This document shows positions 1 to 64,000 of a DNA stretch of 64,000 nucleotides, piece after piece (the first letter of the stretch is position 1; every line of letters starts with the position of its first letter). The stretch comes from Bacteroidota bacterium (GTDB taxonomy: Bacteria > Bacteroidota > Bacteroidia > Bacteroidales > Prolixibacteraceae). The notes under the pieces were generated by a model. The model was not told the DNA's origin. It saw nothing but the letters and a program-made list of their open reading frames with translations, and did no database searches. The translations under genes were made by a program, and so were the position numbers. Where the stretch lies: assembly GCA_030698405.1 (NCBI GenBank), contig JAUYMU010000002.1:1-64000 (forward strand), in the 5' to 3' direction.

Positions 1-246
1 GAGTGTCAGAGTGATCATTCGGGTGTCGACAGGAAATATTGGTAGTAATAGTTGTCCCATGACCGCTAAGGTAAGGATTATTACTTTACGGCAATTATCC
101 TGTTAGGCGTTGATAATCAAACATAGGTATTGGATGTCTGACCGTTACACTATCAATTAACTGTCTTTAAGATATTTACATTTTCTGCATCGGAAAGTAA
201 CTTTAATAAAAAATCATTGCGCGATTGGAATAATAAGCTTTACTTT

Positions 247-264
247 GTTCGTTATTTCACGAAC
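247..264. promoter_or_regulatory. ArsR-type operator upstream of first arsR
   Basis: Perfect inverted repeat GTTCGT-N6-ACGAAC, ending 8 nt before the arsR start codon at 273. A further half-site (ACGAAC, 266-271) follows directly. A -7-like TACTTTG overlaps the left edge (241-247) and a TTG lies at 217-219, so a bound repressor would block the promoter. The same 18-bp pattern recurs at 1973-1990 in front of the arsP-like gene. The sequence is seen; binding by the adjacent ArsR is inferred. Confidence 0.75.
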
Positions 265-272
265 AACGAACG

Positions 273-599
273 ATGGATAAACTAATTATTACTGAAGAAC
301 AGCAAAAAGCCGCCCGTTACGCCAAGGCAATGGGCCATCCAATCCGGATGTATGTGCTTGATTTATTGTCGAAACAATCGTGCTGCTACAGCGGCGATTT
401 AACTGAATACCTCCCGATTGTCAAATCAACACTTTCGCAACATCTGAAAGAATTAAGAGATGCCGGATTAATACAAGGTGAAATTGAAGCCCCACGCATT
501 AAATATTGCCTGAACAAAGAGAACTGGAAGGAAGCACAGGATTTATTCAGGAAATTTCTGAAGATAGATCAGGAAGAACTCATACAAAAATGCCAATAA
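273..599 (+). CDS. arsR: ArsR/SmtB-family metalloregulatory repressor
   Basis: 108-residue winged-helix repressor, the usual ArsR family length. Residues 20-75 carry the core: a GHPIRMYVLDLL dimer/helix segment, a recognition helix around KSTLSQHLKELRDAGLI, and a beta wing ending IKYCL. A vicinal Cys-Cys pair at residues 37-38 sits where classical ArsR proteins place their As(III) thiols, which suggests it senses arsenite or an organoarsenical. It is the first gene of a plus-strand cluster (ArsR, mini-thioredoxin, ArsF, ArsG, then ArsP). A perfect GTTCGT-N6-ACGAAC operator lies immediately upstream, consistent with autorepression. The spacing to ATG 273 leaves no normal ribosome site, as is common in Bacteroidetes. 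Confidence 0.9.
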   Translation: MDKLIITEEQQKAARYAKAMGHPIRMYVLDLLSKQSCCYSGDLTEYLPIVKSTLSQHLKELRDAGLIQGEIEAPRIKYCLNKENWKEAQDLFRKFLKIDQEELIQKCQ

Positions 600-609
600 A
601 ATAGAAATC

Positions 610-843
610 ATGGAAATAAAAATCTTAGGCGCAGGTTGCCCCAAATGTAAAACGCTCGAAAAAGTGACCCGCGAAGTGGTGGAGCAAAATGGCATTGATG
701 CCAGCATCACCAAAGTGGAAGACATCATGGAAATCATGAAATTCGGTGTAATGACCACTCCTGCCCTCGTGGTAAACGAAAAGGTTGAAATAAAAGGACG
801 TGTTCCTTCCGCAGATGAAATCAAACAAGTTTTAACCAAATAA
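610..843 (+). CDS. Small thioredoxin-family protein (TM0996/MTH895 type)
   Basis: 77-residue minimal thioredoxin fold with a CPKC redox motif at residues 10-13 right after the first strand (MEIKILGAGCPKC) and a cis-proline region MTTPALVV near residue 57. This is the redox-active disulfide protein 2 type. It starts 10 nt after arsR stops and precedes the ArsF-like gene by 10 nt, so it is co-transcribed with them. In the described ArsEFG systems a small redox protein works with ArsF in reducing pentavalent nitroaromatic arsenicals; by position this gene could be the ArsE counterpart, which is an inference. Substrate cannot be read from the sequence. Confidence 0.8.
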   Translation: MEIKILGAGCPKCKTLEKVTREVVEQNGIDASITKVEDIMEIMKFGVMTTPALVVNEKVEIKGRVPSADEIKQVLTK

Positions 844-853
844 ATCAACCAAA

Positions 854-1246
854 ATGAAAAAAGTTATTTTTTTAAGTTTTGCCCTGATGTTGTTGATGAG
901 CAGCTTTATTTGTACTGCTCAAACACAAAAAAAAGAAACAACATCCAGCCAGATTGAAGCCTATTATTTTCACAATGCAGCTCGCTGTGTGACCTGCAAA
1001 ACAGTAGAATCTGAAGCCAAAGCTGACCTGGAAAATCTTTATGGTAGTCAGGTGACATTTAAATCGTTAAACCTTGAAGATGATGCAACCAAGGCAATTG
1101 CAAAAAAATTGGAAGTTTCGGGCCAGACACTTTTGGTTGTTAAAGGGAACAAAAAAGTGAACCTCACCAACGAAGGTTTTATGTATGCCCGGACCAATCC
1201 TAAAAAATTCAAGTCAATTATTAAGGAAAAAGTTGACAAGCTTTAA
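854..1246 (+). CDS. ArsF-family secreted thioredoxin-like protein
   Basis: 130 residues with an N-terminal signal peptide (hydrophobic 4-19, likely cleavage near TAQ at 21-23), then a thioredoxin-like domain with CVTC at residues 45-48 inside the typical YYFHNAARCVTCKTVE block. The domain ends NPKKFKSIIKEKVDKL. This block matches the family annotated as nitrophenyl compound nitroreductase subunit ArsF. It lies between the mini-thioredoxin and the ArsG-like permease with short spacers, forming an ArsEFG-like set. The protein probably acts outside the cytoplasmic membrane, accepting electrons through the CxxC pair. Family assignment comes from recognised motif and context; the arsenical substrate is inferred. 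Confidence 0.75.
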   Translation: MKKVIFLSFALMLLMSSFICTAQTQKKETTSSQIEAYYFHNAARCVTCKTVESEAKADLENLYGSQVTFKSLNLEDDATKAIAKKLEVSGQTLLVVKGNKKVNLTNEGFMYARTNPKKFKSIIKEKVDKL

Positions 1247-1256
1247 ATAACTGCCA

Positions 1257-1955
1257 ATGGATTTTTTAACTAATCTTTTAGAAAACAGCACCATGCCGTG
1301 GCTTTCGGCATTGGTGCTGGGTTTAATGACCGCCGTTAGTCCATGTCCGCTGGCCACCAATATTACCGCGGTGGGTTTTATCAGCAAGGACATTGAAAAT
1401 CGCAACCGTGTTTTTATCAACGGATTACTGTATACACTGGGGCGTGCCATTTCGTACACCGCCATTGCCCTTATTATTTATTTCGGAGCCGATCAGTTTA
1501 AGTTTTCGGGCTTTTTTCAGCTTTACGGTGAGAAAATATTAGGTCCGCTGCTCATTGTCATCGGCTTGTTTATGCTCGATATAATTAAGATAAAGTTTCC
1601 CGGCGTAAGTGGAATGACTTCCAGAATGGAAACCAAAACCAAATGGGGATATTGGGATGCCATTTTGCTTGGAATGATTTTCGCTCTGGCTTTCTGCCCA
1701 TACAGTGGTGTACTTTATTTTGGGATGCTTGTTCCAATGACGGTTGCAAGTGTGTCAGGATTATATCTCCCCATCGTTTTTGCAATTGCTACGGGTATTC
1801 CGGTGATCATTTTTGCCTGGATACTGGCCTTTTCTGTGGGTTCAATCGGAGGCGTTTATAACAAGATGAGGAATTTTGAGGTTTGGTTCAGACGGGTTGT
1901 GGCCGTACTGTTTATTATTGTGGGTATCTATTACATTTTCAGGGTATTCTTCTAA
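1257..1955 (+). CDS. ArsG-family aromatic arsenical efflux permease (CcdA/DsbD-like)
   Basis: 232-residue membrane protein with about six hydrophobic segments of the DsbD/CcdA (LysE-like) fold. Conserved cysteines sit in MTAVSPCPLATN (Cys30) and ALAFCPYSGVLYFG (Cys147), the pair that handles thiol exchange in CcdA-type proteins. Start is 11 nt after the ArsF-like gene. The family (aromatic aminobenzylarsenical efflux permease ArsG) is described as exporting trivalent aromatic arsenicals produced by ArsE/ArsF. A cytochrome-c biogenesis CcdA role is the main alternative, but the arsenic neighbourhood argues for ArsG. Confidence 0.75.
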   Translation: MDFLTNLLENSTMPWLSALVLGLMTAVSPCPLATNITAVGFISKDIENRNRVFINGLLYTLGRAISYTAIALIIYFGADQFKFSGFFQLYGEKILGPLLIVIGLFMLDIIKIKFPGVSGMTSRMETKTKWGYWDAILLGMIFALAFCPYSGVLYFGMLVPMTVASVSGLYLPIVFAIATGIPVIIFAWILAFSVGSIGGVYNKMRNFEVWFRRVVAVLFIIVGIYYIFRVFF

Positions 1956-1972
1956 AAAAATTTGATTTTAAT

Positions 1973-1990
1973 GTTCGTTGATTTACGAAC
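1973..1990. promoter_or_regulatory. Second copy of the ArsR operator, before arsP-like gene
   Basis: GTTCGT-TGATTT-ACGAAC, the same perfect inverted repeat and spacing as at 247-264, placed 16 nt before the ATG at 2007. The recurrence in front of a second arsenic gene suggests that the permease has its own ArsR-controlled promoter. Confidence 0.75.
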
Positions 1991-2006
1991 AACTTTGTGA
2001 TATAAC

Positions 2007-3050
2007 ATGGAAAAAATAAAAAAAATAAAACTTATTGCCTCCGTAGCAGTAGTACTTCCGGCACTAATCGTGCTTTATTATTTCCTTCAGCCTTTGGTCG
2101 ATTACCTAACTTATGGTCTGATCGGATTAAATGCTGATTCTCACCTTGGAGCAGCAATCAATTTTTTTATTTACGATACCATTAAAATCCTGATTTTGTT
2201 GTTTCTCATCAGTTCGCTAATGGGTTTGGTAAATGCTTACTTTCCGGTTGACAGGCTTCGCATTTATTTGACCACAAAAAAGTTATACGGACTTCAGTAC
2301 TTCTTTGCATCGTTATTTGGCGCTATTACCCCATTTTGCTCCTGCTCATCTATCCCGCTTTTTATCGGTTTCGTGAAAGGTGGAATCCCGCTCGGGGTTA
2401 CGTTTGCTTTTCTGATCACCTCGCCCTTGGTTAACGAGGTCGCAGTGGCGATGTTCCTTGGTTTATTCGGCATAAAAGCCACGCTAATTTATGCCATTAG
2501 CGGAATTTTACTGGGCACAATCGGCGGATTTATCCTTGGTAAATTCAAATTAGACCGGTATTTGTCTGACTGGGTGAAGGAAATTCAGGCCAATTCGGAA
2601 CGGGAATCGGAGCAATGGGAAATTGACCAAACTCCGTTTATCGACCGGTTGCCTATTATCATCCACGAAGGCTGGGAAATTGTGCGGAAAGTTTTGGTGT
2701 ACGTGATTATTGGTATTGCCATAGGCGCGGCCATGCACGGTTATGTTCCTGAAAATTTCTTTACCGAATATCTCTCTGCCGATAAATGGTATGCTGTACC
2801 GCTTGCTGTAATCCTTGCCGTTCCGATGTATGCCAATGCTGCAGGCATTGTTCCTGTTATTCAGGTATTTGTTGCCAAAGGCGTTCCGCTGGGCACCGCA
2901 ATCGCATTTATGATGGCTGTCGTAGGCTTATCTCTGCCGGAAGCCACTCTGCTCAAAAAAGTAATGAAATGGAAACTCATCGGAATTTTCTTCGGAACTA
3001 TCACTGTTTTTATAATTTTACTCGGATATTTATTTAATTTGATTTTATAA
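2007..3050 (+). CDS. arsP: ArsP-family organoarsenical efflux permease
   Basis: 347 residues, about eight to ten membrane segments, matching the permease family (DUF318, ArsP_1). The hallmark TPFCSCSSIPLFIGF (Cys111 and Cys113) lies in the second membrane pair, followed by TSPLVNEVA; the C-terminal half repeats the pattern with YANAAGIVPV and GLSLPEATLLKK. ArsP exports trivalent organoarsenicals such as methylarsenite, which fits with arsM in block B. Its stop overlaps the start of a 29-codon ORF (TAATG). A private copy of the ArsR operator lies upstream. Related permeases of unknown substrate exist, so the symbol rests mainly on context. Confidence 0.8.
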   Translation: MEKIKKIKLIASVAVVLPALIVLYYFLQPLVDYLTYGLIGLNADSHLGAAINFFIYDTIKILILLFLISSLMGLVNAYFPVDRLRIYLTTKKLYGLQYFFASLFGAITPFCSCSSIPLFIGFVKGGIPLGVTFAFLITSPLVNEVAVAMFLGLFGIKATLIYAISGILLGTIGGFILGKFKLDRYLSDWVKEIQANSERESEQWEIDQTPFIDRLPIIIHEGWEIVRKVLVYVIIGIAIGAAMHGYVPENFFTEYLSADKWYAVPLAVILAVPMYANAAGIVPVIQVFVAKGVPLGTAIAFMMAVVGLSLPEATLLKKVMKWKLIGIFFGTITVFIILLGYLFNLIL

Positions 3051-3139
3051 TGAAGACTACAGATCAACCAATCAGTCAGGATTTTCAGATTGAAGGCGAA
3101 CCTGAATATAAAATCGGAGACCGGTTTATTAAAGAATAA
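3050..3139 (+). CDS. Hypothetical 29-residue peptide
   Basis: Short ORF whose ATG overlaps the stop of the arsP-like gene (TAATG). The product is acidic, with no cysteines or membrane segment. It may be translationally coupled or simply what remains of a disrupted gene, since the next 2.6 kb is decayed. No family is recognised. Confidence 0.3.
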   Translation: MKTTDQPISQDFQIEGEPEYKIGDRFIKE

Positions 3140-3170
3140 AAGCATTTATTAACCTCTAATTCAGACTTTT

Positions 3171-3745
3171 ATAAAAACAAAATCACTCGGTTTTATTGGT
3201 GGTGGACGAATTACAAAAATTTTCCTTCAGGCTTTTGTAAACAAGAAAGCAATTTTCGATTCGATCAGTGTTTTTGACACCAATTCTGAAACACTCCATC
3301 CTGCCAACCAGATTGCAAGATTGATTCCAAATGCGACTTCAGTTATCAATCAAGGCTACAATCCGGTAAGTTTTGCACCCTGGATTTCTGAAATTCAAAA
3401 ATCATATATCCTGAAAATGCTTAATTTACTGGCCTATACATTCGAAACAGCTGAAGAGAAACTGGAAGCTTATGCCCATATTTCAGCCATGCTTCCCACC
3501 TATTTCTGGTTTTAATGGAATGAAGTGGAAGCTCTTGGAACTCAAATGGGACTGACGGAAACGGAAAGCCGCGAAAGCGTTTTCGAAACCATGAGCGCTG
3601 CGCTGAATACCATGTACCACTCCGTATGAAACCTTCCGAAGTGATGGATTTGATACCCGTAAAACCAATTGGCGAGCATCAGGCGCAGATTACCGAAATT
3701 TACCAAACCAAGTTGATGGGATTATTTGAAAAAATCAAACCATAA
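3171..3745 (+). pseudogene. Pyrroline-5-carboxylate reductase-like gene (proC family), broken
   Basis: Reading from 3171 gives a Rossmann-type start (KSLGFIGGGRITKIFLQAF) typical of ProC/NADP-binding oxidoreductases. The catalytic-half helices are also recognisable (AHISAMLPTYFWF, then LGLTETES-like and YHS.MKPSEVMDLIPV). Three lesions are visible. The start codon position is ATA. An in-frame TAA at 3514-3516 interrupts the protein where a glutamine codon (CAA) would fit. A one-base deletion near 3625 shifts the frame before the conserved MKPSEVMD segment. The original end is the TAA at 3743-3745. The gene is clearly non-functional, or would need re-sequencing to rescue. Exact oxidoreductase specificity is uncertain. 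Confidence 0.75.
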
Positions 3746-3880
3746 ATGCTGAAGAAAATTATTCCGTGGGTAGTGTTTGTTTTGTTGTTCGGGCTGATCA
3801 TAATTGGTTTCGCCATAAAAGACAGTATGAACAATTACCTTTTAAGAATGATGAAAGAACAAGCCGCACACCCTAATTGA
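3746..3880 (+). CDS. Small single-pass membrane protein, 44 residues
   Basis: Starts one base after the stop of the proC-like pseudogene. Residues 4-23 are a strongly hydrophobic helix (IIPWVVFVLLFG and on) preceded by KK and followed by a charged tail, so it is predicted to be a single-span inner-membrane peptide. It sits right behind the last gene of the old operon and may have been coupled to it. No named family is recognised. Confidence 0.5.
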   Translation: MLKKIIPWVVFVLLFGLIIIGFAIKDSMNNYLLRMMKEQAAHPN

Positions 3881-3980
3881 ATGCCCTCACTCTATGGGCA
3901 AAAACAAAACTGGGGTTAACGTGTTAGTATTTTCATTGGTTGACTAAATACTGAACCCATAAATATTAAAGTCTGTTTTG

Positions 3981-5660
3981 ATGGATAAAAAGATAAATAA
4001 ATACAGCGAAACCATTACGCAGGACGATACCCTTCCTGCAGCTCAGGCCATGCTTTATGCATGGATGAAAACGACCTTAAAAAAGGTCAGGTTGGCATAG
4101 TAAGTACAGGTTATCAGGGAAATCCATGCAACATGCACCTTAATGGATTGGCCGATGAAGTGAAAAAAGGAGTAGACGGGCAGGATGGATTATATGGATT
4201 AATCTTTCATACAATTGGGGTAAGCGATGGGATTACAAACGGAACTGAAGGCATGAAATATTCGTTGCCCTCAAGGGAGATTATTGCCGATTCAATTGAA
4301 ACGGTTGTAAGTGCACAATTCTATGATGCTGTGATTCCCATCGTGGTTTGCGACAAAAACATGCCAGGCGCAATGATCGCCCTTGGACGCCTGAACAGGC
4401 CTTCGATACTTGTTTATGGAGGCACGGTAAAAAAAGGAACATGGAAAGGTGAAGGCTTGAACATCGTTTCGGCTTTCGAAGCTTATGGAGAAAGAATTAA
4501 AGGCAATATTTCAGACGAAGATTACAAAGGCATCATAAAAAATTGCATTCCGGGAGCTGGTGCTTGCGGGGTATGTACACCGCCAATACCATGGCTTCGG
4601 GCATCGAATGCATGGGCATGAGTTTGCCCTATTCATCGTCGAGTCCGGCATTGGCAAAAGAAAAAGGACTGGAATGTGGACAAATTTGGCTGGCAATAAA
4701 AAAACTTATGTTAGCAGATATTAAACCCAAAGACATCATGACCAAGCAGGCATTTGAAAATGCTATCACCTTGATCATGACACTCGGTGGATCGACAAAC
4801 GCTGTAATTCATCTTATTGCCATGGCCAAAGCCGTTGATGTAGCATTGAATATCAACGACTTTCAGCGAATCAGCGACAAGACCCCTTTCATTGCCGATT
4901 TAAAACCAAGTGGTAAATTTTTATTCGAGGACCTGCATGATGTGGGAGGAATTCCCGGCCTGATGAGATATCTTTTGAAAGAAGGATTTCTGGAAGGCAA
5001 CTGCCTGACCGTCACAGGAAAAACTTTGGGCGAAAATCTCGAAGAAGTTACGGACCTCGCAAAAGGTCAAAAAATTATTCGTCCCATTGGAGAGCCGATA
5101 CAAAAACATGGGCATATACAAATTCTGTATGGTAATCTGGCCGAAGAAGGCGCAGTAGCGAAAATTACAGGTAAAGAAGCCGAATTGTTTACCGTGCCGG
5201 CCATAGTATTTGAAGATGAATTTGAAGATGAATTTGAAGCTGTTAAAGGAATTCAGTCGAAAGTTTCCAAAGGAGATGTAATTGTGATCAGACATTCAGG
5301 CCCAAAAGGTGCTCCGGGAATGCCTGAAATGTTGAAACCTACCAGTGTGGTTATGGGAGCCAAATTGGGTAAAGATGTGGCATTGATTACCGATGGTCGG
5401 TTTTCTGGGGGCTCACATGGATTTGTGGTGGGGCTATTACTCCTGAAGCCTCTGAAGGTGGATTGATCGGTTTGCTTCAGGATGGAGATATCATTACCAT
5501 TGATGCAGTTAACAATCGACTGGATGTTGACCTTAGCGAATCCGAAATTTTAACCAGACGAAAAGCATGGGTAAAACCACCCTATAGAGCCGCCACCGGT
5601 ATATTGAAAAAATACATTGATACGGTATCCACTGCATCTGAAGGATGCACAACGGTATAA
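3981..5660 (+). pseudogene. ilvD: Dihydroxy-acid dehydratase (ilvD) pseudogene with three frameshifts
   Basis: The three reading frames taken in turn spell most of an IlvD/Edd-family Fe-S dehydratase of the branched-chain amino acid pathway. The pieces are a start at 3981 (QDDTLPAAQAMLYA), GNPCNMHLN (about 4120), the cluster loop with CDKNMPG (about 4350), PGAGACG then [10 protein letters not shown] (about 4560-4600), [12 protein letters not shown] (about 4780), [10 protein letters not shown] (about 5395), and DGDIITIDA at the end. Frame breaks lie near 4059, near 4567-4572 (one G missing inside ACGGMYTANT) and near 5435. Long stretches between breaks remain well conserved, so decay is recent. 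A functional copy presumably exists elsewhere in the genome. Confidence 0.88.
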
Positions 5661-5734
5661 TTATTTCGGATTATGAGGAAAAGGTTATAGAGGCGGCTGA
5701 AGGTTGCCCGGTTGAAGTGATAAAATACGAATAA
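5645..5734 (+). pseudogene. Ferredoxin C-terminal remnant
   Basis: The 29 codons from 5645 end in EAAEGCPVEVIKYE, the typical last turn of a small 4Fe-4S ferredoxin, where the final cluster cysteine is followed by P and then VIK. No N-terminal CxxC block precedes it; the upstream DNA is the end of the ilvD pseudogene. It is therefore read as the surviving tail of a ferredoxin gene joined to the ilvD remnant by a deletion. It could be a chance match, as the segment is short. Confidence 0.45.
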
Positions 5735-5744
5735 GCGGAAGGCC

Positions 5745-6371
5745 CTAACGCAGATAATCACTTACAGCACGACCAATCCCTTTTTTGACACTTTCCCATG
5801 TTTGTTTTTTGAAACTGACAGGAGTTTCACTTTCATCAGCTTCAGCAAAATACGTAATAGCATTTGGAATACTTATGGCCAGCATTTGACTGGGATATTT
5901 CTGTTTGTGCCAGTCCATCAACTGTTGCAAAGTGTAATGCTGTAGCAATTCATACAAATCCCAAAAGTCTTTTTTCTTTGCTCTACCGAAGATAGCCTGA
6001 ATCTTCATAGCAGCAATGTCAGCACTGCTATACATTCTGATATTGTTTACGATTTCAATTGCTGCGATTGGCTGATGAGGAAAGTAAACGATGTCAACCT
6101 TTATTTGATTGATATTACAGAATATCCCGAAAGTTTTATGCCCGCTTTCGTAATCGAAACCAGATCCAAATTCGTGAATCAATTCATCTTCAATGCTTGA
6201 GTGGTCAAATTTTTCATGATAGAATAAATCCAGATCAATTGAACTTCGATGTCCATAACGTAAAGACAAGGCCGTTCCTCCCACCAAAGAAAAAGGTTGA
6301 AGTGATGGAAGTTCCATCAGTTTTTTCAGTAAGGAAAAAGTTCCGGGTTCAACTGTCTTAGTATATAACAT
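5745..6371 (-). CDS. AbiEii-type nucleotidyltransferase toxin
   Basis: 208-residue protein of the AbiEii/AbiGii nucleotidyltransferase family. The signature SLVGGTALSLRYGHRSSIDLDLF (residues about 28-50) holds the GG(T)A loop and the DLDLF metal-binding aspartates. A second feature is KIQAIFGRAKKKDFWDLYEL near residue 125. These toxins add nucleotides to tRNA 3' ends or otherwise block growth and are used in abortive infection. The upstream 100-residue gene overlaps its start by 46 bp, the usual antitoxin-first arrangement. It is one of three such modules in this window. The original target is unknown. Confidence 0.82.
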   Translation of the reverse strand: MLYTKTVEPGTFSLLKKLMELPSLQPFSLVGGTALSLRYGHRSSIDLDLFYHEKFDHSSIEDELIHEFGSGFDYESGHKTFGIFCNINQIKVDIVYFPHQPIAAIEIVNNIRMYSSADIAAMKIQAIFGRAKKKDFWDLYELLQHYTLQQLMDWHKQKYPSQMLAISIPNAITYFAEADESETPVSFKKQTWESVKKGIGRAVSDYLR

Positions 6372-6628
6372 CTGAAATCATTAAGTGGTTTGTCAATTAC
6401 GGCACTTGCAAGATGGATGCGATGTAAGGGCAAATATTTCACTTTCAGCAAGGCTTCGGTCACTTTTTCATCGCCGTAATATCGGCGGCACTGGCGGATA
6501 TCTTCCACATCGCCGCGCTCGAAAACCCGCTCAATAACGAAGTTGGCTTTGGCATCATAGTCAATCTGCTCAAAGTTCACATCCCAGAAAATGCGCTTTG
6601 CGAATATGGGTTTCGGTTTTGATATCAT
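6326..6628 (-). CDS. DUF6922-like antitoxin partner of AbiEii
   Basis: 100-residue soluble protein beginning MISKPKPIFAKRIFWDVNFEQIDYDAK, a pattern common to small proteins (DUF6922 type) encoded just before AbiEii nucleotidyltransferases. The middle part (RGDVEDIRQCRRYYGDEKVTEALL) looks helical. It overlaps the following toxin gene by 46 bp, so the two are translationally coupled. It lacks a recognisable winged helix of the larger AbiEi antitoxins, so an antitoxin role is inferred from position. Confidence 0.7.
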   Translation of the reverse strand: MISKPKPIFAKRIFWDVNFEQIDYDAKANFVIERVFERGDVEDIRQCRRYYGDEKVTEALLKVKYLPLHRIHLASAVIDKPLNDFRCYILRQLNPELFPY

Positions 6629-6701
6629 ACAGCGAAGATAATAAATGGATGCTGTATCAATTGAAATTACCCCAGAATTCTTAATCAGGATAAATTAATG
6701 T

Positions 6702-6741
6702 CGTAAATATACGTCGTATTAAAATTAAACGTATATTTACG
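6702..6741. promoter_or_regulatory. Operator of second arsR (13-bp perfect inverted repeat)
   Basis: CGTAAATATACGT (6702-6714) and its exact complement ACGTATATTTACG (6729-6741) are separated by 14 nt. CGTCGTA direct repeats extend both arms. A -7-like TAATTTG sits at 6745-6751 and the arsR start at 6765, so occupancy would cover the promoter. The sequence differs from the GTTCGT operator of block A. Confidence 0.75.
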
Positions 6742-6764
6742 TCGTAATTTGAAATTCAAAAATC

Positions 6765-7100
6765 ATGGTTGTAGCAAAAACGGAACTTTTCAACGAAGTG
6801 CTTCAAACAAGGGCTAGTTTATTCAAAGCCCTGGCACATCCCGCGCGATTACAAATTCTTCAGTTTCTGGCTGAAACGAAAACCTGTATTTCAGGTGATA
6901 TTTCAGATGAACTGCCTTTAAGTCGCACAACAGTTAATCAGCACCTGAAAGAACTAAAGGACGCCGGTTTGATCTGCGGTCATGTGGAAGGTGTAAAAAT
7001 GAACTATTGCCTCGACTACAACAAGATAGAGGAGATGAAAAGTATATTGAGTGGTTTCCTGGATGAAATACAACTACCTGAGAACTTCACCTGCCAGTAA
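6765..7100 (+). CDS. arsR: ArsR/SmtB-family repressor of the arsC-arsM-acr3 block
   Basis: 111 residues, winged-helix ArsR fold: FKALAHPARLQILQFLAE (19-36), recognition helix RTTVNQHLKELKDAGLI (54-70), wing VEGVKMNYCLDY. Only one cysteine (Cys41) occurs in the helix position where block A's repressor has two; further cysteines at 71, 82 and 110 might complete an As(III) site, as Cys patterns vary between ArsR subtypes. It leads block B (arsC, arsM, acr3) and is preceded by a large perfect palindrome, consistent with autorepression and release by arsenite. Confidence 0.9.
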   Translation: MVVAKTELFNEVLQTRASLFKALAHPARLQILQFLAETKTCISGDISDELPLSRTTVNQHLKELKDAGLICGHVEGVKMNYCLDYNKIEEMKSILSGFLDEIQLPENFTCQ

Positions 7101-7200
7101 AAATAATTAATCGGATCAATATGCAAAAAATTTTAGTGCGCGAACACACATTGAAATTGAAATGGAAGATTTTTATACCGAATTTATAATTTTAAAACTA

Positions 7201-7626
7201 ATGAAAGTACTTATTCTTTGTACAGGCAACAGTTGCCGCAGCCAAATGGCACATGGTTTTTTACAGTCGTTCGATCAGGATTTAACGGTTCGTTCAGCAG
7301 GTACAGAAGCCTCCGGTAAACTGAACCAGAAAGCAGTTGCCGCCATGAAAGAGATCGGCATTGATATCAGTCACCACACTTCCGATTCGGTCGATTTGTA
7401 CCTCGATCAGGAATGGGATTACGTGATTACCGTTTGCGGTGGAGCCAATGAAAACTGCCCGGCATTCTTCGGAAAAGTAAAAAACCGCCTGCACATTGGC
7501 TTTGACGATCCGTCACACGCTGTTGGAACAGCTGAATTTATCTGGAGCGAATTTATCAGAGTTCGTGATGAGATTAAAGAAGGTTTCTGGAAATTCTACA
7601 TCGAACAAATCAAGCCACAGCTATGA
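7201..7626 (+). CDS. arsC: Arsenate reductase, LMW-protein-phosphatase type
   Basis: 141 residues from ATG 7201, chosen because MKVLILCTGNSCRSQMAHGF begins the fold there; an upstream in-frame ATG at 7162 would add 13 unrelated residues. The P-loop Cys7-X5-Arg13 is complete, followed by the redox-shuttle cysteine candidates Cys79 and Cys86 in VCGGANENCPAFF, and the Asp-Pro loop FDDPSHAVGT. It reduces arsenate to arsenite using thioredoxin-type reductant. The stop overlaps the arsM start (ATGA at 7623-7626), indicating coupled translation. Confidence 0.92.
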   Translation: MKVLILCTGNSCRSQMAHGFLQSFDQDLTVRSAGTEASGKLNQKAVAAMKEIGIDISHHTSDSVDLYLDQEWDYVITVCGGANENCPAFFGKVKNRLHIGFDDPSHAVGTAEFIWSEFIRVRDEIKEGFWKFYIEQIKPQL

Positions 7627-8429
7627 AAGCAGAAGATTTAAAAATGTTTGTTCAGGAAAAATACGGAGCAATTGCCAACCAAAGCTTATTAATGAACCAA
7701 TCATCGTGTTGCGGATCATCAAGCTGTTGTGGCGAGTTGGAATTCAGCATGATTGGCGACGAATACCAAAACGTGGAAGGCCACATTGCCGATGCGGATT
7801 TGGGTTTGGGTTGTGGAATTCCAACTCAATTTGCTGCAATAAAAGCAGGTGACCATGTACTCGATTTAGGAAGTGGTGCCGGAAATGATTGTTTTGTTGC
7901 CCGCGCCATTGTTGGAGAAACAGGCAAAGTTACTGGTCTGGATTTTACCGATGCCATGATCATAAAAGCAATCGAAAATAATAAAAAGCTTGGTTACACC
8001 AATGTTGAATTTGTGCAGGGCGACATTGAAGAAATGCCATTGCCGGATAACAACTTTGATGTGATTGTATCAAACTGCGTTTTAAACCTGGTTCCTGACA
8101 AAAACAAAGCTTTTGCCCAAATGATGCGCGTATTGAAGCCGGGTGGTCATTTCTGCGTTTCCGACGTGGTCATCAAAGGTGAACTGCCCGAGAAACTGCA
8201 AAAAGATGCTGAAATGTATGCCGGTTGTGTTTCAGGAGCAATTGGAATGGACGAATATCTTCAGATCATAGAAAATCATGGTTTTAAAAATACAATCGTT
8301 CACAAGCAAAAAGTGATTTCAATTCCTGATAATGTTCTTGAAAACTATCTTTCGAAACCCGAAATCGAAAGTTTTAAAAGTGGGGATACAGGAATATTCA
8401 GTATAACAGTTTCAGGTTATACAAATTAA
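7623..8429 (+). CDS. arsM: Arsenite S-adenosylmethionine methyltransferase
   Basis: 268-residue class I methyltransferase. The N-terminal Cys-rich patch SSCCGSSSCCGE (27-38) and Cys64 (LGLGCGIPT), Cys152 (SNCVLNLV) and Cys202 (YAGCVSGA) match the As(III)-binding cysteines of ArsM. The SAM motif VLDLGSGAGNDC spans residues 79-90, with the acidic loop at GLDFTDAM. It converts arsenite to methylated trivalent species, which the ArsP-like permease of block A could export. It overlaps arsC by 4 bp and ends 4 bp before acr3. Confidence 0.93.
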   Translation: MKAEDLKMFVQEKYGAIANQSLLMNQSSCCGSSSCCGELEFSMIGDEYQNVEGHIADADLGLGCGIPTQFAAIKAGDHVLDLGSGAGNDCFVARAIVGETGKVTGLDFTDAMIIKAIENNKKLGYTNVEFVQGDIEEMPLPDNNFDVIVSNCVLNLVPDKNKAFAQMMRVLKPGGHFCVSDVVIKGELPEKLQKDAEMYAGCVSGAIGMDEYLQIIENHGFKNTIVHKQKVISIPDNVLENYLSKPEIESFKSGDTGIFSITVSGYTN

Positions 8430-8433
8430 AAAA

Positions 8434-9474
8434 ATGAGCAAAATACAAGGAATGTCCTTTTTCGACAGGTACCTCACTTTATGGGTTGCAATTTGTATTG
8501 TAGCCGGAATTGCCTTGGGCAAACTGCTGCCGATTGTGCCCGAAACATTGGGCAAGTACGAATACGCAAACGTATCTATCCCAATTGCCATTCTGATTTG
8601 GATCATGATTTTCCCGATGATGCTCAAAATTGATTTTGCGAGCATTGTTGACGCGGTAAAAATGCCAAAAGGATTAACAGTTACGCTGGCAGTCAATTGG
8701 TTGATCAAACCGTTCACCATGTTTGGAATTGCCTGGTTGTTTTTCTATATCATTTTCAAGGCCTTCATTCCTGAAGATCTGGCCAAGGAATACCTTGCCG
8801 GGGCAGTTCTCTTAGGAGCAGCGCCATGTACGGCCATGGTATTTGTTTGGAGCCACCTCTGCAAAGGAAATCCGGCTTACACATTGGTACAGGTTGCCAT
8901 TAACGATCTGATTATACTTGTTGCTTTCATCCCAATTGTAACGCTGCTTTTAGGGATAACCGGAATCGCAATACCCTGGAATACACTTATTCTTTCAGTC
9001 GTGCTTTTCGTGGTAATCCCTTTGGTTTTGGCCATGTTTACCCGCAGAACAATGATCAGACGAAAAGGATTGGACTATTTTGAAAAGGTATTCCTGAAAA
9101 AATTTACCGGCACCACTATTACCGGCTTGTTGTTGACACTTATCATTATCTTTTCGTTTCAGGGCGATAAAATCCTGAAGAGTCCGTTCAATATACTTTT
9201 GATCGCAGTTCCACTGATCATTCAAACCTTTTTCATCTTTTTCATTGCTTATGGTTGGGCGAAAAAGTGGAAACTGCCGCACAACATCGCTGCACCGGCA
9301 GCAATGATCGGTGCCAGCAACTTTTTTGAGCTTTCAGTCGCAGTTGCAATCGTCCTGTTTGGAATGAATTCAGGAGCAACACTGGTAACGGTTGTAGGCG
9401 TTTTGGTAGAAGTACCGGTTATGCTCACCCTGGTAAAAATCGCGAATGGAACAAGGGATAAGTTTGTATCTTAA
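8434..9474 (+). CDS. acr3: Acr3-family arsenite efflux transporter
   Basis: 346 residues with about ten membrane helices. The family signature LLGAAPCTAMVFVWSHLCKGNP carries the essential Cys132, and the C-terminal GASNFFELSVAVAI holds the conserved glutamate. It exports arsenite (or antimonite) driven by the proton-motive force, completing block B after ArsC and ArsM. It lies 4 bp after arsM. No terminator-like hairpin is obvious within the next 70 bp. Confidence 0.95.
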   Translation: MSKIQGMSFFDRYLTLWVAICIVAGIALGKLLPIVPETLGKYEYANVSIPIAILIWIMIFPMMLKIDFASIVDAVKMPKGLTVTLAVNWLIKPFTMFGIAWLFFYIIFKAFIPEDLAKEYLAGAVLLGAAPCTAMVFVWSHLCKGNPAYTLVQVAINDLIILVAFIPIVTLLLGITGIAIPWNTLILSVVLFVVIPLVLAMFTRRTMIRRKGLDYFEKVFLKKFTGTTITGLLLTLIIIFSFQGDKILKSPFNILLIAVPLIIQTFFIFFIAYGWAKKWKLPHNIAAPAAMIGASNFFELSVAVAIVLFGMNSGATLVTVVGVLVEVPVMLTLVKIANGTRDKFVS

Positions 9475-9542
9475 GGAAAAGTTAAAATAAATCCAAAACT
9501 TATATTTGTGCCCTGCTATCATGTGAAAATATAGGTATTAAT

Positions 9543-9806
9543 TTGTTGATTATTAAGCGTTATCATAGCATCATTGACCATCAGAAAAATGCCGTTGGTT
9601 TTATCGATAAATATGGAAACCCATATACCTGCTCGCAGATCCAACCGCCAATATCAGCGATCGATTTAAAAGGCAATTCATTGAATGAATTACTGAATAG
9701 CGCTGACGATATTAGCTACCAGTCGGCGCCTTCAGTCAGGGATGATGGGAAACATTCATGCCTGCCCATTCTGTCAGGGAACGACAGGAAACTGTCTTGG
9801 AAATGA
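9543..9806 (+). CDS. Doubtful 87-residue ORF in decayed region
   Basis: TTG-started reading frame with no recognised family. A second frame (9742-9876, 44 codons) overlaps it and contains HACPFCQGTTGNC, a CxxC-rich stretch. Because the next 2.5 kb is a series of gene remnants, this stretch is best seen as further decayed coding DNA of unknown origin. Either frame might be untranslated. Confidence 0.2.
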   Translation: MLIIKRYHSIIDHQKNAVGFIDKYGNPYTCSQIQPPISAIDLKGNSLNELLNSADDISYQSAPSVRDDGKHSCLPILSGNDRKLSWK

Positions 9807-9902
9807 CATGTTTGGACTAATTAAACGGTTAAAAGCTAGAGGATGCCATGAATTTCCGAAAGTCTTAATAACTTAAAAATGTACATGCCGGTTATATAGA
9901 GT

Positions 9903-10544
9903 TTGATTTTTCAGTTTCCCAATTCGAAGCGACTGCGAAATCTGGCGTGGTTTGATGTGCGGCTTCCGGAGAAAAGTAAGAAACGGATCATGTGGTTTTT
10001 CAGGGCATGCATCCAAAAGCATTTGTTTGTTTATGGAAAAGGAAGAACTTATCTCTCTAAAAGTCCTTGTCACACACCAAAAATTGAATCGCTGAAAATT
10101 GCTTTTCCCGATAGCCGTTTTATATGCACTTTCAGGCATCCTGAACGGGCAATCCCCTCAGCCCTGAGTTTATTTGTCCGCTACTTTAAAATATTTCACA
10201 ACCATGTTGAAATCAACAGCGCAACCAGCCAGACCTTGCAAATGGCCGATCACTGGTATGGCTATCCACTGAAGGTTTTTAGTGACTGCCCTTCCGAAGA
10301 TTATTTGCTGCTCAATTACAATTACCTTGTCGATGCTCCTGAAACAATCATTTTCGAAATTTATCGCCATTTTGGATTGAATCTATCTGATGATTTCAGG
10401 CAAAAACTGGTTACCGAAAACCAGAGAAGCAAAACCTACAAAAGCAGTCATATTTATTCGGTTTCTGAATTTGGGATAACTTAGGACGAAATTCAGGAAA
10501 GATACGGGCAACTGTATAAACAAATACCTAAAAAGTTCACATGA
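9903..10544 (+). pseudogene. Sulfotransferase-family remnant
   Basis: The frame from 9903 encodes the middle and end of a PAPS-dependent sulfotransferase. KGRTYLSKSPCHTPKI and IAFPDSRFICTFRHPERAI are the core strand and 3'-phosphate-binding motif, followed by HWYGYPL and YLLLNYNYLVDAPETI. The N-terminal PAPS P-loop (usually GxPRSGTT) is missing, so the 5' part has been lost. A TAG at 10482-10484 interrupts the frame, which continues 19 codons (DEIQERYGQLYKQIPKKF) to a TGA at 10542. It belongs to a run of remnants whose order (sulfotransferase, radical SAM, radical SAM, GNAT-like) suggests an old modification or surface-glycan cluster. Confidence 0.7.
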
Positions 10545-11386
10545 TGGCAATCGAGAGAAAAGAGCTGTACCCCGCTATCATCGAAGTGGTTGCCTACATT
10601 TCTTCACTGAAAATTAAACCCATCATTTTTTCAAACGGTGAAAGACTGACTCCTGAATTGCTTCTGAAACTAAAAAAAGCGGGGCTTGCCAAAATGCACT
10701 TGCACATCGACAGCCACTAAGAGAGAAAAGGATGGATTGGAAAGAATGAAAGCGAACAGAACCAGCTTCGGCAGTATTTTGCCGACCTTTTGTGGAAAAA
10801 TGGAAGGATTCAGTGCGGGTTTCACGTTACAGTATTCAGGTCGAATCTTGCCGAAATTGCTGAAGTTGCAAGGTGGGCAATGCGCAACCTTCAAAAGGTG
10901 CAACATGTTTCATTTATTGCTTATCGTTCTGTTCCGCAAAACGGAAAACTATCTTTCTATGCGGATGGAAAGAAGATTGATCCCGGAAATTTTCAGATGA
11001 TTCCAACTGATGTCGAAGATATGTCCATCACAACAGAGGAGATGTTTGGGGTAATTCACAATCAATTTCCGCAGTTAAAACCGTGTGCATGGCTGAATGG
11101 AACGACTGTTTATGAGACCTTTAAATTCCTGATTATCGTAAATTTGGGAACTAAAAAACAACTGTACGGAAACATGGGGAAAACGACCATTGAAATGGCG
11201 CAAATGTTTTACCATCTTTTCTTCAGAAGATATTTTGCTTTTCTGAAGAGCCCAAAAACCGGTTCCAAAATATTTTTGCTGCTGTTTTTCGATCCGCAAA
11301 TCCGCAAATCTTTCATCGTTTTCCTGAAGCCTTTGCTGAAAAATCCACTTTCTCTCTTCAACCGTATAATTGTTAAAACAGAATAA
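10541..11386 (+). pseudogene. Radical SAM protein remnant, N-terminus lost
   Basis: Same-frame reading from 10541 gives the central and C-terminal parts of a radical SAM enzyme: VVAYISSLKIKPIIFSNGERLTPELL and MHLHIDSH (barrel strands 3-4), then HVTVFRSNLAEI and VQHVSFIAYRSVP. The cluster-binding CxxxCxxC segment expected at the N-terminus is absent. A TAA at 10718-10720 stops translation in the middle, where a glutamine codon fits. The neighbour at 11388 is a paralogue that kept the cysteines but lost other parts. Confidence 0.72.
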
Positions 11387-11387
11387 A

Positions 11388-11885
11388 ATGCAGGAGACTC
11401 CTGACAGAAAAAAAATGTACAAGATTCCCTGGTCGATTTTCGATAATCAGGGAGGCTGGATCGAAGTTACACACCGGTGCAACCTGAATTGCAATGGCTG
11501 TTGCCGAAACAGGATTGAAGGCGACCGCTCATTTGAAATAATTTGCGCGGAGATCATTGAATGTCAGGCGAAAACCCATTGCGATGTGATGGTGGTTGCC
11601 AGGCGGTCGAACCTCGGACAAATCAATGACATTGTTAGTTGGTTTCGCAACAACATACACAAGGCCAATCACTTGTCGCTGGTTACTTACAGGGGAATAC
11701 CCGATGATGAATCTTTGGAAATGCAGGTGAACGGGCGAAAAATAAATCCAAAATTGCTGACCGGAAACATTCGTTCTGAACATGAAATAAAAAGTACAGT
11801 CAAATCCACATATCAGAAAGGTAAATTTCAGGACAGACAGAGATATGGAAAGTTATATTTTACCAGTTATGAAACTGTTCAATGA
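11388..11885 (+). pseudogene. Second radical SAM remnant with internal deletion
   Basis: The N-terminus is intact: EVTHRCNLNCNGCCRNRIEG carries CxxxCxxC. About 50 residues later it jumps directly to DVMVVARRSNLGQINDIVSW and NHLSLVTYRGIPDDES, which align with the C-terminal half of the preceding paralogue (HVTVFRSNLAEI, VSFIAYRSVP). The central barrel region (the NGERLTPELL-like part) is missing although the frame stays open, so an in-frame deletion is inferred. The 3' end runs out of frame into the next remnant. Catalysis is unlikely because half of the barrel is gone. Confidence 0.7.
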
Positions 11886-12355
11886 AACTTTTTCAGGAAT
11901 AAGCGGCTATTCGCAACTCGATGAAGAAGAGACGAAAAGGCTCGCACAACATTACCTTCCGGCATTGGATCACCCACCGGTTTGTAAAAGTGGTTGAATA
12001 TGATGGCGAAGTGGCCGGCTTTATTATTGCCATGCCGAATATTTCAAAGGGGATTATCGCTTCGGGCGGACGACTTTTCCTTTTTGGCTTTTTAAAGATC
12101 ATTCAGGCTCAAAAACAAAGCAAACAATTTGATTTACTGATTGGTGGAATACGCGAGAAATACCGCGGTCTCGGCATTGATGTTCTGATGGGTTTGGATA
12201 CAATTGCATCGGCACGGGAAGCTGGCTTCGAATTTACTGACAGCCATTTGGAGCTCGAATCGAATGTAAAAGTCAGGGTGGAAATGGAGAAACAGGGCGG
12301 CAACATTTATAAGCGCTACCGTATTTTTCAGAAAGATCTTCTTAACGTTAGCTGA
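11845..12355 (+). pseudogene. GNAT-like acetyltransferase remnant
   Basis: Two frames combine into one protein: MKLFNETFSGISGYSQLDEEE from about 11869, then after a shift near 11970 RFVKVVEYDGEVAGFIIAMPN, GGIREKYRGLGIDVLMGLDT and FTDSHLELESNVKVRVEMEKQ. The GIREKYRGLGID segment is the acetyl-CoA loop of GNAT-like proteins. The frame shift and missing N-terminal part argue for a pseudogene. The ORF from 11921 alone would give 144 residues holding the acyl-CoA loop and could still be translated. Confidence 0.65.
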
Positions 12356-12445
12356 TTTTGCCGCTTATTTAATGCATTGATTCCTTTTTTATCCTTCTTT
12401 AAAGTCTAAAATTTTTCCATATCTGATAATACCGTTATTTTTGGC

Positions 12446-12453
12446 TATCTTTG
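12446..12453 (+). promoter_or_regulatory. Bacteroidetes -7 promoter box (TATCTTTG)
   Basis: Exact match to the TAnnTTTG -7 element, 39 nt before the 52-residue ORF at 12492 and upstream of the DUF819 gene. No good -33 TTG is seen at the ideal distance. Confidence 0.5.
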
Positions 12454-12491
12454 CCGATTATAAATTTTTTTTAATCGAAAGGTAACATTGT

Positions 12492-12650
12492 ATGTACGAA
12501 AAGAAACCAAATAGCTATACTTCGCCTGATTTAAGCAAAATGCAGGCAGTTGTAATTGATATCAAGACAATAATTTACATCGCACTCGACGCTGATCCTA
12601 AGTTGGCCAAAAGCAATTACTTATCTCGTATTGGATTAAAAAAATTATAA
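12492..12650 (+). CDS. Hypothetical 52-residue protein
   Basis: Intact short ORF preceded by a perfect TAnnTTTG promoter box. The product is soluble and mildly basic at the C-terminus (NYLSRIGLKKL), with a hydrophobic central helix (AVVIDIKTIIYIALDADPKLAK). It lies 60 bp before the DUF819 permease on the same strand and may share its transcript. Family not recognised. Confidence 0.45.
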   Translation: MYEKKPNSYTSPDLSKMQAVVIDIKTIIYIALDADPKLAKSNYLSRIGLKKL

Positions 12651-12709
12651 GTCTGGGTCTTGATTGATAAGAATTAGCAGAAGTAATTTAGCAGCCAGAA
12701 ATTCTGATT

Positions 12710-13876
12710 ATGTCGTTAATAACTCCGGAAAATCATCTGGTACTTTTCGCAGTGATTGTTGCTGCAGCTGCACTTGGAATTTGGTCGGAACATAAAAAAT
12801 GGCTGGGAAAGGTATCCGGAATTCTGGTTACTATGATTCTGATGTCAATTTTATCAATGACAGGAATTGTTCCGGTGGCTTCCAACCCAAAATTGAAAAT
12901 CGAAGTTTATGACCTGATCTTCAGTTATTTCATCCCACTTTCAATACCTTTAATGTTGATGGGATCAAATGTCATGAGGATCATCCGCGAAGGTGGAAAA
13001 CTGCTCGTTGCATTTCTGATTGGTGCTTTGGGAGTAGTTCTGGGGAGTTTTATTGCGACTTATTTTATTAATCTGGGAGCAGATTCAGGAAATGCTGCCG
13101 GTGTAATTGCGGCAACATTAATTGGTGGCAGCATGAACTTTATCGCAACCGGCGAAATTCTGAATTTCAGCACACATCCGCTATTTTCGGCAACCATTGC
13201 AGTTGACAACTTTGCAGCCAATGCTTATATCCTGATGCTTTTTGCCATTCCATCATTTAAATTTTTGGCCCGCTTTTTTATGAAACCAAAAATTGAAAAT
13301 CTGGAAACTACTACAAAAAATCAGAATGAAGAATCCTACCCAATTACCCTTGAACGAATAGCTCTTTCAATGCTTATTGCAGCGCTAATAGCTGGCGTAG
13401 GAAGCTTAATATCACCAGCTATTCAATATTTATTTTCTTCTAAAATGAGTATGAATATCCTGATTATAACCATCCTTTCGGTATTGATAGCCAATATTCT
13501 ACCAAAAAAACTTAAAAAACTGGAAGACACTGCATTTGCAATCGGGCTGTGGATGATGTATATTTTTCTGGCAGCCATTGGAGCATCAACCAACCTGAGC
13601 GATATGTTGCAAGTGGGGCCTGCGGTATTGGGTTTTTACCTGATCATCTTATTTTTCCATCTGATATTTATGATTTCTCTGGCAAAATTCTTCAAATTAG
13701 ATGTTTATGAAATCATAATTGCTTCAGCAGCCAATATTATGGGACCATCAGTTGCTGCCCCAATGGCTGCTTCTTTGGGACAGAAAAAACTGATCACCCC
13801 CGGAATCCTTGTCGGGATACTGGGGTATGTGATCGGTACGTTCATCGGTGTTTCAATTGCAATGGCTTTAAGCTGA
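12710..13876 (+). CDS. DUF819-family membrane protein
   Basis: 388 residues with ten or more hydrophobic segments, matching the DUF819 (YjcL-like) family at its usual length. Conserved stretches include YFIPLSIPLMLMGSNVMRI, AATLIGGSMNFIATGEIL, DNFAANAYI and the C-terminal ASAANIMGPSVAAPMAASLG. The internal two-fold pattern resembles secondary transporters, but the substrate is unknown for the family. It converges with the next gene, the two stop codons being only 2 bp apart. Confidence 0.85.
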   Translation: MSLITPENHLVLFAVIVAAAALGIWSEHKKWLGKVSGILVTMILMSILSMTGIVPVASNPKLKIEVYDLIFSYFIPLSIPLMLMGSNVMRIIREGGKLLVAFLIGALGVVLGSFIATYFINLGADSGNAAGVIAATLIGGSMNFIATGEILNFSTHPLFSATIAVDNFAANAYILMLFAIPSFKFLARFFMKPKIENLETTTKNQNEESYPITLERIALSMLIAALIAGVGSLISPAIQYLFSSKMSMNILIITILSVLIANILPKKLKKLEDTAFAIGLWMMYIFLAAIGASTNLSDMLQVGPAVLGFYLIILFFHLIFMISLAKFFKLDVYEIIIASAANIMGPSVAAPMAASLGQKKLITPGILVGILGYVIGTFIGVSIAMALS

Positions 13877-13878
13877 AA

Positions 13879-14901
13879 TTACTGAAAAGTGATAAATGAA
13901 CTTGAACTTAAATTGATTTTGTAAGATTTACCTGGATAAAAAGTTTTGATATTATCGACCCAAACACCAGTTTTTCTTGAAGCTTCAATCGTATTTCCCA
14001 GTTCGTCCTGAACCTTTATTAGCTTTTTCTGATCAATTAAAGGCTGGATAATTTTCATAGCATCAACTGCAACTGTTTGTGGAATTGATATAAAATTCCA
14101 GCCTGTTTTTAATGGAATACTGAGCGGAAGTTCAATAAATTTCCCCTTAATCTGAAAGCTGATTGCAGAACTAAGACTAATCAAATAACCTTCGGTTTTT
14201 TCAATTGAACCAATCGTGTTGGTCCAAACTTTGGTTTTAGTTGAATAGGAATACGACTTTCCGGATTCATCCTCCATTTTAAGCAAGAATCCGCTGTCAC
14301 AAAGTGATTTCATCACAACACTTACATCTGTATTTGTTGGAATTAAATAGGTCGAGAAAAGATTACTCCCTTTGATAAATTGGACGGTTTGGGTAATTTC
14401 AGTATTATGAACAATATCAACAACGGAGGTAGCACCAGCACTGAAGGTTCCGCTAGTGAGCCAAATAGAAATGTCATTTCTGTAAGAAACAGATTGAACC
14501 ACTATTTCCAACTGATTTGAATCGTCCCAGATTTTAAAAATAATCGGGTCATTTTCAACAAAACCATTGTTTACTCCATCGCCTTTTGATGCCAGGATAG
14601 TAACAAATGTAGTGTTGTCCAACGGATTGATATCTTTGGTTAATTTACTGGCTCCGACACAGATCGACCCGCTGAACACAGCTATTTCATCGTTGGCCGA
14701 AAGTGCCTGTTTTTCGAGAATTGCCGACACGACCAAAATATTCATGTGATCCTGTCCATTTTCGCCTTGCCATGCTGTAATAAAATGTGTTGTTGCATTT
14801 TCAATCACCTGATTTCTGTCTGCATAGCTGTACGATGTAATGAATACAAGGATTAAAGCTATGAAATTAATTTTACTTATCATTTTGTTTATATTTTTCA
14901 T
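13879..14901 (-). CDS. Secreted repeat protein lacking a sorting domain
   Basis: 340 residues with a signal peptide (hydrophobic about 10-24, cleavage near SYA). Residues 35-165 form a domain shared with the next gene (THFITAWQGENGQDHMNILV, ANDEIAVFSGSICVGA, DPIIFKIWDDSNQLE). Two related segments follow (LFSTYLIPTNTDVSVVM, WNFISIPQTVAVDAMKII, KVQDELGN). It is a paralogue of the 563-residue neighbour but stops after the second segment, so it lacks the second cohesin-like domain and the T9SS tail. Its stop lies 2 bp from the DUF819 stop, so a C-terminal truncation is possible. Function is unknown; an extracellular location is likely. Confidence 0.7.
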   Translation of the reverse strand: MKNINKMISKINFIALILVFITSYSYADRNQVIENATTHFITAWQGENGQDHMNILVVSAILEKQALSANDEIAVFSGSICVGASKLTKDINPLDNTTFVTILASKGDGVNNGFVENDPIIFKIWDDSNQLEIVVQSVSYRNDISIWLTSGTFSAGATSVVDIVHNTEITQTVQFIKGSNLFSTYLIPTNTDVSVVMKSLCDSGFLLKMEDESGKSYSYSTKTKVWTNTIGSIEKTEGYLISLSSAISFQIKGKFIELPLSIPLKTGWNFISIPQTVAVDAMKIIQPLIDQKKLIKVQDELGNTIEASRKTGVWVDNIKTFYPGKSYKINLSSSSFITFQ

Positions 14902-14920
14902 TGTTTGAAGTATTAAAAAT

Positions 14921-14943
14921 CCCCGGACCGATCAAATCCGGGG
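14921..14943 (-). terminator. Intrinsic terminator after the T9SS protein gene
   Basis: CCCCGGA (14921-14927) pairs with TCCGGGG (14937-14943) around a 9-nt loop. On the minus strand the stem is followed by ATTTTTAATA. It stands between the two tandem secreted-protein genes, ending the 563-residue gene. Confidence 0.7.
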
Positions 14944-14963
14944 ACAATTGCAATAAACCAACT

Positions 14964-16655
14964 CTATTTTTGAATTACTAATTTCTGAATTGTTTCAGAG
15001 GTCATTAACTTCGATTTTACCAGATATATCCCGGCAGGTTGACCTTCCAAATTGAAAACTTCGGAAGTTCCGGATATAAGCCTTGAAGCGATTATTTTTC
15101 CTGAAATATCCAAGATATCAATACTGCTGCCTGCTTCAGGTAATTGAGAAAAACGAACGGTTACTTTGCCAACGCCTGGATTTGGAAATACATCAATTCG
15201 AGTCAAATCATTCATGCCTTTTGCAACTGTTGTCAATGATTTCATTTTTACCAGAACGCTGCCACTATTTTCGAAGACCATTTGTCCTTTTATTATTTCT
15301 GATTGAACAATTGATTCATTTCCCGAAAGATTGTTCCATGCATAAAGCTGGATCAAATCACCATCTTTAAATCCAATCTGATCGTCAGTTGAAGACATGG
15401 CAATTATACTTGCACCTGTTGCTAAATGGGTTTCATTAATTTTAAGCGTACCAACACAAATTTTTCCATTAAAAGCAGCCAGTTCATCTCCGACCGAAAG
15501 ACCTGCCACTTTCAAGTCAACAATATTGATATTCATTTGGTCAGTTCCGTTGCCTTCAATCCTTGTCGAAAAGTAGTCTGTTTTTAAAGATTCAGGCTGA
15601 ATAATGGCTGATTTGAGATAATTTTCCTGAATGGTGAGGGTTGCATTTGCATTCATTTTAACTTTGTATGCTTTGCCGGGCAGGAAGTTCCCAATATTAT
15701 TTTTCCAGCCGCCAAATATTCCCCAGTCCTCAATTGAGTTTCCGGCTTCATCCTGAACTTTAACCAGTTTATTCTGATCAATTAAGGGCTGAATAACACT
15801 CAACGCATTAACAATATTTGAATTTGGAAATGAAATGATGTTCCACCCTGTAATTAACGGAATATCAAGAGGCAATACGATTGGCCGGCCAGTTACCTGT
15901 AGAGTACAATTATTGGCAACTTTTATTTTATACCCTTCGGTTTTAGCAATTGATCCCAAATTATTGACCCATCCGCCAAAAACGCCCCAGTTTTCAAATG
16001 AATTTCCGGCTTCATCCTGAACCTTAACAAGGGTACCCGCATCAGTCAATGATTTTGTTACTATACTCACATCTGCATTTTGAGGTGTCACATTGGTAGA
16101 AATAATATTGTAACCCTTCATAAGAGCAATACTTTGCGTTAACTCCTGGTAAGATACAATTTCAACAACAGACGTTGCCCCTGCGACAAATTTTCCATTG
16201 GTCTGCCAGGAGGATAAATCATCCAGGTAGATAACAGCTTTTGCCACCATCTCCTTTTGGTTCTTATTATCCCAAATTTTTAAAATCACCGTATCGTTAT
16301 CGGTAAAGCCATTGTTAAAACCATCATCCTGCGATGCAGGAATGTTTATATAAGTCGCATTATCTGAGGGATTTATGGCTCTTGATAATTTCATAGCTCC
16401 AACACATTTTGAACCGCTGAATACAGCTATTTCGTCATTGGCCGAAAGAGCCAGATCTTCCAGAATAGCTGAAACAACCATAAAATTCATGTGATTTTGT
16501 CCATTCTCGCCTTGCCATACAGTAGTAAAATGTGTCAAAGCCATTTCTTCCTGTTGATAGTTGCCTGAATAACCCGTATATGCTAATAGAATCAGGATTA
16601 TTGATAACAACATACTTTTTCTGCTTGTCGTGTAAAATTTGTTCATCATTTTCAT
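14964..16655 (-). CDS. Secreted protein with T9SS C-terminal sorting domain
   Basis: 563 residues. Signal peptide 1-30; an N-terminal domain (WQGENGQNHMNFMVV, ANDEIAVFSGSKCVGAMKL, DTVILKIWDNKNQKE); two copies of a 75-residue repeat (KVQDEAGNSFENWGVFGGWVNN and KVQDEAGNSIEDWGIFGGWKNN); a second domain of the first type (GDELAAFNGKICVGTLKI); and a type A Por/T9SS sorting domain (DVFPNPGVGKVTVRF to LVIQK). The tail means export across the outer membrane and cell-surface attachment. It is preceded by its shorter paralogue downstream on the strand. No enzymatic residues are seen; adhesion or binding is only a guess. Confidence 0.78.
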   Translation of the reverse strand: MKMMNKFYTTSRKSMLLSIILILLAYTGYSGNYQQEEMALTHFTTVWQGENGQNHMNFMVVSAILEDLALSANDEIAVFSGSKCVGAMKLSRAINPSDNATYINIPASQDDGFNNGFTDNDTVILKIWDNKNQKEMVAKAVIYLDDLSSWQTNGKFVAGATSVVEIVSYQELTQSIALMKGYNIISTNVTPQNADVSIVTKSLTDAGTLVKVQDEAGNSFENWGVFGGWVNNLGSIAKTEGYKIKVANNCTLQVTGRPIVLPLDIPLITGWNIISFPNSNIVNALSVIQPLIDQNKLVKVQDEAGNSIEDWGIFGGWKNNIGNFLPGKAYKVKMNANATLTIQENYLKSAIIQPESLKTDYFSTRIEGNGTDQMNINIVDLKVAGLSVGDELAAFNGKICVGTLKINETHLATGASIIAMSSTDDQIGFKDGDLIQLYAWNNLSGNESIVQSEIIKGQMVFENSGSVLVKMKSLTTVAKGMNDLTRIDVFPNPGVGKVTVRFSQLPEAGSSIDILDISGKIIASRLISGTSEVFNLEGQPAGIYLVKSKLMTSETIQKLVIQK

Positions 16656-17149
16656 TTTAAATAATAATTACTGAATAAAACCTCTCTCTCTCTCTCTCTT
16701 CAAATCTTCCCTGCTTAATTTATTCATTAAATTATTGATCCAAAAAACCAACATTTAATTTACAAATCTTATGCTTAATCAATATATTTTCATCCTATCA
16801 AAAAAATCTCTCCCGCGCAGCATCAAATCCATCTCTTCAATTAATATTTTCAACTGATTATAAAAATCAACGTTTTGCAAAATTCAAATGCAATACCAAA
16901 GTTCTCAACTACAACAAAAGAAATCATTTGCAACGAACTTAAATTGCTGAATAACTGTCACTTAAATAAGATAATAAAAGATTTATTTTTAAGTACTATT
17001 AAAGATACGCCTGATAGCATACCAATATCAATACAAATTATCGCACAGTTGTGCAGCAATGTTGGAGATTTAGATTTCCGAGCTACAGAAAATCGAACTG
17101 CGGACTTTTGCGTGAAGTTTCGTTTTTGTATTTCACTTTTGGGTAACCA
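16656..17149. other. Gene-poor interval with CT microsatellite
   Basis: About 490 bp of AT-rich DNA between two divergently unrelated minus-strand genes. It holds a (CT)9 tract and the upstream region of the T9SS gene. One 93-codon TTG-started frame on the plus strand (16875-17156) shows no family features and overlaps the next gene's end; I do not call it. Confidence 0.6.
16682..16699. repeat. (CT)9 dinucleotide tract
   Basis: Nine uninterrupted CT units, 27 bp upstream of the secreted-protein start codon on the minus strand (read as AG repeats in the message leader or promoter). Such tracts can vary in length by slippage. Confidence 0.8.
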
Positions 17150-17953
17150 CTATTGATTTTCTATTATTTGTTTCAACCCATGAATTTCTTCAGTCAATAT
17201 TTTTAACTGCATAGCCACCTGGCTGCCACTCAAAGGTGTTTCAGGCACTTCCCTACTGATACAATGCACAAATTTCCAGACTTCACGAATTTCTATTGCA
17301 CCTAATTGATAAGGTTGGTAGGCCGGATTGAGTGAAATTAACTGCAAATGTCCGTGTTCGGCCAGTTCATTTCTCAGTTGCTTGAAAACCAAACCTTCAT
17401 TTAAGGTCAGAATTACATACAATTCGCCGGATTTTATTTCGTTCCAGTCCTGAACAAATTCTCCGGTAATCCACGCTCCGTCAGGAATTGGCAGCATCGA
17501 ATCGCCATTGATCTGAAAGGTGCGGTACTTTCGTTCTGCCGATAAAAACGGAAGCTGAAAAACCGGTAGTTCCGAAATAAATTCCGGATCGGAAAATCCA
17601 TTGGTGTAACCGGCTTTGGCTTTTTCGGAAACCAGCTCAATATTGTCGCGGTTCTGCCGGTCTACTGTGGTGGCCATCACACGCAGATTGCTGCCTTTCA
17701 GGAAAATATCCTGCCCGTGTTCAAGTTCGTAAAGCTGACTTTCGCGAAGATTGGCCAGATCGACCCGTAGCAAAGTATCGATGGCCACATGAAAATAGTC
17801 GGACAATAAAACCAGCGACTGAATGCTCGGTCCCGAAATACCATTTTCGTAATTGTTCAGGGTTGACCGGTTAATTCCCAAAGCGATAGAAAGCTGACCC
17901 TGTGTAAGTTTCTTACGGCCTCTCAAAAATTTAATGTTTGAATCGAAGTACAT
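17150..17953 (-). CDS. XRE/S24 (LexA-like) autocleaving repressor
   Basis: 267 residues. Residues 7-62 are a Cro/CI-type HTH (KKLTQGQLSIALGINRSTLNNYENG). The C-terminal half is a peptidase S24 domain, with a probable cleavage site Ala-Gly in EKAKAGYTNGF, the nucleophile Ser in FQINGDSMLPI and the general-base Lys in EGLVFKQLRN. A short helical tail follows. All catalytic parts are present, so self-cleavage on a stress signal is expected. It is not next to phage genes, so a host stress regulator common in Bacteroidetes is more likely than a prophage repressor. Confidence 0.82.
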   Translation of the reverse strand: MYFDSNIKFLRGRKKLTQGQLSIALGINRSTLNNYENGISGPSIQSLVLLSDYFHVAIDTLLRVDLANLRESQLYELEHGQDIFLKGSNLRVMATTVDRQNRDNIELVSEKAKAGYTNGFSDPEFISELPVFQLPFLSAERKYRTFQINGDSMLPIPDGAWITGEFVQDWNEIKSGELYVILTLNEGLVFKQLRNELAEHGHLQLISLNPAYQPYQLGAIEIREVWKFVHCISREVPETPLSGSQVAMQLKILTEEIHGLKQIIENQ

Positions 17954-18096
17954 GTTAGGTGGTTTAAATTACTATCAGTTAAAATGCGATCATCAGAAAT
18001 GATTAAAAAGCAATCTAAAATATGGATTTAGTTCTGAATGACAAAAACTTAATTGATAAAATAATTTACTTTTATAAGTTATAAACGCTTACAACT

Positions 18097-19218
18097 ATGA
18101 ACCGATTGATTATTTTACTCATTCCTGCTTTTTTTGGTTTCGTTTCCGTCTATTCGCAAAAAGTGAATCCAGTTGATACCAAAGCAACAAAAGAAACCCG
18201 CGCACTCTTCCAAAATATGAAGAAACTTTCGAAAGAACATACGCTTTTCGGGCATCAACATGCCACCGAATACGGTCATGGCTGGTCGAATGAAGAAAAC
18301 CGGTCGGATGTAAAATCTGTTTGTGGATCTCATCCTGCAGTTATTGGGGTTGATCTCAGTGGCTTTTCAGGCAGAAATCCAAATGCCATCGAACAAGCAA
18401 AAAGCAGCTTGCGCAAAAATGTAGTTGACACTTATAACCGCGGCGGCGTAACAACGGCAGCCTGGCATTTTTCGAACCCGGTTTCAGGAGGAGGCTTCTA
18501 TTGGCGCGATTCAGTCTCGCTTCCAGCTGTGCGATACATTATTCCAGGCGGTGAAGCCCACGGGAAATACAAATTGATTCTTAATGACATTGGCGAATGG
18601 GCGAAAAGTCTGAAAGGCAATGATGGAAAACTTGTACCGGTCATATTCAGGCCATTCCACGAATTCGATGGTGGCTGGTTTTGGTGGGGAAAACCGCATT
18701 GCACGCGCGAAGAGTTTATTTCGCTCTGGAAATTTACAGTTTCATACCTTCGCGACAGCCTTGACGTTCACAATTTCCTTTATGCTTTTTCGCCCGACAA
18801 TCAGTTTAATTCGGAAGAAGAGTTTCTGGAAAGGTATCCTGGTGATGAATGGGCTGATATGGTTGGTATGGATAACTATGGCGATATGGGGCGCGACCGG
18901 TATGACCTTGCGACAGCTTCGCGGAAATTGAAAATCGTGTCGGATTATGCGATTAAAAAAGGAAAACTGGCTGCCTTTACTGAAACCGGACTTGAATCGA
19001 TTCCGAATGAAAAATGGTGGACAGAGACATTGTTGAAAGTGATGAAAAAAGATCAGATGCAGCTATCGTATGTATTGGTTTGGCGAAACGATACCCGAAG
19101 TCCAACGCATTATTATGCACCATTCCCTGGTCAGGTGAGTGTTCCTGATTTCATTAAATTTTACAACGACCCATACACCCTTTTCGAGAATGATTTAAAA
19201 CGTATTTATAAAAGATAA
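18097..19218 (+). CDS. Glycoside hydrolase family 26 (beta-mannanase-like), secreted
   Basis: 373 residues with a signal peptide (1-20, cleavage at VYSQ). The barrel shows GH26 landmarks: HTLFGHQHATEYG near residue 49, the acid/base Glu189 in FRPFHEFDGGWFWWG, and the nucleophile Glu296 in AAFTETGLE. GH26 enzymes mostly cleave beta-1,4-mannan or mannooligosaccharides. No carbohydrate-binding module, T9SS tail or SusCD pair is adjacent, so it is probably a periplasmic enzyme acting on imported oligosaccharides. Exact substrate is not determined. Confidence 0.9.
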   Translation: MNRLIILLIPAFFGFVSVYSQKVNPVDTKATKETRALFQNMKKLSKEHTLFGHQHATEYGHGWSNEENRSDVKSVCGSHPAVIGVDLSGFSGRNPNAIEQAKSSLRKNVVDTYNRGGVTTAAWHFSNPVSGGGFYWRDSVSLPAVRYIIPGGEAHGKYKLILNDIGEWAKSLKGNDGKLVPVIFRPFHEFDGGWFWWGKPHCTREEFISLWKFTVSYLRDSLDVHNFLYAFSPDNQFNSEEEFLERYPGDEWADMVGMDNYGDMGRDRYDLATASRKLKIVSDYAIKKGKLAAFTETGLESIPNEKWWTETLLKVMKKDQMQLSYVLVWRNDTRSPTHYYAPFPGQVSVPDFIKFYNDPYTLFENDLKRIYKR

Positions 19219-19402
19219 AACGAAGTCACTGAAGTTGTTTTCTCTTTTTTTTTCGAAATGATTTAATCTTTTAATTATGGGTTCAATCTTTTATCAATCT
19301 TTTATCTTTAATTTGCAAAAAAAACGATAAGCTCTTTTTAATCAACTGGGATTCATTTTTTGCCTAATGAAGCAATGATTTTATCGCATATTAATTCAAT
19401 TT

Positions 19403-19909
19403 ATGGTGAATGTTGCAAATAATCTGAGAACTATAATCATACAAACTGTTGATTATTTCTATGCTCCGTTTCAGCATTTGATTCCACTTGAAACATATAG
19501 GTATGCGGCAACCGGAGGTTTTAATACAGTGCTTGATATTTCACTATACTTTGTTTTTTATAATTTCATTCTCGACAAGCAAGTCATTGATTTGTATATT
19601 GTTTCAATCAGTCCGCACATTGCAGCGTTTTTGATCGTATTTCCGATGACATTTTTTACCGGTTTTCTTTTTGCCCGGTACATCACTTTTACCAGTTCCG
19701 AAATTCGCGGACGTATTCAATTGATCCGTTACATGTTATCGGTTTCAGGATCACTTTTCCTGAATTATGTATGTCTCAAATTTCTGGTCGAATTCGGTGG
19801 ATTGTGGCCAACACTTTCCAAAATAATCACTACCGTTATCGTGGTAATTTACAGTTATTTTGTTCAGAAATTTTATACTTTTAAAACTTCGCGGTTGGTT
19901 GCCCTATAA
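19403..19909 (+). CDS. GtrA-family membrane protein
   Basis: 168 residues with four membrane helices in the GtrA/DPMS arrangement. YRYAATGGFNTVLDISLYF opens helix 1, TFFTGFLFARYITFTSS closes helix 3, and the end SYFVQKFYTFK is the usual family signature. GtrA proteins help flip lipid-linked sugars for cell-surface polysaccharides. It stands alone, upstream of the cobalamin riboswitch, with no glycosyltransferase partner nearby. Confidence 0.85.
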   Translation: MVNVANNLRTIIIQTVDYFYAPFQHLIPLETYRYAATGGFNTVLDISLYFVFYNFILDKQVIDLYIVSISPHIAAFLIVFPMTFFTGFLFARYITFTSSEIRGRIQLIRYMLSVSGSLFLNYVCLKFLVEFGGLWPTLSKIITTVIVVIYSYFVQKFYTFKTSRLVAL

Positions 19910-19974
19910 CTTTTATATTATAGTAAGATTAATTCTTTGCCAAATATTTCTGCGTAATTTTATCTGAAAATTTG

Positions 19975-20003
19975 TTTGGTAATTTGATTTTGCCTTATCT
20001 TAG
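19975..20003 (+). promoter_or_regulatory. Probable promoter of the riboswitch transcript
   Basis: TTTG at 19975-19978 and TATCTTAG at 19996-20003 (one mismatch to TAnnTTTG) have close to the usual -33/-7 spacing and sit just before the riboswitch. Confidence 0.45.
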
Positions 20004-20011
20004 CCGCCGAA

Positions 20012-20180
20012 TTGGTGATACTTTTAAACGAGTATCAAGAGGGAATCCGGTTAAAATCCGGAGCTGTACCCGCAGCTGTAAACTCTGTTGAATTTTTGCA
20101 ACTCACGCCACTGACCTGATTAAAACGGGATGGGAAGGCCGCAAAAATAGAGTGAGCCAGAAGACCTGCCATTTCGTGAT
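20012..20180 (+). ncRNA. Cobalamin (AdoCbl) riboswitch
   Basis: Class-defining blocks appear in order: TTGGTG, AAGAGGGAATCCGGT, AAATCCGGAGCTGTACCCGC, AGCTGTAA, GCCACTG, GGGAAGGC, and GAGCCAGAAGACCTGCC. This is a complete cobalamin riboswitch on the plus strand. It precedes the DUF4465 gene start by about 120 nt, so the gene should be shut off when B12 is abundant. Immediately after the core, CCAAGCTTTTTC-type complementarity around 20191-20213 could form the expression platform. Confidence 0.93.
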
Positions 20181-20299
20181 ACAATATTCAAAGCTTTCGG
20201 GAGAAAAAGCTTGGAGTAACCAAAAAAGATAGTAAAAAAGGTTATTTCAGCAGTTTTGCGTATTGTAATTGTTTTGAAACCATTCAAAATTATTACATA

Positions 20300-21910
20300 A
20301 TGAAACACATCTACATGATGGCATTAATTGCCACTTCTTTAGTATTAAATTCAGTGGCACAAACAGTTGCCAGGTTCGATGAACTAAATCTTGCTCCGAA
20401 AAGTTACTGGAACGGATCCGACCTTTCCGGAAGTTTTAAGAGTGCAGACTTCACGTTTTACAATTCGCATAACAAAAATTGGGGAAGTTGGAGCGGTTTT
20501 GCGTATTCGAACATGACCGATATTGTTACTGCCGGTTATGGAAATCAGTACAGCGCGATTGCCGGTAGCGGAAATGCCGGAAGTGCCAATTACGCGGTTT
20601 GCTTTCCTTCTGCGGAAGTAAAATTGACAGCAGCGGGCAAAGTCAGCGGTTTCTATGTTACGAATTCTACTTACGCTTATTGGTCGATGATCAGGGGCGA
20701 TGCGTTCTCCAAAAAATTTGGCGGTGAATCAGGCAACGATCCCGATTTTTTCAAATTAACAATTGAGGCACTTGATGCCGAAGGAAATTTGACAGACAAT
20801 CTTGATGTTTATCTGGCTGACTTTCGTTTTGCCGATAATTCGAAAGATTATATCCTGAACCAATGGACTTGGGTTGATTTGAGCGAACTGAAAGAAGCGA
20901 ATATGCTTCGGTTTAAGCTGAGCTCAAGCGACAACGGCAACTGGGGAATGAATACTCCGGGATATTTCTGCATGGACGACTTTAATGGCGAAAAACCATA
21001 CGATTATCAACCGGTAACTTTTGCAGGTTTCGAAAATTTAAATCTCGGAACTCAGGGCTATTTTAATGGAAGCGACCTGAAAGGTAGTTTTACCAGCGGA
21101 AACTTCAGGTTTTTGAATGATTACAATGCCGATTGGGGAAGCTGGTCGGGTTTCGCAGCATCAAACCAAACCGATACAAAAACTCCGGGCTGGGAAAATC
21201 AATACAGCGCTATTACCGGAAAAGGTGCAGCCGGAACTCCAAACTATGCCGTTGTATATCCTACCCCTGTTTCGACAATATTATTTAAAGATACCATCGT
21301 TTCAGGATTGTATGTTACAAACAGCACCTACGCTTATCATTCAATGAAAAACGGGGATGATTTCTCGAAAAAATTTGGAGGCGAAACCGGAAACGACGAA
21401 GATTACCTGATTTTAACCATCGAAGGATTTAATTCCAATAACCAGTCTTCAGGAAAAGTTGAATTCTTCCTGGCCGATTTCATGTACAGCATCAATTCAA
21501 ACGATTACATTCTGGATACCTGGAAATGGGTGAACCTTTCGAAGTTTGGCCGGATTTCGAAGCTTGAATTTTCTTTGCGATCATCCGATAACGGGAACTG
21601 GGGAATGAACACTCCGGGATATTTCTGTATCGACAACCTGAACCACGAAGTTTTAACTTCATCGCCCAACATACAGCAGTTGCAGGCTTCGGGGTACCCA
21701 AATCCATTCAGCGACCGTATTACCATTTCAGGAATAAAAACGAATGCAAGGGTTGTCATTTCTGATGTTGCCGGAAGAATCGTAAATGAATATGCCAATG
21801 TTTCGAATAATCAGGTGATTAATGGTCTGGATAATTTAAAATCAGGCGTTTATTTTATGGAAATTATTGAAGGAAAAAATCGGCTTACTGCCAAGTTGAT
21901 GAAAAAATAG
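20300..21910 (+). CDS. DUF4465-repeat secreted protein under B12 control
   Basis: 536 residues. Signal peptide 1-20 (VLNSVAQT). Two tandem DUF4465 domains (about 24-235 and 242-450) share SYWNGSDLSGSF/GYFNGSDLKGSF, NWGSWSGFAYSN, NQYSAI and NSTYAYWSM/YHSM. The C-terminus is a T9SS sorting domain (YPNPFSDRITISGI to LMKK). The only visible control element is the cobalamin riboswitch upstream, so a role in capturing corrinoids at the cell surface is likely. Surface B12-binding proteins (BtuG/BtuH types) with such regulation are known in Bacteroidetes; I recall a link to DUF4465 but cannot confirm it here. No btuB or btuCDF lies nearby. Confidence 0.85.
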   Translation: MKHIYMMALIATSLVLNSVAQTVARFDELNLAPKSYWNGSDLSGSFKSADFTFYNSHNKNWGSWSGFAYSNMTDIVTAGYGNQYSAIAGSGNAGSANYAVCFPSAEVKLTAAGKVSGFYVTNSTYAYWSMIRGDAFSKKFGGESGNDPDFFKLTIEALDAEGNLTDNLDVYLADFRFADNSKDYILNQWTWVDLSELKEANMLRFKLSSSDNGNWGMNTPGYFCMDDFNGEKPYDYQPVTFAGFENLNLGTQGYFNGSDLKGSFTSGNFRFLNDYNADWGSWSGFAASNQTDTKTPGWENQYSAITGKGAAGTPNYAVVYPTPVSTILFKDTIVSGLYVTNSTYAYHSMKNGDDFSKKFGGETGNDEDYLILTIEGFNSNNQSSGKVEFFLADFMYSINSNDYILDTWKWVNLSKFGRISKLEFSLRSSDNGNWGMNTPGYFCIDNLNHEVLTSSPNIQQLQASGYPNPFSDRITISGIKTNARVVISDVAGRIVNEYANVSNNQVINGLDNLKSGVYFMEIIEGKNRLTAKLMKK

Positions 21911-22067
21911 AAAAACCCTTCAATAATTAGGAATCATTAATAAACCAAAGCAGGTTTCTGATGTTATCCTTAACAATCAGAAATGAATAGGCTGATACTT
22001 TTTATATTACCAGCGAATTTTATTTCTTTGTACCATTATTTAAAATTTAAAACAAAAACAGAAAGCT

Positions 22068-22664
22068 ATGAAAATAGGTAAAAACAAAATGGTTTCACTG
22101 ACATACGATCTTCATTACGATGATTTTAAGGGAGATATGATTGAGCAGGCGACCAGCGAGAAACCATTGAGTTTTGTCTTTGGTGCAGGTTTGATGCTCC
22201 CAAAATTCGAATCATTGCTGGAAGGTTACGAAGCAGGCAACCCTTTCGAGATTAGTTTGGCAGATGTTGATGCCTACGGAGAATTGGACGAAAATGCAAT
22301 TGTTGATCTTCCAAAGCATCTTTTCATTATTGACGGTGAATTTGACAATGAGGTCGTGGCTATCGGAAGTACAGTTCCAATGATGAGTACCAGCGGACAA
22401 CGCTTGAATGGTCTGGTAATGGAAATTACCGATGACATTGTAAAAATGGACTTTAACCATCCGTTGGCCGGAGAAAATTTATTCTTTAAAGGCGAAATCC
22501 TTGAAGTAAGAGAAGCAACCGATGAAGAAATTGCTGCTACTTTAGGTGGTGGTGGTTGTGGTTGCGGAAGCGGCGGATGTGGTGATGGCGGTTGCGGCGA
22601 CGAAGAATGTGCCGATGGCAGTTGCGGAACCGAAAGCAAAGGCGGTTGCGGATGCGGTTGCTAA
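22068..22664 (+). CDS. slyD: SlyD-like FKBP prolyl isomerase with Cys-rich tail
   Basis: 198 residues. The FKBP domain starts NKMVSLTYDLHYDD, has PLSFVFGAGLMLPKFESLLEG and an insert-in-flap region with YGELDENAIVDLPKHLF, and FNHPLAGENLFFKGEILEV near residue 145, all SlyD landmarks. From residue about 160 the tail is Gly/Cys-rich (about 12 cysteines in GCGCGSGGCGDGGCG and on to GGCGCGC), where E. coli SlyD has a His-rich metal tail. It likely folds proteins and handles Ni or other thiophilic metals. A strong terminator follows. Confidence 0.9.
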   Translation: MKIGKNKMVSLTYDLHYDDFKGDMIEQATSEKPLSFVFGAGLMLPKFESLLEGYEAGNPFEISLADVDAYGELDENAIVDLPKHLFIIDGEFDNEVVAIGSTVPMMSTSGQRLNGLVMEITDDIVKMDFNHPLAGENLFFKGEILEVREATDEEIAATLGGGGCGCGSGGCGDGGCGDEECADGSCGTESKGGCGCGC

Positions 22665-22685
22665 TCAGCCCAATCAGATAATTTT

Positions 22686-22733
22686 AAAATGTTGTTTCAG
22701 AACTTCGTGTTTTGAAACAACATTTTTAGTTTT
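22686..22733 (+). terminator. Strong intrinsic terminator after slyD
   Basis: AAAATGTTGTTTCA (22686-22699) pairs perfectly over 14 bp with TGAAACAACATTTT (22713-22726), loop 13 nt, followed by T-rich sequence to 22733. Confidence 0.85.
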
Positions 22734-22855
22734 TACGAATTATGTAGTTGCATTTCTGACCTAAAAGCACATTCAACTATTCCATTTAAGTCCATATTTT
22801 AAATTTTGGGCGACTTTAACTTTAGACTTTTAACTTTAGATTTTTAACTTGCCTT

Positions 22856-23929
22856 ATGAACAGTTTTGGACAAATTTTCAGGTTAACATCTTTTGGCGAA
22901 TCGCACGGAAGAGCCATTGGTGGGGTTATTGACGGTTGCCCGGCAGGATTGGAAATCGATTTGGATTTCATCCAGAACGAATTGGATCGCCGCAAACCCG
23001 GACAATCAAAAATTACCACTCAACGTGATGAAAACGATCAGGTTGAATTTTTGTCCGGAATTTTTGAAGGCAAAACACAGGGTACTCCCATCGGTTTCAT
23101 TGTGAGGAACAAAGACCAGCATTCGGCCGATTACAACGATCTGAAAGATGTTTTCAGGCCTTCACATGCCGATTATACTTATATTCAGAAATACGGAACA
23201 CGCGACCATCGTGGCGGCGGCCGTTCGTCAGCCCGCGAAACCATTGCAAGGGTTGTGGCTGGCGCTGTTGCCAAGCTGCTCCTGAAAAAAGCAGGAGTTT
23301 CCATTCAGGCTTTTGTTTCGCGCGTTGGAAATATTGAACTTGACAAGCCATATACAGAACTCGATTTAAGCCAAACTGAAACCAATATTGTGCGTTGTCC
23401 GGATGCAGAAACTGCCGAACGAATGATTGCACGCATTGAGGAAGCCGGCAATGATCACGATACTGTTGGCGGTGTTGTAACCGGAGTTATTCAAGGCGTT
23501 CCTGCCGGCTGGGGCGAACCTGTTTTCAATAAATTACATGCCGATTTGGGTTTTGCCATGCTGGGAATAAATGCCGTGAAAGGTTTTGAATATGGTTCAG
23601 GATTCGAAGGAACGCGTTTGTCAGGTTCTGAGCACAACGATATATTTATTAAGACAGAAAATGGTGTGCGCACCAAAACAAACAATTCAGGAGGAATACA
23701 AGGTGGAATTTCAAATGGCGAAGATATTTACTTTAATGTCGCATTTAAACCCATCGCAACCTTGCTGAAAGAACAAAATACAGTCGATCGGGCTGAAAAT
23801 GAAGTGGTAATAAATCCCAAAGGCCGTCATGATCCGTGCGTACTTCCAAGAGCAGTTCCAATTGTTGAATCAATGGCTGCCATTGTTTTAGCCGATCATT
23901 ATTTATTGCATAATATCAACCATATTTGA
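22856..23929 (+). CDS. aroC: Chorismate synthase
   Basis: 357 residues, full family length. Signatures: the N-terminal [19 protein letters not shown], the [24 protein letters not shown] block (residues about 100-125) and the C-terminal [21 protein letters not shown]. It converts EPSP to chorismate with reduced FMN at the end of the shikimate pathway. The leader carries short TTTTAACTTTAGA-like direct repeats just before ATG 22856. Core gene, isolated from other aro genes. Confidence 0.96.
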
Positions 23930-23944
23930 AAAATAAAAGTTGAA

Positions 23945-23972
23945 TTGTTCCCGTTTATCTTTTTTATCTTTG
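23945..23972 (+). promoter_or_regulatory. Promoter of hicBA
   Basis: TTG at 23945-23947 and a perfect TATCTTTG (TAnnTTTG) at 23965-23972, 20 nt apart start to start, the preferred Bacteroidetes spacing; hicB begins 52 nt later. Confidence 0.6.
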
Positions 23973-24024
23973 TATTGATAGAATAATCTTCCCAAATAAA
24001 ATCAGCACAATAAAAAACAACCTC

Positions 24025-24252
24025 ATGCAACTCACATACAAAATATTACTGCACAAGGAACCGGAAGGTTCTTATACCGTTTCGGTTCCGGCATTGAATG
24101 GATGTGTTACTTTTGGTGAGACCGTTGAAGATTCTATTCAAATGGCAAAAGAAGCAATCGAGCTTTATATTGAGGAACTTCAAGATCGTGGTGAAGATAT
24201 TCCTGATGATACAGGTACTTTGGAGTATTCTTTAACCTTTCAAACTACATGA
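24025..24252 (+). CDS. hicB: HicB-family antitoxin
   Basis: 75 residues with the HicB partial RNase-H-like fold: YKILLHKEPEGSYTVSVPALNGCVTFGETVEDSIQMAKEAIELYIE. It lacks a C-terminal DNA-binding extension, so it is the short type. Its stop overlaps the start of hicA (ATGA at 24249-24252). The order antitoxin then toxin is the reverse of the classical hicAB order but is frequent. Confidence 0.88.
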   Translation: MQLTYKILLHKEPEGSYTVSVPALNGCVTFGETVEDSIQMAKEAIELYIEELQDRGEDIPDDTGTLEYSLTFQTT

Positions 24253-24452
24253 ACTATTCAGCTAAAAACCTGATCGCCATACTGGAGAAAAAAGGCTACT
24301 TCTTTAAACGTGCCAATGGCAGTCATCAATTGTATTACAATCAGAAAACAGGGAAAACGGTTATTGTTCCGGTACATGGAAGGAAAGACCTTGCGAAAGG
24401 TACATTCTTTACTATTCTTAAACAGGCCGGCATTGATAAAAATGACATTTAA
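24249..24452 (+). CDS. hicA: HicA-family mRNA interferase toxin
   Basis: 67 residues, dsRBD-like HicA fold: NLIAILEKKGYFFKRANGSHQLYYN contains the catalytic histidine (GSH), then KTVIVPVHGRKDLAKGTFFTILKQAGI, the standard family ending. It cleaves mRNA when freed from HicB. It overlaps hicB by 4 bp. Confidence 0.9.
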   Translation: MNYSAKNLIAILEKKGYFFKRANGSHQLYYNQKTGKTVIVPVHGRKDLAKGTFFTILKQAGIDKNDI

Positions 24453-24496
24453 AGCGAATACAATTGAACAGGATAAATCCCCTTTGAAATCCCAGC

Positions 24497-25714
24497 TCAA
24501 ACATTCAGAGTCTCCCCTTCTGATTTGGCAATGATTACTGCAACACAAGTATCGCCCCAAACATTCACAGTTGTGCGCGACATATCCAGAATGCGATCGA
24601 CTGCCAGTATCAATCCAATTCCTTCAAGTGGAAGATTAACCGCAGTAAGTACAATTGTCATCATTACCAGACCGGCCATAGGAATTCCGGCAGAACCAAT
24701 GGCTGCTAAAAGTGCAGTTAGAACAACAATTGCCTGTTGTCCTACAGTCAGATCAACTCCATAAGCCTGAGCGATAAAAATAACTGCGACACACTCGTAA
24801 AGAGCGGTTCCATCCATATTAATTGTTGCACCCAGCGGCAAAGTAAAACTCGTAATTTTGCCTGAAACGCCATCGTTATGCTCAACGGCTTCCATTGTCA
24901 GTGGTAATGCAGCGCTTGATGATGAAGTTGAAAAGGCTGTTAGAAGTGGGGTTGCCATATTCCTGAAATGCAGGTATGGTTTGGATTTACCCAATAACTT
25001 AACAGCCAGAGGCAATGTTATTCCGGCGTGTATTATCAATGCCAACAATACGGTTAGCATATAAATCCCGAGGCTGCCGGCTATATTCGATAACGATCCT
25101 GAATTTCTTGCTACCTCTTTGGATACAATGGCAAAAATTCCCAATGGCGTAAACCGGATAATGAACATGGTTATTTTCATCATCACCTCGAAGATCGAAT
25201 TAAAGAATTTTGTCAGGATTTCCTGTTTTTCGGTTTGAACCTGGGTGATAAAAAAGCCAAACAGAATGGCAAAAAAGATCACCGGAAGAATTTGTCCCCG
25301 TGCCATGGCATCAACAATATTGTCAGGAATCGTTCGCATTAAAATTTCTGATACCGAAGTACCTGCTGTTGGCAATGACTGAATTGTTTCGGCAGTTCCA
25401 AGGTTTGCCCCAACTCCGGGTTGTAACAGATTGACGAGAAATAATCCGGTTAAAATGGCAATTAAACTGGTGGAAAGATACAATGAAATGGTTTTTATGC
25501 CAATCCTTCCCAAATTTGATCCACCACCAATGCTGGCTACACCACTAATTATTGAACTGAAAACCAATGGAATGACAATCATGCTTAAACCGCGAAGAAA
25601 CACATCTCCCATCCACGAAACGTAGGGGATCAAATCGGGCAGATAATAACCAAAAGCAACAGCAAGAATCAGGGCAATAAGTATCTGCCAGTGAAGTTTA
25701 ATTTTTGAAAGCAT
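24497..25714 (-). CDS. Dicarboxylate/amino acid:cation symporter (DAACS)
   Basis: 405 residues from the ATG at 25714 (MLSKIKLHWQILIALILA); an upstream in-frame ATG at 25765 would add 17 residues and seems less likely. GltPh-type landmarks: the serine-rich HP1 loop AFSTSSSSAALPL, TLPLGATINMDGTALYECVA in TM7, and SAGIPMAGLVMM in HP2. It is a sodium- or proton-driven importer of glutamate, aspartate or C4-dicarboxylates; the specificity cannot be fixed. Confidence 0.9.
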   Translation of the reverse strand: MLSKIKLHWQILIALILAVAFGYYLPDLIPYVSWMGDVFLRGLSMIVIPLVFSSIISGVASIGGGSNLGRIGIKTISLYLSTSLIAILTGLFLVNLLQPGVGANLGTAETIQSLPTAGTSVSEILMRTIPDNIVDAMARGQILPVIFFAILFGFFITQVQTEKQEILTKFFNSIFEVMMKITMFIIRFTPLGIFAIVSKEVARNSGSLSNIAGSLGIYMLTVLLALIIHAGITLPLAVKLLGKSKPYLHFRNMATPLLTAFSTSSSSAALPLTMEAVEHNDGVSGKITSFTLPLGATINMDGTALYECVAVIFIAQAYGVDLTVGQQAIVVLTALLAAIGSAGIPMAGLVMMTIVLTAVNLPLEGIGLILAVDRILDMSRTTVNVWGDTCVAVIIAKSEGETLNV

Positions 25715-25779
25715 ACAACAGAATAATTTGGGAAAAACAAATGTAATAAAAGCTTTCAAACCCAACCATGGCTGTACTT

Positions 25780-26256
25780 TTATAACCGCATTATTTTCTT
25801 TCTATACACTCTGAAAAGATGTTCTTCATCATCTCCTTTTTCAATTCCATTTAACAACAATTCGAGTAACGCAGGTATTTCATCGTCAACAAATCCTGAT
25901 TTTATTGCAATCACCGATGCTAACCGCATTTGGTTACTGTCTATGTTCCCGTCGGCTAAAACCATTTTGATTATACTATAAAGCTGGTCAAATCGTTTCG
26001 TTAATTCGTAGGGTGGATTGTATGCCACGTTATTAGCAGTTGCCAGCAAATCATCAATTTCGGGGTCGGTAAACCCCATGTTTTTGCCTAGCCTGTGCAG
26101 CATTGCCATTTCGCTATCCCGAATTATCCCATCAGCCAAAGCAATTTGAATGAGATGTTTAAAATGTTCCTTATCCTGTCTCTTTTCCGGGTGGTCAAAG
26201 TGTTCCAATAGTTTCATAATTTCGTTTTTTATAGTGTGAATGTCAAAATCATTCAA
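25780..26256 (-). CDS. TerB-like helical protein
   Basis: 158 residues, all-helical, with two copies of the TerB motif: IQIALADGIIRDSEMAMLHRLGKNMGF and IKMVLADGNIDSNQMRLASVIAIKSGF. Acidic ADG-x-I-x-x-x-E/N residues would bind Ca2+ as in TerB. It belongs to the tellurite-resistance-TerB-like superfamily, whose role is unknown outside ter operons. It ends 65 bp before the symporter start on the same strand. Confidence 0.65.
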   Translation of the reverse strand: MNDFDIHTIKNEIMKLLEHFDHPEKRQDKEHFKHLIQIALADGIIRDSEMAMLHRLGKNMGFTDPEIDDLLATANNVAYNPPYELTKRFDQLYSIIKMVLADGNIDSNQMRLASVIAIKSGFVDDEIPALLELLLNGIEKGDDEEHLFRVYRKKIMRL

Positions 26257-26267
26257 TAAAGAAACGA

Positions 26268-26615
26268 TTAATTCTTCTTTTTTGGAGCATTTCCGAATAA
26301 CTTATTGTATTCTTCTTCAGAAATAAGATTGGCTGCATAACCATTCTTTTTAATTCCTTTGGCAATATTTTCAGGAGTATTTTTCCCTGATTTATAAACT
26401 ACCTTGATTGTATTTGAAACCAGATCAACCTTCAACGATTTCAACCCTTTTTCGAATTTTAGGTAATTTGTAAGAGTTAACTCACAGTCCATGCAATCCA
26501 TATTCGACTTAATGTAAACTGTTGATAATTCGCCTTCCTTGTTTTGGGCTATGGCTGTTGAAATAAATAACAACAAAACAAATCCTGACATAATTAACCT
26601 GACAATATTTTTCAT
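26268..26615 (-). CDS. Secreted heavy-metal-associated (HMA) domain protein
   Basis: 115 residues: signal peptide 1-23 (LLLFISTAIAQ), then an HMA domain with NMDCMDCELTLTNYL (CxxC metal site) and IAKGIKKNGYAA. It overlaps the TonB receptor gene by 4 bp (ATGA), so the two are co-expressed. It probably chaperones copper or another soft metal in the periplasm. Confidence 0.8.
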   Translation of the reverse strand: MKNIVRLIMSGFVLLLFISTAIAQNKEGELSTVYIKSNMDCMDCELTLTNYLKFEKGLKSLKVDLVSNTIKVVYKSGKNTPENIAKGIKKNGYAANLISEEEYNKLFGNAPKKKN

Positions 26616-28825
26616 AGTGTTTTTGATTTATGATTTAATGTAATTCGAATTCCTGCATAAAACTTACGGCCCATCACCGGGCCCCAGATTCGGGTTGCAT
26701 CAAAATCCGATCCAAAAGGTAGATCGGCTCCCAATACCGGGTGATCCTGCACATAGTTCAATAAATTTTCAGCCCCGGCGTAAAGGTTCCAGTAACGGAA
26801 ATATTTGGTTATCTGTGCATTCATTTGAGTAAATGCGGGGAACTCATTTGGTAAATTTGCAGGTGAACCTGCAACAACAGGCAATCGCCCTCCTCCGTTA
26901 AACTGGACCGTATAATCGAACATCCATTTTTTCAGTTGGTCGGAATAATTCATTGTAATTAAGCCCTTGTATTTGCCTGACAAAGGTTTTCGCACCAACT
27001 GATTACCGATGGTCTGTTTTACATCGTTTACACGCCATGCAGCCAAAATATCCAGTCGGGGAAACAATTCGTAATTTAATTCCAGCTGATAGCTGTTTGC
27101 GTACGATTTACCATCGAGTGGAGCGAGTAAAATAAACTCCGAAGAACTCTCACGGTCAACCACCAGCTGATTGATGAAATCTGTTCTGAAATACTCAGCA
27201 CCAATGTTTAATGAACGCTCGAACAGGTGAACTTCTTGAGTGACGCTGATGCCATAATTCCAGGCTTCTTCAAGAATCTCGCTTTTTGTAAACTTTAGAG
27301 GTCTAAAATTTGCCAGTAAGAAGCTATTTTCGGCCACAATTCGGGGAGTGCGGTAACCCTTTCCAGCTGAAACACGCATGTTTAAATGCTCATTTGGGCT
27401 GTACCTAAGGTGAAAACGTGGGGTTATAAATGTCCCGAATGTATTGTGAAAATCAGAGCGGATGCCCGCCATTGCCGTAATTTTAGTATTTGGCTTGAAT
27501 GTATATTCACTGAAAATTCCCGGAACCACTTCATTCACATTGATAATGGTTTGGTTGAGCAATTCATCGGTATGATTATAGACCATGCTGATTCCCGAAT
27601 TTAAGGTGTGAACGCCCGGCTGATCAATCGAAAATGTATGGATCAGATTTCCATACCCTGTAAATTCATCTCCGGAGTAGTTATTCAATCCATAATACGA
27701 ATTCATTTTGTGTTTGGTGAAATTGGAAATCAAAGCAATACTGTGTTGCAAACCATCAAAATCGTAACCGGCTTTTACGTATGCTTCAACCCGTTCATTG
27801 CCAACATTTACACCATAAGGATTTAATGCAGTCCGTTCCATATTTTTCCTGAAATCAGTTTGCCCTCCGGTACGGTCTTCGTTCAGGTAATGAAATCCTG
27901 AATGTATCATAAAACCCTTTCCATCAAAGTACTTCCATTGATTGAATAAATGAATCTGTTTCACTAACGGCTCATCCAGAAAACCATCTGAGTTATGGTC
28001 GATTCGGTTTTGAAAATTCTCGCCATGAACAAAAAAGGCAGTCGATGTTTTTTCTGAAAGTTTTGCCGATAAGTTTGAATTTATCTCCGACTTTCCTTCA
28101 GCAGAACCAAACAAGTTGAAATGAAAAACTTCAGCTGCATCCGGTTTTTTAAAGTTGGCATTTATTTGTCCGGTAATCGACTCATAACCATTTACAACCG
28201 AGGCCGCGCCTTTCGAAACCTGGATCGATTCGAGCCATGGGCCAGGAATATAAGTTAGGCCATAATTGGTTGCAAGCCCACGCAGATTTGGAAAATTCTC
28301 GGTCTGCAACTGCGAATAAGTACCATCAAGCCCCAATAATTTGATCTGTTTGGCGCCGGTGATTGCATCGTTGTATGAAACATCAACCGAAGGATTGGTT
28401 ACAAAACTTTCAGAAAGATTGCAACAGGCGGCTTTGTGCAACTCCGCCCCATTAATGTGTGTTGTGTGAATCGGGTTGATGCTGGAAATATATGCTCCTT
28501 TATTTTTCTGAACAACAGTAACTTCCTCAATTTCCAAATTCTTTTCCAGTACAGCATCAATCACTTCTTCCCCACCCCATTTAACGGTATCTGTTTTGAA
28601 ACCAACAAAACTGAATACCAGCAAATTGTTATCCTGAATGGATTGGATACTGTACTCGCCATGCATGTTGGCAATTGTTCCAAAATTGGTACCGGCCCAA
28701 TAAATATTGGCACCGGGCAAAATACTCCTCACACTGTTTTCAAGTCCCAAAACTCTCCCTTTAATTGGATTTGGGTAACCATATACAGATGAGAATATTA
28801 AAAGTAAAACAAGAACTCTTTTCAT
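26612..28825 (-). CDS. TonB-dependent receptor, probably for metal or metallophore
   Basis: 737 residues. Signal peptide (about 1-17), a carboxypeptidase-like regulatory domain (PIKGRVLGLENSV to FVGFKTDTV), a plug with LGLDGTYSQLQTENFPNLRG, and a beta-barrel ending RKFYAGIRITLNH. A vicinal Cys pair (LHKAACCNLSESF) near residue 140 is typical of receptors encoded beside HMA proteins. Order on the strand is HYC_CC_PP protein, receptor, HMA protein, all tightly spaced, which suggests outer-membrane transport of copper or a similar metal. No SusD partner. Confidence 0.85.
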   Translation of the reverse strand: MKRVLVLLLIFSSVYGYPNPIKGRVLGLENSVRSILPGANIYWAGTNFGTIANMHGEYSIQSIQDNNLLVFSFVGFKTDTVKWGGEEVIDAVLEKNLEIEEVTVVQKNKGAYISSINPIHTTHINGAELHKAACCNLSESFVTNPSVDVSYNDAITGAKQIKLLGLDGTYSQLQTENFPNLRGLATNYGLTYIPGPWLESIQVSKGAASVVNGYESITGQINANFKKPDAAEVFHFNLFGSAEGKSEINSNLSAKLSEKTSTAFFVHGENFQNRIDHNSDGFLDEPLVKQIHLFNQWKYFDGKGFMIHSGFHYLNEDRTGGQTDFRKNMERTALNPYGVNVGNERVEAYVKAGYDFDGLQHSIALISNFTKHKMNSYYGLNNYSGDEFTGYGNLIHTFSIDQPGVHTLNSGISMVYNHTDELLNQTIINVNEVVPGIFSEYTFKPNTKITAMAGIRSDFHNTFGTFITPRFHLRYSPNEHLNMRVSAGKGYRTPRIVAENSFLLANFRPLKFTKSEILEEAWNYGISVTQEVHLFERSLNIGAEYFRTDFINQLVVDRESSSEFILLAPLDGKSYANSYQLELNYELFPRLDILAAWRVNDVKQTIGNQLVRKPLSGKYKGLITMNYSDQLKKWMFDYTVQFNGGGRLPVVAGSPANLPNEFPAFTQMNAQITKYFRYWNLYAGAENLLNYVQDHPVLGADLPFGSDFDATRIWGPVMGRKFYAGIRITLNHKSKTL

Positions 28826-28882
28826 TTCAATAGTATTGAAATATTTATAATCTGATTGTAAACAAAAACTGTTAAAACCGGA

Positions 28883-29353
28883 TTATGTGAGCGGAGCTAT
28901 CTTGCTTTGATGTATGAAGTAAATCAAGTCGCGACCAACCTTTTTATTATTGGGTGGCGTGTAATAAGTGAAGTGAGCAACAGATCTATCCGGAAGTATT
29001 TCCTCAACCGTTTCAATAACAGCAACATTCAGCAGACTGATAATTTTTGCAATCGGATATTCAAAATTCGAACCTTCGTCGAAATGTTCCGTTAATTTCA
29101 GGTAAGAAACAACTGGTGATTCACATCCACAGGAATGATTTATAGTTTCCAGCTGATTGTCATTGCAATTTGATTCAGTCGAACAGCAATCGTCTTCGGT
29201 AATTGTATCGCTGCATGAATCAGCGGCAACAAACAATGAAACACTGGTACTTCCCAAACATTCACAATGTGTTTGAAAAAGCATTACTCCGATTGATAGA
29301 AACAGATACAAAACCGAAAATACAAGCACCAATATTTTATTGATAGTTTTCAC
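28883..29353 (-). CDS. HYC_CC_PP-family protein
   Basis: 156 residues. N-terminal membrane anchor or signal (LVLVFSVLYLFLSIGVML), then FQTHCEC, a Cys pair (EDDCCSTES), further cysteines in SCGCES and the C-terminal YYTPPNNKKVGRDLIYFIHQSKIA. These are the HYC, CC and PP positions that name the family. It is encoded directly before the TonB receptor/HMA pair and probably binds metal in the envelope. Confidence 0.75.
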   Translation of the reverse strand: MKTINKILVLVFSVLYLFLSIGVMLFQTHCECLGSTSVSLFVAADSCSDTITEDDCCSTESNCNDNQLETINHSCGCESPVVSYLKLTEHFDEGSNFEYPIAKIISLLNVAVIETVEEILPDRSVAHFTYYTPPNNKKVGRDLIYFIHQSKIAPLT

Positions 29354-29475
29354 ACCATAAAAGTAAGGCTCTATTTTGAATTATAATGTGTGTTTAAAAA
29401 TATTAACAAACAGAAACCCCAAAATGATTGCTCAATCCGGGGTTTATATTTTATAAAATTTGCTTTTCCTGATTG

Positions 29476-29862
29476 CTATTTTACCGCTATTGTTTCAATT
29501 TCGATCAGTACGCCCATCGGAAGATCTTTTACCGCAAAAGCGGCTCGTGCCGGGGCATTTTCAGGATAATACTTCGAGTAAACTTCGTTCATCGCTTTGA
29601 AATTGGCCATATCGCTTAACAGACAAGTTGATTTTACAACATCACCGTAACGGTAACCGGCTGCCTCTAAAATAGCGCCAATATTCATTAAAACCTGTTC
29701 TGTTTGCTCCTGAATTCCACCTTCTACAATTTTCATGGTTTCAGGAACGATTGGAATCTGCCCTGAAACATAAAGTGTTCCACCCGCTTCAACAGCCTGA
29801 CTGTATGGTCCGATAGCTGCTGGAGCTTTTGATGTTTGAATTATTCGTTTCATATCTGTCAT
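29476..29862 (-). CDS. ridA: RidA-family enamine/imine deaminase
   Basis: About 128 residues (start ATG at 29862 overlaps the trxB stop as TGATG; ATG at 29853 is also possible). Conserved IQTSKAPAAIGPYSQAV, LYVSGQIPI, and NAPARAAFAVKDLPMGVLIEIE with the catalytic Arg. RidA hydrolyses reactive 2-aminoacrylate-type imines from PLP enzymes. It is co-transcribed downstream of trxB. Confidence 0.92.
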   Translation of the reverse strand: MTDMKRIIQTSKAPAAIGPYSQAVEAGGTLYVSGQIPIVPETMKIVEGGIQEQTEQVLMNIGAILEAAGYRYGDVVKSTCLLSDMANFKAMNEVYSKYYPENAPARAAFAVKDLPMGVLIEIETIAVK

Positions 29863-30857
29863 CAATGTTTTTCCGATAAATATCTTTCAGCATCAATGGC
29901 CGCCATACAACCTGTGCCTGCTGCGGTAACTGCCTGACGGTATATTGAATCCTGAACATCTCCACATGCAAAAACACCGGGGACATTGGTTTTCGAACTT
30001 CCGGGAATGGTTTTAATGTAACCGACTTCGTCTGTATCAAGGAAATCTTTTACAAAATCGGAGTTGGGTTTGTGACCAATTGCCAGGAAAAATCCGTCAA
30101 TTTTAATGTTGACGATTTCTTCTTCCGGAGTACCCTTCTTTTTCCATAGTACAGCGCCTTCCACTACCCCATCGCCTGTTAAACCTTTGGTCTGGTGTTC
30201 CCACAACACTTCAATGTTCTTTATTTTTAATACGCGTTCCTGCATTACTTTCGATGCGCGCAATTCATTTCTTCTGACGATCAGGTAAACCTTGTTGACA
30301 ATGCCCGACAGATAGATTGCTTCTTCGGCAGCAGTGTCGCCACCGCCTACTACGGCAACATCTTTTCCACGATAAAAGAACCCGTCGCAGGTTGCACAGG
30401 CAGAAACGCCGCCGCCGGCATATTTTTTCTCATCGTCGATACCAAGATATTTGGCGGTAGCACCTGTTGCTAAGATTACTGTTTCAGCTTCGATCAGCTT
30501 TTTTTCGTCAATCCATACTTTGTGAACAGATCCGGAAAAATCGACTTTGGTGGCATAGCCGGAACGAATATCTGTACCAAAACGCTGAGCCTGCGCTTTC
30601 AATTCTTCCATCATTACCGGACCGGTAACTCCTTCAGGATAACCAGGAAAGTTTTCCACTTCGGTTGTGGTTGTCAATTGTCCACCTGGCTCAAGACCTT
30701 CGTACATTACCGGACTAAGATTGGCACGCGCAGCATAAATTGCTGCAGTATATCCGGCTGGACCCGAACCGATTATCAAACATCTTACTTTTTCAATATC
30801 GGTAATCTGTTCTGGTTTATTACTTTTATTATCGTCAAGATTCATTGCTTTAAACAT
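29862..30857 (-). CDS. trxB: Thioredoxin-disulfide reductase
   Basis: 331 residues. FAD-binding GSGPAG at 30-35, redox CATC at 154-157 (ACATCDGFFYRGK), NADPH GGGDTA at 171-176, and C-terminal FACGDVQD. It regenerates reduced thioredoxin, which arsenate reductase and the ArsE/ArsF-type proteins earlier in the window would need. Met5 is an alternative start. It forms a pair with ridA. Confidence 0.95.
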   Translation of the reverse strand: MFKAMNLDDNKSNKPEQITDIEKVRCLIIGSGPAGYTAAIYAARANLSPVMYEGLEPGGQLTTTTEVENFPGYPEGVTGPVMMEELKAQAQRFGTDIRSGYATKVDFSGSVHKVWIDEKKLIEAETVILATGATAKYLGIDDEKKYAGGGVSACATCDGFFYRGKDVAVVGGGDTAAEEAIYLSGIVNKVYLIVRRNELRASKVMQERVLKIKNIEVLWEHQTKGLTGDGVVEGAVLWKKKGTPEEEIVNIKIDGFFLAIGHKPNSDFVKDFLDTDEVGYIKTIPGSSKTNVPGVFACGDVQDSIYRQAVTAAGTGCMAAIDAERYLSEKH

Positions 30858-31186
30858 GTTTTTGTTTTAAAAAATTTGTGCATCAAAGTTAAAAAACATG
30901 AATGAACGTGCAACATTAACAATATCAATAATAATGATCCCGTTATAGACAAAACCAAAAGTAATACACAACAAAAATGTTGATTGCATAGGCTTATTAT
31001 GAAAATATTAATTGATCAACACAAATAAATGAAATACAAAATTGTCTGAATATAAAAACGATACAAAAAATACATATTGTATTAACTACTAGAAGTATAT
31101 AAGTGATATTTTATGAATCTTTAACATGAAAAAAGAAACATTTATCATGTTTTCAAAGTAAAAAAGTTTGAGTAAAAATCTTTATC
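30858..31186. other. AT-rich intergenic region, no gene seen
   Basis: About 330 bp between trxB (leaving) and an 83-residue ORF. Very AT-rich; would hold both promoters. No ORF, RNA motif or long inverted repeat recognised. Confidence 0.5.
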
Positions 31187-31438
31187 ATGAGAAAAAGAGA
31201 CAGGTTAATTAGCATCAGGAAACAATCAAGTGAAAGGATTCCAAAGGAAAATTTATGGTTCATCAATGAAGAGACTCAATTTAATCAATCTCCGGTTCAT
31301 TCAAATAAAATTGGGAAAGATGATCGATTTGGAGGAATCAGAGAAGATTACGATCCGTTTATGACAAAGACTTCCGAAAAAAATAGATTGAGTAAGGAAT
31401 GCCTGTTCGTTGTTGATTGGCAATTGACTGATGCTTAA
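31187..31438 (+). CDS. Hypothetical 83-residue protein
   Basis: Basic, hydrophilic protein (RKRDRLISIRKQSSERIPKEN) with a more acidic middle (DDRFGGIREDYDPFMTK). No cysteines except one near the C-terminus, no membrane segment, no recognised domain. It lies upstream of the GT4 gene on the same strand with a 130-bp gap. Could be a small cytosolic regulator or non-functional. Confidence 0.4.
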   Translation: MRKRDRLISIRKQSSERIPKENLWFINEETQFNQSPVHSNKIGKDDRFGGIREDYDPFMTKTSEKNRLSKECLFVVDWQLTDA

Positions 31439-31569
31439 AATTTAACATGGTTACTGATTTTGGGCATCGCAAAAACAACTATTTATTCACATAAATGTGA
31501 TAATTGCTTCATGCAACCAACTTGTCGTGGGAAGGAGAAATTTGATTATCCACCAAAATTTACCTGAAC

Positions 31570-32877
31570 ATGAATGTACTGATGCTAGGTTGGGAATTTC
31601 CGCCCAATATTTCAGGAGGTTTAGGTACCGCCTGCGAGGGAATTGTTAAAGGCCTCTCAGCCTATAACGATATACATGTACTTTTTGTGGTTCCGAAATC
31701 CTCCGGAAACGAAAGCACCCCCAACTTCAAATTAATTGATGCAGAAAAGGTTGCAAAAACTGGCAAGGTAATATTCACGGAACATCTTTCTCACGAATTC
31801 ACAACGATAGAAATACCTTCGGGATTACTTCCGTATGATAGCCCTGAAGATTTCAGTAAACTGAAACATTTCTCAAATGAAATTACAGCATCTAATGTTG
31901 AGATAGAACAATCCGGATCAACTGCACAAACCCGGGAATTTCATTTTACCGGCAAATATGGCCCCAACCTTTTTGAAGAGATCGACAATTACGCTGCAAT
32001 AGCCAGGCTGATTGCAGAGAATAGTCAATTTGAACTTATTCATGTTCACGATTGGCTGACTTTTCCGGCTGGCATCGCAGCAAAGCAGGTTTCGTGCAAA
32101 CCACTTGTGGCACATGTACATTCAACCGATTTCGACCGAAGCGGCGGAAAAGTTAACCCTTCTATTTATGCCGTTGAAAAGCAGGGATTTGAACAAGCCG
32201 ATAAAATCATTGCAGTTAGTAACCGGATAAAAAAGAGACTTGTTGCAGATTATGGCATTTCAGCAGAAAAAATCACCACGGTATATAATGCCATCAGCCC
32301 AAAATCCGGCAAAGATAATCCGAAGGTGGCTAACAAATTTAGTGATAAAGTAGTCACTTTTTTGGGGCGGATAACCATACAAAAAGGGCCGGAATACTTT
32401 GTGGAAGTGGCTAAATTGGTACTTCAGCGAATGAAAAATGTTCGTTTTGTAATGGCTGGAAACGGCGAACTGATGTCAAAAATGGTGGATTTAAGTGCCA
32501 GATATGGCATAAGCAATAAGTTTCACTTTACAGGATTCCTGAAAGGAAATGAAATAAAAGAGATGCTTGATATGAGCGACGTATTCATTATGCCATCTGT
32601 TTCAGAGCCGTTTGGCATAGTTCCTTTAGAAGCCATGCAAGCGAAAGTACCTGTAATCATATCCTTTCAATCGGGAGTGTCCGAGTTAATCAGGAATGTA
32701 ATTAAAACTGATTTTTGGGATATTAATGCAATGGCCGATGCCATTCACGCAATCATCAGCCACAATCCGCTTTCAAAAGTACTTGCCGATGAAGGAAACC
32801 GGGAAGTAAACCAATTAAACTGGGAAAATTCAGCCGGGGATATCAGAAATATTTATTTGAATACTGTTTCTGTTTAA
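31570..32877 (+). CDS. Glycosyltransferase family 4 (glycogen synthase-like)
   Basis: 435 residues, GT-B fold. N-terminal MLGWEFPPNISGGLGTACEGI is the glycogen-synthase-like donor loop; HVHDWLTFPAGIAAKQ follows. The C-terminal half has VVTFLGRITIQKGPEYFVEVAK, GNGELMS and EPFGIVPLEAMQAKVPVI (EX7E). Bacteroidetes usually carry this enzyme beside a GH57 protein and a debranching enzyme for alpha-glucan metabolism; the GH57 partner is next door (17 bp gap), the debranching enzyme is not. Confidence 0.85.
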   Translation: MNVLMLGWEFPPNISGGLGTACEGIVKGLSAYNDIHVLFVVPKSSGNESTPNFKLIDAEKVAKTGKVIFTEHLSHEFTTIEIPSGLLPYDSPEDFSKLKHFSNEITASNVEIEQSGSTAQTREFHFTGKYGPNLFEEIDNYAAIARLIAENSQFELIHVHDWLTFPAGIAAKQVSCKPLVAHVHSTDFDRSGGKVNPSIYAVEKQGFEQADKIIAVSNRIKKRLVADYGISAEKITTVYNAISPKSGKDNPKVANKFSDKVVTFLGRITIQKGPEYFVEVAKLVLQRMKNVRFVMAGNGELMSKMVDLSARYGISNKFHFTGFLKGNEIKEMLDMSDVFIMPSVSEPFGIVPLEAMQAKVPVIISFQSGVSELIRNVIKTDFWDINAMADAIHAIISHNPLSKVLADEGNREVNQLNWENSAGDIRNIYLNTVSV

Positions 32878-32894
32878 CTGTAAAAATTACCGAT

Positions 32895-34175
32895 ATGAAA
32901 AGTATTTCACTTTGCTTTCAGATCCACCACCCGTTTCATTTTCAGACATTCCGATTTTTAGATATTGGAACTAAAAAATCATATTACGACGATCTTCGAA
33001 TTGAAAGGGAAATCAATGAAGCTGCAACGAATTTCTATTTGCCTGCAAACGAATTTCTATTAAAGCTCATCAATAAACATAAAGGAAAGTTAAAGTTGGC
33101 CTTTTACATTTCAGGAACTGCTATCGACCAGTTTCTAATGTACGAACCCGAAGTGTTGACAAGTTTCAGGCAATTGGCTGATACCGGGCAGGTGGAATTT
33201 TTGGGAGGTACTTCATCACATTCGCTGATATCACTAACCAACCAGAAAGATGAATTGGTAAATCAGTTAAAAGATCACCAATCGAGAATAGCATATCTGT
33301 TTGGAAAGAAACCTGCGGTATTTGTTAACTCCGACCTGATTTATTCCGACCTCATTGGAAATGATGTAGCCGATTCGGGCTATCAGGCAATGATAACAAA
33401 CGGATCGAGAAAAGCACTGATCTGGCGAAGCTCCAATTATGTTTATTCAAATTTCATCCAGCCAAAGATGCATGTTTATTTCCGTAATGAAATGATTAGC
33501 GATGAGCTCACCGGCATTCTCAACAGCCTTAATTCGGATGTGCAGGATATCAATGCGAATAACTTTACATCGCTATTAAAAAACCTGAACCCTATTGAGC
33601 CACTTTTAAATATTTATATCGATTACAAGGCTTTGGGTGGCTTTGGAATAGAGAAGAAAGAAAAATTTGTTCAGTCATTTGTTTCTCAAATAGGCCGAAT
33701 GCCCAAAGTAAGTTTTGTGTTACCATCGGAAATAGCCGAAATCTTTGGACCCGTTGCCGAAATTAATTCAAACGAACCTATTTGTTGGCTAAATAACTTT
33801 AATTCATACTATTACCCCGGAAATGAACTTCAAATCGAAGCCATTAAACAGCTTTATCTGTTAAATGAAATGGTTGTCAATATTGATGACATAAACCTAC
33901 AAAAGGACTGGCAATACCTGCAAACAAGCGATCATATTCATTTGATGGATGATCAGCATCCGGCCTATTTCAGTAACAATATTTCTAACTGCATTTATAA
34001 ATCAAAATACGACGCCTTTATCAATTTCATGAATATTCTGGATGATTTCAGATTAAAAATTCTGGAAGAGGCAAAGTCAAAAGAGAAAAAGGCAGCCAGT
34101 TCGCCGAGAAAAGGGAAAAGCAGAAAACAAAATAATCCACAACATTTGTCAAATAAGTTACACACCGGTGAGTAA
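32895..34175 (+). CDS. GH57-family protein, catalytic residues altered
   Basis: 426 residues of the GH57 alpha-amylase-like fold: LCFQIHHPFHFQ at the N-terminus (usual HQPxR motif modified), LADTGQVEFLGGTSSHSL near 95-111, VFVNSDLIYSDLIG near 143-154 and IYIDYKALGGFG near 240-251. In active relatives the third motif reads NTELIY with the catalytic Glu; here it is Asp147. The fourth motif keeps Asp243 but has lost the surrounding glutamates. Activity is therefore doubtful, and the protein may bind alpha-glucan. A Lys/Ser-rich C-terminal tail is added. Confidence 0.8.
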   Translation: MKSISLCFQIHHPFHFQTFRFLDIGTKKSYYDDLRIEREINEAATNFYLPANEFLLKLINKHKGKLKLAFYISGTAIDQFLMYEPEVLTSFRQLADTGQVEFLGGTSSHSLISLTNQKDELVNQLKDHQSRIAYLFGKKPAVFVNSDLIYSDLIGNDVADSGYQAMITNGSRKALIWRSSNYVYSNFIQPKMHVYFRNEMISDELTGILNSLNSDVQDINANNFTSLLKNLNPIEPLLNIYIDYKALGGFGIEKKEKFVQSFVSQIGRMPKVSFVLPSEIAEIFGPVAEINSNEPICWLNNFNSYYYPGNELQIEAIKQLYLLNEMVVNIDDINLQKDWQYLQTSDHIHLMDDQHPAYFSNNISNCIYKSKYDAFINFMNILDDFRLKILEEAKSKEKKAASSPRKGKSRKQNNPQHLSNKLHTGE

Positions 34176-34190
34176 AAAGCAAAGGTTTTC

Positions 34191-34221
34191 TTTGCATAAG
34201 TTAAGAAGATGGCTATTTTTG
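34191..34221 (+). promoter_or_regulatory. Promoter of tRNA-Pro
   Basis: TTTG at 34191-34194 and TATTTTTG (TAnnTTTG) at 34214-34221, 15 nt before the tRNA; spacing is slightly long but acceptable. Confidence 0.5.
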
Positions 34222-34235
34222 CACGCACAAAAGTT

Positions 34236-34309
34236 CGGGGTGTAGCGCAGCCTGGTAGCGTATCCGTCTGGGGGGCGGGGGGTCGCAAGTTCAAATCTTG
34301 TCACCCCGA
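34236..34309 (+). tRNA. tRNA-Pro (anticodon GGG)
   Basis: Acceptor CGGGGTG pairs with CACCCCG (34302-34308); D arm GCGC/GCGT; anticodon stem TCCGT/GCGGG with loop CTGGGGG (anticodon GGG); T arm GCAAG/CTTGT with loop TTCAAAT; discriminator A. CCA is not encoded. It is followed by an integrase gene 290 bp away, so its 3' end is the likely integration site of the island. Confidence 0.95.
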
Positions 34310-34334
34310 CAAAATGGGATTCCAAACCCAATCA

Positions 34335-34376
34335 AAAAGCCACAAATCATTGATTTTGTGGCTTTTGTGTTTTTTA
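34335..34376 (+). terminator. Terminator after tRNA-Pro
   Basis: AAAAGCCACAAA (34335-34346) pairs with TTTGTGGCTTTT (34355-34366), followed by GTGTTTTTT. Confidence 0.85.
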
Positions 34377-34512
34377 TCATATCGAAATAAACCAATATAA
34401 ATCAGTTGGTATGTGAACTATCCGGTGACCTTTTTTAATTTTTATATTTGGTTCACGAATGTCGATGTAACTATATGCAATACAGTATTTTACAGACATT
34501 TTGTTTGATCAA

Positions 34513-34540
34513 TTTTGACTCGTTTTGACTCATTTTGAGA
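34513..34540. repeat. Triple TTTTGACT direct repeat upstream of integrase
   Basis: TTTTGACTCG, TTTTGACTCA and TTTTGAGATC follow one another at 10-bp steps, 60-90 bp before the integrase start. Repeats on one face of the helix fit integrase arm-site or regulator binding, or an att core. A related TTTGACTCGTT occurs near 39200. Confidence 0.4.
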
Positions 34541-34600
34541 TCAAATCAATTCAAAATAGGTGAACCTTTTTAGAGTATAAAAATTTTAAATTAAATCATC

Positions 34601-35833
34601 ATGAAAAAAGTAACATTAGAAATTCATTTTGTGCTTCGTACGAACAAGATTATGAATGGATTAGCACCAATTTATGCACGTATTACTGTAAATTCAAAAC
34701 GATGCGAAGTCTCAATTAAGCGAAAAATTTCTATCGATAGTTGGAACTCCGGGAAAGGGATGGCTAAACCTTCAACAAATGAGAATAAGCAATTAAACTC
34801 TTACCTGGAACAAATTCGAAAGATGGTGGTCGAATCTTACCAGGACCTTGTGCTGAGCAAGCAAGTCATCACAACGGAAGCTATAAAAAATAAGTTTCTG
34901 GGTCTGGATATTTCTGATATGACCCTATGTAAACTGATCGATTATCACAATACAAACGGTAAAGAATCCCTAAGGTGGGGAACGCTAAAAAACTATTTTA
35001 CAACTCAGAAATATATAATACTTTTCCTCAAAGAAAAGTACAAGACTTCCGATATTTATCTTAAAAGTCTGAATTACAAATTTTTGGTTGATTTTGAATA
35101 TTTTCTTAGAAAACATTCACCTGTTGACCATCAGCGGCCTATGGAGAACAATACTGTAATGAAACACATTGAACGTCTTAGAAAGATGATCAAATTGGCT
35201 ATAAGATATGAATGGCTGGAAAAGGATCCATTCATCGCTTTCAAACAAAAGTTTCATCGATTTGAAAGAGGTTACCTTTCTGAAGGAGAACTAAAAATTA
35301 TTGAAGAAAAAGAATTCTCGATTGCCCGACTACAGCATGTTAAAGATCTATTTATCTTTAGCTGCTACACCGGATTATCTTACATTGATCTGATACATTT
35401 ATCACCAGAAAACATCCAAATTGGTATTGATAAGAAGTTTTGGTTATTTACAAGCAGGGAAAAAACTGACAATCCAGTTAGAATTCCCATTCTGCCAGTT
35501 GCAATGGATATTATCAGTAAATACAAAACTGATCCGAAAGCATTAGTTTATAATCGACTTTTTCCTCCTATCTCAAACCAAAAACTAAACAGCTATTTAA
35601 AAGAAATTGCAGATATATGCCAAATCACCAAAAATTTTACTTTTCATTTAGCCCGACATACTTTTGCTACAACCGTAACTCTAACGAATGGTGTTCCGAT
35701 TGAGTCAGTAAGCAAGATGCTTGGTCATTCAAAAATATCGACAACTCAAATCTATGCAAAAGTAGTTGAGAAGAAACTTGGCGAGGATATGGAGAAATTA
35801 AAGGAAAGATTGAACGAAAAACGAGTGGTTTAA
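34601..35833 (+). CDS. Tyrosine recombinase (IntDOT-like integrase)
   Basis: 410 residues. Residues 1-100 form an arm-binding domain (EIHFVLRTNKIMNGLAPIYARI), 110-210 a SAM-like core-binding domain, 220-400 the catalytic domain. TFHLARHTFAT gives the HxxR box and TTQIYAKV the nucleophilic Tyr. The first catalytic Arg position reads TGLSYIDLIHL with Ser, the substitution also known from IntDOT of the Bacteroides conjugative transposon. Placed just downstream of tRNA-Pro, it is the probable integrase of the right-hand island. Confidence 0.93.
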   Translation: MKKVTLEIHFVLRTNKIMNGLAPIYARITVNSKRCEVSIKRKISIDSWNSGKGMAKPSTNENKQLNSYLEQIRKMVVESYQDLVLSKQVITTEAIKNKFLGLDISDMTLCKLIDYHNTNGKESLRWGTLKNYFTTQKYIILFLKEKYKTSDIYLKSLNYKFLVDFEYFLRKHSPVDHQRPMENNTVMKHIERLRKMIKLAIRYEWLEKDPFIAFKQKFHRFERGYLSEGELKIIEEKEFSIARLQHVKDLFIFSCYTGLSYIDLIHLSPENIQIGIDKKFWLFTSREKTDNPVRIPILPVAMDIISKYKTDPKALVYNRLFPPISNQKLNSYLKEIADICQITKNFTFHLARHTFATTVTLTNGVPIESVSKMLGHSKISTTQIYAKVVEKKLGEDMEKLKERLNEKRVV

Positions 35834-36159
35834 TTTGGATAGTCCCTGAATATTAACAATAGGTCTCGATTTAGTCTCTTTAAGTTTCATATGTTTGCAA
35901 AATTTGGTTTCCTTCAGCTATTTCAATACCACCTGAATAATAAAATATTAGTGGTGTTAGAGCGAAGCTAGAAAATCTGTAATATCATTTTTCGCTCATG
36001 AAGCGAGTTTAAAAATGAAAATTTCAGAATCGTGAAATGCTACGTTAAACGTGTTCCCAAGTATTACCTAATCCTTCTCAAAATGCCTGGATTGCTATTC
36101 TTGCTTCAACCTTTATAATACCGTATTGAAAGCTTGTTGATTTTAGTTGGAAAACATTT
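35834..36159. other. Intergenic region after integrase, no gene seen
   Basis: About 325 bp, AT-rich. Contains small imperfect hairpins (ACCACC..GGTGTT near 35930-35960; TCGCT-CATGA-AGCGA near 35993-36007) but no ORF of note. Confidence 0.5.
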
Positions 36160-37224
36160 TTAATTGTTTAATGTCGCTATTTTATACCAATAGAAAAATG
36201 CTTCAGGGTTTGTTCTTTTCAGCCTGTTAAGTTTCATATTCATTGGTTCTTCAATGACCCAGGCTTTCATTTGCAATGGATTGCTGAATTTTTCAATACT
36301 AACGGAATCATTTTTTATTAGAGTAGCAAGATAAGCTGCTTTTGATGCATGGACAATAGCTTTGTCTAAATGATAGCTTTCTGAGAATATAAACCTCGTA
36401 ACCCGTTGTATGCCTTGTTGCAACAGATTGAAATCGCCTTTGCCATCAGTGCCGCGTGTTACGATGCACAGTGCAGTTTGATAAATATCCTCCAGTACAT
36501 GTTCTACTGACAGTGAATTTTGTCCTTTGTAAGAAAGTTCGGTAAGGGCAAACTCACGAAATGTAGATTTTATAATTTCAACATCCATTACACTGTCAGC
36601 CAGATTCCCTATATCGTATAGTTGCTTGATAATTTCCATACTCATGCTATCCTCCCTTTTGTAGTATGGAATTCCGGTAGTGTTCGGAGCAAAAGCAGTT
36701 AGCTTATCTCCAGTAATATCTTCAATACAAGGCGCATTTACAGTTAATGGAACGCCAGTTTCTGGTACAAAAGAAGACTGGATATTGAGTTGAACAATGT
36801 TTTTATAATGAACTTCTTCAAAAAGAACGTCGAGCAAAACATATTCTTCGTCTTTGCTGGTCTTATGAATTGGCGGATAGAAAAATTTATAATGCGCTTT
36901 ATCAATTTTTGAGTCAGCATTCCTCTGTTGCAGTTCTTTTCTCAGGAATCCCTGTTCAAGGGCTACCATATCAAGTCTCGCTTCAAAATCTTCAGGCTTC
37001 TCTGAAACAATAATATCGATGTCAATCGACAGTCTCTTCGCTGAGTTTAGATGAAGCATTAATGCCGTTCCACCTTTAAAAACAAATGGCAGCTCTCGTT
37101 TTACAAGTCCTTCCAACAATAAAAGGGCACGAATAACCTTTTCAACCAATATTTTATCTGCATTCCGGTTTACTTTGGATACTTTTTCTATCCAATTCAA
37201 TGTAATTTTTCCCTGATCAATCAT
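36160..37224 (-). CDS. AbiEii/AbiGii-type nucleotidyltransferase toxin
   Basis: 354 residues. The nucleotidyltransferase core shows FVFKGGTALMLHLNSAKRLSIDIDIIV (residues about 42-68) with GG and DID acids. ITGDKLTAFAPNTTGIPYYKREDSMSMEIIKQLYDIG near residue 175 is the second family motif. The preceding gene on the strand is its DUF6577-like partner, 36 bp upstream. A 23-bp palindrome sits 13 bp before its start codon. Toxin role is by family. Confidence 0.85.
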   Translation of the reverse strand: MIDQGKITLNWIEKVSKVNRNADKILVEKVIRALLLLEGLVKRELPFVFKGGTALMLHLNSAKRLSIDIDIIVSEKPEDFEARLDMVALEQGFLRKELQQRNADSKIDKAHYKFFYPPIHKTSKDEEYVLLDVLFEEVHYKNIVQLNIQSSFVPETGVPLTVNAPCIEDITGDKLTAFAPNTTGIPYYKREDSMSMEIIKQLYDIGNLADSVMDVEIIKSTFREFALTELSYKGQNSLSVEHVLEDIYQTALCIVTRGTDGKGDFNLLQQGIQRVTRFIFSESYHLDKAIVHASKAAYLATLIKNDSVSIEKFSNPLQMKAWVIEEPMNMKLNRLKRTNPEAFFYWYKIATLNN

Positions 37225-37236
37225 ATTCTAAAAATT

Positions 37237-37259
37237 GGCAGCAAATTAGCTTTGCTGCC
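37237..37259. promoter_or_regulatory. Palindromic operator, toxin side
   Basis: GGCAGCAAA-N5-TTTGCTGCC, a perfect 9-bp inverted repeat between the antitoxin stop and toxin start. A second 23-bp copy with the same GGCAGCA..TGCTGCC ends lies at 38037-38059. Confidence 0.6.
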
Positions 37260-37260
37260 G

Positions 37261-37995
37261 TTAATTTGATATTGAATCTAAATAATTTCGAAAACTTTCT
37301 TTCTTTCTCTTTCTGTCAGCGTAGCGTAACATACGATTCTCGTTCACTGAGTATTTGCTCATTGCCTCCTGAAAAATTATTCTCATCTCAGATCCTTGCT
37401 GGGCAGAAAATATTAATTCATCGGAAAAAATATCAACCAGCATCTTTTCAATTGTTACTGTGTTTAATCCGGCAATCTTTTGCAAGGGCGCTTCCGTAAC
37501 CAATGATTTTACAATCAGGTTCTCCTTTTCTTCCGAAAGATATTTTGCAAAGATATCTTCTGTTGGATCTACAAAAACCGGATACTTTTCTTCTTTTAAG
37601 AAGAAAAAAACCGATTGGGTTGCTTCCTTCTCGACTTCAATGAGAATATAAAACCGGCCTGGCTGATGTATCATGAATTCATTGAATGAAGATGTATTCC
37701 AAATACAAAATTCCAGATAAGGAAACTCTCTTTTTAATTTTGAATGGATTGATTTTATTTTAGATGAAATTTCAGGTAAATATATTTTACCTTCCCCTAA
37801 AGCAAGCTTGCCTCTTCCAACACGGTTTAAAACACCCTTTTGGACTAAATGATATATTCTCCAGTTGACCGTTGCGATTTTAATTTGCGGTTCATCCATC
37901 TCATAAAATCTGACAATATCATTGGACTCAAAGGTTTCTTTGCCTCTGAAATTTTCTTTTAACCGGTCGATATGTAGTTTATCTGTTGCGATCAT
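37261..37995 (-). CDS. DUF6577-type AbiEi-like antitoxin
   Basis: 244 residues from ATG 37995 (MIATDKLHIDRLKENF); a longer frame to 38100 adds 35 residues across the operator and is unlikely. N-terminal winged helix: FESNDIVRFYEMDEPQIKIATVNWRIYHLVQKGVLNRVGRGKLAL. The C-terminal domain (LEFCIWNTSSFNEFM, FVDPTEDIFAKYL, LQKIAGLNTVTIEKMLVDIF) matches DUF6577. Such partners repress their own promoter and neutralise the AbiEii toxin; the two palindromes flanking this gene are natural binding sites. Confidence 0.8.
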   Translation of the reverse strand: MIATDKLHIDRLKENFRGKETFESNDIVRFYEMDEPQIKIATVNWRIYHLVQKGVLNRVGRGKLALGEGKIYLPEISSKIKSIHSKLKREFPYLEFCIWNTSSFNEFMIHQPGRFYILIEVEKEATQSVFFFLKEEKYPVFVDPTEDIFAKYLSEEKENLIVKSLVTEAPLQKIAGLNTVTIEKMLVDIFSDELIFSAQQGSEMRIIFQEAMSKYSVNENRMLRYADRKRKKESFRNYLDSISN

Positions 37996-38036
37996 AAAAT
38001 GTACTTGAATGCAAAGATAATTAATTTCTATAAATT

Positions 38037-38059
38037 GGCAGCAAAATACGAATGCTGCC
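38037..38059. promoter_or_regulatory. Palindromic operator, antitoxin side
   Basis: GGCAGCA-N9-TGCTGCC, 42 bp before the antitoxin start on the minus strand. Flanking bases (AAATTGGCAGCAAA and GCTGCCG..TTTGAT) are shared with the copy at 37237-37259 over about 40 bp. Confidence 0.6.
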
Positions 38060-38152
38060 GAAATTTTGATCAAAACTTTAGGTGCTAAACTTGCCGTCAT
38101 GAAACAAGCCTATACTTTTCTGAAGAAGTTTTCTATACCTCTAATTTCGCCA

Positions 38153-39099
38153 CTATAACTTTCTTTTGGCCCTGTTTTTCTGTTTCTTCAGCTTATATCT
38201 TTTGTTTCTGAAACCCGATCCATCATCAAATTGAGTTTTTACCTGCCGGATCAATTCTTTCAAAACCAACGATTTTAAAACTCCACTACTTTGCTCAATT
38301 AGGTCAAATTGGGGGTGCTTTTCAAAATGTTGACTCAAGGTCTTCTGTTCAGGTAAATAATACCTCGGTCTTTCCTCAAAATCTGACATTTTAATCGGAT
38401 GCCGAACCGGATTTCCGTTTCCATCAGTTACAAATACCAGATGCCCTTTCTGAACTTGCCTGATTTCTATATGAAACAGCTTCAAAGCATCATCGTACAT
38501 TTGTTTGCTGCTGATAAAATCCATCCGATTGAGTTCGGTGAATAGGTTGTCAAGGTTTTGTTTCAGGTTCTTGCTGTATGCCGTAAATTTCAGATTGATC
38601 TTTTCATTTGGCTCATCATTCTTTAACTGATAGGTTTGTTCCAACTCCTTGATGAACTTCTGTACTTTATCCTTTTCAAAATTGTCTTTGATCTTCTTGC
38701 CGCTTTGCTTGTCAATCCGGGTGGAAACAATATGAAAATGCACCCTGTCAATATCAGCATGTCGGTAAACCAGGTAGGGTTGGCTACCATAACCCAATTG
38801 TTTCATCAGGTTGTCAAGTTCGGTTCGAATACCCTTTTCTCCCATTCGGATCATGTCATTCATGGTTGGGTTAAAGGAGATGTGAAGTCCTTTATTTTTA
38901 ACCCTGGTATTTGAATCTTCAATTCTCTTAAAAATCTGGTGGCGATGCTGAGCAGAGTAAATAAATGGATTCACCGAAGGTGTATTCCGGCTATGGTAAA
39001 AGGTGGCTTTACCTTCTTTGGCTTTCCGCTCATTGTAAAAAAAAGCATTCGCGGTGCTTGATGCCTGATGTGATTAATGGGAATTATTCTGGGCTCCAT
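38153..39099 (-). pseudogene. Relaxase/mobilization nuclease, 5' frameshift
   Basis: The ORF 38153-38974 gives 273 residues of a MobA/VirD2-like relaxase: GLHISFNPTMNDMIRMGEKGI and the metal-binding histidines in DIDRVHFHIVSTRID. Upstream on the same strand the frame ASSTANAFFYNERKAKEGKATFYHSRNTPS continues the protein without a start codon. The natural start MEPRIIPINHIR (ATG at 39099) lies in another frame, so a shift near 39060 separates start and body. The catalytic tyrosine region may be affected. It suggests that the island's own mobilization is crippled. Translation from an internal start cannot be excluded. Confidence 0.7.
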
Positions 39100-39228
39100 A
39101 CTTGTGATTTATTAAGATTGTGGAGCAAATGTAAAGAGTGACTACGCCAATATATGACGTGGGTGAGTAATATTATAAAAGAATGAGGATTATGGGTTCG
39201 TTTGACTCGTTCTATTCTCAGACTTTAT

Positions 39229-40521
39229 TCACTTCTTCTTCTTCTTATTATTATTTGAGTTTTTGAGTTTCTTTTTCAAAGTGATACCACTTGCAGTTAA
39301 ACGGTAACGTTGATTTGGATGATTTGGACTGTCAGGAAAAGTCATTTCAATAAATCCCGATTCAAGTGCTGGAAGCAGATAGTTATCTCTGAAGTACTCA
39401 CGATGTTTTAACTGGAGAATATTTTGTATTTCAGCACTTCGCAATTCATTTTCTGTTACAAGTATAACTCTTTTCACTTCCTCACTTACTTGTCCAGTAA
39501 CTTGTCCAGTAACTTGTCCGGTAACTTGACCGGTATCACCTTTATTAACTTCTTCATTATCTACATTTTCAGCATGTTCGGTAAGTTCGGTAGGTTCACC
39601 GGTAACTTCCCCACCAGCTTCCCCGGCAGTTTTTAAGGTACGCCAAATAATTGTTTTAAAATCTTCTTCCTCAATAAACTCCGGTTCTTTCAATCCTGCT
39701 TCATTACACAAACGAATAATGTCACCGGTACCGGTTCCCATACGCTCAATATATCCTGCCAAATACATCGGCTCTGCCAATAAAGGATTTTCCGGGATGG
39801 ACCGGTGCGGTTTACGGAGTTTAGCCGGACTCAATCCCAATGGCAAAGTTCCCGGATTCCATATTTCGAGACGGTCTTTAAACAGCATCACCTGGACACT
39901 TCCGTTACTGGTATAATCGCGGTGGGCCACTGCATTTACGATGGCTTCAGAAACGGCAGCACGCGGAAGTTCATATTGGATGGGTACCTGATTGCTAACT
40001 TCCCGGGTTCCAACCGACACATCCACTTTCGACAATACAAAATCGACGGCCTGATTCACCCGTTGAAATACATCGCCTTTATAAACCTGGTAGGCCGGAA
40101 TGGGCTTTACTACATGGAAGCCATGAAAATGAGCACATCTAACTTCTGAAGTAATAAAAAAGCGCTGTGGTAGTTTGCCGAACAACAAAATGGAAGCATT
40201 ACTTACACGGTTGTTCTCCAATAAGTTCAGATGAGTTAAAATGGTTTCCAGAGTAGATTCAACCGGCAAAGGAAAACCTCTTTTTGCTCTCGCTATGTGT
40301 ACAAATTCCCGGATTTTATCATGATCCAGATCCTCCATGGTTGCTCTATCGTTCAGGGCAGCATCAAAAGGACCGGTACGAATAATTTCCTTTTCCTTGA
40401 GGTAATTAACCAGCGAGGCATAAACCCCTGAATTAAGGTCATCGCCCGAATTAAAGCGTTTTCGCACAAGGTCGATCCCTATCTTTTGAATGAGTTGGTT
40501 CATTTTCGCATGGCGTTGCAA
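39229..40521 (-). CDS. ATP-binding C-terminal part of an interrupted DUF4062 protein
   Basis: 430-residue ORF. After a lead-in (MNQLIQKIGIDLVRKRF) it has the AlbA_2-linked region TLETILTHLNLLENNRVSNASILLFGK, a GHKL-type ATPase stretch (LPRAAVSEAIVNAVAHRDYTSNGSVQVML, DRLEIWNPG, MGTGTGDIIRLC), a four-residue tandem linker (TGQV x4, 12-bp DNA repeats near 39488-39535), then a winged-helix tail and a polylysine end. It has lost its N-terminal DUF4062 domain: that lies on the opposite strand (40525-40759) with its first 29 codons again on this strand (40842-40756). Alone it might still be made from the in-frame ATG. Confidence 0.75.
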   Translation of the reverse strand: MQRHAKMNQLIQKIGIDLVRKRFNSGDDLNSGVYASLVNYLKEKEIIRTGPFDAALNDRATMEDLDHDKIREFVHIARAKRGFPLPVESTLETILTHLNLLENNRVSNASILLFGKLPQRFFITSEVRCAHFHGFHVVKPIPAYQVYKGDVFQRVNQAVDFVLSKVDVSVGTREVSNQVPIQYELPRAAVSEAIVNAVAHRDYTSNGSVQVMLFKDRLEIWNPGTLPLGLSPAKLRKPHRSIPENPLLAEPMYLAGYIERMGTGTGDIIRLCNEAGLKEPEFIEEEDFKTIIWRTLKTAGEAGGEVTGEPTELTEHAENVDNEEVNKGDTGQVTGQVTGQVTGQVSEEVKRVILVTENELRSAEIQNILQLKHREYFRDNYLLPALESGFIEMTFPDSPNHPNQRYRLTASGITLKKKLKNSNNNKKKKK

Positions 40522-40771
40522 GCCCGATCCGTTGCTGGGGCTTTTTTTCGAGCCATTTTTATTCGAGAACTTACCTGCTTCCGACCAGAGGGCTGATTCG
40601 GTTTACATTAACGAAGTTGCTAAATGTGATATTTATCTTGGACTGTTTGGTACCAAATACGGTTTTGAAGATGGCGATGGTATTTCGCCTACAGAACGGG
40701 AATTTGACGAAGCAACCCGGCAACACAAAACCCGGCTTATTTATGTGTTAGGTGAATCGCTGTGCAAATAA
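40490..40771 (+). pseudogene. Inverted DUF4062 fragment (plus-strand ORF)
   Basis: 93-codon frame created by the inversion. Residues 13-90 are real DUF4062 sequence (DPLLGLFFEPFLFE, CDIYLGLFGTKYGFEDGDGISPTEREFDEATRQHKTRLIYVLGES). The first 12 codons and the last three come from the flanking antisense DNA. No promoter on this strand is evident, so expression is doubtful. DUF4062 is TIR-like in fold and often linked to antiviral or NTPase proteins. Confidence 0.8.
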
Positions 40772-40876
40772 ACGAAGAGGTTTTGCCTCTCACTGGCAAA
40801 CTCTGTTTGTACGCTGCTAATAAAGACTTTCAGTTTCCTCATACCAATAATCGTTTTATCTTTTCATCCGATGTCA

Positions 40877-40903
40877 CAAATGTAATGCTTTCAATTTGTT
40901 CAA
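40877..40903 (-). promoter_or_regulatory. Promoter of the DUF4062-ATPase gene
   Basis: On the minus strand TACATTTG (TAnnTTTG; plus 40877-40884) lies 19 nt after a TTG (plus 40901-40903), 35 nt before ATG 40842. Confidence 0.55.
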
Positions 40904-40962
40904 TATTACTTTCTTTTTAAGAAAGTGCATCCCATAGCTTTACACAGGAAAGATTGTTTCAC

Positions 40963-41873
40963 CTATACAAAAATGAACTTCTCATTCGAGAGCTCTTTTT
41001 CTCCATCAAAACGGTAAGCAGCCAAAACCCCATTTCTGGCGACACTGTAATCAAGGCAGCAGATGTTTCCTCTTAATAATTCAGGATGTCCATTCATCCA
41101 GTAGTGTCCAAAAAAGACTGGCTTTTCCTTTTCAGAATAGTAATTTGAGGAATGCATCATAGAAATGTCAAACGGTTCTTTAGGAAGGCTTTCAAGTGGA
41201 ATAACACTCATTTCACGGTAGCTGTATTGCTTTGGATCCTGCCACCATTTTATCCTGATTTCATTTCGTTCTGTTGCATCTTTGTCGAAAAAAGAAAGAC
41301 CTGTGGGCATCCGGACTTCTTTGCCCTTCAGCGTTTCATCAATTGTACGGTATAGTTCTGTTCCTTTCTTAACCGATTGATGAAGAGCAGTCTCATTCAA
41401 CCTGTCATTATTTAATGCTGAACGTAGAAAAGTGATGTTATCATTATCCCAGCAAGCATGTACGGCACGGAAACTATCCGTTTCATAATGGAGTGGCAAA
41501 GTCTTGAACCATTCAAGGTAATCTTCGTATTCTTCCTGCTTGTTTTGAAATTGATGAAGCGTCGCTAGTGCTGAATAATGTTCTTGATCAAATGCTTCCT
41601 CAAATGGCCTCCTTCGCGTTCCTCGTAATGAAAACACAAAGCATTGTATTCATGGTTTCCCATCAGGGCTATGGCATTTCCGCTTTCGACCATTTGCCGG
41701 ACTATTCTCAGGGTTTTTCTGATCCGGGGTCCTCGATCAATGTAATCTCCAATGAACAAAACTTTCCGTGTAGGATGGCTATATACCCCATTATAAGCCG
41801 AGTAGCCAAGCTTTTCCAGTAACTCTATAATCTTATCCGCATATCCATGTATGTCACCAATAAAATCGATCAT
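40963..41873 (-). pseudogene. Metallophosphoesterase gene with one frameshift
   Basis: ATG 41873 begins DFIGDIHGYADKI, followed by VLFIGDYIDRGPRI and IALMGNHEYNALCFHY, the calcineurin-type metal motifs of ApaH/PPP-like phosphatases. The frame stops at 41565 (NIIQH then TAG). The second frame carries on with ATLHQFQNKQEEYEDYLEWFK, AVHACWD, FFGHYWM and CLDYSVARNGVLAAYRFDGE to 40963. One missing base near 41570 explains the break. The active-site half is intact in the first frame but the C-terminal metal histidines lie in the second, so the product should be inactive. A sequencing error would restore it. Confidence 0.8.
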
Positions 41874-41924
41874 TGGGTTTTTTAAAAATTTGATTTAAGC
41901 TTGAAGTAGGACATTCCATTTGAA

Positions 41925-42410
41925 TTAATTCTCATCAAACCCGTTAAAAGGAATATCATCATCCGGATCATGGTCGAACGGACCGACACCCGGAGGATTG
42001 AAAAGGCCCCAGCGATCAATGATGTAATCCCACTTGTCAAATCCGGCTACCCAATCAATGAATAGCAATCGATACTCTTCAATAAAATCCCTGACGATCT
42101 GATAATATTCCACATGCTCAAAACCAAACATTTCGAGTGAGTGGTTTTGAATCATCAGTTCGCGGGCTGCTTTTCGGATAATGGCTGCGCACTCCATTTT
42201 AATATCATACAATTGGCCTCCGGTCGCCCCGGCCACCTTTACGGTTAACAGCATGGCATCTTCCAGCATCACACCTTTCACATGACCCAACATTTCATCA
42301 TCATCCGGAATGAGTTCACAAATATGATGAACCACTTCGAAAATTTCCATTCCCTTTTTATAAATGGGTAGTTCTTTGGGATCTATCTTATCGTTTTCGT
42401 CGTCAAACAT
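41925..42410 (-). CDS. Hypothetical helical protein downstream of the DUF1998 helicase
   Basis: 161 residues, acidic, predicted mostly helical: MEIFEVVHHICELIPDDDEMLGHVKGVMLEDAMLLTVKVAGATGG and IKMECAAIIRKAARELMIQNHSLEMFGFEHVEYYQIVRDFIEEYR, then WDYIIDRWGLFNPPGVGPFDHDPDDDIPF. The layout recalls four-helix-bundle proteins. It lies 41 bp downstream of the large helicase gene on the same strand and is probably the last gene of the defence operon. Function unknown. Confidence 0.6.
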   Translation of the reverse strand: MFDDENDKIDPKELPIYKKGMEIFEVVHHICELIPDDDEMLGHVKGVMLEDAMLLTVKVAGATGGQLYDIKMECAAIIRKAARELMIQNHSLEMFGFEHVEYYQIVRDFIEEYRLLFIDWVAGFDKWDYIIDRWGLFNPPGVGPFDHDPDDDIPFNGFDEN

Positions 42411-42450
42411 TTTCTTCCATTTTTTCCATGTGAATAACTACTTTAAATGA

Positions 42451-45400
42451 TCAAATCAGAACTGTTGTTTCCTGAATTAAATTGTACATCTGCCAGAAGG
42501 CTTCCCATTGACCTTTGTCTAATGTCTTGATAATCGGATCAGTTGAAATTGTGGATTTCATTTCCAAATTATCAACTTTTATCGCGAGTTTAATGATCGC
42601 AAAATCAGAGATAGCTGCTAGTTCTGGAAATATAAAAAATTTACCAGCTGCCTTATTTGAAGCAATCACGCTTTCATCAATAACTTTATTCTGATCGTTT
42701 AATAACAGATTTATATCTTCCTGATCAACAGATGGAGTTCCAAATTTAGCTTGCCTCAAAGAAAGTCTGAGCGCAATTTTTTCAAGAATATTACTTTCGG
42801 GTAATGGATGAGTCAGAATCCATAACAATCGGTCAAACGAATTTTTAGATTCGGCCAAATCACTTCTATATGTATTCCAGTAGGGTATTTTCTTGTAAAT
42901 TTCAATTGTCTGCTTGTACTTATTCGCATCAAGATATAAAGAATCTCCTTTTGATTCTTTTGAAGCGTGATCGCCTTGAACTTCCTTGGCATCAAACCTT
43001 TCTATGTCAGACCATGTGAGTGTCCAACTCATGATATCACCCGATTCAACAATAGCCATACGTTTTTTCAAGTCATCAAAAAACCGGCAATTTTCTTCTG
43101 TTGCATGGTAGGTATATCCATCGAGATAAATGGCTATTTTCTTGACCGATGAAATAATAACTTCATCGGTTATTGCTATTCCGTCTTTCTCCACTGAAGA
43201 GAGTGAAATATAAAAATCGGAACGCGTATTGAACCGGACTCCATTGCCCGGTCCCAGTTCATATTGGGGACGAATAACATAGAAGTAGGAATAACTTCCT
43301 TCAGAAATTTTGAAACGGTAATTCACAATTCCGTTTTCAATAAAATCTTCGAACTGATAGTTTGGATCATTTTTACTTTCCAGGTGATTCCGGAGACTCC
43401 GGATAAACCTTTCCTCCAACTCGCTTTCTTCTATCTGACCATTACTCGTCAATGCACCAAGCCCGGTAGTAAATGTTTCCCATGCATCAGACTTATCGAC
43501 AATCTTCTTAAATAATATTTCAGCTTTGGCTCTGCTAAGTTCACCTTGAATGTATTGATTGGAATAAGTGAAAATGCAACGATAACAGCCATCTTTTCCT
43601 TTGTCTTTGCACCCGCAGGATTTAATGGCATCATAAGCTCTGGAAATGACCGTGGTAAATTCTGCCGGGCTAAACAGTTTTTCCAGGTATCCCGTTCCTC
43701 CGGGTATATTGTCATACATTACGAGATACTTATCAAAGCGACTGTTTTTCGCATTGTATTCCGAATAGTTGGTAATGCTTAAATGTTGCGGATTTCCCTT
43801 ATAGTATTTTTTCAACCCCAGCTCCAACCCAGCTTTGAACATATTAATAGTGGCTTCGCTTTCAAATTCCTGTACTGGTAATAAAACCTTTAACGCTTCT
43901 GTTTTAATTTCTCTGAATAAATAGACCTCTTCAAAAACTTCATCGCCTTTGCCATTATATTCGCGCTCCTTGTGTTTGCAGTATCCATAATGTGATTTGA
44001 AATCTCGCTGGTTTAATTTAGATGTACTTTTGCCACAATGCTTGCAGGTAACAAAGCCATGATAAGGAACATCTTCATGTTGGTTAATGGTGATTTTATT
44101 GGCATTTACTGCCGATGACAATCCCATATTTATCTCAGCAATATCCACATTCTTCACATACTCGATACCAAATGGAATTTCTTTCATACCCCATGCTCCC
44201 TGAAATGAATGGGTATCAAATTTTAAGTGTCTTGAAATTCGATAGAGAATTGAATCTCTTTCATCGCTACTGTCGTCTAAGGTTGACTTATCGCGGAAGT
44301 TAACCGATTTAACACCATTGAGTTTCACAAAAACATGCTGATTTTTATCTGATGCCCAGGATGCATCGCCACATTTGGGGCAATGAGCCTCTGTTGAAGT
44401 TACTTTTTCGGCAATATCGTCGCAGTTTGAACAGAACCTTTTGACAAGCAAGGTACCTGCATCCTTCCAATCATAAGTATTCAACCCTGATATCGCAAAT
44501 TTGAACCCTTGTGAATAGAACTGATTATCCGGAGCAAATTCTCTAATAGCTGATTTTGAAGACCTGACAATTTCAAACTGTTTGTCTGTTGGAATATTAT
44601 CACTTGCTTTTGCCTTATTCGACATTACCCGGGCATTTAATGTTACACCCGTTTCAGGAAAAGCATAATTGGGCAACAAACCAATATTGGTTAAATGTTC
44701 GAGTATAGATCGCTTATCCAGCAGACGTTTCAAGCCCCAAAGAGCCTTTTTTTCTGCTTCCAAAACTCTTCGTTCTTCATCATTGGGAAGTGTTTTGATC
44801 GCTGCATCAATTCCTTTTATGGTTTCAATAATGTGCCGGTATTCCTCTTTTAGCTTTACAAAAACGCTTTTAAAGCCCAGATAAAAACCTTCTTCCAACA
44901 GATATGATTTCAGATTATCTAACGGTTTTGAATCATCTAAATCAGGTTTGTAAAACTCTGAAAAATCGGTCAGCAAAACATGTTCTTTTGCTTTTATGAA
45001 CGAGATTATCCGGTTTGCAAAGAATTCAGGAGCTGAAAGATTTGCTTTGGATAGCTGCAACAATAGGATAACTCCCGGAATGCTATTATTTTTTGGATCT
45101 GCTTTGGCCCAACAATCCAGACAATAAGCGAAAAAATGCCGATAGAGAATATCTTTGGCTTCCAGATAGCAACCGGGTGTTGCTATTTCACCTTCCATCA
45201 GATCCTTTGGCTCTTCGTAATAGAACAAATCATGTGCTTTACTTTGGGCAAAATTTGTGATTAGCGCTGAGCCTGACGAACGTCCTGCCCTCCCCACACG
45301 CTGTAAAAAGTTTGATGTAAGTGGTGGTATTGAATTATTAATGGCCGAATTCAGCGTACCAATATCAATACCCATCTCAAGTGTTGAAGTGGCAACAATA

Positions 45401-48400
45401 GTATTGAGCGAATTGTATCTTGGCCGGTCTTTGAAGTCAATTTCTTTGTTTTCCCGGTCTCTGCGTTCTAACAAGCCCGTATGTTCAGTTGCATAAATCC
45501 TCGGTGACTGATTCCGGTTATAGACCAATTGATAATAATTAGGCTTCAACTTTTCGATCTGGCTATAAGTGCCTGAACAGGTATAATCAAGACATTTGGT
45601 CTTGGAAGAAATATCGTCGGACTTGGCTACAAATAACTTTGAACCGCAGGTATCGCAAATATGTGTCGAAACTTTATTTTCAACCAGTATAATGGAAGGT
45701 TCCATAGCCAGATTTTCATTCTCTCCTGTACTCTTTTTATTCATAATACCCATGGAGACGAACACTTCAGTCAGTTTGGAGTAAAAATCATTTACCTGAG
45801 CATGATAGTTTGGAGCCATAGGAAACGACTTGATAAAATAACTTCGATACCAGTTGTTGGTGTTGGTAAAAGTAGAGTCAAGCAATCCCCGGCCATGGGA
45901 CTGAATTGTCAATAACCTGGGAAATCTTGAACGGGAACCGAACATCTTGTTTAAAAAATGACGGTTGTCTCTCATCCAGTTTAAATCCCATAATTGCAAA
46001 GATTCGTTTCTGAACTTGCCCAGATATTCATGATCAATGCCTCCCCGTGTTCTCACCCGGTGCAAAATTCCATTTACAAACGGGAGCAATTCTTGTTCCT
46101 GAATAATTGAAAGTCCGTTTTGTTCCAACCACTCTTTTAGTGCCTGGAAAACTGCTTTTAATTTTTCTTCATCAAATTTTACGGCTGAAGCTCCTGATTT
46201 TTCGAGCGTTCGACCGATCATGGCATTGTACCCAAATTCAGAAAGGATTTCCCAATACATTCTGCTGTCAAATTCGGTTTTGAAAGACGTGATAAATTTT
46301 TTTGCAGCATCCCGATAATCGCTGTCAATATCCACTTTGCCATGATAATCGGCAGGGAAAAACCGATAGTAATAGGCATCTTCCTGATTTTTACCAGTTG
46401 AATCTGACTCTTGTTTCCAATACGCGACAAACTGTTTTTGCAAATTGTCAATACTGACCGCATTCGTATTTTGGTTGATCACTTTTTGCAACGATGCCCT
46501 AAACGTGAAACGATAATTTCGGGCTTCGACAAAACCTGCCTGATGGGCAGCATCCTGCACACTGTTCGTAAAAGCAAGTATTTTTCTGAACTTTTCCGGC
46601 CTTGGGTCAAGATCGGATGCTAATATTTGGCTTACCGTTATTGACGATAGCGTTGCTACCCTGGTTCCAATGATACCTATGGAATTTTCGGTATTACATT
46701 CCGGACAAATATGACGTGCCCATGTATTTTTCAGTTTTCTAACTGCATTTATTTTTAGCGTGTGGTCGCTTTCGTTCTCATGTAAACTCAAATCTACCAC
46801 ATGGATGTAATCATTAATCTGATTGTTGGGTTCATATTCATCAATGTGTTTGTGTTTGGCCGTATTGATGAAGTAGATGTTTTTGTGATTACTGAAGAAG
46901 TATTCGTAAACCTGCTTAGGGTCTGAGAAAAAATGATTTTTATTATCATCCTTAACGCCCAGCCATCCGCTTGCCCCACACTCTCTGCAATAATAGGAGG
47001 GTAATGCTTTGGGTTCATATTTATCGCCAACTTTATCTTTCCATGTAAATTTGGGCTTTTCATTGATCTCTCTCAACACCCCGCTTAATTCCCGAATCCA
47101 CAATTGAATTTGCATAAAGAGGAAAGGAAATTTTTTGCCTGTTCCGATTCGTGCCTCGCTAATTAAAGCTAAAAGGGAGTTGATTACTTCTTCCCGTGGA
47201 TTTAGTTCATTCACGCCATCCCATTCGGGCAACCGTTTGAAATCAGGATTGGTATCGGCCAGATGATTCAATAAAACATCCAAATGAACGATCTCTTTGC
47301 TGGTAAACGAAACCAGGTCTTTTACCAGTTGCAGTTTTTTCAATTCTTCGCCCAATTGTACAATATCAATGCTCTCCGGTATTTGCCACAATCTTTTCTG
47401 ACGGGTAATGTAGTTCGAATAGGTTTCATTTTCCCGCAATCTGCTTTCAAGTAAGCCAATCTGTCGTGGAATATATTTTTCAAGTTCATTATCCGGTAAT
47501 TCAAAGAAATCATTCACTTCCATGCGGTTTTCAGTGATAATGGCATCCTTGCCGAAGGTTTCACCAAATACCTTTTCTGCGTACTCTGTGAGTAACTTTA
47601 CCGAATCTTCCCCTGAACCCATTGTTGCCGAAGTTCCTATTGCACATACCTGGCCTCTTTGAATTTCCAATTTCAGTTTCAACCGTCGAATCAGGTTGGC
47701 AACATCGGTTCCTTGTGCGCCATCGTAGGTATGCAATTCGTCCAATACCAAAAATTGCAGTAATGATGAATCTTCCAGATTATAGCTCCATAAATTATGA
47801 AATTGATTACGCAGCAAGGCATAATCAAGCATCTTGAAGTTGGTCAATAAAATATCCGGTGGATTTTCGATAATCGTATTCCTGTTTTCGATGATATGGT
47901 TTTCACCCATGGTATCCGGGAACTTTTTCTTATCCTTTCCTTCTCCAATAAACAGCCCGGCAGTTATTTTCCCTTTAATCCGTTCATCATTCCAAATGGT
48001 TTCGGCTAAACGTTTTGCCTGGTCAGTTGCCAGGGCATTCATTGGATAAAGAATGATAACCTTGATGCCTTTCCGATCCTGATTTTTATAACAATAGTCT
48101 AAGATGGGGTATAAAAAACATTCCGTTTTACCCGAAGATGTACCTGTTGTAACAAGTGTTGATTGCGGTTTATGCCCATCTTGTGTGGTTAATCGCTGGA
48201 ATGATTTCAACTGATGGTCATAAGGTGGAAAGTTGGGCGCAATCTCCAGAGGAATAATTTCATCATCTGTTGCTTTTACAAAAGGTAATTTCAATGAAAC
48301 GTATGGCCCTTTGAAAATTCCTTCTTCCGGATGTGTGACAAACCGATAAAATGCCTTGTGAACAGCTTTGTCTTTAAAGCTAAAAGTAGCTTTAAGATAC

Positions 48401-48447
48401 TCTAAAATGGAGTGTTTTACTTCGTAGGCTTGCTGGAGTGGGAGCAT
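42451..48447 (-). CDS. Giant DEAD/DEAH helicase with DUF1998 (DruE/DrmAB-like)
   Basis: 1998 residues. Helicase domain 1: TGTSSGKTE at 101-109, DELH at 236-239, GTSATMGSG near 270. A long insert carries CxxC pairs (CRECGASGW, CPECN, CDTCGSKL). Helicase domain 2: ATSTLEMGIDIG near 1020 and QRVGRAGRSSG near 1049. More zinc pairs (CSNCDD, CPKCGDASW, CKHCGKS) precede DUF1998, whose cysteine loop CGCKDKGKDGCYRC is near 1605 after DNIPGGTGYLE. Residues about 1740-1810 (SDFYISLSS, IAIYLDGYTYHA, MAIVESGDIMSWTLTWSD) resemble a Vsr-type nuclease fold. The layout matches Druantia DruE or a fusion of DISARM DrmA and DrmB. It is the 3' main gene of the defence operon, 10 bp after the AbiEii toxin. Confidence 0.88.
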   Translation of the reverse strand: MLPLQQAYEVKHSILEYLKATFSFKDKAVHKAFYRFVTHPEEGIFKGPYVSLKLPFVKATDDEIIPLEIAPNFPPYDHQLKSFQRLTTQDGHKPQSTLVTTGTSSGKTECFLYPILDYCYKNQDRKGIKVIILYPMNALATDQAKRLAETIWNDERIKGKITAGLFIGEGKDKKKFPDTMGENHIIENRNTIIENPPDILLTNFKMLDYALLRNQFHNLWSYNLEDSSLLQFLVLDELHTYDGAQGTDVANLIRRLKLKLEIQRGQVCAIGTSATMGSGEDSVKLLTEYAEKVFGETFGKDAIITENRMEVNDFFELPDNELEKYIPRQIGLLESRLRENETYSNYITRQKRLWQIPESIDIVQLGEELKKLQLVKDLVSFTSKEIVHLDVLLNHLADTNPDFKRLPEWDGVNELNPREEVINSLLALISEARIGTGKKFPFLFMQIQLWIRELSGVLREINEKPKFTWKDKVGDKYEPKALPSYYCRECGASGWLGVKDDNKNHFFSDPKQVYEYFFSNHKNIYFINTAKHKHIDEYEPNNQINDYIHVVDLSLHENESDHTLKINAVRKLKNTWARHICPECNTENSIGIIGTRVATLSSITVSQILASDLDPRPEKFRKILAFTNSVQDAAHQAGFVEARNYRFTFRASLQKVINQNTNAVSIDNLQKQFVAYWKQESDSTGKNQEDAYYYRFFPADYHGKVDIDSDYRDAAKKFITSFKTEFDSRMYWEILSEFGYNAMIGRTLEKSGASAVKFDEEKLKAVFQALKEWLEQNGLSIIQEQELLPFVNGILHRVRTRGGIDHEYLGKFRNESLQLWDLNWMRDNRHFLNKMFGSRSRFPRLLTIQSHGRGLLDSTFTNTNNWYRSYFIKSFPMAPNYHAQVNDFYSKLTEVFVSMGIMNKKSTGENENLAMEPSIILVENKVSTHICDTCGSKLFVAKSDDISSKTKCLDYTCSGTYSQIEKLKPNYYQLVYNRNQSPRIYATEHTGLLERRDRENKEIDFKDRPRYNSLNTIVATSTLEMGIDIGTLNSAINNSIPPLTSNFLQRVGRAGRSSGSALITNFAQSKAHDLFYYEEPKDLMEGEIATPGCYLEAKDILYRHFFAYCLDCWAKADPKNNSIPGVILLLQLSKANLSAPEFFANRIISFIKAKEHVLLTDFSEFYKPDLDDSKPLDNLKSYLLEEGFYLGFKSVFVKLKEEYRHIIETIKGIDAAIKTLPNDEERRVLEAEKKALWGLKRLLDKRSILEHLTNIGLLPNYAFPETGVTLNARVMSNKAKASDNIPTDKQFEIVRSSKSAIREFAPDNQFYSQGFKFAISGLNTYDWKDAGTLLVKRFCSNCDDIAEKVTSTEAHCPKCGDASWASDKNQHVFVKLNGVKSVNFRDKSTLDDSSDERDSILYRISRHLKFDTHSFQGAWGMKEIPFGIEYVKNVDIAEINMGLSSAVNANKITINQHEDVPYHGFVTCKHCGKSTSKLNQRDFKSHYGYCKHKEREYNGKGDEVFEEVYLFREIKTEALKVLLPVQEFESEATINMFKAGLELGLKKYYKGNPQHLSITNYSEYNAKNSRFDKYLVMYDNIPGGTGYLEKLFSPAEFTTVISRAYDAIKSCGCKDKGKDGCYRCIFTYSNQYIQGELSRAKAEILFKKIVDKSDAWETFTTGLGALTSNGQIEESELEERFIRSLRNHLESKNDPNYQFEDFIENGIVNYRFKISEGSYSYFYVIRPQYELGPGNGVRFNTRSDFYISLSSVEKDGIAITDEVIISSVKKIAIYLDGYTYHATEENCRFFDDLKKRMAIVESGDIMSWTLTWSDIERFDAKEVQGDHASKESKGDSLYLDANKYKQTIEIYKKIPYWNTYRSDLAESKNSFDRLLWILTHPLPESNILEKIALRLSLRQAKFGTPSVDQEDINLLLNDQNKVIDESVIASNKAAGKFFIFPELAAISDFAIIKLAIKVDNLEMKSTISTDPIIKTLDKGQWEAFWQMYNLIQETTVLI

Positions 48448-48457
48448 GGATTAGTTT

Positions 48458-49486
48458 TTAGTTTTTTAGCTTGTTAATCCTTAGGTTGAGTTCCTTTATC
48501 CGGTCCATTAACTCATTGAAGGGAAGTGACGGATTGTAAAACATATTAACCTGCATGATTTTGTAATCCTTTTCCCATTCTTCAATTACTTCATCCGGGG
48601 GTATCAGGTTAATTCTTTCGGGTCTGTGATTTGAATAGTCGATTCCCCGCACAGGAGTTAATTTTTCACGGTGCAAAACAATGGTATCATACAATTTTTT
48701 GTCTTTTAACGCCGATTCTGCATATTCTGTATCCATCAATTTTTCCAAATCGTAAAAGTGGCGGCTTCTGCGTTCAACATCTTTCTTTTCAGTACCCAAC
48801 TGAAAGATTTCATGTAATAGAAATATTTTCTCCAAAAAGGTTCTTTCGGGTACGACAGAAGGAATTGTAATGTTTTCGTCGCTAAACGGATAACCTGTAA
48901 ATTGTTCACCAACTGACGATTTAAAACACTTGTCTGTTTGAGGTTCCATTAATGAACGGCTGCCAATTTCAATCTTTACCTGAGGTAAAATGTAATCAAT
49001 TTTTTCAGTCAAAGTAGGATAAAACACCAAGATGTTCAAAGGGTCGTCGTCAGGGTTTTTAATTTCATCTAATTTGATTTCAAGGTTGTTAAAGCCAGCT
49101 TCGATAAACCTGTTTTTTATTTCGGGAAAAAAGTTTTCAGTTACAAATTTCAATGACTTTCTCCTTAATTTGCTCACCTGTGAATTAGTCATTTCTATAT
49201 CTTCCCTGTTGAAACCCAGAAAGCGGCGGTCGAGCGCCAAATCGATATCTTCTGAAAAGCGGTCAATTACACTCCATGCTTTACTCAACGATGTACCCCC
49301 CTTAAAAACTGTATGTGGGGCAATGGTCGATTCAAAGACAAGTTCGAGGGTGCGCATCACCCACCAGTCTTTTTCAATTGCCGCTGCATTGGGCAGTCCA
49401 ACCCGGTTGGCGGTTTCTTCAAAAATATTTCGTTTGGTACGGTCGGGTAATTCCAACCACGCTTCTATAGCTTTGGTGTTACTCAC
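48458..49486 (-). CDS. AbiEii-family nucleotidyltransferase toxin inside the defence operon
   Basis: 342 residues. Family core: HTVFKGGTSLSKAWSVIDRFSEDIDLALDRRFLGF (residues about 58-92) and the C-terminal PERTFLEKIFLLHEIFQLG and RHFYDLEKLMDTEYA. It starts 8 bp inside the end of the antitoxin gene and ends 10 bp before the giant helicase start, so it is coupled on both sides. AbiEii toxins phosphorylate or nucleotidylate a target (tRNA in the MenT branch); here the target is unknown. It is the third member of the family in the window and the most distinct. Confidence 0.88.
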   Translation of the reverse strand: MSNTKAIEAWLELPDRTKRNIFEETANRVGLPNAAAIEKDWWVMRTLELVFESTIAPHTVFKGGTSLSKAWSVIDRFSEDIDLALDRRFLGFNREDIEMTNSQVSKLRRKSLKFVTENFFPEIKNRFIEAGFNNLEIKLDEIKNPDDDPLNILVFYPTLTEKIDYILPQVKIEIGSRSLMEPQTDKCFKSSVGEQFTGYPFSDENITIPSVVPERTFLEKIFLLHEIFQLGTEKKDVERRSRHFYDLEKLMDTEYAESALKDKKLYDTIVLHREKLTPVRGIDYSNHRPERINLIPPDEVIEEWEKDYKIMQVNMFYNPSLPFNELMDRIKELNLRINKLKN

Positions 49487-50105
49487 GGTTTTGGTTTAAA
49501 ACGGGTTTTATAATTTGTCGAATCCACTCGGGAGCCAAACGATAATCGTGTTGCAGGTGTGTTGGTTTTTCCTTTTGAAGCAGTTCTTGTATTTTGCTGA
49601 TTTCATCGCTGCTTGCCTTATCTTTTCCAATGGTCCGCAGTGCCTGAATAGCCAGTGTACTGATTTCTCCAATGGTTGCCACATTCTTTGGACTTGCCTT
49701 TTTAAATGTAATGCTACGTTTGCCAATTTTAACTTTACGGGCTGCACCGTCGGTAAGGTAAACCACGTTTAACGGTACTTGTGTTGATAATCCCAAGCGG
49801 TTTAAGGCATACACCCCGGTGGGGATAATGCGGGCTTTATCGCGTTTTGCAATGGCTTTGGCAATTTCGTCGATTCCGGGTGTAACAGCTCCAATTACAG
49901 GGTCGATTTCGGGGCGCACATAAATACCAGTGGCAATACGGATTAATTCACCCTTTTTTACTAATCGCTGCAATGCTTTTCGTACGCCTTCAAAATTTTC
50001 TTTTGACAAAAAACTATCACTAAAAAAAAGCGCACCCCTCTTGGCTTTTTTTATTTTATTAAAAACTTGTATTTCAATTCTTTCAGCCATATATTTAGTT
50101 GTCAT
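49479..50105 (-). CDS. AbiEi-like (DUF6088) antitoxin/repressor
   Basis: 208 residues from ATG 50105 (MTTKYMAERIEIQVFNKI); a longer frame to 50231 would read through the operator. Winged helix: RGALFFSDSFLSKENFEGVRKALQRLVKKGELIRIATGIYVRP; then VYALNRLGLSTQVPLNVVYLTDG and the DUF6088-type AbiEi C-terminal region. It overlaps the toxin by 8 bp. A perfect 12-bp inverted repeat overlapping its start is the likely autoregulatory site. Antitoxin role is by family and position. Confidence 0.85.
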   Translation of the reverse strand: MTTKYMAERIEIQVFNKIKKAKRGALFFSDSFLSKENFEGVRKALQRLVKKGELIRIATGIYVRPEIDPVIGAVTPGIDEIAKAIAKRDKARIIPTGVYALNRLGLSTQVPLNVVYLTDGAARKVKIGKRSITFKKASPKNVATIGEISTLAIQALRTIGKDKASSDEISKIQELLQKEKPTHLQHDYRLAPEWIRQIIKPVLNQNRE

Positions 50106-50137
50106 TTGTCCCAAATTTAGTAAATATTTGGGACAAA
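50105..50137. promoter_or_regulatory. Operator of the embedded AbiE pair
   Basis: TTTGTCCCAAAT (50105-50116) and ATTTGGGACAAA (50126-50137), a perfect 12-bp inverted repeat with a 9-nt spacer, right at the antitoxin start and 12 bp from the methyltransferase stop. It implies a private promoter inside the operon. Confidence 0.75.
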
Positions 50138-50148
50138 ACACCTTCTTT

Positions 50149-53100
50149 TTAAAATTCTCCAAACACCCCCTCAAACCACTCCCACGCCACCTTATAATCC
50201 TCCACCCGGTCGCATTTATCGAACGGGGCATGGTAGGTTATTTTTTTGCCCAGATAGAGTTCGCTTTTGGTGATGGTGTGCTCATAGGTTTGGCCGGCTT
50301 GCAAGTTGCGTATTTGCTCCCATTCTTTGCGGTCTAAACCTACGCCGGTAAGGCCTTTGCTACATGTGAACACGATATTGCCGGTGGTATCGTACCAGGT
50401 ATCGTCTTCGTTTTGTTGTAGTACCGGAAACTGTACATTGTAAATCAAAATCAGCTCATCTAAAGTTAAGCCCAGCGCCATGGCAGTTATTACATCAATC
50501 TCAACCAATGCCTGGCGGCGCTCGAACCAGTTGCGCAGTGGTGTACTCCATTGCCATTCGGGAGTAAGCGTATCGAAGGGTTTTAAGCGTGTATCAGGTT
50601 TGCTCCATTGGTCTTGAGCAAAGGCTTCCTGCCAGCTTTCTTCCCAAAGTGGGGCGTAGTATTTATTTAAACAATTGAGTTGAAGGGTACGGCTGAAGAG
50701 TGGCGATTTGTAATTTTCTTCAACTCCAAGAGGAAATGAATTTATCCTACCATCATAAAGATTAGAAGCACCAACAGTCTTAATGAAAAAATCTAATATT
50801 ATTGAAGATACTAATCCTTCAAACTCAACTAAAGTTTTAACGTCTTTGAATATAACCGAAATAACTCCATTCGTATGACTTACAAAGGGTGCAATTATTG
50901 CACTGGTCACGGTTCGTTCACCTGCCTGACTCAGCATTTTCCGAAATCCAACCTTATAATAATCAACCCATCGATCATAAAGTTCATGACCATTTTCATC
51001 TTTTTCTCCAGTTTTAAAACCTTTAATTAAATTTGGGAAGATTTGGGTATTTTGATTAGGAACATAGTTTGTACGCGCTACAAAATTTTCAGTTATTTGA
51101 TTGTGGTTAATGATGTCGTAATCAGAATTCAATTTACAAACTGTAGTGGGTGTTTTATATAATGGGTTGGAAACAAAAATATGCGGTCCGCTGAAAATCA
51201 TTTCATATTTCTCAATATTAGGAAATTGAGTAGATCGCTTGATTGTTTCATTATTTACATCATTGGTTTCATCCAGACATACTGTAATTTTGTTTTCGAA
51301 ATTTTCCACAGATGTTTTAAATCCACTTAATTTTTCCAATACAATTATTACAGAGGCTGAATGAACTGTAACTAATTTAGCTGTTTCCCAATCTTTTGAA
51401 TTTTCAAAAGTTGATGCTAAAATTTTCAATTCCTTTTCGCTAAAATGTACTACCCTGTCTGAATGCGGTTTGATATTCCAAACGTATTTGCCGGAACTTT
51501 CTTCCTTTCCTTTAATACCACCTGTTACACCACTTTGATTAGGTATAAATGAAGCGTCAATAGTTGAAGGATGGAATAGATTTGAAATAGAAAAGAATGA
51601 AACTGCGGATTTATTTCCTGAATAAACTTGAGTACCATATACGGTATTGTGGTGTACCTCCGTGAAAAGGGAAAACTCGTTTGTATATTGAAAATGATAC
51701 TTCAGTCTTTGATAAATCTCCTTACGTAATGGTTGTCCATTGGGATCGTCATAAACACTTTCTGGATGAAGTAAACCCATAAACCCACGTTTCCCGAGTA
51801 AACTAAAGCCATTTTCCAGTACACACTTATAAAGATTGGTTTGTTGCCCCACTAAAAGTGGGTAGTTTTGACTGGCATTTAGGAATACGGAAGTACACTC
51901 GGTGCCCAATATCTCTTCTATATACATCTTCTTTAATCTAGGGTCAGCAAAAAATTCAGCTTGCATGGCTCGTACTTTGGGGGCAGATTCTTTTCGTATT
52001 TCAACTTCAGGAAATTTTTCGGATATGAGGCCACTCTCCTCAAAAGTGACTTTCAACCAAGGTGGATTTCCTGCAATTAGATCAAAACCACCACGTTCCC
52101 AAAAAACATCCAAGAACTCCAATTGCGGATGGAAAAAGTGGTATTGTTGCGCCAGTTGGCTTACCAATCCGATGCGTTGGTTGTTGTCGAAAAAACCGGT
52201 TCTGGTAATGCTATCGGTAACCGCCTCGGCAAATAGATCTCGTTTTTCAGGTGCCGGTTCCATAGCAAAACTAAGTTGTACTCCAGCTTCAAACAATTTT
52301 TGTTGCCCACGGCGCTCAATAATTCCTTCAAGCGCTTTGTTTGTATCCAGTTCCAAAATGGCAGCAATGTCCTGCCAGTATTGCTGGCGATTTGGGATTT
52401 CTCCTGCCTGGCGTACATCCCAAAACCAGAGGCTGCACCAATAGTCCATCACCATTTTCAGTTTAAAGTAGGGCGCGTTTTGGCGGTTACGCTGGTCGGC
52501 CAGGCGTTCTTTTTCGTCGTAGGTTTGCAGGTTAGCTACCCTTTGCGAAACCGTCACTCCAAAAATATCCTGTTTGCTTGCCGTTTGTTGGTTAATGGAA
52601 CGCTGGAATCGGTAATATTCGGCCAGTAGTTCGTCAACCTTGTTGCAAATGCGTTTTAACTGCTCCAATTCAGTTAAACCAATGGGTTTGCACCACTCTT
52701 TTTTCCAATTGGTAACCGCTTTCGCCTCGGTATCGTATTCGGTTTTCAGCATTTTAATTCCGGAGGACGGAACCATATTTTTATCGGGCAACAGGAAATG
52801 GTAAATCTCATCGGATTTTCGACCGTGTTTAATTTTATCGAAATCGGTAGTAGGTTTAAAATCCAATTGTCGGGGAGCTTTTTCCCACCACTCTTTTTTT
52901 GTTTGAAGCTTTGTTGTTTTCTTCTGAGCATCGGTATCTACACAAATCTCTTTCGCCGGATACACCTTTAACCAGGCGCCCACCACGGCATTTCCCACTG
53001 CCAGCCGGTTGCTGAAGAATGGGGTTTCCATGTCCTTGTGTATCACATTGAGCCAGAGCGAAAGTTTGCCCAGCTCGATGGCCGTTGGGTTTAAGTCAAC

Positions 53101-55020
53101 GCCATACGTATTGTTGGTAGCAATATAAGCTTTTACCTTTTGAAGCTCTTCTTTGAATTTGTCGGGCTGCACTCTCCATTCTATTCGTCCGGCATCGCGC
53201 AATTCCTTTTGCCGGTAATTGAGATAAGCTTCGGCCAACTGGTTGATCATTTCGTTGTGAAAAGCCGCAGCGCCCATGGCCGGTTCCAGTAACTTCAATT
53301 CCAGCAGTTCACTGGCTTTCATTTCGCTTTTGTCAAGCTTTTCCAGAATGGGCTTCAGTGTATATTTCACTGTGCATCGGGTCAATACTTCCGGAGTGTA
53401 ATACGAGGCCGATTTCTGGCGGTCGCGGCCACTCAAACGATAAACAAAGGTTCCCTTTTTAATGATCGCATCGTGACGGTTTTCGTCTTTCAGGATTTCG
53501 TTTTCCTGAAAATCATCTCTTCTCATTCGGGGCACCAGGTAAGTACCTTCGTTGGGTTCATTGGCCTTGTGAACTTCGATGTAATCCTGTTCGGCATAAA
53601 ATCCTCGGTAAGCCAGTAAACTTTCGTAAACACTGCCCAATTGGTTGATTCCCAGATTGGCATAACTGATTCGTCCACGCGCCCGGTTTCGTTGCTGCTT
53701 GCTCAACGAGAGGCGGCAAATAATGTCCTGCCACACCTTGTTGCGGAATTTCACCTTGTGCAGATGGTGCAGCTTTTGGTTGTTAAAAAGCGGCGAATCA
53801 ATGTGCCTGACTTTAAAGCTTTTGTTGTTCCCATTTTCCTGTTCGCGGTAACCGGAACTCAACAGTTCAAACAACTTCGACAACGATTCGTGAAAGAAAT
53901 AGCCATTCAAACTGGCATCGGAATAAAGCGGCACCTGTTCCAGATCACGAAGCATTTCCAATGAATAACCTTTGTTGTAAACCGGATCATTTGCTGGCAG
54001 AATGTCCAGATCTTCACGGCTTTCGGCATAAAAGATAAAGAGCATCCGGTAAATAAAAGTCAGGCAGTCGTCTTTAATTTCCGATTCAAACGTATCGTCG
54101 GTTTCGTCGAATACTTCATTCAGAATATTCTTTTGATAAAACAGCGCTTCGTTGGCCAAAGCTTCCACCGCATGAATGATTCCCTCCTTCAGGTCCTTGG
54201 TGACTTCGTAGGCGCTTTTGTGACTATCCTCGTCCAATTGGTCGAGCAATACCATATTACTGTCAGGTGTCAGCGTTTCTTTTCCCAGCAGAAAATAAAA
54301 CAGGGCATAGTAGTTGGCATTCCGGTTGGCTGTTGCTTCCGAAAACAGCTCTTCCAAATCGATTTGCAGGTAACTTCCCCTGAACCATTTTTCCTGTTCG
54401 AGCAGAAAAACGACATTTCCGGCCAGTAGTAAGATGTATTTGGGGCGCAAATGCTGCTCCAATAAAAAGAGTGTCGATATGGCTTTGTTGATAATAACCG
54501 GAGAGATTTTTACATCAACCGGGACCGTAAAAACCCTTTCCCATTGCGAGCGGTGGTAGCGTTGCGGCGGATTGGTCTGGCTTTCATCATCCACATTGTA
54601 TCGTTGTTCGAACAATCCATCCGGGTCAATATCATCTTCCTTGATGAGCGATTGCATTTCCATCACCATCAAATGAGGCTGGTCGCCCCGGTAAAGGATG
54701 TGTCGCCCCGGAATAACCTCATGCTCGGTTAAATGAAACAAATGATTGTATTCGGGATGTGAACCATCGTAACCCAGGGAATTCAAAACTTCGGTATGAA
54801 ACTGATGGCTCTCGAAAATCTGATCTTTTACTCTGAGTTTTCCTTCAATGATTAGCTGTTTATATCGGAAGTAGCGGTCTTTGAGTGGCGAAATCCGTTT
54901 ATTAAATTCTTTCACATCTTCAGCAGCATAGCCGGTTTTGGCAATTACTTTGGCCGTGAAATCCTCATCGAAGTAATTGGATGAAAAGTAGTCGCCTATA
55001 TTTTGAATGAATTTGAGCAT
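50149..55020 (-). CDS. Large Eco57I-type DNA adenine methyltransferase
   Basis: 1623 residues. The first 530 residues contain no obvious catalytic motif (DEDFTAKVIAKTGYAAEDVKEFN at the start). The methyltransferase core follows: YYTPEVLTRCTVKYTLKPIL near 535, KLLEPAMGAAAFHNEM (SAM motif I) near 575, YGVDLNPTAIELGKLSLWLN near 640 and FDLIAGNPPWLKV (NPPW catalytic motif) near 980. A target-recognition region is expected around 1100-1450. Length and order recall DISARM DrmMI and BREX PglX. It should mark host DNA so that the accompanying helicases do not attack it. The motif I has Ala where the second Gly is usual. It is preceded by the AlbA_2 gene's repeat tract. Confidence 0.88.
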   Translation of the reverse strand: MLKFIQNIGDYFSSNYFDEDFTAKVIAKTGYAAEDVKEFNKRISPLKDRYFRYKQLIIEGKLRVKDQIFESHQFHTEVLNSLGYDGSHPEYNHLFHLTEHEVIPGRHILYRGDQPHLMVMEMQSLIKEDDIDPDGLFEQRYNVDDESQTNPPQRYHRSQWERVFTVPVDVKISPVIINKAISTLFLLEQHLRPKYILLLAGNVVFLLEQEKWFRGSYLQIDLEELFSEATANRNANYYALFYFLLGKETLTPDSNMVLLDQLDEDSHKSAYEVTKDLKEGIIHAVEALANEALFYQKNILNEVFDETDDTFESEIKDDCLTFIYRMLFIFYAESREDLDILPANDPVYNKGYSLEMLRDLEQVPLYSDASLNGYFFHESLSKLFELLSSGYREQENGNNKSFKVRHIDSPLFNNQKLHHLHKVKFRNKVWQDIICRLSLSKQQRNRARGRISYANLGINQLGSVYESLLAYRGFYAEQDYIEVHKANEPNEGTYLVPRMRRDDFQENEILKDENRHDAIIKKGTFVYRLSGRDRQKSASYYTPEVLTRCTVKYTLKPILEKLDKSEMKASELLELKLLEPAMGAAAFHNEMINQLAEAYLNYRQKELRDAGRIEWRVQPDKFKEELQKVKAYIATNNTYGVDLNPTAIELGKLSLWLNVIHKDMETPFFSNRLAVGNAVVGAWLKVYPAKEICVDTDAQKKTTKLQTKKEWWEKAPRQLDFKPTTDFDKIKHGRKSDEIYHFLLPDKNMVPSSGIKMLKTEYDTEAKAVTNWKKEWCKPIGLTELEQLKRICNKVDELLAEYYRFQRSINQQTASKQDIFGVTVSQRVANLQTYDEKERLADQRNRQNAPYFKLKMVMDYWCSLWFWDVRQAGEIPNRQQYWQDIAAILELDTNKALEGIIERRGQQKLFEAGVQLSFAMEPAPEKRDLFAEAVTDSITRTGFFDNNQRIGLVSQLAQQYHFFHPQLEFLDVFWERGGFDLIAGNPPWLKVTFEESGLISEKFPEVEIRKESAPKVRAMQAEFFADPRLKKMYIEEILGTECTSVFLNASQNYPLLVGQQTNLYKCVLENGFSLLGKRGFMGLLHPESVYDDPNGQPLRKEIYQRLKYHFQYTNEFSLFTEVHHNTVYGTQVYSGNKSAVSFFSISNLFHPSTIDASFIPNQSGVTGGIKGKEESSGKYVWNIKPHSDRVVHFSEKELKILASTFENSKDWETAKLVTVHSASVIIVLEKLSGFKTSVENFENKITVCLDETNDVNNETIKRSTQFPNIEKYEMIFSGPHIFVSNPLYKTPTTVCKLNSDYDIINHNQITENFVARTNYVPNQNTQIFPNLIKGFKTGEKDENGHELYDRWVDYYKVGFRKMLSQAGERTVTSAIIAPFVSHTNGVISVIFKDVKTLVEFEGLVSSIILDFFIKTVGASNLYDGRINSFPLGVEENYKSPLFSRTLQLNCLNKYYAPLWEESWQEAFAQDQWSKPDTRLKPFDTLTPEWQWSTPLRNWFERRQALVEIDVITAMALGLTLDELILIYNVQFPVLQQNEDDTWYDTTGNIVFTCSKGLTGVGLDRKEWEQIRNLQAGQTYEHTITKSELYLGKKITYHAPFDKCDRVEDYKVAWEWFEGVFGEF

Positions 55021-55080
55021 GTTCTGATTATTATTAATCTGGTTTCATTACAATTTCTTTCAGCCCACCTCTGACTGACG

Positions 55081-55200
55081 TTTACACCGAACTTTACACC
55101 GAACTTTACACCGAACTTTACACCGAACTTTACACCGAACTTTACACCGAACTTTATACCGAACTTTATACCGAACTTTATACCGAACTTTATACCGACA
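55081..55200. repeat. Ten 12-bp tandem repeats (TTTA[C/T]ACCGAAC)
   Basis: Ten perfect-length units: six TTTACACCGAAC, then three TTTATACCGAAC and a final TTTATACCGACA. On the minus strand one frame reads (FGVK/FGIK)n. They start just after the stop of the AlbA_2 ATPase gene (55207) and 60 bp before the methyltransferase start. The 12-bp period equals four codons, like the linker repeats inside the ATPase gene, so it is probably a former coding linker. Confidence 0.9.
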
Positions 55201-55206
55201 TTTTTC

Positions 55207-56802
55207 TCAAACAGGGTTTGGCAAAATTCGCCAGTGACCACTTTTACGAGATCCAATTCGTTCAATTTTATTTTCTTTCTGCAATTTATCTATCTGTTTT
55301 TCAATAGCTCTAGTCGTTAATCCAATCATTTTTGCAAGCTCTGAAATTGTTATAGAATTATTTTCATTAATAAGACCAAGAATTTTCTCCATACTTTTCT
55401 CCATACTTTTCTCCATACTTTCTTCCACAGTTCCTTCCTTTAAAATGTCGGAAATAATCCGCCAATGACCACCTTTGTCAGAACCAACACGATCAATTGC
55501 ACCCTTTGTTTTTAGATTATTTATGTGATACTCAACACTACCACGTCCAAGATTAGTTTCTTTTTCAATTTCTTTGGTGGTAATAAAAGGGTTTTGCCTG
55601 ATAAGACTCAATATCTTTTCTTCCACAGTTTCTTCCACAGTTTCTTCCACAGTGGCATCAACTGGTCGTTTAAAAATAACGGTAAACATGCCCTCCTTTT
55701 GGTAAACGGGAGCAGGAAGATTGTTGCCAAGCATCAGTTCTTCCATTCGAAGTATGCCTGAACCAACTTTTTCAACCAAATGAATCCGTTGGAAAAGACC
55801 AAAAATCAATGGATTACGTGATATGCTTTTGTGACCGAAATCTTTGCCAACAGCCGCCAACAGTTCTCCTGGATTTGATATTTCAACACGATCGTCGAAC
55901 AATTCGATGGTTGTAACAGCGCCTTTTTCGTAGTAATCGCGGTGCGAAAGGGCATTGACAATGGCCTCTTTAAATACTGTTTCGGGAATCTCCCAAACTT
56001 CTTTTCTGGGACCGCCACCTTGCCCCTCAATATCATAAGCCACATTTAGCTTGCCGCGCAGCCATTCCATCGCACTCATATACTGATGGAAAAGTGGACC
56101 ACCATACGTTTTATCATCCGAAATGAAACGCTTATTCGTACCCCTGAATGCCACACAACGAATGATGGCTTGCTCGTAAAAAGCCTCGGGATGCGCCCCA
56201 AAAAATAGCACGGCACCACGTTTAAAATATCCGTCGGAGGTAAATAAATGAAGATTTTGGCGTATCTGATTGTCCGATATGGAAGGAAGAAATCCAGCTT
56301 CAACCCTGAAATTGATGAAATTGCCTTCATCAATTTGATTTTCAGCATCAAAGGTATTACAAGTTGCTTCGTCGAAGTAAAGCTTGTCGGCTTGTTGGAA
56401 AAAATCACGCATCTGCTCCGATGTTGTAAGCTTTTGACTGTTAGGGCCGACACGCACATAAATGGCCCCGGAATATACATAAGGTTTATTGGTGCCAGCC
56501 GGAACTTCAATTACTGCTACATCAAGTCCTTCAACATTTACGATTTCAAAAGAACAATTCAGTTGCGGGGATATTTCGGATATCGAATTTTGAATCGAAG
56601 AACGTTTTGAATTATCAATAGTTACGCCTTTTATTTCGTTCGCATCGTTCACACCTATCAATAATACACCACCTGATGCGTTGGCAAACGCACAAATTTC
56701 TTCGGTAAGTTCACTTGCTTTTGATGGCACACTAACTTTGAATTCAGCATGATAGCCTTCTCCCAATGCTACAATCGATTTTATTTGGTCAGCGTTCATC
56801 AT
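55207..56802 (-). CDS. AlbA_2 (Schlafen-like) ATP-binding protein with winged helices
   Basis: 531 residues. AlbA_2 domain 1-120 (EGYHAEFKVSVPSKASELTEEICAFANASGGVLLIGV), middle ATPase of the GHKL type (ETVFKEAIVNALSHRDYYEKGAVTTIELFDDRVEISNPGELL, VEKVGSGILRMEEL), linker TVEE x3, first winged helix (ITTKEIEKETNLGRGSVEYHINNLKTKGAIDRVGSDKGGHW), linker MEKS x3, second winged helix (ISELAKMIGLTTRAIEKQIDKLQ). It starts 2 bp after the SNF2 gene stop, and ends just before a 12-bp repeat tract. It looks like a transcription regulator or ATP-dependent effector of the operon; it is related to the 39229-40842 gene. Confidence 0.82.
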   Translation of the reverse strand: MMNADQIKSIVALGEGYHAEFKVSVPSKASELTEEICAFANASGGVLLIGVNDANEIKGVTIDNSKRSSIQNSISEISPQLNCSFEIVNVEGLDVAVIEVPAGTNKPYVYSGAIYVRVGPNSQKLTTSEQMRDFFQQADKLYFDEATCNTFDAENQIDEGNFINFRVEAGFLPSISDNQIRQNLHLFTSDGYFKRGAVLFFGAHPEAFYEQAIIRCVAFRGTNKRFISDDKTYGGPLFHQYMSAMEWLRGKLNVAYDIEGQGGGPRKEVWEIPETVFKEAIVNALSHRDYYEKGAVTTIELFDDRVEISNPGELLAAVGKDFGHKSISRNPLIFGLFQRIHLVEKVGSGILRMEELMLGNNLPAPVYQKEGMFTVIFKRPVDATVEETVEETVEEKILSLIRQNPFITTKEIEKETNLGRGSVEYHINNLKTKGAIDRVGSDKGGHWRIISDILKEGTVEESMEKSMEKSMEKILGLINENNSITISELAKMIGLTTRAIEKQIDKLQKENKIERIGSRKSGHWRILPNPV

Positions 56803-56804
56803 GG

Positions 56805-59651
56805 TTAAGAATTATAAAATACAGCTAAAACTTTTAAATAGGCATCTCCCTGCAACGAAGTAAGATCCTTGTAATATTGGCTCGAAGTGCTTAGTATCGT
56901 TTCGATTTCACGTTGTTTGGAGTCTTTTATGCGTGCCCTGAAGCTACCGGTAGATTGTTCACTAAAATCCAGTTCCAATTGTTCGAGTGCTGCCGATCTC
57001 CAGGTTTCAATTTTCTTTTTGTAGTCATTCAATTTCTCTTCCATCTTAATTTCCAACTCTATTTGATCAATCTGCATGTGTTCGGTGGTATGTGCTACCG
57101 CATTTTCCAGAATGTTCTGTACGATCGAAAGTTCCGTTTCAGGTATTGATTCGGTGTAAAGCTTGTCTGTTAACTTGTATTCCTGAATGAATTCATTGAG
57201 ATGGATGGGATTCCTGAACAGACTGCCATCAGGATTTAGCCCAATAACGATAAAGTCAGAAATTACCGGTTGTCCTAAATTGTTGGAGACCTGGGCATGA
57301 AAAATAAACCAAGCTGAATTTTTAGGAACCTTGCTTGTTTTTGCCACCAGAGCAACCTCTTTATCAACACTGGCTTCCAGTTTGGTCATGTAGTATTTGA
57401 TCACCGGATGCAATTCATACAAAACCTGAAATTCGGCCCATTCGCCCTTTTTCTTTCGTGCATCTTCAATTGATTTCTGCACCAGATCCTTGTCCAGAGT
57501 CAACTTGTAGAGTTGGCCTAATTTGGGTTTTGACTCCGGAGGCAGATCGAATAAAATCTGATTGAGTTCTTTGGTATTCAGTATTTCCAGATAGCCATCC
57601 TTTATTTCAGCAATGTCTTCCTGATTCATTTGTTTGGATGCAATTAGCTGCTCAAACAGTTCTGTATAGAACTTAGCTTCATTGGGGTAAATCGTGAGAT
57701 TTGTTTCGAATGGTTCGTCAGTAATTGTAACGGCGGTAGAATCATCCTGTCCGGAAAAGAGAGTTGAAAAATCAAAACCTGCCATTTGTTCTTCCAGATG
57801 ATCCAGAAAATCTTCGTTCTGGGTCAGGATAGCTTGCTCGACAAATTGCTCTTCTTTGTTGGCATCATATAATTTCATCACCGATCCTGCATCGCCCAAG
57901 GTTTTATAAACTACCTCCTCTTTTCGGGTAAGCCGTTCAACAATATGCAGATCGGTTTTAAGTCCTTCAATATCCGATTCGGCAATGATGTAATGAATGT
58001 ATGGAGTTTTCTTTTGTCCATACCGGTCAATACGACCATTGCGTTGTTCCAGGGTGATTAACGACCACGGAATATCATAATTGAACATGCGGTTACAATA
58101 GAAATGAAGGTTGACCCCTTGGGCACCGGCATCAGAGCAAAGTAACAATCGTACATCACTATCTTGCTTGCCAAAATCTTCCACAATATCTTGCTGTTCT
58201 TTATCCGATAGTCCACCATGAAAGAATTGAATGGCATCTGCAGAGATTTTGAAATCAGCTTTCAACTTTTGTTCGAGATAAGTTAATGAGCTGATTCTTT
58301 CTGCAAAAATTACATAGCGGTCATCCTGTTTCCTTCCGGTCCAACCCAATTTAATGAGTGTTCCTTTCAGTGTTTTGTACTTGGTATCCGAATCAAAATG
58401 AATGATAGTTTCAAGTTTGACTCTGAGAGCATTTAATACTTCGACGTTCTCCGCAATTGCCTCAGGATTTGATTTACTGCATTTAACCTTTTCAATTCGA
58501 TTATTAATGCTTGACAAAGCTGCTGCAGGAGATGACATAAAAGCTTTGAAAATGCCAATTGAAAAGAGGAAATCATCTTTTGATTTTCCATTTTTGAAAG
58601 CCGAAATAGCCTTAAATTTTATTTCCTGTTGGAATTGGAGGAAATCTGATTCAGCACTACTTAGTTTGGCCGATACCCTTAAAACCTGCCGCTCCTGAAA
58701 ATTTGCACGGACAGTTTCATCGGTGATGTCATTCTTGAATCTTCTTACGTAATACGGCTCAACGTGCGATTTGTCGTAATCTCCATCCCGGGGGATTGCT
58801 GTCGGCTCAATCATGTGAATGAGGTTGGCAAAATTCTCTTTCCGCCCATTGTGTGGCGTTGCAGAGGTGAGGATCAGCGATTCGCACTTTTTGGCAATAA
58901 ACTGCGCCAAATCGCCCCGATCACTCTTGTCGTTGGCTACGGTGTGGCATTCGTCAATCGCGACTACATCCCATCTTGATTTCTCGAGATAATGCCTGAA
59001 TTTGGCGTTATTCTTCAGTGTATCAATGGATATGATGATTTTATCGTAGAATTCAAATGGATTTTTGTTGGACGGAAGCTGTGATTTTATTTTGGCAATT
59101 CCTTCAGAATCCAGTCGGACCAATGGAATAGCGAAACGATGCCATAACTCCTGCTGAAACTGAGCCAGTATTGATTTAGGTGCCAGCACCATGATCCGTT
59201 TGCCTTTTCCACGTTTGATTAATTCAGCGAGGAAGATCCCAACTTCAATGGTTTTTCCCAATCCTACTCCATCAGCTATCAGCAGTCGGGGACGAGGTAA
59301 TTGTAAAGCTTTCAGGGTTGGTGTCAGCTGATAGTCCGCAGCATTGATAGCAGCCTTGTGCCCGATTGTAATCTTATCAGAAAATACAGCAGCATTTTTA
59401 ATCTGAGTCTCCAAAAATAATTTCGTTTTCCGATAGCCGGTATCATTGTCAGCCATTAACCGCGTTTGTCGTGGATCAATCGGCTTGATGTCTGTATCAA
59501 TTTTTGAATCGAAGGAGAATCTTTTGCCTTTCACCAACTCACTAATGCCTTCAGCATCAATAAGCCATGTGCCATCGTGATTAATGTTTGAATTGGTAAT
59601 TATAAAGTCTTCACCTCTCGTAGATATGCGATGTCCTATAGTCAGATTCAT
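56805..59651 (-). CDS. SNF2-type helicase (DISARM DrmD-like)
   Basis: 948 residues, first gene of the defence operon. SF2 motifs: ADGVGLGKTIE (128-137), DECH at 233-236, SATPH at 263-267, then the C-terminal lobe with VRLLLCSDAGAQGVNLHFYCN and EQRNGRIDRYGQ near 520-540. The HepA/RapA-like N-terminal part and the helical C-terminal region (residues about 650-900) agree with DrmD-type Swi2/Snf2 helicases of class 1 DISARM. It translocates on DNA and should act on incoming DNA that lacks the host methyl mark. Spacing of 2 bp to the next gene shows coupling. Confidence 0.88.
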   Translation of the reverse strand: MNLTIGHRISTRGEDFIITNSNINHDGTWLIDAEGISELVKGKRFSFDSKIDTDIKPIDPRQTRLMADNDTGYRKTKLFLETQIKNAAVFSDKITIGHKAAINAADYQLTPTLKALQLPRPRLLIADGVGLGKTIEVGIFLAELIKRGKGKRIMVLAPKSILAQFQQELWHRFAIPLVRLDSEGIAKIKSQLPSNKNPFEFYDKIIISIDTLKNNAKFRHYLEKSRWDVVAIDECHTVANDKSDRGDLAQFIAKKCESLILTSATPHNGRKENFANLIHMIEPTAIPRDGDYDKSHVEPYYVRRFKNDITDETVRANFQERQVLRVSAKLSSAESDFLQFQQEIKFKAISAFKNGKSKDDFLFSIGIFKAFMSSPAAALSSINNRIEKVKCSKSNPEAIAENVEVLNALRVKLETIIHFDSDTKYKTLKGTLIKLGWTGRKQDDRYVIFAERISSLTYLEQKLKADFKISADAIQFFHGGLSDKEQQDIVEDFGKQDSDVRLLLCSDAGAQGVNLHFYCNRMFNYDIPWSLITLEQRNGRIDRYGQKKTPYIHYIIAESDIEGLKTDLHIVERLTRKEEVVYKTLGDAGSVMKLYDANKEEQFVEQAILTQNEDFLDHLEEQMAGFDFSTLFSGQDDSTAVTITDEPFETNLTIYPNEAKFYTELFEQLIASKQMNQEDIAEIKDGYLEILNTKELNQILFDLPPESKPKLGQLYKLTLDKDLVQKSIEDARKKKGEWAEFQVLYELHPVIKYYMTKLEASVDKEVALVAKTSKVPKNSAWFIFHAQVSNNLGQPVISDFIVIGLNPDGSLFRNPIHLNEFIQEYKLTDKLYTESIPETELSIVQNILENAVAHTTEHMQIDQIELEIKMEEKLNDYKKKIETWRSAALEQLELDFSEQSTGSFRARIKDSKQREIETILSTSSQYYKDLTSLQGDAYLKVLAVFYNS

Positions 59652-59844
59652 GCTAGGTTCAATGGTTTTTCAGTTAGATTCCAGACGTCACTGGGTGGCA
59701 ATACTGGTCTTGCAAGATAAAGAAACTAAATTAATAAATCATAATTGTTAAAAATGTTTTCAGAAAAAGATTTCACAAAGGGGAAATCGGATTGCACCTT
59801 CTCTTAAGATATACATATTCTCCTTAAGTGTGCTTTGAATTTTC

Positions 59845-60159
59845 CTAATCAAATTCAGTATTGGCAGAATTGGCATCCCGCTTCTCCGTTAATATTCGGT
59901 TGATCTCCATGAAAGCAGAATTATACTTTGTTTTTGATAAAGCATTTGTTTTGAAAGCATTGTATAATTTTTTGAAATATTTAAATACAAGTTTGTTTGA
60001 AGGCGAAGGATTTAGAATTGCGTTCCATTCATTTTTAGTTAATGAATCCAAATCCCTTTCTCCGGACAAAATTTTTGAAAGTATTTCTCTGCTACTGGTC
60101 ACAACAATAAACCGCTCATCCCAATGAGGCTCACCCTGTATTTGATAGATTGCGATCAC
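59845..60159 (-). CDS. Hypothetical 104-residue protein
   Basis: Starts at GTG 60159 in this reading; the same frame stays open upstream to the end of the VWA gene (EISITDADIELENKDNVIAIYQIQGEP), so the true start may be further 5' with a non-standard codon. Soluble, helix-rich C-terminal part (YFKKLYNAFKTNALSKTKYNSAFMEINRIL). No family recognised. It follows the VWA gene by 50 bp. Confidence 0.45.
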   Translation of the reverse strand: MIAIYQIQGEPHWDERFIVVTSSREILSKILSGERDLDSLTKNEWNAILNPSPSNKLVFKYFKKLYNAFKTNALSKTKYNSAFMEINRILTEKRDANSANTEFD

Positions 60160-60209
60160 ATTGTCCTTATTTTCAAGTTCGATATCCGCATCTGTTATTG
60201 AAATCTCGG

Positions 60210-60797
60210 TTAATCTTTGACGTAATTTGATCTGGCAGACCTTTCTTTGGCAAACATGATATTCATATCAGCCTCATTTTTTTTAAAAGTCATTGTATTT
60301 GTTATCGAAATTGAAAAAGCAAATTTCTCAACATCGTGGTCGGCCCCAATGTATGTAAATGTCCAGTTGTTTAATTTTAGCTCCTCAATTAATTTCTTAA
60401 TGGATTCACCAGTGTATTCTCGTGAAGCATTCTCTTCACCATCAGTTAGAATAGTAACCAAGACATTGTAGTTTGTTGTATTTTCTAAAACCTGTTTCAA
60501 CTTAACCAAGCCGAACCCCATTGCGTCGAATAAAGGTGTCGAAGCCTCTGGTCTATATCTCTTTTCATCAATTTGTTCAAGCTTACTTGCAGGATCAATG
60601 AAATGAAGCAATTTATGTCCAAGACCATTAAAAGTGATCAATGAAATGAAATGCTCCTGTTCCGGAAATTCCTTTTCAATTCCCTTTACTGTTTGAACAA
60701 TTTCGTTAAAGCCATGGATAATGGTTTTCTTTATTGATTCCATTGAACCACTTTCGTCCAGAATAATGAGGTTGTGAACTTGATGTTTGATTTCCAT
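60210..60797 (-). CDS. von Willebrand factor A domain protein
   Basis: 195 residues, a lone VWA domain. MIDAS residues are present: DESGSM (residues 14-19), the threonine in ASTPLFDAM and TDGEEN near residue 118. Related proteins pair with phosphatases or kinases (TerY-type stress modules). Neighbours are a decayed histidine kinase upstream and a small hypothetical gene and the SNF2 operon downstream. Link to defence is only positional. Confidence 0.8.
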   Translation of the reverse strand: MEIKHQVHNLIILDESGSMESIKKTIIHGFNEIVQTVKGIEKEFPEQEHFISLITFNGLGHKLLHFIDPASKLEQIDEKRYRPEASTPLFDAMGFGLVKLKQVLENTTNYNVLVTILTDGEENASREYTGESIKKLIEELKLNNWTFTYIGADHDVEKFAFSISITNTMTFKKNEADMNIMFAKERSARSNYVKD

Positions 60798-60800
60798 GAT

Positions 60801-61987
60801 TTAGTTTTGAAGGTTTGGAATAGTTGTTGGAATTGTAAAATAGAATGTACTTCCTTTTTCTACTTCACTTTTGACCCATATTTTACCGCCGTGTTTCTCG
60901 ACGAATTCTTTGCAGAGCAACAGCCCAAGTCCAGTGCAGGGTTCGCCTTCAGTTCCTTTTCTACTGGGTTTCATATCAGCCCGAAATAAATTGTCAAGGA
61001 TTATCTGATCCATTCCAATACCATTGTCTTTTACGGATATTTCAACATTTTTGCTAACGGTGTTTTTTGCCGAGATATTAACTTTTCCTCCCTTGTCAGT
61101 ATATTTTACGGCATTATACATAAGGTTCCTGATGATTGTTTGAAGTAGGTTACTGTCGGCAAAAACCGTTAGATCATCAGAAATATCAGTTGTTATTTCA
61201 ATTCCTTTATTTTTTGCAGGTTCAACAACCATGGCTATACTTTCAGTTAGAATTTGATTCACAGGAATGACTTCAGGGTTAAAAGAAAGAGCGCCTTTTT
61301 GTATTTGTGACCATTGCAAAAGGTTTTCAAGCAAACGGTATAGATTTGTTGCAGATTTATTCATTGAGACTGCCATCTCTTGTGCCTGAGACATGGTAAC
61401 CCCGTTCAATCCAACCATTATGCCATCAGCATTATAGTGGATATTTGAGTTTACTTCTGCCCAAATCCAGCTGTCATCCCTGCATTTTAGTTCCAGCTCA
61501 AATCGGATTGTGCCGGTTTTGATTCCTTTTTGCTCATCTTCCAAAAGCTTGACAGTAACTTTGCGGGCGTGTTCTATGCCTTCCGGCTTAAGCAGACTCC
61601 AGATAGGTGTTCCAATGACTTCTTCCTTTTTAAAGCCTCGCATACGCTCATCTGCAGGACTGACATAATCAAAGCAGTAGTTAGAATTCCTCCATTAAAA
61701 ACCCAAATGGCAGAAATACCCACTATTGAGATGACAATAACGGGGAAAATATAAGGTTCATGTATTCTTTTAAACCTTACGAAATAGTAAAGAATGAATA
61801 ATATTACTGATAATAGAAGTGGAATAATTGCTGCAAATACAGATGTGTTGAGAACCAGATTTATGACTGATCCAAACAGACTGGTAAATATTCCAATAAT
61901 AATTGCAGATAAAAACACCCGATTTTCTAACGTCAAATCCTCATCATCAGCAAAAATGAAATTGATAGCGTTTTTAATTTTTCCCAT
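60801..61987 (-). pseudogene. Histidine kinase remnant, deletions in sensor and H-box
   Basis: ATG 61987 starts MGKIKNAINFIFADDEDLTLENRVF, about four membrane helices follow to VFNGGI. The frame then changes at about 61680 to FDYVSPADERMRGFKKEEVIGTPIWSLLKPEG, a PAS domain. After IMVGLNGVTMSQAQEMAV the protein enters LLENLLQWSQIQKGAL directly, missing the helix with the phospho-acceptor histidine. The ATPase part is complete (NLMYNAVKYTDKGG, DNGIGMD, CTGLGLLLCKEFVEKHGG). It therefore combines an out-of-frame junction and loss of the H-box. The ORF 60801-61643 may still give a 280-residue PAS-ATPase fragment. Confidence 0.75.
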
Positions 61988-62093
61988 GAATGAAATGTGT
62001 ATTATTATTTGGCAATGAGAAAGAAAATGTACTTCTTTTTCCAACTTCGCTTTCCAGCCTTATTTTCCACCAAGCACTTTCATGATTGTTCAT
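61974..62093 (-). pseudogene. Tail of a second histidine kinase
   Basis: The 39-codon frame ends WKIRLESEVGKRSTFSFSLPNNN, the conserved end of kinase ATPase domains (LESEVGKGSTFSFSLP). Upstream sequence no longer matches a kinase. It overlaps the start of the following kinase remnant, showing two kinases once lay in tandem. Confidence 0.55.
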
Positions 62094-62497
62094 TCCACTT
62101 TTCCGAATTTTCCACTTTAAAGCTAAGAATATAACACCTTCTGGAATATAATTATGTATGTTTTACTTCAAAAATGCATGAACCTATATGTTTTGTATGG
62201 CGAAAGGGTTATTTCAACTGTCGAATGGTAAAAATCATTTTCTGAATTGCTTTATATATTCTAATATAGACTGTTTTTTATTTGGGAATTCGTGTTGATT
62301 TGATTCTGAAAAAGATGAAAACCCTAAATTCAGATTACTTTATTTCACAGAATGCAATTTTGATAGATGTGTCAAATTGTGTCAAAACAGGGCTCTGAAA
62401 ATTTAGGGACATAGCGGATACCTGAATTTTCAGATCCCGAGTACTCGGGAGATGGCGCAAGGACTTTTCGAGTGTACTTTAATATTTAACTTAGAAT
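62094..62497. other. Intergenic region with 16-bp palindrome
   Basis: About 400 bp without a supportable gene; its left end is the decayed kinase. It contains the perfect palindrome TCCCGAGTACTCGGGA at 62435-62450, a candidate protein-binding or hairpin site. Confidence 0.5.
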
Positions 62498-62752
62498 TTA
62501 ACCCATAGGTTTCTTTGGAAGTTGTTCTAAATTTTTAATGTATCTCTTCTCATTAAATGGCATTTTATATTTTATGACATTAAAAATCTCAATAGCAACA
62601 CATTGCCCAATAAGTTGATTTGTTTCAAAATCGTCATATCCCAAATCCATAAGCCTTTTATAAGTTAAATTGGTCTCCGGAGGATCATTACTACTTATCT
62701 GATTCTTGATTATTTCGAAAATCTGTTCCCGTACTATTTCATTAGATTCCAT
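62498..62752 (-). CDS. Conserved small helical protein, DUF1841-like
   Basis: 84 residues from ATG 62752 (MESNEIVREQIFEII); the longer frame to 62833 begins with improbable sequence. The motif NQISSNDPPETNLTYKRLMDLGYDDFETNQLIGQCVAIEIFNVIK is found in small conserved bacterial proteins of unknown function. All-helical. It stands alone in the island. Confidence 0.6.
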   Translation of the reverse strand: MESNEIVREQIFEIIKNQISSNDPPETNLTYKRLMDLGYDDFETNQLIGQCVAIEIFNVIKYKMPFNEKRYIKNLEQLPKKPMG

Positions 62753-62912
62753 AATGTAAATTTTTAAGCGGTACTCAAACTTATAGAAGCAAATGTAGCA
62801 CTTTTCACTAAATCCATAAAACGTTCCAAACAATCAATCCATACAATTTACAAAATACTGATTTGCAACAACATCGTATTGGTGTTGATTTTGAAGTGGA
62901 AACTGCGACCAC

Positions 62913-62944
62913 AAAAAAAGCCCCGAGTCCTCGGGGCTTTTTTT
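62913..62944. terminator. Bidirectional terminator
   Basis: AAAAAAAGCCCCGAG-TC-CTCGGGGCTTTTTTT, a perfect 15-bp stem-loop with A and T tracts on both sides, after the 98-residue gene on the minus strand. Confidence 0.9.
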
Positions 62945-62964
62945 GTTCGTGTTAGAACGGAAGA

Positions 62965-63261
62965 TCATCCCCCGGTTTCGGCGGGCTGTTTTTTCGATTT
63001 CTTTTTGTCAGCCTTTTTAGCTTGCTGTGGTTCCTGATCTTTCGGTTCCCCGGTGTAGTTTTTGGTCTGGAAATAGCAGGTGTGGGTACGACCGAATTTG
63101 TCGGGTTCTTTCAGTTTTGCGATTTCGAACGAAAGGTATTTTACGCCTTCTTTTTCAAAAACTGCGGCTTCGAGGCCAGCTACCGGTAATGTAACTCTTA
63201 CGATTTCAAGGCCGTTTACCTGTTTGCCTTTTCCGATGTAATGCTTTTCAAAAGTTGTCAT
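62965..63261 (-). CDS. Mobile-element-associated hypothetical protein, 98 residues
   Basis: N-terminal beta-rich part (FEKHYIGKGKQVNGLEIVRVTLPVAGLEAAVFEKEGVKYLSFEIAKLKEPDKFGRTHTCYFQ) and a Lys/Pro-rich tail (KKADKKKSKKQPAE). Such proteins are common in Bacteroidetes conjugative elements and may bind single-stranded DNA, but this is from memory of context only. A strong terminator follows 20 bp downstream on the strand. Confidence 0.6.
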   Translation of the reverse strand: MTTFEKHYIGKGKQVNGLEIVRVTLPVAGLEAAVFEKEGVKYLSFEIAKLKEPDKFGRTHTCYFQTKNYTGEPKDQEPQQAKKADKKKSKKQPAETGG

Positions 63262-63838
63262 GATGTTGAATTTTAAGTTATTAAAAAAATTATACAGGGT
63301 GAAATGTTACGTTTCAGGATGGCAATGAGGAAACTGGAATACCGCGGTTCGAAAAGCTCACCGAACGGTGAGCAAGAACAAGGATATGCCGGGAAAACTC
63401 ATTGTCAGGTCTCTTGAAAAAGGAACAAACCTTTGTATATATTTTTGACGAATAACTTCAACATCACTGACAACCGTAGAAAAGCTACGTTCAGGAAAAG
63501 GCTAAAAAAGGTTCGGCAATGGAACGTTTAGAGTAACAACGGTAGCTGGTTCCCAACAGTTTTGAAATAAGATGTGTAAAATCCCCCTCGAAATTGCCTG
63601 AAGGAACCCAGCCGGTAGTTCCACAACTTACCAAACCAAACCCGAGTCCGAATGGAACAGCAGAAAGCAGGCGGGCAAACGGAAAAAAGCAGCCTCTGGA
63701 TGACTCCATTAACAGGAACACAGACGAAAGGCTTTTGGGGAGTGAGGTTCGATACGCTCGGTTCGATACACTTCGCTACTCACCGACCGTTGCACTCTCC
63801 TACCGTTTCATATTTGGAAAACAAGTGAGTTTGCGAGC
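63262..63838. other. Non-coding or degenerate interval
   Basis: About 580 bp. Overlapping frames on both strands (63491-63721 minus, 63594-63881 plus) look like chance; none shows a domain. Short repeats such as GGTTCGATACGCTCGGTTCGATACACTTCGCTACTC-like text (63746-63780) suggest a repeat-derived or RNA-type sequence of mobile elements. Confidence 0.45.
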
Positions 63839-63863
63839 AAAAAAAGGGGAGGCGAAGCCTCCC
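63839..63863 (-). terminator. Terminator of the partial gene at the right edge
   Basis: GGGGAGGC (63845-63852) and GCCTCCCC (63856-63863) with a triloop; on the minus strand it is followed by a run of T (plus-strand A tract 63839-63844). Confidence 0.85.
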
Positions 63864-63869
63864 CTCTCA

Positions 63870-64000
63870 ATCACAGGTTGATTTGTGATTCGACATCGCG
63901 GATTTTGATATCCAGCGTGCGTTTCATTTCATCAATCACAGACGTGACAACGGCTGAGTTTGAAGTTTTGAACTCGTTCCCGTTGGCATCGCGCAATGCG
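63870..64000 (-). CDS. Partial CDS running off the right edge
   Basis: The last 42 codons of a minus-strand gene ending TGA at 63870-63872. The visible part, ALRDANGNEFKTSNS and SVIDEMKRTLDIKIRDVESQINL, is a helical C-terminus. A terminator directly follows. Family cannot be told; mobile-element genes are likely neighbours. Confidence 0.65.

Follow-up and report, generated by a model that had tools for sequence, protein, structure and literature searches.

In a 64,000-nucleotide stretch of the genome of a bacterium of the family Prolixibacteraceae (hereafter, the window), one minus-strand gene contains an internal piece of 235 bp (40525-40759) that is flipped in place, with the result that the reading frame is disrupted. 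The inversion is genuine in the assembly and has well-defined ends. We consider it quite probable that it arose as a recent, one-off, microhomology-mediated microinversion within a tRNA-Pro island, breaking a single-copy gene for a protein that combines a DUF4062 domain, a GHKL-type ATPase domain and a Fic-like_C domain.

The inverted segment and its ends

In the present orientation, the minus-strand frame that begins at 40842 encodes 28 codons of the DUF4062 protein and then runs into a stop codon five codons inside the segment, so that the product of the N-terminal frame is only 33 amino acids long. The missing middle of the protein is found on the plus strand, within an open reading frame at 40490-40771, between two minus-strand pieces, and the remainder lies on the minus strand below 40525 (Table 1). 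Flipping the segment back in silico yields a single open frame of 544 codons, that is, 537 amino acids counted from the ATG.

Table 1. Parts of the broken gene, ends of the flipped segment and landmarks of the island in the window
Feature	Position	Strand	Basis or remark
tRNA-Pro	34236-34310		
Tyrosine integrase (likely that of the island)	34601-35833		next to tRNA-Pro
C-terminal part of the gene, residues 107-537: end of the DUF4062 region, HATPase_c_4 ATPase domain, Fic-like_C domain	39229..40524	-	ORF 39229-40521, Pfam, forward match to G012
Flipped 235-bp segment, residues 29-106, including the invariant E87	40525..40759	+	Pfam, reversed match to G012
Left microhomology arm, CGAT	40525..40528	+	
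Right microhomology arm, ATCG	40756..40759	+	reverse complement of CGAT
N-terminal part from the ATG: residues 1-27 and two bases of codon 28	40760..40842	-	
TACATTTG, upstream of the ATG	40877..40884	-	shared with G012; similar to the Bacteroidota -7 box TAnnTTTG

The most informative comparison is with G012, a genome of the same genus that carries an intact ortholog (84% protein identity; the gene covers residues 1-533 and contains no stop). In a blastn alignment with G012, 39071-40527 matches in the forward orientation (82.6% identity), 40526-40759 is reversed (84.2%), and 40757-40895 is again forward (93.5%); a DNA search of genomes returned the same three pieces for G012 among the matches listed. 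Chance similarity is excluded as the source of the inversion signal. The inversion cuts the DUF4062 domain (PF13271) into pieces on two strands: domain positions 23-82 are recognised on the plus-strand piece (E = 1.4e-14, 54.5 bits, above the gathering score of 24.7), and positions 1-22 on the minus-strand piece 40744-40842 with a score below that threshold (E = 0.0027, 18.3 bits). The downstream piece contains the HATPase_c_4 (E = 5.7e-20) and Fic-like_C (E = 1.7e-24) domains.

The open frame by itself does not set the ends of the segment, given that 462 of the 4,800 combinations of breakpoints and frame produce 544 codons. By contrast, the fit to the intact G012 gene, for which 675 breakpoint pairs were tried, reaches its best value (324 of 375 bases identical) for exactly five equivalent pairs, from 40525/40759 to 40529/40755, with the next best at 322 bases. 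Because all five pairs have CGAT at the left end and ATCG at the right end, the breakpoints are ambiguous only over 4 bp; with one mismatch allowed, the repeat extends to 6 bp (CGATCC versus CGATTC). What is found here, namely, an exact inversion in place with a short inverted repeat at both ends, is the pattern of a microhomology-mediated microinversion.

The original prediction had proposed a 0.23-kb in-place inversion at these coordinates, a 537-residue protein read from the minus, plus and minus strands with the normal domain order, CGAT/ATCG breakpoints (6 bp with one mismatch), and restoration of the gene by flipping back. All of this is borne out: by the blastn alignment, in which only this piece is reversed between forward flanks; by the re-flip together with the Pfam matches on the three pieces; by the refit of the breakpoints to G012, the 6-bp extension likewise being right; and by the complete open frame of the re-inverted sequence. 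The further proposal that the promoter is intact fared less evenly. The region upstream is conserved in G012 at the level given above for the third piece, and both genomes contain TACATTTG (40884-40877 in the window), which we take to be a putative counterpart of the Bacteroidota -7 element (consensus TAnnTTTG), but a scan of 40480-41100 for promoters of the sigma-70 type found none. In principle, translation of the C-terminal ATPase part could still start at TTG 40521; the flip should abolish the DUF4062 enzyme.

It is unlikely that the inverted segment was created by chimeric reads or amplification chimeras in the course of library preparation or assembly. Such an artefact would require two chimeric joins, both at one 4-bp pair and both free of any loss or gain of bases, and a 4-bp repeat would hardly confuse an assembler; besides, the genome (138 contigs) has a completeness of 99.84% and a contamination of 0.37%. 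Inspection by eye of window positions 1-34500 against G012, G010 and G017 revealed no other short reversed piece between collinear matches (40 of the 123, 92 and 84 candidates, respectively, were scored, and 40 of 71, 82 and 64). In favour of an artefact is the single-base gap in the nearby gene at 40963-41873, which indicates that errors or decay exist in the vicinity.

Distribution in relatives and age of the inversion

In the genus, three of the 23 genomes searched match the gene at 1e-60 or better, namely, the window's own, G012 and G015; at the same threshold, the family yields at least 21 of 140 genomes, and a 404-residue query finds a match at 1e-40 in at least 23 of 393 genomes of an order-wide sample, the own genome being counted in both cases. 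Altogether, 64 loci were gathered, of which five were left out (three that overlap the gene itself and two others on its contig; L001 and L002 have exactly the sequence of the window) and 59 were searched piece by piece. The open frame of 544 amino acids that the homology searches assign to the window's own gene is at odds with its stop codons, and we take it to be a span that reads through the flipped segment. The middle and C-terminal pieces are on one strand in all 53 loci that carry both; these represent 50 distinct places (L009 is found again as L011 and L015, and L010 as L016). The six loci that lack the middle piece are L034 and L003-L007, the latter being five further ATPase genes of the window's own genome. 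Because the middle piece is unflipped in every one of the 53 other loci, the inversion is derived and, within the loci searched, confined to this genome. A recombinase-driven inverton would be expected to show conservation of the flip or of the repeat pair in relatives; there is no flipped copy among these loci, and the repeat pair is not conserved in the aligned orthologs.

The original prediction had named related strains as a check. In other genomes, the comparison could be made with the result just described; no strain of the same species was found among the sets of genomes, viral contigs and plasmids that were searched. The viral contigs contained no match to a pattern for the N-side junction, whichever orientation was used; three stretches fitted a pattern for the C-terminal part, but none was confirmed as a relative. 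Two Legionella plasmid records match at about 50% identity (E of 1e-40 or better), and the genome contigs contributed four loci out of 33 candidate stretches, L011 being identical to the G012 locus and L013 lying on the same contig.

Apart from the flip, the gene is intact. The re-joined 537 codons contain no stop and no frameshift, and the comparison with G012 gives low dN/dS values throughout: 0.07 (residues 1-28), 0.05 (the flipped residues 29-106), 0.11 (residues 107-430) and 0.145 (whole gene), at a dS of 0.64. The non-synonymous changes on the window branch and on the G012 branch number 8.5 and 4 with L022 as the outgroup (p = 0.13), 18 and 13 with L018 (p = 0.22), and 12 and 11.5 with L019 (p = 0.65), and synonymous changes are fewer on the window branch with each of the three; the non-synonymous share is higher on the window branch with all three outgroups, never significantly. 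Given that a random substitution in the gene has a 3.7% chance of creating a stop, the intact frame of 537 codons limits the neutral divergence since the loss to at most about 0.022-0.008 at 95%, under the simple assumption that indels occur at 5-20% of the substitution rate. Because the gene is otherwise intact and its dN/dS is low, the flip is young compared with the divergence from G012, unless it is reversible and the gene has often been restored.

Other disrupted copies were observed as well. Contig C102 of G012 carries, at about 50.3-51.0 kb, a second DUF4062 gene copy with an internal deletion (L013/L066), which retains residues 1-47 and then, closely, about 370-520. The homologs L021, L032, L034 and L061 each contain one stop inside the match (three of the 24 family rows and one of the 27 order-wide rows). 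Loss of the DUF4062-ATPase gene may not be rare.

Repeat arms, recombinases and the route of inversion

An inverted match of at least 4 bp was found at the ends of only 2.1% of 200,000 random inversions of 235 +/- 50 bp drawn in the window, and because chance accounts for so few, microhomology probably took part. CGAT/ATCG is not a recombinase-like site. Invertible segments are bounded by inverted repeats of 10-40 nt according to passages of PMC11892184, and typically of 10-20 nt in the relevant part of PMC5903667, compared to 4 bp here. When a longer inverted repeat was sought at the segment ends, the best candidate was TTGCA combined with CGAT, at unequal spacing: TTGCA, the only further shared motif, is at a distance of three bases from the CGAT arm at one end of the segment and of four at the other, so its two copies miss the register of the crossover by one base. 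The score of these extended arms is equalled or exceeded by 36% of 20,000 4-bp pairs sampled in the window and by 33% of the 1,584 such pairs within the gene. Nor are the arms conserved: among 11 aligned orthologs, the window alone has CGAT/ATCG at both points, G012, the nearest, has no inverted match there, and eight others have 0-2 bp. The remaining one, L010, has a 4-bp match of a different sequence, which counts against the one-off microhomology reading.

We infer from the junctions that the segment was inverted by copying. A repair or replication intermediate would have paired at the chance repeat CGAT/ATCG, the segment would have been copied from the opposite strand, and the end would then have been rejoined at the partner repeat, precisely and with no invertase involved. 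The route would be microhomology-mediated break-induced replication, with a double template switch less likely. The closest parallel is the set of human-chimpanzee microinversions described in PMC8755829, which, in the passages concerned, are precise, in place and flanked by short inverted repeats, with no bases lost; the inverted pieces are 17-33 nt long, and the arms exceed 8 nt in 39% of the cases, measure 4-8 nt in 50% and 3 nt in 11% (61% up to 8 nt). In those passages, template switching is held to explain the longer repeats and break-induced replication all of them, two template switches within 3-4 nt being doubted, and it is because the authors prefer the latter route for arms of 3-4 nt that we prefer it here. 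The window case differs in being bacterial, in a coding gene, and 235 bp in length. For yeast coding genes, part of PMC8604942 describes spacer inversions solely where the arms exceed 9 bp and the spacer measures a few bases. Because the microinversions of PMC8755829 are so short and the yeast arms longer than ours, extension of this route to a 235-bp bacterial segment would be a matter of analogy. If two breaks had been repaired by end-joining, the signature would be identical. A physical argument against site-specific recombination, made in the same part of PMC8755829, is inapplicable here because a 235-bp segment is long enough to loop.

The genome was also searched for recombinases as possible agents of the inversion. 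No serine recombinase of the Resolvase family (PF00239) was detected in it by a search that was positive in 10 of 14 control genomes. The tyrosine recombinase family (PF00589) is represented by seven matches above the cut-off in six loci, with the two adjoining pieces on C126 taken as one; as possible candidate agents, these count against a one-off accident. One of them is in the window, about 5 kb from the flipped segment, and is likely the integrase of a 30.6-kb island, because the tRNA 3' end that it adjoins is repeated 30.6 kb away. The arms of the flipped segment do not resemble the attachment region of this island, with 18% and 37% of 2,000 random stretches matching as well.

These observations bear on three further readings. 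Under the first, the segment is a phase-variable inverton that a site-specific recombinase flips to turn an NADase-type gene on and off. We regard this as improbable: the presence of tyrosine recombinases, the TTGCA near both ends, the purifying selection that is still seen in dN/dS and the upstream sequence conserved with G012 are compatible with it, but the 4-bp repeat, extended arms no better than chance, the register, the missing repeat pair in the nearest ortholog, the absence of detected serine recombinases in the genome and of any flipped copy among the 53 other loci, the tRNA-side position of the one tyrosine recombinase in the window, as expected of an island integrase, and the dissimilarity to the attachment region all argue against it. 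The main support of the switch hypothesis, a frame that flipping back would restore, is furthermore a property of any recent inversion. The second reading, which is very unlikely, is a low-frequency reversible switch at the 4-bp repeat, under which most cells would do without a costly abortive-infection NADase and a few would keep it. The third is an accidental inversion by the island integrase at poor secondary sites. It would account for the location of the gene on the same apparent island, between the 19-bp repeats, and for TTGCA close to each end, but the mismatch with the attachment region and with the register of the crossover makes it highly improbable. Of the two possibilities left open by the original prediction, the one-time microhomology inversion is thus supported, and the phase-variable off state only weakly, with several points against it.

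Chanin et al. 2024 and Milman et al., to judge by their titles, reportedly describe intragenic invertons and gene-altering programmed inversions in bacterial genes. As in those cases, a segment within a bacterial gene is flipped and the protein altered or cut; unlike them, the window case comes with no recombinase-type repeat and no evidence of two states and is unseen in relatives. A literature search, with subscription papers mostly beyond its scope, found no report of the present inversion or of a DUF4062 phase switch. A reversible switch, if true, would matter much more than a single accident, and it has little support here. As a one-off microinversion, the case is a clean, polarised bacterial example within a coding gene; its junctions are well fixed, and an intact relative in the same genus gives the direction. 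Such inversions would resemble short unrelated open reading frames in annotation pipelines and may be under-counted.

Function of the intact gene and its surroundings

DUF4062 is described, in the relevant part of the preprint PMC13174449, as the TIR-like NADase domain of the antiphage system Swarozyc. The N-terminal 157 residues of the re-joined protein match the deposited KpSwz chain (E = 2.9e-5). E87 is present in all 49 loci that cover the position (50 were aligned) and E85 in 47 of the 49. E87 aligns with position 84 of the KpSwz chain, which is an alanine in the deposited chain; the catalytic glutamate of KpSwz is reported as E97 (PMC13174449, in part), and with an offset counted by hand, position 84 is consistent with the mutated residue of an E97A construct. 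By alignment, E87 accordingly occupies the place of the catalytic glutamate expected in the TIR-like fold of a Swarozyc-type NADase, and being inside the flipped segment, it is displaced. A scan with PADLOC-DB 2.0.0 produced no DUF4062-specific match for the gene and only weak matches of Argonaute-associated profiles over the ATPase part.

The common features with KpSwz are thus the DUF4062 domain, the invariant glutamate at the reported catalytic position and the neighbourhood of defence genes. By contrast, the auxiliary domain through which KpSwz binds the phage portal is described as an HTH/winged fold (PMC13174449, in the passage concerned), whereas in the window the DUF4062 domain is fused to HATPase_c_4 and Fic-like_C; the gene is broken, and its NADase role is putative. 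We infer that the intact protein would be an NADase involved in phage defence. Because of the match to DUF4062 and KpSwz, the location of E87 in the flipped segment and the defence-like neighbours, the flip likely disarms an NAD-depleting defence gene: it would displace the presumed catalytic glutamate and shorten the product to 33 residues, so that the defence activity would be gone. A likely abortive-infection NADase gene could, then, be lost in a single event with every base retained.

The broken gene is apparently carried by the 30.6-kb island at tRNA-Pro, which is delimited by a 19-bp repeat of the tRNA 3' end (34294-34312, and again at 64868-64886 of the contig, just past the window). 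The island encodes a relaxase, AbiEii-type genes, a type IIG restriction-modification protein and a DruE-like helicase, and judging by these predicted genes, the surroundings of the broken gene are defence-like. Among five neighbours scanned with PADLOC, two are of the AbiEii type, one is the type IIG protein and one the DruE-like helicase; the fifth, another ATPase, has weaker matches only, e.g., to Argonaute-associated and CRISPR-regulator profiles.

The relaxase gene (38153-38974) is of the MobA/VirD2 type according to Pfam. Its 5' part together with 0.1 kb upstream (38357-39070) matches many genomes of the genus, among the matches listed, and this similarity ends where the similarity to the DUF4062 locus of G012 starts (39071), which suggests a recombination border at about 39070/39071. 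On the other side of the broken gene, the adjacent gene at 40963-41873, metallophosphatase-like by eye, is interrupted near 41566 by a gap of one base, and its relative in G012 (L065) is a single open frame of 306 codons; the gap reflects either gene decay or a sequencing error. Elsewhere in the window, a gene resembling dihydroxy-acid dehydratase by eye (4061-5466) consists of two overlapping frames and may be frameshifted, and a cobalamin riboswitch is located on the plus strand at 19996-20187.
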